Below are positions 1 through 18,979 of a DNA stretch of 18,979 bases, in pieces. Positions within the stretch are counted from its first letter, which is position 1; each line of letters opens with the position of its first letter. The position numbers and the translations under genes are program-made. Source of the stretch: Halieaceae bacterium (GTDB taxonomy: Bacteria > Pseudomonadota > Gammaproteobacteria > Pseudomonadales > Halieaceae); the NCBI GenBank assembly GCA_902518075.1, contig CABYEX010000027.1:1-18979 (forward strand), written 5' to 3'. The notes under the pieces were generated by a model. It was not told the origin of the DNA. It ran no database searches and was given only the letters and a program-made list of their open reading frames with translations.

Positions 1-671
1 GTGCCCACAAAATTTCGATTCCTCTGTCTCTGAGCGAGACCCACAGCATCAAAAATGTGCGGCGTGATCATGCGCAAATGCTCGAGGAGATCGCGGCCTG
101 CCAGGCACTGGTCGATCAGGTGCCGGAGGCAGACCGCCCCGACTTCGAGGTGGGCCTGTCTACGGCGTTTGGCTGCACGATCGAAGGCGCCGTAGAGGAG
201 GCCTTTGTCATTGATATGGCGGAGCGTGTGCTGGGGTTGGGTGTCGCCAAAGTAGGTTTGTCTGATACTACCGGTATGGGTAACCCGGCCCAGTTGGAAC
301 GCTTGGTCACAGGCATCTGGCAGCGCTGCGGCGAGTCTCATCTCACCGGCGTGCATCTGCACAACACCCGGGGTCAGGGTCTGGCCAATGCACTGCGCGC
401 CGTCGAGTTAGGCATTACCACACTCGACAGTTCCCTCGGTGGCTTGGGCGGTTGCCCGTTTGCGCCCGGGGCCAGCGGTAACATCGTGACCGAAGATCTG
501 GTGTTCATGCTCGAGTCGATGGGCTACCACACGGGGATTGACCTCGAGGCGTTGCTGAGTGTGCGGCAGGAGGTCGCCAAACTGTTGCCGGAGGAAGAGT
601 GGTTCGGCTTTACCGCGGCGGCAGGCCTACCCAAACATTTCGGTGACGTGCCGCTGCAGGAAGCCAGCTGA
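1..671 (+). CDS. HMG-CoA lyase family protein, 5'-truncated by window edge
   Basis: The reading frame is open from the first complete codon at base 3, so the gene continues to the left of the window; the GTG at 57 is internal. The visible part begins with the HMGL stretch SLSETHSIKNVRRD, followed by SDTTGMGNP, the metal-binding HLHNTRG (about bases 354-374) and the active-site loop GGCPFAPGASGN, whose Cys codon is 453-455. These are the conserved elements of hydroxymethylglutaryl-CoA lyase, a TIM-barrel enzyme of the DRE-TIM superfamily that cleaves HMG-CoA to acetyl-CoA and acetoacetate in leucine breakdown. The substrate could differ within the family, since the N-terminal DRE motif is not visible. 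The TGA stop is one base before the ATG of the aldehyde dehydrogenase, so the two are co-transcribed and probably translationally coupled. The family is certain; the exact substrate is likely but not proven. Confidence 0.9.
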   Translation, partial: AHKISIPLSLSETHSIKNVRRDHAQMLEEIAACQALVDQVPEADRPDFEVGLSTAFGCTIEGAVEEAFVIDMAERVLGLGVAKVGLSDTTGMGNPAQLERLVTGIWQRCGESHLTGVHLHNTRGQGLANALRAVELGITTLDSSLGGLGGCPFAPGASGNIVTEDLVFMLESMGYHTGIDLEALLSVRQEVAKLLPEEEWFGFTAAAGLPKHFGDVPLQEAS

Positions 672-672
672 C

Positions 673-2115
673 ATGACGGCGTCGATGCTGCCAGTCCGCA
701 ACCCGCGAACCGGGGACTGGGATCACGAGATTCATATCACCTCGCCCGAGGACGTCGCATCGATTACCACCGCCTTGCGTGCAGAGCAGGCCCAATGGGT
801 CGCAATGGGTGCATCAGGCCGCGCGGCGTGTCTGAACCGGTTTGCCGACGAGGTGATGGCCGAGGGTGGCCCGCTGAGGCAGGCGCTCTCGATCGACACC
901 GGCCGATCCCCCTTTGCGCAGTTTGAGGCGATTAAATCCGTTGAGCTGATTCGCATGTGGGCCGAGCGCGCGGGGCCTATTCTTGATGAACTGGCGGGCG
1001 CGGGTCAGTCTGGCCAGGTCCCCGCCGTCCATTATCAGCACCGGCTAATTCCATATCAGGTCGTCGCGGTGATAAGTCCCTGGAACGTGCCACTGCTGCT
1101 CGCCATGATCGACAGCCTCGCGGCCTTATCAGCGGGCTGCTCGGTCTTGCTGAAGCCTTCTGAGGTCACGCCACGATTTATCGAACCATTACAGCGCGCA
1201 CTCGACGCCGTGCCCGAATTAGCAGCGGTGCTGCGCATTGTCACCGGCGGCCCTGAAACCGGAAAGGCGATGATCGAGCAGGTGGATGCCGTCTGTTTTA
1301 CGGGTAGCGTAAAAACCGGCCGGCAGGTCAGTCAGCAAGCAGCGGCCTGCTTTATTCCGGCGTTCCTCGAGCTTGGCGGCAAGGACCCCGCTATCGTTCT
1401 ACCCGACGCTGACATTCCGCTTGCCGCCCGCGCTATTATTCGCAGCGCGATTGGCATGACGGGTCAGGCCTGTCAGTCGCTCGAGCGCATTTATTGTCAT
1501 GAGAGCATTGCCGAGCCTTTTACTGAAGAGCTCTTCGCGCAGCTCAAGGTGTTGTCTTTAACCTGTACCGACGATGGCGCTGGCGACATCGCGCCGCTGA
1601 TTTTTGAGCGACAGGTAGAGACGATTCAGACACAAGTGGATGACGCGCTGGCGAGGGGCGCGACCTGTTTGCTGGGCGGTGAGCCGGTGCAGGCGGGGGG
1701 CATTTGGTACCCCCCGACGCTCCTTACCAACGTCAACCATGACATGCTGATCATGCAGGAAGAGACGTTTGGCCCCGTGATTCCCGTTGTCATATACGGC
1801 GATGTAGAAGAGGCAGTCTCGCTGGCCAATGATTCTACTTTTGGACTTTCTGCGGCGGTGTTCTCTGCCGACGCTGACGCCGCGAAAGGCGTCGCTGAGC
1901 GTCTTCAGGTCGGCGCTATCAGTATTAATGACGCATCCTTGACCGGTATCGTCAACGATGTAGAAAAAAACAGCTTTCGTTTTTCCGGCATGGGTGGATC
2001 GCGTATGGGGCCCGCCGGACTCACCCGGTTTTTGCGCAAGCGCGCCTTGCTCGTCCAGACCGGTGAGCCGGCGCCAGTGCAATTGTTCTCAGACACGCCA
2101 CAGACAGAGTCTTAA
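673..2115 (+). CDS. NAD(P)-dependent aldehyde dehydrogenase
   Basis: 480 residues, the usual length for the ALDH superfamily. The ATG at 673 lies one base after the preceding stop; an upstream in-frame extension to 559 only reads through the lyase gene in another frame and has no family similarity. Visible motifs are ISPWNVPLLL (cofactor/substrate channel), KPSEVTP, FTGSVKTGR (Rossmann glycine loop), the general base in LELGGKDP (Glu233), the catalytic nucleophile in GQACQS (Cys267) and EETFGPVIPV. The Glu-to-Cys spacing of 34 residues equals the classical E268/C302 spacing. The enzyme would oxidise an aldehyde to a carboxylic acid in the cytoplasm. Neighbouring acyl-CoA genes suggest a role in breakdown of an organic acid or aldehyde, but the substrate cannot be read from sequence. 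It lies in a plus-strand operon with the lyase upstream and a small barrel protein 14 bases downstream. Confidence 0.95.
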   Translation: MTASMLPVRNPRTGDWDHEIHITSPEDVASITTALRAEQAQWVAMGASGRAACLNRFADEVMAEGGPLRQALSIDTGRSPFAQFEAIKSVELIRMWAERAGPILDELAGAGQSGQVPAVHYQHRLIPYQVVAVISPWNVPLLLAMIDSLAALSAGCSVLLKPSEVTPRFIEPLQRALDAVPELAAVLRIVTGGPETGKAMIEQVDAVCFTGSVKTGRQVSQQAAACFIPAFLELGGKDPAIVLPDADIPLAARAIIRSAIGMTGQACQSLERIYCHESIAEPFTEELFAQLKVLSLTCTDDGAGDIAPLIFERQVETIQTQVDDALARGATCLLGGEPVQAGGIWYPPTLLTNVNHDMLIMQEETFGPVIPVVIYGDVEEAVSLANDSTFGLSAAVFSADADAAKGVAERLQVGAISINDASLTGIVNDVEKNSFRFSGMGGSRMGPAGLTRFLRKRALLVQTGEPAPVQLFSDTPQTES

Positions 2116-2129
2116 TAGGGGGAAACGCC

Positions 2130-2417
2130 ATGACCATGGTATGGGTCGATCTCAAACCCGGGGAGGGCGGTGTTCAGCCCATTCTCGATTTTCTGACGGA
2201 GATTTTGCCCGATACGCGCAGCTTCGATGGCTGTCAGGAAATCAAGGTGTACATTGAGGGCAACGGCGAGGGCATGGTGTTTATCGAGTACTGGGACAGC
2301 GCCGAGCATTATCAGCGCTACCTCAATTGGCGCACCGAGACCGGGGTGCTGGCTCGACTGATCGAAATGCTAGCCGCACCGCCGGTTATTCGAATTGCCG
2401 AAGACTCGGGCATTTAG
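2130..2417 (+). CDS. Small dimeric alpha/beta-barrel protein, antibiotic-biosynthesis-monooxygenase-like
   Basis: 95 residues, preceded by a purine-rich ribosome site (AGGGGGAAA, about 6 bases before ATG). The pattern is a beta strand (MVWVDLKP), a long helix (VQPILDFLTEILPDT), then strands EIKVYIEG and GMVFIEYWDS, a helix with HYQRYLNWR and a C-terminal strand PPVIRIAE. This is the ferredoxin-like alternation of the ABM/dimeric alpha-beta barrel superfamily (quinol monooxygenase YgiN and relatives). Proteins of this kind act as small cofactor-free oxygenases or as ligand-binding partners. It sits 14 bases after the aldehyde dehydrogenase, so it probably belongs to the same pathway. Fold assignment is fairly secure; function is inferred only by family. 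Confidence 0.75.
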   Translation: MTMVWVDLKPGEGGVQPILDFLTEILPDTRSFDGCQEIKVYIEGNGEGMVFIEYWDSAEHYQRYLNWRTETGVLARLIEMLAAPPVIRIAEDSGI

Positions 2418-2421
2418 CGCC

Positions 2422-3045
2422 GTGGATACCTGGCGCCGACTCCCACGCCCATTCCTGATTGCAACTTCATTGGCCTTTATTGGCGCGGGCCTGTCTGCAG
2501 TCGCAGCGGCGCAGGCGATCACTGCCTGTGACTGGGAAGTGGGCCACCCCTCTGACCCGGACCGCGTTGGGCCCGGCGTGTCATCTTCTAAGGTGGATAC
2601 CGAGCGCGCGATGGCGGCTTGTCGAAGCAACCTTGAGACGGATCCTGACAATTCCAGGCTGCAGTACCAGTTGGCCAGAGCCATCGTCTATCACGCAGAC
2701 AGACACGGGACCTCTTACGAGGAAGGCATGGTCTACCTGGCGCAGTTGGCGGCGACTGGTCACACCCAGGCGATGTTTGTTTACGGACTGATGCTGTCCC
2801 TTGAATCACGAGCCTGTGAGGCGGCGCCCTGGATGCGGCGCGCAGCTGAGGCGGGACTTAAGTCAGCGCGACTGGCCTACGTTGATAACGCGGTGGGTGG
2901 CCGCTGGTCGGACTGCGGCGTGGTGCTGGATGCGGATCTGATGGCGGGATTTCACGACGCCGCCGCGGATCAGGTGTCGGGATATTATGAGAACATGTTG
3001 TTGGGCGCTCTGGGGCGGGAGCTGGCAGGCCTGATATCACCGTGA
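2422..3045 (+). CDS. Secreted Sel1-like/TPR-type repeat protein
   Basis: The chosen start is GTG at 2422, four bases after the preceding stop. It gives a textbook signal peptide: basic n-region WRRLPRP, hydrophobic core FLIATSLAFIGAGLSAVAA, and an AQA cleavage site near residue 32. A TTG at 2395 would add residues in front of the signal and overlap the upstream gene, so it is less likely. The mature part (about 175 residues) has helical repeats rich in small residues, such as YQLARAIVY, AQLAATGHTQAMFVYGLML and WMRRAAEAGLKSARLAYV, which resemble Sel1/TPR solenoid units. Such periplasmic repeat proteins mediate protein contacts. Several cysteines (about residues 35, 65, 128, 157) could form disulfides. 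No specific function can be named. It ends convergently against the acyl-CoA dehydrogenase gene. Confidence 0.7.
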   Translation: MDTWRRLPRPFLIATSLAFIGAGLSAVAAAQAITACDWEVGHPSDPDRVGPGVSSSKVDTERAMAACRSNLETDPDNSRLQYQLARAIVYHADRHGTSYEEGMVYLAQLAATGHTQAMFVYGLMLSLESRACEAAPWMRRAAEAGLKSARLAYVDNAVGGRWSDCGVVLDADLMAGFHDAAADQVSGYYENMLLGALGRELAGLISP

Positions 3046-3052
3046 CCGGAGT

Positions 3053-3080
3053 TGCCTCGTGGTGAGGCAGTGCCTGCCTC
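3053..3080. terminator. Overlapping hairpins between convergent genes, possible terminator
   Basis: TGCCTC (3053-3058) pairs with GAGGCA (3064-3069) over a 5-base loop. The same central arm, GAGGCAG (3064-3070), can instead pair with CTGCCTC (3074-3080) over a 3-base loop. They sit in the 64-base gap between two converging genes, where a bidirectional terminator is expected. No run of T follows on either strand, so intrinsic termination is unproven. Confidence 0.35.
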
Positions 3081-3109
3081 GGTATTGTTGGTGAATAGCG
3101 TGTCGCGCG

Positions 3110-4387
3110 TCAGGACACGAAGCCGTAAAGCACTCCGGCAATCTTGCGCAGCTGAATTTCTTCAGCCCCCTCGGTGATGCGATAACGGCGATGGTGCCGG
3201 TAGATGTGCTCAAAGGGCTTGTGTCGCGAATAGCCGATGCCGCCATGGAATTGCATCGCGGTGTCAGCGGCATCACAGACCAGACGGTTGGCGCGGTAGT
3301 TACACATCGAGACCTTGTCGGTCAGCTTTTTGGCCACGTCGACTTTATCCATCTGGTCCATCTGCGCTGCGGTTTTATAAATCAACAACCGCAGCATTTC
3401 TGCCTCGGTCTGGAGCTCCACCAGCGGGAATTGTATGCCCTGATTGGTTGAGAGCGGCTTGCCAAAGGGCGCTCTTTCCTTGGTGTAGGCAAAGGTCTCA
3501 TTAAGACAATACTGCGCGGCACCCAGAGACGAGGCAGCCTGACGAATCCGACTCTCGTGTACAAAATGCATGGCGACCCGCAGACCCTGATCGACGTCGC
3601 CCAGCACGTCGCTATCGGGCACGAACACTTCTTTCAGGGTGCAGCGAGGGTGATCGGTGGGCATGTTGAAGGTCCACAGGTACTCTCCAATCTCAAAGCC
3701 TGCCGCTTCCGTGGATGTTACGAAACAGCCGATGCCCTTGGGGCTGCCATCCTCGCCAGAATGTCGCGCGAACACCAACACATGGCTGGCCTTATGCAGG
3801 CCGGTGGTCCACATTTTTTCGCCGGTTATCAACCAGCCTTCTACGCCGTCACGCGTGGTGCGCTCGGCCCGCGTTTCCATCCAGGTGGCGTCGGACCCGT
3901 GCGCTGCTTCGGTCAGGCCGAAGCACCAACCCAGCTCACCTTGCAGTAGCGGCTCCATCCAGCGGGACTGCTGATCAGCCTTACCAAAGTCGCGCAGCAC
4001 CATCGGCGTCATCAAATTCCCGACGATTGACGTTTCATTCTGGAGATCGTTGTGCAGCCCCAGACCCTTGCTGGCGAGATACTCCCGGATGCGCGCCATA
4101 GCCAGATTGCTACCATTCTGCCCGCCGAATTCTTCGGGCAGCGCGTAGCGAAAGTGCCCGGCTGCATCCGCGCGCCGACGCATTTCTTTGAGCAGCGCTT
4201 CCCAGTCCTTGCGGGGCAGACCGCCTCGATCCCAGTCCGTGCGCGCGTGCTCGCGGCGGTGGTCAAAGAAGCGGATGTTGTCATCCTGTGCTTCGAGAGG
4301 CTTGATCTCGCGCTCGATGAAGTCATCGAGTACGATGAGGTAATCCTCGATGGACTGGGGGATATCGAATAAAAAAGGCTGGCTCAT
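3110..4387 (-). CDS. Acyl-CoA dehydrogenase, ACAD10/11/LvaC-like context
   Basis: 425 residues. The N-terminal helical domain is followed by the FAD-domain motifs GWCFGLTEAAHGSD (about 150-165) and GEKMWTTGLHKASHVLVFAR, then a C-terminal helical domain with RIRQAASSLGAAQ, TKERAPFGKPLSTNQGIQ and MQFHGGIGYSR. The catalytic base is expected to be Glu406 in RITEGAEEIQLRKI, equivalent to the YEGT glutamate of medium-chain acyl-CoA dehydrogenase. The family introduces an alpha,beta double bond into acyl-CoA using FAD. Next to an APH-type kinase and a DUF6285 protein, the likelier reaction is removal of phosphate from a 4-phosphoacyl-CoA, as for LvaC and mammalian ACAD10/ACAD11. The start ATG has a GAGG ribosome site just upstream. 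It is last of four minus-strand genes, after a 119-base gap that shows no other clear feature. Family is certain; the particular reaction is inferred from neighbours. Confidence 0.93.
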   Translation of the reverse strand: MSQPFLFDIPQSIEDYLIVLDDFIEREIKPLEAQDDNIRFFDHRREHARTDWDRGGLPRKDWEALLKEMRRRADAAGHFRYALPEEFGGQNGSNLAMARIREYLASKGLGLHNDLQNETSIVGNLMTPMVLRDFGKADQQSRWMEPLLQGELGWCFGLTEAAHGSDATWMETRAERTTRDGVEGWLITGEKMWTTGLHKASHVLVFARHSGEDGSPKGIGCFVTSTEAAGFEIGEYLWTFNMPTDHPRCTLKEVFVPDSDVLGDVDQGLRVAMHFVHESRIRQAASSLGAAQYCLNETFAYTKERAPFGKPLSTNQGIQFPLVELQTEAEMLRLLIYKTAAQMDQMDKVDVAKKLTDKVSMCNYRANRLVCDAADTAMQFHGGIGYSRHKPFEHIYRHHRRYRITEGAEEIQLRKIAGVLYGFVS

Positions 4388-4506
4388 GGGTGCCTCAATG
4401 ATCGGATTTCTGCGCCAAGCTCACGTCTGGCATCGCGGTTGGTGCAATCGGTAAGAAGCCTTCTGCTGCGGGGGCTGCGGGCCATCAGCAATAAGGCGTT
4501 GGGTGT

Positions 4507-4914
4507 TCACGACTCACTCCGCCACTTTTCCTCGGCGACTTTGCGGCTGGCATAGCGGGGGTTGTTGATCGCGGCGACCAAAAGTTGCCGCTGCTTTAGG
4601 TACTCAAAAAAGAGGGCGTCAGCATAGATCTTTCTCGCTGCGAGCGCCCGGGACAGTAGCTGCGGCGTGGTGCCTGGACCTGGTTCACCCGGGAGCCATT
4701 GCTGCGCGGCGGCGGCATCTAGCGCTGCGAGCTCCGGACCCAGCTGCTGTTCCCGGTCGATAATACCCAGCACGTTGGCGGCCACGCGGGCGTTGAATTG
4801 ATCGCGTCCGGATAGTGCGGGCAACGCGCTGTCCATCAGGAAGCCCTTGACGGCTGCCAGTAACTCCGAGATGGCGACGTCTGAGACGGTTGTTTGCTGG
4901 CTGTCCTGACTCAT
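4507..4914 (-). CDS. DUF6285-type small protein, LvaB-like kinase partner
   Basis: 135 residues from the ATG at 4914, which overlaps the TGA of the upstream phosphotransferase gene as ATGA. A longer reading frame up to 5073 runs into that gene and has an arginine-rich, family-unlike leader, so it was dropped. The sequence is mostly helical: AISELLAAVKGFLMDSALPAL, RDQFNARVAANVLGIIDRE, then an Ala/Gln-rich section and LSRALAARKIYADALFFEYLKQRQLLVAAINNPRY in separate helices. This matches my memory of DUF6285 proteins, which regularly follow phosphotransferase genes beside acyl-CoA dehydrogenases. In Pseudomonas putida levulinate catabolism, the small protein LvaB is required for activity of the LvaA kinase; this gene occupies the same position. 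Assignment to DUF6285 is from pattern recognition, and the kinase-partner role is inference from operon order and coupled translation. Confidence 0.8.
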   Translation of the reverse strand: MSQDSQQTTVSDVAISELLAAVKGFLMDSALPALSGRDQFNARVAANVLGIIDREQQLGPELAALDAAAAQQWLPGEPGPGTTPQLLSRALAARKIYADALFFEYLKQRQLLVAAINNPRYASRKVAEEKWRSES

Positions 4915-5945
4915 GCTTTTCCCCATTCTTCTATTAATAGCAGGATATCGAGTTCTGCTTCCGAACGCCGGCGCGCCACCGCGGCGCGCTCCACGTCGCC
5001 GTTGCCGCTGTGCCACAGTGCACCCATGGTCTGGCAGACCAAACCCCAACTGAGTGCCGCAAAGATTTCCCAATAGCGGATGGTAGATAGCTCAGGCGTC
5101 CACCCCGCCACAGACTCATAGCCGGCGATCAAATCGTCGTAGTCACCAAAGCCACCCACGGGGTTCTGTAGGTGCCCGAATCGCCAGACGTTGGCGCAGA
5201 GATATCCCAGATCTTCCTCTGCCGGGCCTTGATGAGTGAGCTCCCAATCGAGCACGCCTGCCAGACCTTGTTCGTCGACCAGCAGGTTACCCGTGCGGAA
5301 GTCACCGTGCAGGAGCACACAGGGCGCCTCGTTTGGCGCGTGATCAATGAGCCAGTTCAACCCGAACTGCATCACAGGAGAGATATCGCCAAATGCGTGC
5401 AGTCGCTTTTGCGCCGCGGCAAAGCGCTTGGGCAGTTTGGTCGGGCCAATATTGGCCGGGAGGAGTGAGCAGTCGATGCTATGAATGCGCCCGAGTGCCT
5501 CGCCACATTGAAACGCCAGCCGGCTCCGCGCGACTTCATAAGCATCGGCAACTAGCCATTTCTGCGGGATGCTCTCACCGGGGATAAAGCCCATCAGAAA
5601 GGCCTCGCCAATGGGGTGCGAGGCGTCAAAGACTGCGTGAATGTCGGGGACTGGCACCGACGTCGATGTCGCCAGTTTTATGACTGCTGCCTCATCTACC
5701 AACGACAGTCCGAGAATATTGCCCTCGAGCTGATCAATAGAGTCAGCCGAGAACGGTCGTCGCCGCAAGATCAGTGGCGTGCTGCCCCAGGTCAGCCGCC
5801 ACGTCTCGTTGTTGGCGCCGCCCGACAGCCTCTCAAGCCGCATCACTTCATCGCCGGGTACTTTCCCTGAGAGGTGTTCGGCTAACGCGGTGTTGAGTAG
5901 CGCCGTCAGTTGATCAGGTGACATGGGTGATAGCGTTCCGGGCAC
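4911..5945 (-). CDS. APH-type phosphotransferase, probable hydroxyacyl-CoA kinase (LvaA-like)
   Basis: 344 residues with the protein-kinase-like fold of aminoglycoside phosphotransferases. The N-lobe has LERLSGGANNETWRL (glycine-rich strand) and PLILRRRPF, whose Arg cluster replaces the usual single lysine. The catalytic loop is LLHGDFRTGNLL (His213, Asp215, Asn220), followed by the metal-binding VLDWELTHQG (Asp233) and EEDLGYL. The subgroup with DWELTHQGP and GE-type substrate lobe is the one fused to acyl-CoA dehydrogenase in ACAD10/ACAD11 and separate in LvaA, which phosphorylates 4-hydroxyacyl-CoA. Neighbours here are a DUF6285 gene (ATGA overlap) and an acyl-CoA dehydrogenase, which supports that role over drug resistance. 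The start is GTG at 5945; an ATG eight codons in (5924) is an alternative and neither has a strong ribosome site. It follows the oxidoreductase gene by 22 bases. Confidence 0.9.
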   Translation of the reverse strand: MPGTLSPMSPDQLTALLNTALAEHLSGKVPGDEVMRLERLSGGANNETWRLTWGSTPLILRRRPFSADSIDQLEGNILGLSLVDEAAVIKLATSTSVPVPDIHAVFDASHPIGEAFLMGFIPGESIPQKWLVADAYEVARSRLAFQCGEALGRIHSIDCSLLPANIGPTKLPKRFAAAQKRLHAFGDISPVMQFGLNWLIDHAPNEAPCVLLHGDFRTGNLLVDEQGLAGVLDWELTHQGPAEEDLGYLCANVWRFGHLQNPVGGFGDYDDLIAGYESVAGWTPELSTIRYWEIFAALSWGLVCQTMGALWHSGNGDVERAAVARRRSEAELDILLLIEEWGKA

Positions 5946-5967
5946 ACTGCGCGAGGCGGGGCAGCGT

Positions 5968-7146
5968 TCAGCCCTTTTCTATCTGGAAGGTCAGCCCCGC
6001 GTGCTCCTGCAGCCGCGCCATCAGCGCGTCACCCATCGCTGCTGCGGGCGTCCAGAGTCCTCCAGAAGCCAGATCCGGGTTGACCAATAAACACATCGCC
6101 GCCTCCGCTAGCATTTTGGATGTCGAGCCGTAGCCGGGGTCCCGGTCTCCCTGCACGCTACTGATCATCAATTCCCCGTCACGGGTCTCGCCTGCAAAGA
6201 TCGCGTCGTAATCACCGCTCTCGCGCTCTTCCTTGGTTGGACCCTCGCCGGGTTGGAGGTCGCTTTTGGCGACTGAGTCGTCTTTGGCCACATAGTCAGC
6301 CGCGGCTTTGCCCTGATCCCCGTCGCCGGTCAGGAGCATTTCGTCGTAGCGGAAATCTTCACCGTATTGGTGGCCCAGCAAAAAATTGGAGCGGTGGATA
6401 TTCTTGGTATTGATCGGCGCCATAATAAAAGGCGCACTCCAGCTCTTGAGTTCTTCATCGTATTGCGGCGTCATGCCGGTGGGTTGCTCTGGCCCTGTGA
6501 ACCCCTCTGTAAGGGCAAAGGGATTGGTCAGGACCTGAATAATGGCGGGGTTGGCCTTGGCCGAGGCCATCGTCGCGCGCATAGACGCGATAGTGCCGCC
6601 GGAGAAAGTGCCGTTCATGGCGCGAACCCGGCCTTTGACTGTGGCGATCGGCTGGCCCGTTTTTGCGATGGCGTGTTGCTGTAGCCGATAGACACCGAGG
6701 TCAAACGGAATGGAGTCGAAGCCGCAGCTGTGCACGATGCGTGCGCCCGACGCCTTGGCCGCGCTGCTGAACTGCGCGATCGTCTCGTGCATCCAGCTCG
6801 GCTCTCCCGTGAGATCCACATAGTCGGTCCCGCGCTCGGCACATTGCTTGACCAGTTCGTCGCCATAGAGCTGGTAGGGCCCGACGGTGGTAACGACGAC
6901 CTGGCACGCGTCGACCATTTGCGTCACCGAGTTGGGGTTGTCCACAGCCACAGCAAGGAGCTCGACGGCGTCACTGATGCCCATTTCTGCGCGGACAGCG
7001 GCGAGCTTATCCAACGACCTGCCCGCCATCGCCCACTTCAAGTCTGATCCGGCATATTCGGCCGCGAGATATTCAGCAACCAGACGGCCGGTATAACCCG
7101 AGGCTCCAAAAACAATGATATCGAAAGGCTTGTCTGAGAGGGGCAT
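5968..7146 (-). CDS. Saccharopine-dehydrogenase-like NAD(P)-binding oxidoreductase (trans-acting enoyl reductase type)
   Basis: 392 residues. The N-terminal Rossmann domain starts with IIVFGASGYTGRLVAEYL (Gly14, Gly17, Gly20), followed by AMAGRSLDKL, the dinucleotide-binding VVVTTVGPYQLYGDELV (about 84-99) and GTDYVDLTGE. The C-terminal part has HSCGFDSIPFDLGVY and GTFSGGTIASM, typical of the saccharopine dehydrogenase-like/trans-acting enoyl reductase group rather than lysine-pathway saccharopine dehydrogenases. Members can act on lipid or polyketide substrates, but most are uncharacterised. An AGGAG ribosome site lies about 11 bases before the ATG. It is first of the minus-strand operon with the kinase, DUF6285 protein and acyl-CoA dehydrogenase, so a step in acyl-CoA or hydroxyacid oxidation-reduction is plausible. 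The family call is strong; the substrate is unknown. Confidence 0.88.
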   Translation of the reverse strand: MPLSDKPFDIIVFGASGYTGRLVAEYLAAEYAGSDLKWAMAGRSLDKLAAVRAEMGISDAVELLAVAVDNPNSVTQMVDACQVVVTTVGPYQLYGDELVKQCAERGTDYVDLTGEPSWMHETIAQFSSAAKASGARIVHSCGFDSIPFDLGVYRLQQHAIAKTGQPIATVKGRVRAMNGTFSGGTIASMRATMASAKANPAIIQVLTNPFALTEGFTGPEQPTGMTPQYDEELKSWSAPFIMAPINTKNIHRSNFLLGHQYGEDFRYDEMLLTGDGDQGKAAADYVAKDDSVAKSDLQPGEGPTKEERESGDYDAIFAGETRDGELMISSVQGDRDPGYGSTSKMLAEAAMCLLVNPDLASGGLWTPAAAMGDALMARLQEHAGLTFQIEKG

Positions 7147-7280
7147 GACTGGGAAAGCTCCTGCGCCTAAAAGGAAAGGGACGGCAAGAGTAACGCCTTG
7201 GCTGACGGTAGGGGGAAATTTTTATGTTTTAGAGGGCGCACCTGATTCCGTCGGTCGGCCAGCGTGACTATGATCCCTAT
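7147..7280. promoter_or_regulatory. Divergent intergenic region with candidate promoters
   Basis: This 134-base gap separates the minus-strand operon from the plus-strand NTF2-fold gene, so promoters for both must lie here or inside the neighbours. An AT-rich island (7216-7231) stands out in GC-rich DNA. For the plus strand, TATGAT at 7269-7274 is a 5/6 match to the -10 consensus; TTCCGT sits 17 bases upstream as a poor -35. Another possible pair is TTGGCT (7198-7203) with TATGTT (7223-7228), but its 19-base spacing is long. No convincing minus-strand pair was found. Confidence 0.35.
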
Positions 7281-8027
7281 ATGAATGAAGACCTACGAAC
7301 TCGCCAGACGATCGACCGCTTGCTAGTGGCCATCGAGTCCCGCGACTTGCGCGCTGTTCAGGCTGCGCTACACCCCAACGCGACCTGGCAAAACGTGTCG
7401 TACCCGGCTGCCGAAGGCCGGCCAGCAGTGATAGCATTGTTGGCCAATATCCTTTGTTGGTCAGATCAAGTGCTTTGGGATGTCATCTCCTCTTCAGTCG
7501 ATGGTCGGATCGGTTGGTATGAGCGAGTTGACCGTTTTTGGTTGCTGGGTGAGGAGCATGCCGTTCAGTGTAATGGCGTGTTCACGGTTGATCCCGCCAC
7601 CGCTACTGTCTGTGAGGTCAGAGATTATGTTGATCTCGGTGAATGGCGAGATCGCGTCACGCCGGTATTGCAGGCGCTTGCAGCGCGATCTGCTGAAGAG
7701 GTGGTGTTACAGCATCTGACCGCAGTGGGCACGCGAGACACAGTTGCCATCGCGTCGGACTATGCATTGGACGCTGTGCTGGCTCGGCCCGACGAGCAAC
7801 ATACCGGGTGGTCTGAGATAGCTGATTATTTTGAGACTGTCCCGGCGCGGCTTAAAGATCGCGAGTTGCTATTTGGCGATGTTAAGGCCACTGATTACCA
7901 TCGTGCCGAGGTCGCTTGGGAGGTAACGGGCGCCGAGGGTCGAGTGGCATCAGGCCGGGACGAATTTGTCGTGACCGAAGGCCGCATCACGCAGCAACGC
8001 ACGTCGCTGGACAGTGATGATTTCTGA
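7281..8027 (+). CDS. Two-domain NTF2-fold protein: limonene-epoxide-hydrolase-like plus SnoaL-like domain
   Basis: 248 residues made of two NTF2-like halves, about 5-125 and 130-248. The first half has the LEH catalytic set: HPNATWQN with Asn38, YERVDRF with Arg82 and Asp84, and VRDYVDL with Asp115. The spacings (Asn to Asp 46, Asp to Asp 31) equal those of Asn55, Asp101 and Asp132 in Rhodococcus limonene-1,2-epoxide hydrolase. The tyrosine two residues before the Asn is Trp36 here. The second half (VVLQHLTAVGTRDTVAIAS to the C-terminus) has the same fold pattern (GWSEIADYFETVPARL, AEVAWEVTG, DEFVVTEGRI) but lacks the R-x-D pair. The first domain may hydrate an epoxide; the second could bind ligand or mediate dimerisation. 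There is no ribosome site upstream, so the message may be leaderless. It ends convergently with the DUF1330-type gene. Confidence 0.82.
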   Translation: MNEDLRTRQTIDRLLVAIESRDLRAVQAALHPNATWQNVSYPAAEGRPAVIALLANILCWSDQVLWDVISSSVDGRIGWYERVDRFWLLGEEHAVQCNGVFTVDPATATVCEVRDYVDLGEWRDRVTPVLQALAARSAEEVVLQHLTAVGTRDTVAIASDYALDAVLARPDEQHTGWSEIADYFETVPARLKDRELLFGDVKATDYHRAEVAWEVTGAEGRVASGRDEFVVTEGRITQQRTSLDSDDF

Positions 8028-8178
8028 TTGATGCCGACCGGAAACGTTCTAGAAGGGGTTGGCTCAGCGCGCTTCGTTTGACGCGCCTTACTGCAGTGGT
8101 GCCTTGGTCGCCGGTGTGAGCAGAAGACGGTCAAGTCTCGAGGCGACGACGGGATCCCAGCCGAGCCCCAGCGCTGGT
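8028..8178. other. Convergent intergenic spacer
   Basis: This 151-base spacer lies between converging genes. The only structure seen is a short GC repeat, GCGCG (8067-8071) with CGCGC (8082-8086) over a 10-base loop and no T run. Reading frames here are continuations of shadow frames from the flanking genes. I see no supportable gene. Confidence 0.5.
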
Positions 8179-8595
8179 TCAATCTGACGAGGGTGCCACT
8201 GTTTCAATATTGAGCTGGCCCTCGAGCCCCGCGGAACGGTGCACGCTGATCTCGGCGTACTCGGGGAGTTGGATCATCTCAAACATGGACGCGCGGGAGG
8301 GATACATGGCGATCGCTACCTGATCCCACAGCTCTTCTACTTCTCCCAGCATCAGCCGCTTCACGTCGGCCCCGAACGTCAGTTTCCCCCCTACCTGAGT
8401 GATCACCTTTGCGACTTCAGCGGCGTAGAGCATGTAAGCCTCCCGACCCGATAGCGATGTATCCCGGCCGTCTTCGTACTCGGCATGCGTTTTAAATTTG
8501 AGCAGGTTCACCATGTAAATCGGCCCCGCGGCGTCGGGGGCAAGAAACCCCTCAATCTGTTCCGCGGTGGGTGTGACGGCGTTGTAGACTTCCAT
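8179..8595 (-). CDS. DUF1330-type dimeric alpha/beta-barrel protein
   Basis: 138 residues from the ATG at 8595, which has a clear ribosome site (AGGAG about 7 bases upstream). A longer frame reaching 8724 would run through the divergent control region and was rejected. The hallmark is YMVNLLKFK (about residues 27-35), followed by SGREAYMLYAAEVAKVITQVGG and a strand-rich middle, EELWDQVAIAMYPSRASMFEMIQ, with PEYAEISVHRSAGLEGQLNIET at the end. This is the ferredoxin-like fold of DUF1330/YCII-related proteins, which lack an agreed biochemical role. The gene is transcribed away from the haloalkane dehalogenase across a palindrome-bearing control region, so both may answer to one regulator. Family assignment is good; function unknown. 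Confidence 0.8.
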   Translation of the reverse strand: MEVYNAVTPTAEQIEGFLAPDAAGPIYMVNLLKFKTHAEYEDGRDTSLSGREAYMLYAAEVAKVITQVGGKLTFGADVKRLMLGEVEELWDQVAIAMYPSRASMFEMIQLPEYAEISVHRSAGLEGQLNIETVAPSSD

Positions 8596-8674
8596 CGGTG
8601 GCTCCTGTCTCGTTTCGTCGTTGTGATTCGATCTTTCCAAATGCCCGATAGCTCTGCAAGCCTCGGCTTTTTCT

Positions 8675-8689
8675 CCCGATTGAATCGGG
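8675..8689. promoter_or_regulatory. Palindrome CCCGATT-G-AATCGGG, candidate operator
   Basis: Perfect 7-base inverted repeat around a single G, in the divergent region between the DUF1330-type gene and the dehalogenase. A related partial half-site, GCCCGAT, lies near 8643-8649. It is too short-looped to be an RNA hairpin, so a dimeric repressor site is the likelier reading. It lies downstream of the minus-strand promoter candidate. Confidence 0.45.
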
Positions 8690-8707
8690 CACGCAGAGGT
8701 GTGATCG

Positions 8708-8735
8708 TGCCAATATAGTGGCATAATTTATGCCA
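8708..8735. promoter_or_regulatory. Divergent promoter with TGGCATA-ATT-TATGCCA operator
   Basis: TGGCATA (8719-8725) and TATGCCA (8729-8735) form a perfect 7-3-7 palindrome, and an extra TGCCA at 8708-8712 faces the first arm over 6 bases. CATAAT at 8722-8727 is a 5/6 match to a plus-strand -10 for the dehalogenase, with GTGTGA at 8699-8704 as a weak -35. On the minus strand, TATATT (8717 to 8712) is a 5/6 -10 match for the DUF1330-type gene. A repressor here would block both promoters. The regulator is not encoded in the window. Confidence 0.5.
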
Positions 8736-8769
8736 TAACTTAACCGACGACCTTGGATAGCGCGACAAG

Positions 8770-9852
8770 ATGGAAATGCTTCGAACCCCCGATAGCCAGT
8801 TTCAAAAGTTACCGGACTATCCCTTTGAGCCCCATTACACCGAGATCGACTCGGGTGATGGTGGCAGCCTCAGAGTTCATCACATTGATGAAGGCGATCG
8901 CGCAGCGCCGATCGTCCTGTGCCTGCACGGCCAGCCGAGTTGGAGCTACCTCTACCGCAAGATGGTGACGCTACTCGCTGCATCGGGATTGCGGGTGATC
9001 GCCCCGGACCTGCCGGGATACGGTAAATCAGACAAGCCCGCATCGCGCGAGGACTACAGCTACCAGCGACAGGTCGATTGGATGGGCAACTGGCTCGAGG
9101 CCAACGATTTCGGCGAAATCACCTTTTTTGGTCAGGACTGGGGTGGCCTCATTGGCCTTCGACTGGTGGTCGACCACCCCGATCGTTTTGCCCGGGTCGT
9201 AGTCGGTAACACCGGGCTACCTTTAAACGCCGACCTTGAGCAAGACATTGTCGACAAGGTCATGGCGTTCCGGCAGGACGGGCAGCGACTGAGTTTCCGC
9301 GATATGGCCTTCGCTTTATCGCGTTTGAGGAGTCTGGTTGATGAGCCCGACGCTTTCCCTATGGGTTTCGCTCACTGGCAAAAATTCTGCTGGAACACGG
9401 TAGATATGCCTGCCGGCTTTCTGATGGAGATGATGATCAATCGGCCTGCAACCTGGAAGGTCGCGCCGCGTGTGTTGCTGAATCGGTATCTGGGCACCGC
9501 CCTGCGTCCTATCACGCCATTAGGTCGCGCATATGAGGCGCCATTTCCCGATGCCTCTCACAAGATGGGTCCGCGCGCCATGCCCAGCCAGGTGCCGACG
9601 TTACCCACCGATCCTTCCCTTGAGGCGCAAAAAAAGGCCTGGGAGTTTTTCCTGCAATTCAACAAGCCGTTCCTCTGCCTCTTTACCGAGGATGACCCGG
9701 TGACACGTGGGGCGGAGAGGAGCTTTATCGGACGTGTGCCCGGCACAACAGGGCTGCCACATCAGATTTTTCCGCGCGGCGGTCACTTCCTGCAGGAGTC
9801 TCGTCACCGCGAATTGAGCGCGGCGATCAGTGAGTTGATCAGATCGACCTAG
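8770..9852 (+). CDS. Haloalkane dehalogenase, DhlA-type (HLD-I)
   Basis: 360 residues, an alpha/beta hydrolase that would hydrolyse carbon-halogen bonds to an alcohol plus halide. It begins MEMLRTPDSQFQKLPDYPF, the usual HLD-I opening. The nucleophile is Asp123 in GQDWGG, with Trp124 as halide-binding residue; Trp203 in GFAHWQKF matches the second halide Trp (DhlA Trp175, GFTAWKYD). The acid is Asp309 in TEDDPVTRG and the base His339 in GGHFLQE. The oxyanion segment reads HGQPSW rather than the usual HGEPTW. The distance from nucleophile to acid is 186 residues against 136 in DhlA, so about 50 residues are added around the cap domain, while acid-to-base spacing is almost unchanged. The ribosome site is weak; ATG at 8776 is an alternative. 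Natural substrate unknown. Confidence 0.92.
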   Translation: MEMLRTPDSQFQKLPDYPFEPHYTEIDSGDGGSLRVHHIDEGDRAAPIVLCLHGQPSWSYLYRKMVTLLAASGLRVIAPDLPGYGKSDKPASREDYSYQRQVDWMGNWLEANDFGEITFFGQDWGGLIGLRLVVDHPDRFARVVVGNTGLPLNADLEQDIVDKVMAFRQDGQRLSFRDMAFALSRLRSLVDEPDAFPMGFAHWQKFCWNTVDMPAGFLMEMMINRPATWKVAPRVLLNRYLGTALRPITPLGRAYEAPFPDASHKMGPRAMPSQVPTLPTDPSLEAQKKAWEFFLQFNKPFLCLFTEDDPVTRGAERSFIGRVPGTTGLPHQIFPRGGHFLQESRHRELSAAISELIRST

Positions 9853-9862
9853 GCGACCGATG

Positions 9863-10924
9863 TCAGAGCACGGTCACACCCCGAAGGGGGTCGTCTCCGC
9901 TGATCAAGTTGTAAAAAGCCTCTGCCAGTCGTCCGCTCTCGCGAACACAGGTCTCCCAATACGCGACCCGGTCCGCGGGTGACATCACTCGAAAGTCGCC
10001 GCGATCAGGAATCTTGCCGTGCGGCAGTTGCGCGAGAAACGCGTCGCTCGGGCACATCAGCACCAGTTGGTCGATCACAGATCGCTTAGGGGTCCGCCAG
10101 CGGAGCATTTTGTCGAACCAGCCCGGCGTCAGCCGGTCGCGAAAGTGGGGGTAGAGCACCAACCCCGGTGTCTGGTTGGCCTTCAACGTGAAGTGGTAAT
10201 CAATGATTCCCCCGTCCCAGAAAGGTCCACCAGAAGCCCCGGGGATGGTGGGTTCGCACTTCATCAAAAATGGGATGGCGCCGCTCGCTTTGAGCGCCGG
10301 GATTAAATTCAGTTCGTCAAGGAGAGTGAGCTGAGTATTGAATCCGTTGGTAAACGGCATTGAGCTGAGCTCGCTATGACAAAAGGTAACGCGATCAAAC
10401 AATAACCCCAGTGCCTTGCGACTCACAGCGTTGCCAAGGGTCGCAGTCGCCATGCTCACACCCAGTTTCCAACCGCTTTCTCCTCGAGCAATGCCTTTGG
10501 CCCGTGCGGTGACGATCGCATTGTGTAAGGTCGGGTGCGCCGCAATCTGGCGTGCGCCCTCTGGCCCAAGGGCTCGCCGCAGCATTTGCTCTGCGACCTC
10601 GCTGACCTCAATGGGCGAAGGCCTCGCACAGCTGTATTCCTGGTAGAGATAGGCCTGTTGCAGTCGTGAAATCGCTGCGCCGGAATCATTGAGGCTCAGG
10701 CAGGCGTGGCGCCAAGTGCCGATCGAAGACCCCAGCAACGTCATAGGTTCGTCTCGCCCTAGCAACAATGTTTCAGCTAGCACTTTATCTAGCTCTGAGA
10801 GTATGAGCCATTTGGGGCCGCCTGACGCGCCAATTAGGGTGCTTAAGGGGGCTGACTGCCAACCCCGGCTGCCGATGGTTTTGGCGGCTTCACTGCCCAT
10901 ATACAGAGATAGGGCGCTTTGCAT
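9863..10924 (-). CDS. Patatin-like phospholipase family protein
   Basis: 353 residues with the patatin Ser-Asp dyad. The oxyanion loop is LIGASGGPKW (about 31-39), the nucleophile is Ser67 in the elbow LLGSSIGTWR, and the dyad partner is Asp237 in FWDGGIIDYH. Members hydrolyse acyl esters of phospholipids or neutral lipids in the cytoplasm or at the inner membrane. There is no signal peptide, and the C-terminal third is helical without clear membrane segments. The ATG at 10924 has a GGAG ribosome site about 10 bases upstream; Met9 is a less likely start. It converges with the dehalogenase (10-base gap) and is divergent from the glucosylglycerate operon. The lipid substrate is not evident. Confidence 0.88.
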   Translation of the reverse strand: MQSALSLYMGSEAAKTIGSRGWQSAPLSTLIGASGGPKWLILSELDKVLAETLLLGRDEPMTLLGSSIGTWRHACLSLNDSGAAISRLQQAYLYQEYSCARPSPIEVSEVAEQMLRRALGPEGARQIAAHPTLHNAIVTARAKGIARGESGWKLGVSMATATLGNAVSRKALGLLFDRVTFCHSELSSMPFTNGFNTQLTLLDELNLIPALKASGAIPFLMKCEPTIPGASGGPFWDGGIIDYHFTLKANQTPGLVLYPHFRDRLTPGWFDKMLRWRTPKRSVIDQLVLMCPSDAFLAQLPHGKIPDRGDFRVMSPADRVAYWETCVRESGRLAEAFYNLISGDDPLRGVTVL

Positions 10925-11190
10925 GGTTTCTGATCTCCGCCACTCCGCACTCGAATTGCGATTGTTGGTGGTATGTCCGCTTCAGTCTAACAAATTACAG
11001 CCGTTTGCCCGTTTTCGGTCAAAATAGGCACGGTGTTTGCAGTGTTAATACTAAGGGTGCGCAGCGCAGCCACAAATCCGTGGTGTTCCTGCGGGCGTAG
11101 GTGCACTTGGCGTGCAAAGAAAGGGGGCGTTATCAGGATGGATAGCGTGACAATAACAACACTGGTTTAACATAGTGGACGAAGAACATT
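10925..11190. promoter_or_regulatory. Divergent control region of the glucosylglycerate operon
   Basis: The 266-base gap carries the promoter of the operon and of the patatin-like gene. Close to the operon start, GTGACA (11147-11152, 5/6 match to a -35) precedes CATAGT (11171-11176, 4/6 match to a -10) at 18 bases; TAACAT at 11168 is an overlapping alternative. Two inverted repeats lie upstream: TGCGC-A-GCGCA (11058-11068) and TGCAC-TTGGC-GTGCA (11102-11116), either of which could be an operator. The ribosome site before the kinase gene is weak. No small gene or RNA structure was recognised. Confidence 0.4.
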
Positions 11191-12129
11191 ATGGATGATG
11201 AACAAGACACCCGTGCGGCACTGCAAGCAGTGTTGGCAGAATTTATTCAAGAAGCGTCGTTGCCTGACAACGTCGCTTATAATTATATGAGGTGGTATGC
11301 CGGTGTAACCCGGAGTCTGGCGCAACGAGCGAAAACCGCCGACCTCGCGCCACTAGTGGGATTTAGCGGTTGTCAGGGCTCTGGAAAAAGTACGCTGGTA
11401 GCGCTCATGGCTAAGGTGATGCGCGAGTTCCACGGCGTCTATACCGTGGTGCTGTCTTTGGATGATTTTTACCTCACCAAAGCCGCGAGAGCAGCATTGG
11501 CGGAGTCGATTCACCCGCTGTTTGCCACGCGAGGGGTGCCGGGCACCCATGATCTGCCGCTGTTGAATGAGACGATTGCCGCGCTCCGCCAACCAAGGGC
11601 CGAGGGCACTGTTCCCGTGCCCGCATTCGACAAAGCCCTCGATGACCGCACCGAATTGGTGCATTGGCGCCAAGTGAGTGCGCCTATGCAGCTGATTTTC
11701 CTTGAAGGGTGGTGCGTTGGCCTCTCGCCTCAAAGTGAAAGCGAGTTGGAGGTGCCGATCAATCCGATGGAGGCTGAACAGGATCCGTCGTTGGTGTGGC
11801 GACGCGAGGTCAACCGGCAGCTCGCTACCGAATACGCGGATTTGTTTGGAAACTTGGATGCGCTGCTGTTGCTGCAGGCTCCCAGCTTTGATGCGGTATT
11901 CGAGTGGCGCTGGCAGCAGGAGCAGCGCCTATCCAAGCAGTTTCAGCAGGATCATCCTGACAGGCTCGATCCCACCATGAGTCGCTCGGAGGTGGCGGAC
12001 TTCATCCTGCACTATCAGCGCTTGACTGAGCATGCGCTGAAAACACTCCCTGATCGGGCTGACTTCCTGTGGGAACTGGCGACCGATCGCGCGGTCGAGC
12101 GCATGTGGTTGACGGAGGTCGCGGCATGA
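11191..12129 (+). CDS. D-glycerate kinase, P-loop GLYK-type
   Basis: 312 residues. The P-loop is GFSGCQGSGKST (Gly60, Lys66, Ser67), followed by a VVLSLDDFYLT acidic strand (Asp91, Asp92) and a third conserved block, LIFLEGWCVGL. This arrangement belongs to the P-loop kinase family of plant-type D-glycerate 3-kinase (GLYK) and relatives of YggC/pantothenate kinase. It differs from the GlxK and GckA folds of other bacterial glycerate kinases. It would phosphorylate D-glycerate with ATP to 3-phosphoglycerate in the cytoplasm. That fits the operon: the phosphorylase three genes downstream releases D-glycerate from glucosylglycerate. Its TGA overlaps the next gene's ATG as ATGA, which favours coupled translation. 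Family is clear; glycerate as the substrate is supported by context. Confidence 0.87.
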   Translation: MDDEQDTRAALQAVLAEFIQEASLPDNVAYNYMRWYAGVTRSLAQRAKTADLAPLVGFSGCQGSGKSTLVALMAKVMREFHGVYTVVLSLDDFYLTKAARAALAESIHPLFATRGVPGTHDLPLLNETIAALRQPRAEGTVPVPAFDKALDDRTELVHWRQVSAPMQLIFLEGWCVGLSPQSESELEVPINPMEAEQDPSLVWRREVNRQLATEYADLFGNLDALLLLQAPSFDAVFEWRWQQEQRLSKQFQQDHPDRLDPTMSRSEVADFILHYQRLTEHALKTLPDRADFLWELATDRAVERMWLTEVAA

Positions 12130-13004
12130 GCAGTGCGGTGATCTATACCGATCTCGATGGCACATTGCTGGACCATCACACCTACGCTTTCCACGAGGCG
12201 CTGGAAACCATCAAAGGACTGAAGGATCGTGGCATCCCGATTATTCCCTGCACGAGCAAAACCCGCCCAGAGACGGTGAGTCTGATGCAGGCCATGGGCA
12301 TTGATGGGCCCATGATCATCGAGAACGGCGCAGCTATCTGGGTGCCGCAGGATTGGGGTCTCGAGCGCCCCGAGGGCTCAGACAGTGACGCCGATGCCTG
12401 GTGCCATAGCTTCGGCCCCTCTCGCGGCATGATCCGCCGCCAGCTGGCCATTTTGAGCATCGAGTGGGGCAACCGTTACCAGTCCCTCTGTGACCTGTCC
12501 GACAAGCAGGTAGCTGCGGTAACGGGTCTGGATCTTGAGGGTGCGGCGCGGGCAAAGCAGCGCAAGCATTCCGAGACGCTGATCTGGTTGGGTACCCCCG
12601 CGGATCGCAAAGCATTTGCCGAGCAGATCGAGACCCTGGACATGCGGTGCCTGCAGGGCGGCCGCTTTGTTCACGTGCTGGCCTCGGGTGGTAAGGCGGA
12701 GGCAGTCAGCTGGCTGCATCGCAAGATCCGCACAGAGCGACCCGGGTGCGATGGGGCTATCAGCCTTTCGGCGGGCGACGCTGAGAATGATGTGGAGATG
12801 CTCGAGGTGACGGATATGGCGCTGTTGGTGCGATCCCCCGTGAACGAGCCGCCGACGGTGAGGCGCCAGGGTGGGTTGGTGATCAGCGATACCGAGGGTC
12901 CTGCGGGCTGGGCCGAAGGGATGGAAGTGCTGATTGAGCGAGTGGAAGAGGAGGAAGACCGTGGCCGACTTTTATCAAAACGGCACGATCACAACGCTGC
13001 ATAA
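12126..13004 (+). CDS. gpgP: Glucosyl-3-phosphoglycerate phosphatase, HAD-IIB MpgP/GpgP family
   Basis: 292 residues from the ATG that overlaps the kinase stop. HAD motifs in order are YTDLDGTLLD (nucleophile Asp9, acid Asp11), IIPCTSKTRPE (motif II), GGKAEAVSWL (motif III Lys) and LSAGDAENDVEML (motif IV). The region between II and III is the C2 cap of HAD-IIB enzymes. It is the mannosyl-3-phosphoglycerate phosphatase family, which also contains glucosyl-3-phosphoglycerate phosphatases. The enzyme removes the 3-phosphate to give glucosylglycerate. Placement directly before a GT81-like synthase identifies the glucosyl rather than the mannosyl substrate as likelier. An upstream in-frame extension to 12069 lies in the kinase gene and is discarded. 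The 3' end overlaps the synthase gene by 44 bases. Confidence 0.88.
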   Translation: MSSAVIYTDLDGTLLDHHTYAFHEALETIKGLKDRGIPIIPCTSKTRPETVSLMQAMGIDGPMIIENGAAIWVPQDWGLERPEGSDSDADAWCHSFGPSRGMIRRQLAILSIEWGNRYQSLCDLSDKQVAAVTGLDLEGAARAKQRKHSETLIWLGTPADRKAFAEQIETLDMRCLQGGRFVHVLASGGKAEAVSWLHRKIRTERPGCDGAISLSAGDAENDVEMLEVTDMALLVRSPVNEPPTVRRQGGLVISDTEGPAGWAEGMEVLIERVEEEEDRGRLLSKRHDHNAA

Positions 13005-14214
13005 TCTGGGGGAGCGCTCCACCTTAGAGTTGGAGCAGGACCTGCTGCAGTTCAGTGAGCGACGCTCTCTGGGTTTGATACTGCCGTCACTGTACTCAGA
13101 GATTGAAACGCCCGCGCTGCCCGCCATCATTCAGGAACTGAAATCGGTTCCCTATCTCTCGCAAATTGTGATTGGCCTCGATCGCGCAACCCAGGATGAG
13201 TACCAGCGCGCGTTGAGCTTCTTTGCCGATCTGCCGCAACATCATCGCGTGCTGTGGAACGACGGCCCCCGCTTAAAGGCTATTGACGCGCGCCTGCAGG
13301 ACGCGGGTCTCGCTCCACAGGAGCTCGGCAAGGGGCGCAACGTTTGGTACTGCATGGGCTATGCATTGGCCACCGGCCGCGCAGAGGCGATCGCCCTGCA
13401 TGACTGCGATATCCTGACCTACGACCGCAGCTTGCTTGCCCGGCTGATTTACCCGGTTGCCCATCCGCTCTTTGGTTACGAGTTTTGCAAGGGTTTTTAC
13501 CCTCGGGTCTCTGAGAACAAAATCAACGGCAGGGTTTGCAGGCTGCTGGTGACGCCTATGATCCGTGCGCTAAAGCGCATCGTCGGAGAGTCGCCGTACC
13601 TCAATTATCTGGACAGCTATCGGTACATCCTCGCGGGTGAGTTTGCGTTCCGAAAGCGTCTGCTCGGTGATCTGAGAATTCCCACCGACTGGGGTCTCGA
13701 GATCGGCGTGGTCTCGGAGGTCTACCGCAGCAACAGCAACAAGCAAATTTGCCAGGTCGACATCGCCGACAACTATGACCACAAGCATCAGGATCTGTCG
13801 CTAGATGATCAGAACTCTGGCCTGTCGCGCATGTCACTCGATATCGCACGATCGCTTTATCGCAAGCTGGCGATTCAGGGCACGGTGTTCAATCAGGAAA
13901 CGTTCCGGACCTTGAAAGCCACCTACTATCGGATGGCGCTCGATTTGATCGAGACTTACCGCAACGACGCGATCATGAATGGGTTGAGTTTTGACATTCA
14001 TAGGGAAGAGGAGGCGATCGAGCTGTTCGCCGAGAACATTCTCGAGGCCGGCGTGCAGTTTTTGGAGCGCTCTTCCGAGGTGCCCTTTATTCCCACCTGG
14101 AACCGGGTATTCAGTGCCATGCCCCACATCTTTGACGAATTGATCGCAGCGGTAGAGGCCGATCACGAGGAATTTTCTACCGCGTCTGAGTTGCCAAAAG
14201 TCGCCCGGGGATGA
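12961..14214 (+). CDS. gpgS: Glucosyl-3-phosphoglycerate synthase, GT81-like
   Basis: 417 residues from GTG at 12961, chosen because a strong ribosome site (GAGGAGG) ends about 6 bases upstream and the protein then starts ADFYQNGTITTLHNL as in relatives. A TTG at 12934 would be longer but lacks such a site. The GT-A domain has LILPSLYSEIE, a nucleotide-binding section with VIGLDRATQDEY, RVLWNDGPRL, GKGRNVWYCMGYALA and the metal-binding DCD (Asp148, Asp150) in ALHDCDILTY. Later motifs are YEFCKGFYPRV, LDSYRYILAGEFAF, DWGLEIGVVSEVYR and QVDIADNYDHKHQ. The enzyme transfers glucose from an NDP-glucose to 3-phosphoglycerate, the first step of glucosylglycerate synthesis. The ATGA overlap with the phosphorylase gene couples synthesis and breakdown. 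Glucose versus mannose donor is inferred from family. Confidence 0.9.
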   Translation: MADFYQNGTITTLHNLGERSTLELEQDLLQFSERRSLGLILPSLYSEIETPALPAIIQELKSVPYLSQIVIGLDRATQDEYQRALSFFADLPQHHRVLWNDGPRLKAIDARLQDAGLAPQELGKGRNVWYCMGYALATGRAEAIALHDCDILTYDRSLLARLIYPVAHPLFGYEFCKGFYPRVSENKINGRVCRLLVTPMIRALKRIVGESPYLNYLDSYRYILAGEFAFRKRLLGDLRIPTDWGLEIGVVSEVYRSNSNKQICQVDIADNYDHKHQDLSLDDQNSGLSRMSLDIARSLYRKLAIQGTVFNQETFRTLKATYYRMALDLIETYRNDAIMNGLSFDIHREEEAIELFAENILEAGVQFLERSSEVPFIPTWNRVFSAMPHIFDELIAAVEADHEEFSTASELPKVARG

Positions 14215-15947
14215 TAAGCGCGCTATCCCAGCGGCTGCGGGAGCACCTCGCCGCGGTCTATGGTGATGCTGTGTCAGACGGCGCGCTGGACGGCTGGGTT
14301 GACCGGTTACTCGACGCCGCGCAGCTTAGTGCAGCACAGTCCCCACCTCCGGCGCACCGTAACCTTTGGGACGAGACCGATGTGGCGGTGATCACCTATG
14401 GCGACTCACTATTGCATGGTGAGGAGGCGCCGCTCAAGACCCTCCACGGTTTTTTGACGCAACGATTGGGCCCACTGGTGAGCTGGGTGCACGTGCTACC
14501 CTTCCACCCCTGGACCTCAGATGATGGCTTTGCGGTGCTTGACTACTCGAGCGTCAATGAGGCGCTCGGCACCTGGTCGGATATCACCCGGTTGGGTGTC
14601 GATTATCGGCTGATGGCGGACCTCGTGCTCAATCACTGCTCAAGTCGGTCGGCCTGGTTTGAGAACTTTCGTAAGGGCGAGGCCCCCGGCGACGATTACT
14701 TTTTCGCCCCGGACGAAACCTTCGACACCAGCCACGTGGTCAGGCCCCGGACCTCGCCGCTACTCAATGTTGTTGCCACGGAGCAGGGCGAGCGGGCTGT
14801 GTGGTGCACCTTCAGTCCAGATCAAGTGGATTTCAACTTTGCTAACCCCGCGGTGGTTGTGGAGTTCGTTAGCATCATCCGCGACTTACTCGATGCCGGG
14901 GTGCGGGTGTTCAGGCTCGATGCTGTGGCGTTCCTGTGGAAGGAGAGCGGCACTACCTGTATGAATCTGCCCCAGACGCATGAATTGATCAGGCTGTTTC
15001 GCCTGATTATCGAGTGCGCCCAGGCTGATGCGATCGTTATCACCGAGACTAATGTCCCCAACCGCGAGAACCTGTCTTACTTTGGCAATGCCAATGAGGC
15101 GCACGGCATTTATAATTTCTCCCTGCCGCCGCTCTTGGTGCACGCGTTGGTCACCGGCAACAGCCGCTACCTCTCGACCTGGATGATGAGCATGCCGCCG
15201 GCACAGGACGGCACCATCTATTTCAACTTTATTGCCTCCCACGACGGCATCGGGTTGCGCCCGGTGGAGGGCTTGCTGAAGCAGGCGGAGGTCGATGAGC
15301 TTTTAGCTACGATGGAGCAGTTCGGTGGTCGCGTCTCGTGGCGGCAGGCCGCCGACAGCGAAGCCAAACCCTATGAGATCAACATCGCCTTGAGAGACGC
15401 GCTCCAGGGCACCACCCGCGGCAAGGATGAGTGGGGGCTCGAGCGCTTCCTGTGTGCGCATGCCATCATGCTGGGGCTCGAGGGCGTGCCCGCTTTTTAT
15501 ATCCACTCCCTGCTCGGTACCCGTAATGACCTCGAGCGTCTGGCTCACACCAGCCATAACCGGTCTATCAATCGGCATCAGTGGGAGCAGAGCGCATTGT
15601 CGCGCGCTCTCGATTGCAGCGGGGCGGACCACCACGCCGTCTTTGAGGCGCTAAAGCACCTCATTGCCCTACGCAAGGCGCAGCCGGCATTCCACCCTAA
15701 CGCGACCCAATTCACCCTGCACTTGGGTACTGAGCTGTTCGGGTTTTGGCGACAGTCACTCGACCGGCGTCAGAGCCTGTTCTGCGTGCACAACCTCACC
15801 AATGAAGAGCAGGTCCTGCCGCTGAGCCGCCTGAACCTCGTGGTCAATCATCGTTGGAGGGAGCTCATCTCCGGGGCGCCCGTCGAGGAGGAATTACCGG
15901 AGTGGACCCTGACTCCCTACCAAACGCTGTGGATAACCAACGGCTGA
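14211..15947 (+). CDS. GH13_18 phosphorylase, probable glucosylglycerate phosphorylase
   Basis: 578 residues of a GH13 (beta/alpha)8 barrel of the sucrose-phosphorylase subfamily. Motifs are SWVHVLPFHPWTSDDGFAVLDY, LMADLVLNHCSS, VFRLDAVAFLWKE (nucleophile Asp237), ITETNVPNREN (acid/base Glu279) and IASHDGIGLRP (transition-state Asp345). Subfamily members split an alpha-glucoside with phosphate: sucrose, sucrose 6-phosphate, glucosylglycerol or glucosylglycerate. With the D-glycerate kinase, GpgP and GpgS genes in the same operon, glucosylglycerate is the likeliest substrate, giving alpha-glucose 1-phosphate and D-glycerate. About 80 extra residues precede the barrel compared with short sucrose phosphorylases of roughly 490-500 residues. 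ATG overlaps the GpgS stop. Substrate specificity is inferred from context, not from a diagnostic residue. Confidence 0.88.
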   Translation: MISALSQRLREHLAAVYGDAVSDGALDGWVDRLLDAAQLSAAQSPPPAHRNLWDETDVAVITYGDSLLHGEEAPLKTLHGFLTQRLGPLVSWVHVLPFHPWTSDDGFAVLDYSSVNEALGTWSDITRLGVDYRLMADLVLNHCSSRSAWFENFRKGEAPGDDYFFAPDETFDTSHVVRPRTSPLLNVVATEQGERAVWCTFSPDQVDFNFANPAVVVEFVSIIRDLLDAGVRVFRLDAVAFLWKESGTTCMNLPQTHELIRLFRLIIECAQADAIVITETNVPNRENLSYFGNANEAHGIYNFSLPPLLVHALVTGNSRYLSTWMMSMPPAQDGTIYFNFIASHDGIGLRPVEGLLKQAEVDELLATMEQFGGRVSWRQAADSEAKPYEINIALRDALQGTTRGKDEWGLERFLCAHAIMLGLEGVPAFYIHSLLGTRNDLERLAHTSHNRSINRHQWEQSALSRALDCSGADHHAVFEALKHLIALRKAQPAFHPNATQFTLHLGTELFGFWRQSLDRRQSLFCVHNLTNEEQVLPLSRLNLVVNHRWRELISGAPVEEELPEWTLTPYQTLWITNG

Positions 15948-15993
15948 CATCCGCCGCTTGAATCGCTCACGCTAAACGTGTCAGCCTGTTCCC

Positions 15994-17356
15994 ATGAACC
16001 TAGTGCTCATTCGACTTATGCGTACCGCGTTGAATCAGGCGATGGCCGCCGCTCTGTTTTGCGTCACGCTGATGTCGCCCGTCTGGGCCTGGTCCGACCA
16101 CGCGAGCCTCGTCTGGCCCTTGCTCAGGGGTCAGCCTGAGCTGATTCACCAGAGTGTGGCGGCCGAGCCGCTCGACGCTTTTTTGGCCGCTGAGCAAGCG
16201 GGTATTGCAGCGACCCTTGAAGCCGTGGAGTCGTGGTCTGCTGCAACCATCGAGCACTACCCGCCGACCCCCGACGAGCTGCGCTGGGGTGAGGATCACG
16301 CGCCCACCGCGGAGCACTTTTTCGCGGCGATCAGGGTCAATCCAATGCTGCCATATCGCCTCTACGTGGATCTCTCCCCCGAGCGTGCCCAGCCGGCGCA
16401 GCCACCGCTGGCCTGGTCCGAGCTGAGCTTTTTGGGGGGGCGGCACCTCGCAGCTGGCGGCGCGCTACTGGGCGTTGGCGCCCGGCGAATCCGTATCGAT
16501 CGCGGAGGTGATTGCCAGTGCCAATGACGAGCCCGATTTCGGAATGGACATCGGGCTCTTTGCGGATAACGGCACCGACTTCGGCCGGCGCTATGGGTTT
16601 GGTATCCAACCCTTTGGGAACCCTAACCTCGAGTACAGCTCCCAAGCGCCCTTTCACATGGGCTTTTACCACCTCGACTGGCTGACACGGATGGCACAGC
16701 CCTCGTTGCTGCGGACTTACCCCCTGTGGCGGATCGCACTGTTCGGCGAGCTAGCCGAGCTGGCTTTTAGCACCGGGCATGACTATTGGGGCTGGCGCTT
16801 TCTCGGCTGGGGACTTCACTACGTCGGAGATCTCACCCAGCCGTATCATGCAATACCGCTGCCCGGTATCGACACAGTCGATGCGCTATGGTCGGTAGTA
16901 AAGGGCAGGACAGGAGAGCTCGTGCAGTTGGTCTCCAACCGGCATGGCGTGATCGAGTCATACCAGTACCAGCGGCTGACCCGCGCACTAGAAGCCCGGC
17001 AGTGGTCAGTGCCACTGCTCAATGCGATATCTGATTATCCGGATACCACCGATGTGGCATACGAATCCTTTGTTATGGCTTTGACCGCGGACTCAGTAGC
17101 GGCCGCGGCCGACTTCGACGCGGCCATCGAGTACAATGTGCCAGCTCGGTTTGTCAGCGACCCCGACTTTGAGTGGACGGGGTCAGGCTTTGAGCAATCG
17201 ATCGTGCAACGGGTTGCCGATGAACAGGGCGAGCCCGCTATCGCAGACCTCGATGCCGCGCTGATCGTGCAGCTCGCGCGCTTCTCGGCGGTCGCCAGCC
17301 GCTGGATTGCGCGCGGCCGGGTAGTGGAGCTTCCCTTGCAGGGGGAAAGCCCATGA
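15994..17356 (+). pseudogene. Secreted zinc phospholipase C / S1-P1-nuclease-like protein, frameshifted
   Basis: Two adjacent frames form one protein. Frame one (15994 to about 16440) opens with a signal peptide and its cleavage site VWA, leaving Trp33 as mature N-terminus before SDHASLVW. After a run of T5G7 (16429-16440) similarity continues one frame later: LAARYWALAPGESVSIAEV, DEPDFGMDIG, SQAPFHMGFYH, then the metal-type motif HYVGDLTQPYH (bases 16817-16849). Removing one G gives a single 453-residue protein. The Trp at the mature N-terminus and H-x3-D-x5-H match the zinc site of bacterial phospholipase C and P1-type nucleases (Trp1, His118, Asp122, His128 in the Bacillus enzyme). The family would cut phosphodiesters outside the membrane. 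As sequenced the gene encodes no full product; a homopolymer sequencing error is possible. It lies 46 bases after the phosphorylase gene. Confidence 0.75.
16429..16440 (+). other. T5G7 homopolymer at the frameshift
   Basis: TTTTTGGGGGGG, where the upstream frame (..SFLGG) and the downstream frame (..GGTSQLAARYW) meet. A six-G version would read FLGGGTSQLAARYW in one frame. Confidence 0.8.
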
Positions 17357-17400
17357 CGATCGTGCTACTGCCGCGCGCACTGGAGCCTGCGAATGTCTGA
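17353..17400 (+). CDS. Possible 15-codon leader ORF
   Basis: ATG at 17353 overlaps the phospholipase-like stop as ATGA and is preceded by a strong ribosome site (AGGGGGAAAG). It encodes MTIVLLPRALEPANV and stops at 17400, eight bases inside the HIT gene, whose own ribosome site (GGAG, 17382-17385) lies within it. It may be a coupling device or chance. No family is recognised. Confidence 0.3.
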   Translation: MTIVLLPRALEPANV

Positions 17401-17836
17401 GGAATTCGCGCTCGACTCACGGTTGGCGTCCGATACTTTTGTAGTGGGGGAGACGCCACTCAGTCAGGTGTTGCTGATGAACGACGCGCGCTACCCCTGG
17501 CTGATTCTGGTGCCCCTGCGGTGCGATGTCACCGAGCCTTTTGAGCTCAGCGAGGCTGATCAGGCGCAGCTGTGGCATGAGTCGATGCGGCTGGGCGAGG
17601 CAATGAAAGCGCACTTCGCTGCCGACAAGCTCAACATTGCCGCACTCGGTAATCAGGTGGCGCAGCTGCACGTCCACCACATCGCGCGATTTCATGCTGA
17701 TGATGCGTGGCCTGGTCCGGTCTGGGGTGTCGGCAACGCAGTCCCTCATAGCGATGCCGCCCTCGAGGTGCTAACGAACGAGCTGCGAAGCCTGCTCCAG
17801 CAGCCACTGGGCCTGACGTGGGTAACCCACGAATGA
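17393..17836 (+). CDS. HIT family nucleotide-binding protein, degenerate triad
   Basis: 147 residues. It starts MSEEFALDSRLASDTFVVGETPL in the usual HIT-like manner, with LLMNDARYPWLILVPL, then the histidine-triad segment QLHVHHIARF (His93, Val94, His95, His96, Ile97) and WPGPVWGVG. In canonical HIT proteins the pattern is H-x-H-x-H; here the third histidine position is Ile97 and a histidine sits beside the central His. The central nucleophilic His95 is kept. HIT proteins hydrolyse or transfer nucleotides (dinucleoside polyphosphates, AMP-lysine adducts) in the cytoplasm. A GGAG ribosome site sits 7 bases before the ATG. The TGA overlaps the next ATG as ATGA. Family is certain, substrate unknown. 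Confidence 0.88.
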   Translation: MSEEFALDSRLASDTFVVGETPLSQVLLMNDARYPWLILVPLRCDVTEPFELSEADQAQLWHESMRLGEAMKAHFAADKLNIAALGNQVAQLHVHHIARFHADDAWPGPVWGVGNAVPHSDAALEVLTNELRSLLQQPLGLTWVTHE

Positions 17837-18321
17837 GTGTCCGCGTGCTGTTTGTTTGTATGGGAAACATCTGCCGATCTCCGACCGCCCATGCATTGTT
17901 TCGCGGCGCAGTCATTGCGGCGGGGTTAGACGACGAGGTCACGACAGATTCGGCGGGTACCCACGCGTACCACATCGGCAATCCGCCCGATGCTCGCGCG
18001 ACTGCGACAGCGCTTATGCGAGATATTGACATGACAGACTTGCGCGCCCGGCAGGTCTGCGAGGCAGATTTTGAGCAGTTTGATTACGTTGTGGCGATGG
18101 ACCGAGACAACCTCGCTTTGCTGGAGGCATCCTGCCCCCCGGCAATTCTAGATCGACTGAGCCTCATGCTCGACTGGGTAGAGGGCTGGGGCGATGAAGT
18201 GCCAGACCCTTACTATGGCGGCGACCAAGAGTTTATTCGGGTGTTCGATATGCTGGCCGAGGCGTCTCAAAGGTTGTTGACGCACATCGCCTCATGCCAT
18301 GGTTTGGTGGGGCGGTCTTAA
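17833..18321 (+). CDS. Low-molecular-weight protein tyrosine phosphatase
   Basis: 162 residues. The P-loop [12 protein letters not shown] near the N-terminus has the C-x5-R signature (nucleophile Cys9, Arg15), then [18 protein letters not shown], and the general acid is Asp125 in VPDPYYGG. The family dephosphorylates tyrosine residues of proteins or, as Wzb/ArsC-like enzymes, other substrates; arsenate reductase activity is less likely because the extra ArsC cysteines near residues 80-90 are not seen in that arrangement. The ATG overlaps the HIT stop. A GTG at 17818 would extend it by five codons into the HIT gene and was rejected. It is next to dtd, so it may be in the same transcript. The substrate is not indicated by any exopolysaccharide neighbour. 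Confidence 0.93.
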
Positions 18322-18370
18322 CACGCCCACTCGGTCAGTAACCCCATCAGCCTGTGCCAGAGCTCACATT

Positions 18371-18808
18371 ATGAAATGTTTATTGCAACGCGTTACCGAG
18401 GCATCAGTCACCGTGGCGGGCGAGGTGGTGGGCGAGATAGATCGCGGGCTCCTGGTCTTGGTGGGCGTCGAGCCCGGGGATGCCGAGCAGACGGTAACTC
18501 GCATGGCGGAGCGCCTGCTGCGTTACCGGGTGTTCTCCGACGCCGAGGGTAAAATGAACCTGAATGTTGCCCAAGCCGGAGGCGCCATCCTACTGGTGTC
18601 GCAATTTACGCTGGCCGCCGATACCGCCAGTGGCAACCGACCAGGCTTCTCGACTGCCGCAACACCGGAGCAGGCATCCGAGCTATGTGATGCACTGGTA
18701 GAGGCCCTGCGCAAGGGCGATGTCCCGGTCGAGACAGGTTGTTTTGGTGCCGACATGCAGGTCGCACTGGTGAACGATGGGCCGGTGACGTTTCTGCTCG
18801 ACGTCTGA
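18371..18808 (+). CDS. dtd: D-aminoacyl-tRNA deacylase
   Basis: 145 residues, the exact usual length of Dtd. The start is the ATG at 18371, giving [15 protein letters not shown]; a longer frame from 18299 has no family similarity. Signature motifs are SQFTL (residues 77-81) and NDGPVTFLL with the Gly-Pro pair at 137-138, which together build the cross-subunit active site that accepts only D-aminoacyl-tRNA and glycyl-tRNA. It removes mis-attached D-amino acids in the cytoplasm. It follows the tyrosine phosphatase by 49 bases, which may hold its own weak promoter. It converges with a partial gene at the right edge. Confidence 0.96.
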
Positions 18809-18871
18809 CTGTCAGGGCCGCCATATTCCGCTAAGTCACAGCTGGTTCAAATCTCCTGCTCGCCTCGAGGA

Positions 18872-18979
18872 TTACTCTGCCACCGCATCAAAGGCAGATT
18901 GCAGGAGCGGGATAATGTCTCGTCGGACCAGTCTGGCCGGCGCGGCGGCATCGACTCGCGTGTAATCATCGATCGCGAC
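18872..18979 (-). CDS. C-terminal 35 codons of an unidentified protein, cut by window edge
   Basis: On the minus strand the frame is open from the window edge to a TAA at 18874-18872. The tail reads IDDYTRVDAAAPARLVRRD, then IIPLLQSAFDAVAE. It has ordinary codon use and a helical, amphipathic end of the sort seen in many bacterial proteins. Too short to name. It converges with dtd across a 63-base gap in which no hairpin terminator was found. Confidence 0.55.
   Translation of the reverse strand, partial: VAIDDYTRVDAAAPARLVRRDIIPLLQSAFDAVAE

Follow-up and report, generated by a model that had tools for sequence, protein, structure and literature searches.

The operon at positions 11191-15947 (+ strand) of the window, the 18,979 nucleotide stretch of DNA from a Halieaceae bacterium that was analysed here, very likely serves both to make and to recycle the compatible solute glucosylglycerate (GGA), with the phosphorylase as the most plausible gate. 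The activities are assigned by homology. Glucosyl-3-phosphoglycerate synthase (GpgS) would join NDP-glucose and 3-phosphoglycerate, and the phosphatase GpgP would then strip the phosphate to yield GGA. Glucosylglycerate phosphorylase (GGaP) would use phosphate to cleave GGA, releasing glucose 1-phosphate and D-glycerate, and a GLYK-type kinase would convert glycerate to 3-phosphoglycerate, closing the loop. At high salt or ion levels the phosphorylase would be restrained, so that GGA builds up; as these levels drop, the gate would be released and the pool drained, with the energy of the glucosyl-phosphate bond kept.

The four genes lie on the + strand in the order kinase, phosphatase, synthase and phosphorylase, and overlap by 4, 44 and 4 bases. 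The layout is observed, and would fix joint production of all four enzymes. ATGA overlaps connect kinase and phosphatase (12126-12129) as well as synthase and phosphorylase (14211-14214), whereas the junction of phosphatase and synthase (12950-13004) combines the ribosome-binding-like GGAGGAAG with the 44 base overlap. Although the longest synthase reading frame opens with TTG 12934, the start that the homologues conserve, M[GA]DF[YH]QNG, maps to 12961, and the start was therefore set at the GTG there, which is preceded by GGAGGAAG and lies 44 bases within the phosphatase gene. The 4 base synthase/phosphorylase overlap is also found in loci L001-L004 and L006-L008; in L010 and L011 the two genes are separated by a short gap. 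No regulator gene adjoins the operon in the window. A stretch directly upstream (11120-11190, + strand), conserved in an alignment of six Luminiphilus-type upstream regions, may be a leader or a promoter, and contains a weak sigma-70-like match (11147-11176, 9/12). The promoter scan (6 vs 1.8 expected) was of no use for the operon, terminator predictions in the window were no better than shuffle level, and the window had no riboswitch or other known RNA matching Rfam at gathering scores.

The first gene (11191-12129) is predicted to encode a GLYK-type D-glycerate 3-kinase of 312 aa. Homology, fold and P-loop all support this assignment. In phmmer comparisons, the protein matched the GLYK structures 7xpc (E 4.4e-21) and 6ckg (E 1e-19). 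Its AF2 model (pLDDT 93.2) retrieved 7xpc as the top Foldseek match (E 6.8e-19), followed by 6ckg and yeast 1odf, with pantothenate kinases all ranked below. The P-loop G60-Q-G-x-G-K-x-T68 and the RGVPGTH motif are invariant in 21 sequences. The protein has no Pfam family match, and NCBIfam P-loop kinase models score far under their cut-off. GLYK-type kinases yield 3-phosphoglycerate, and PF02595 glycerate kinases form 2-phosphoglycerate. The position of a kinase gene as a guide to its product was dropped, as three of the six GGaP genomes with PF02595 kinases (G092, G093, G218) also carry these in the cluster.

The phosphatase (12126-13004, 292 aa) belongs to the GpgP/MPGP-type HAD-IIB proteins according to its TIGR01486 score (219.6 bits, above the cut-off of 164.75) and its HAD motifs DLDGTLLD and GDAEND, which align to the PDB matches 1xvi (E 1.6e-32) and 3ztw (E 2.1e-29). 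With the equivalog model NF001218, it scores 258.6 bits, under the cut-off of 362. Its specificity for a glucosyl or a mannosyl substrate follows from the partner synthase, and not from the TIGR01486 or PDB match. The synthase (12961-14214, 417 aa from the GTG) is a predicted GpgS. It scores 344.4 bits with NF040724 (GpgS_Meth; E 7.7e-103), under the cut-off of 700, and represents a branch related to this equivalog rather than the equivalog itself. A phmmer comparison matched it to M. hassiacum GpgS (E 4.4e-05). For the AF2 model (pLDDT 80.1), the first 35 Foldseek matches are mycobacterial, titled either as GpgS or simply as "mycobacterial protein" (E 3e-12 to 2e-10), with a TM score by query length of 0.44-0.49 for alignments that span about 280-300 of the 417 residues (up to 319 columns). 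The predicted fold is thus the GT-A fold of GpgS. The acidic metal motif is present as DCD, aligned with the DSD of the M. hassiacum enzyme, and its residues D148 and D150 are invariant in 22 sequences.

The last gene (14211-15947) encodes a GH13_18 protein of 578 aa, predicted to be a GGaP (EC 2.4.1.352). It has GH13_18 relatives in the PDB, where our search found no solved GGaP structure for comparison. The published markers of GGaP are a (T/S)ETN motif with the acid/base Glu and, for glycerate binding in the M. silvanus enzyme, loop-A Glu383 together with Asn275 (PMC7178133). The window protein has both, TETN at residues 278-281 and a loop-A Glu (AKPYE). Judging from the motif description, its E389 and N281 would be the equivalents of Glu383 and Asn275. 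All 110 sequences of an alignment that includes E. coli YcjM (L081) and Meiothermus taiwanensis, but not M. silvanus, have D237, N281, D345 and E389, and 109 of them have E279. The loop-A motifs of sucrose phosphorylases, N(L/V)D(I/L/V)YQ, and of glucosylglycerol phosphorylases, VGAIYQ (PMC7178133), are absent. The score of 183.9 bits with the sucrose phosphorylase model TIGR03852 is under the cut-off of 334.4 and, like loop A, places the protein outside that group. The four enzyme assignments of the earlier note and its coupled layout with overlapping frames are borne out, the former by sequence evidence for all four proteins and by predicted folds for kinase and synthase.

The closest loci are from Luminiphilus/Halieaceae. 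The dN/dS values of 0.025-0.207, from 15 gene comparisons with four relatives (three genes only for L004, since a contig end cuts its GGaP), point to purifying selection on the operon genes. Of 80 related loci, 71 have phosphatase, synthase and phosphorylase on one strand; the remaining 9 are on contigs that begin inside or just ahead of the synthase. The kinase is present at 26 of the 80 loci, and all four genes at 25. In HTCC2080, the kinase is encoded elsewhere in the genome. GpgS and GGaP form a single polypeptide in 19 of the 80 loci, which belong to one clade spanning four phyla; among the 33 matching genomes of Planctomycetota, 2 have the fusion. Natural examples are found in Rubritalea marina and Lentisphaera marina. 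Kinase (GLYK) and phosphatase (GpgP) are fused in L036, L083, L096 and L097, the last with the row kinase-phosphatase, synthase, phosphorylase, GalU. In L118, a PF02595 kinase is fused to GalU; its long open frame had been taken for a kinase-phosphatase fusion, but the Pfam scan identified a kinase and a nucleotidyltransferase. GalU adjoins or lies inside the module in 3 of 128 sequences searched (L084, L097, L118). Another fusion candidate, L046, is an overlap of different frames, and a 767-770 aa gene upstream in five loci, considered as a GGA gene, encodes a molybdopterin dehydrogenase subunit in L058, the sole one scanned. We recognised no description of the fusions in the open-licence literature, with some papers covered in part, and do not claim that they are absent from print.

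In a sample of 185 Gammaproteobacteria, 29 with and 156 without GGaP, GpgS is present in 27 of the 29 GGaP genomes and in 1 of the 156 others (Fisher p 5e-29, not kinship-corrected). A glycerate kinase, from whichever of three unrelated families, occurs in 28 of the 29, compared to 85 of the 156 (54%; p 3e-6, not kinship-corrected), the sole GGaP genome without a kinase match being G048. PF13660 kinases by themselves show no enrichment with GGaP (10/29 vs 55/156), and the enrichment of PF02595 kinases is not significant (p 0.15). GLYK is encoded inside the GpgP/GpgS cluster in 11 of the 12 GGaP genomes that have it. Among 40 chosen GGaP genomes, 3 have no kinase match, and 2 have kinases of two families, one via a weak partial match. 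Of the 46 matching genomes in Verrucomicrobiota, 32 have GGaP without a window-type GpgS (E 1e-80). The almost obligate association of GGaP with GpgS and a glycerate kinase, together with the fusions of opposing enzymes, suggests that breakdown in these marine bacteria is part of the production machinery and not a feeding pathway.

A full circle would amount to the conversion of NDP-glucose, ATP and H2O to glucose 1-phosphate, NDP and ADP. As it would spend NDP-glucose and ATP, the circle would have to be gated. Rising salt inhibits the sister enzyme of GGaP, the Marinobacter glucosylglycerol phosphorylase (GGP), and a cyanobacterium made to express it has a smaller glucosylglycerol pool (PMC10873239). 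This makes the phosphorylase the likely gate, and the post-translational control that the earlier note deemed necessary is likely by the same analogy. In the GGA operon of Prochlorococcus, however, synthesis transcripts go down and recycling transcripts up (PMC11631117), and control at the transcript level is thus possible as well. The predicted return of glycerate to 3-phosphoglycerate by a GLYK-type kinase agrees with the note. Its "complete" cycle holds for this arm, but the step from glucose 1-phosphate to NDP-glucose is not encoded in the window, and a family scan of nine ORFs in this part of the window gave no nucleotidyltransferase. Flux through the loop may, as the note also proposed, tune the solute pool with salinity or nitrogen supply. 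Joint production of synthesis and breakdown enzymes, also claimed, fits the overlapping layout in the window, but is not general. Among the 29 GGaP genomes, GGaP and GpgS are co-directional in 13, convergent in 11, and on different contigs in 3, with no GpgS match in 2. Joint production therefore appears to be mainly a trait of the window's clade. Our preferred explanation is weakened by the presence of the kinase in just 26 of 80 loci, and by the missing kinase matches in G048 and in 3 of the 40 chosen genomes.

It is a distinct possibility that there is no dedicated gate, and that mass action alone decides between co-made enzymes, with GGA mainly a nitrogen-free store of carbon and energy. 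An ample supply of 3-phosphoglycerate and NDP-glucose would then keep GpgS running, and GGaP would drain GGA when phosphate is high and sugar phosphates are low. Phosphorolysis preserves bond energy, glycolysis takes both products directly, the operon has no adjoining regulator gene, and GGA has been discussed as a carbon source in Prochlorococcus (PMC11631117). However, the sister phosphorylase GGP is strongly salt-responsive (PMC10873239), and simultaneous activity would waste ATP, a concern like that for ectoine producers (PMC5924519). It is unlikely that the kinase serves the uptake of algal glycerate, feeding GpgS via 3-phosphoglycerate and closing the loop only incidentally. Glycerate kinases do have general roles and are present in 85 of 156 genomes without GGaP, but they are enriched with GGaP, GLYK clusters with GpgP/GpgS, and the PF02595 kinase-GalU fusion would unite the salvage steps for both GGaP products. 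We consider it very unlikely that GGaP acts in vivo as a synthetic enzyme, providing a second, UTP-free route from glucose 1-phosphate and glycerate to GGA. Cellular phosphate is normally far above glucose 1-phosphate, an excess that favours breakdown, and the glycerate-removing kinase of the same operon would oppose synthesis, even though the enzyme catalyses a reversible reaction that has been exploited for in vitro synthesis (PMC11009771). Finally, use of sucrose or glucosylglycerol by a GH13_18 enzyme that is in the operon by chance, as might be read from the sucrose phosphorylase models that give the best database labels and from the lack of a GGaP structure in our search, is barely credible in view of the TETN motif and loop-A Glu, the absence of the sucrose and glucosylglycerol loop-A motifs, and the near-perfect co-occurrence with GpgS.

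Within the reading of a gated cycle, we tentatively suggest, as a rather speculative extension, that synthesis and breakdown of GGA have been locked together stepwise in the window's clade, from convergent genes to co-directional overlapping genes to one polypeptide. The order of the stages, taken from an unrooted tree, is hypothetical. The fixed stoichiometry would create a ratio-fixed, ion-gated push-pull valve, in which protein-level gating of a standing cycle sets the pool, and speed is bought with ATP. The fused pairs, synthase-phosphorylase and kinase-phosphatase, do not catalyse consecutive steps, and the purpose of fusion would therefore be other than passing on an intermediate. The natural fusions of R. 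marina and L. marina offer single-protein objects for the question how cells avoid or use a compatible-solute futile cycle.

The module of GGaP, GpgS, GpgP and kinase, and the idea that GGaP regulates the pool, are already in the literature. Genes for GpgS, GpgP or a glycerate kinase are described there as frequent companions of GGaP genes, and regulation of the pool has been proposed (Franceus 2017, according to PMC7178133). The same source calls the in vivo role of GGaP unconfirmed. The published neighbourhoods contain the same four functions as the window operon, which differs in its four overlapping genes and GLYK-type kinase; the available part of PMC7178133 makes no mention of fusions. 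Synthesis and recycling genes are also together in cyanobacteria, as one operon leading back to glucose 1-phosphate and 3-phosphoglycerate in Prochlorococcus NATL2A (PMC11631117), and at the consecutive locus tags A2021-A2023 in Synechococcus PCC 7002, with A2021 presumably GpgS (PMC10873239). The Prochlorococcus operon is unlike the window in its adjacent transporter gene and its opposite transcript changes. In Marinobacter, as in the window, a GH13_18 phosphorylase gene, here for the salt-inhibited GGP, adjoins the synthesis gene (GGPPS) for its solute. However, this solute is built on glycerol and not glycerate, the synthase is fused to a phosphatase and not to the phosphorylase, and a kinase is not mentioned in the available part of PMC10873239. 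In the same study, Marinobacter itself made no detectable glucosylglycerol, so that the evidence for the GGP gate comes from outside the native host (PMC10873239). Halomonas elongata synthesizes and degrades ectoine in one cell and faces the same futile-cycle question, but with other chemistry and, for many catabolic clusters, a dedicated regulator, EnuR (PMC5924519). The E. coli GGaP YcjM shares family and motifs with the window protein (about 38% identity), but its cluster is catabolic, with an ABC transporter and without adjoining GpgS or GpgP. To these known systems, our comparison adds the co-occurrence counts, the GpgS-GGaP and other fusions, and the split in gene orientation among GGaP genomes.

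The forward-strand operon at 11191-15947 encodes a GLYK-type kinase (11191-12129), a GpgP-type phosphatase (12126-13004), the synthase GpgS (12961-14214) and a GH13_18 glucosylglycerate phosphorylase (GGaP, 14211-15947), with overlaps of 4, 44 and 4 bases. Purifying selection acts on each of the four genes. GpgS converts NDP-glucose and 3-phosphoglycerate to glucosyl-3-phosphoglycerate and NDP, and GpgP hydrolyzes this product to glucosylglycerate (GGA) and phosphate. GGaP splits GGA with phosphate into glucose 1-phosphate and glycerate, and GLYK phosphorylates glycerate with ATP, yielding 3-phosphoglycerate and ADP. The sum is NDP-glucose + ATP + H2O -> glucose 1-phosphate + NDP + ADP, and one more NTP is spent to regenerate NDP-glucose, for which the window contains no enzyme.

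The substrates of the four enzymes are assigned by inference. The phosphorylase bears the TETN motif and the loop-A Glu, both GGaP signatures (PMC7178133), and shares its catalytic and glycerate-binding positions with E. coli YcjM and 108 other rows of a 110-row alignment that includes one HTCC2080 gene twice. The kinase has no Pfam family, but among solved structures its best sequence matches are the D-glycerate 3-kinases 7xpc and 6ckg. Its confident structure model (pLDDT 93.2) also ranks these two first, followed by yeast YGR205w and then pantothenate kinases. The phosphatase scores above the cut-off of the MPGP/GpgP HAD subfamily. The synthase, also without a Pfam family, is related to the GpgS_Meth model but under its cut-off (344 bits, cut-off 700); Foldseek rows 1-35 for its structure model (pLDDT 80.1) list GpgS from mycobacteria, of which three carry just the title 'mycobacterial protein'. 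Among the 110 GGaPs, TETN is replaced by CENN, CECN or CESN in 14 (L031, L035, L037-L039, L044, L047, L050, L055, L058, L060, L066, L067, L073), and the acid/base motif reads VEAN in L111 and TDTN in L054. These are possible specificity or regulation variants.

Neighbourhoods were compared for the best 80 of 186 relatives. In this set, the window phosphorylase is closest to Luminiphilus and other Halieaceae (best six loci 94-96% identity, with two exceptions at 84% and 93%). Phosphatase, synthase and phosphorylase share one strand in 71 of the 80 loci, and in the other 9 the contig begins inside the synthase or immediately ahead of it. Of the 80 loci, 26 contain the kinase, which lies 5' of the phosphatase or, in L056, L074 and L075, 3' of the phosphorylase. 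It is the most variable operon part: the related kinase at L001:4987-5919 is only 65% identical, against 94-95% for synthase and phosphorylase, and the operons of L010 (HTCC2080) and L011 lack it; HTCC2080 carries a kinase elsewhere in its genome. Upstream of the operon, two blocks (11021-11041 and 11120-11190) are conserved across six Luminiphilus-type sequences, and the former may be part of the divergent gene. Downstream, a 453-aa ORF that is intact in L006 and L001 is represented by two overlapping ORFs in different frames: against the L006 copy, 15994-16527 aligns with residues 1-149 and 16475-17356 with residues 145-453. This gene, without a Pfam match, is broken in the window by a frame change that is either real or an assembly error. 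At 8770-9852 lies an alpha/beta hydrolase resembling haloalkane dehalogenases, which scores 368 bits with NF002043 (cut-off 265); this profile match covers residues 1-359 of a longer protein.

In a sample of 185 Gammaproteobacteria, the class of HTCC2080, GGaP occurs in 29 genomes, GpgS in 28 and both in 27 (Fisher p 5e-29, uncorrected for kinship, incomplete genomes and E-value limits). GGaP and GpgS are co-directional in 13 of the 29, convergent in 11 and on separate contigs in 3, and the other 2 have no GpgS match. A tree was built from 110 GGaP domains by a quick method, with a midpoint root that serves drawing only. A single group in it, with 90 rows and support 97, holds 72 of the 73 co-directional rows, the exception being L115, and all fusions. 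The earlier note's claim that synthesis and breakdown enzymes are made together therefore stands for the window's group, but not as a general rule.

Synthase and phosphorylase form a single frame in 19 of the best 80 loci, of about 990-1008 aa where complete; the fusion in L078 is cut by a contig end. In the tree, the 18 complete fusions are one group (SH-aLRT 100) spanning Verrucomicrobiota, Planctomycetota, Lentisphaerota and Hydrogenedentota, and isolates with the fusion include Rubritalea marina, Lentisphaera marina and Coraliomargarita sp. SDUM461004. Full-length versions were found in 13 of 240 sampled Verrucomicrobiota and 2 of 246 sampled Planctomycetota genomes. A kinase-phosphatase fusion occurs in L036 (Lentisphaera), L083 (Pseudoalteromonas), L096 and L097, and in 9 of 197 genomes from the order of genome G179, where one further copy has an internal stop. 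L036 has both fusion types, and thus encodes the loop in two proteins. In L118, a PF02595 glycerate kinase is fused to a GalU domain scoring above the TIGR01099 cut-off, which unites the steps that consume the two GGaP products; GalU also lies 3' of the phosphorylase in L097 and of the phosphatase in L084. The fusion pattern is most simply explained by gene adjacency, but phosphatase and synthase, the sole pair that catalyses consecutive steps, also adjoin and yet are fused in none of the 128 sequences examined.

Three mutually unrelated glycerate kinase families, GLYK, PF13660 and PF02595 (24, 65 and 24 of the 185 genomes), share no genome, whereas the expected pairwise overlaps are 8.4, 3.1 and 8.4 genomes. 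Of the 29 GGaP genomes, 28 carry at least one of these kinases, as do 85 of the 156 genomes lacking GGaP (p 3e-6, again uncorrected for kinship, incomplete genomes and E-value limits). GLYK is enriched by itself (12/29 versus 12/156), and PF13660 and PF02595 singly show no significant enrichment in this comparison. Location relative to the GpgP/GpgS cluster was compared among GGaP genomes having the respective family: the kinase lies inside it in 11 of 12 for GLYK, 3 of 6 for PF02595 and, judged by position, 0 of 10 for PF13660. Of 40 genomes hand-picked from the 80 loci, 35 of them because the fetched stretch lacked a kinase, 37 carry one of the families somewhere.

GGaP would be the likely valve of this cycle, by analogy with the related glucosylglycerol phosphorylase (GGP) of Marinobacter. 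Low salt makes GGP slightly more active, whereas 0.2 M and above inhibits it strongly, and GGP lowers the salt-induced pool when expressed in Synechocystis (PMC10873239). A contrary precedent is a Prochlorococcus GGA operon, with transcript changes in opposite directions (PMC11631117).

The window operon itself is an already known gene set, published together with the idea of a pool regulator (PMC7178133; PMC11631117). Searches of open-licence papers turned up neither the fusions nor the exchange of kinases nor the split between convergent and co-directional arrangements, a wider pattern that may be a new variation.
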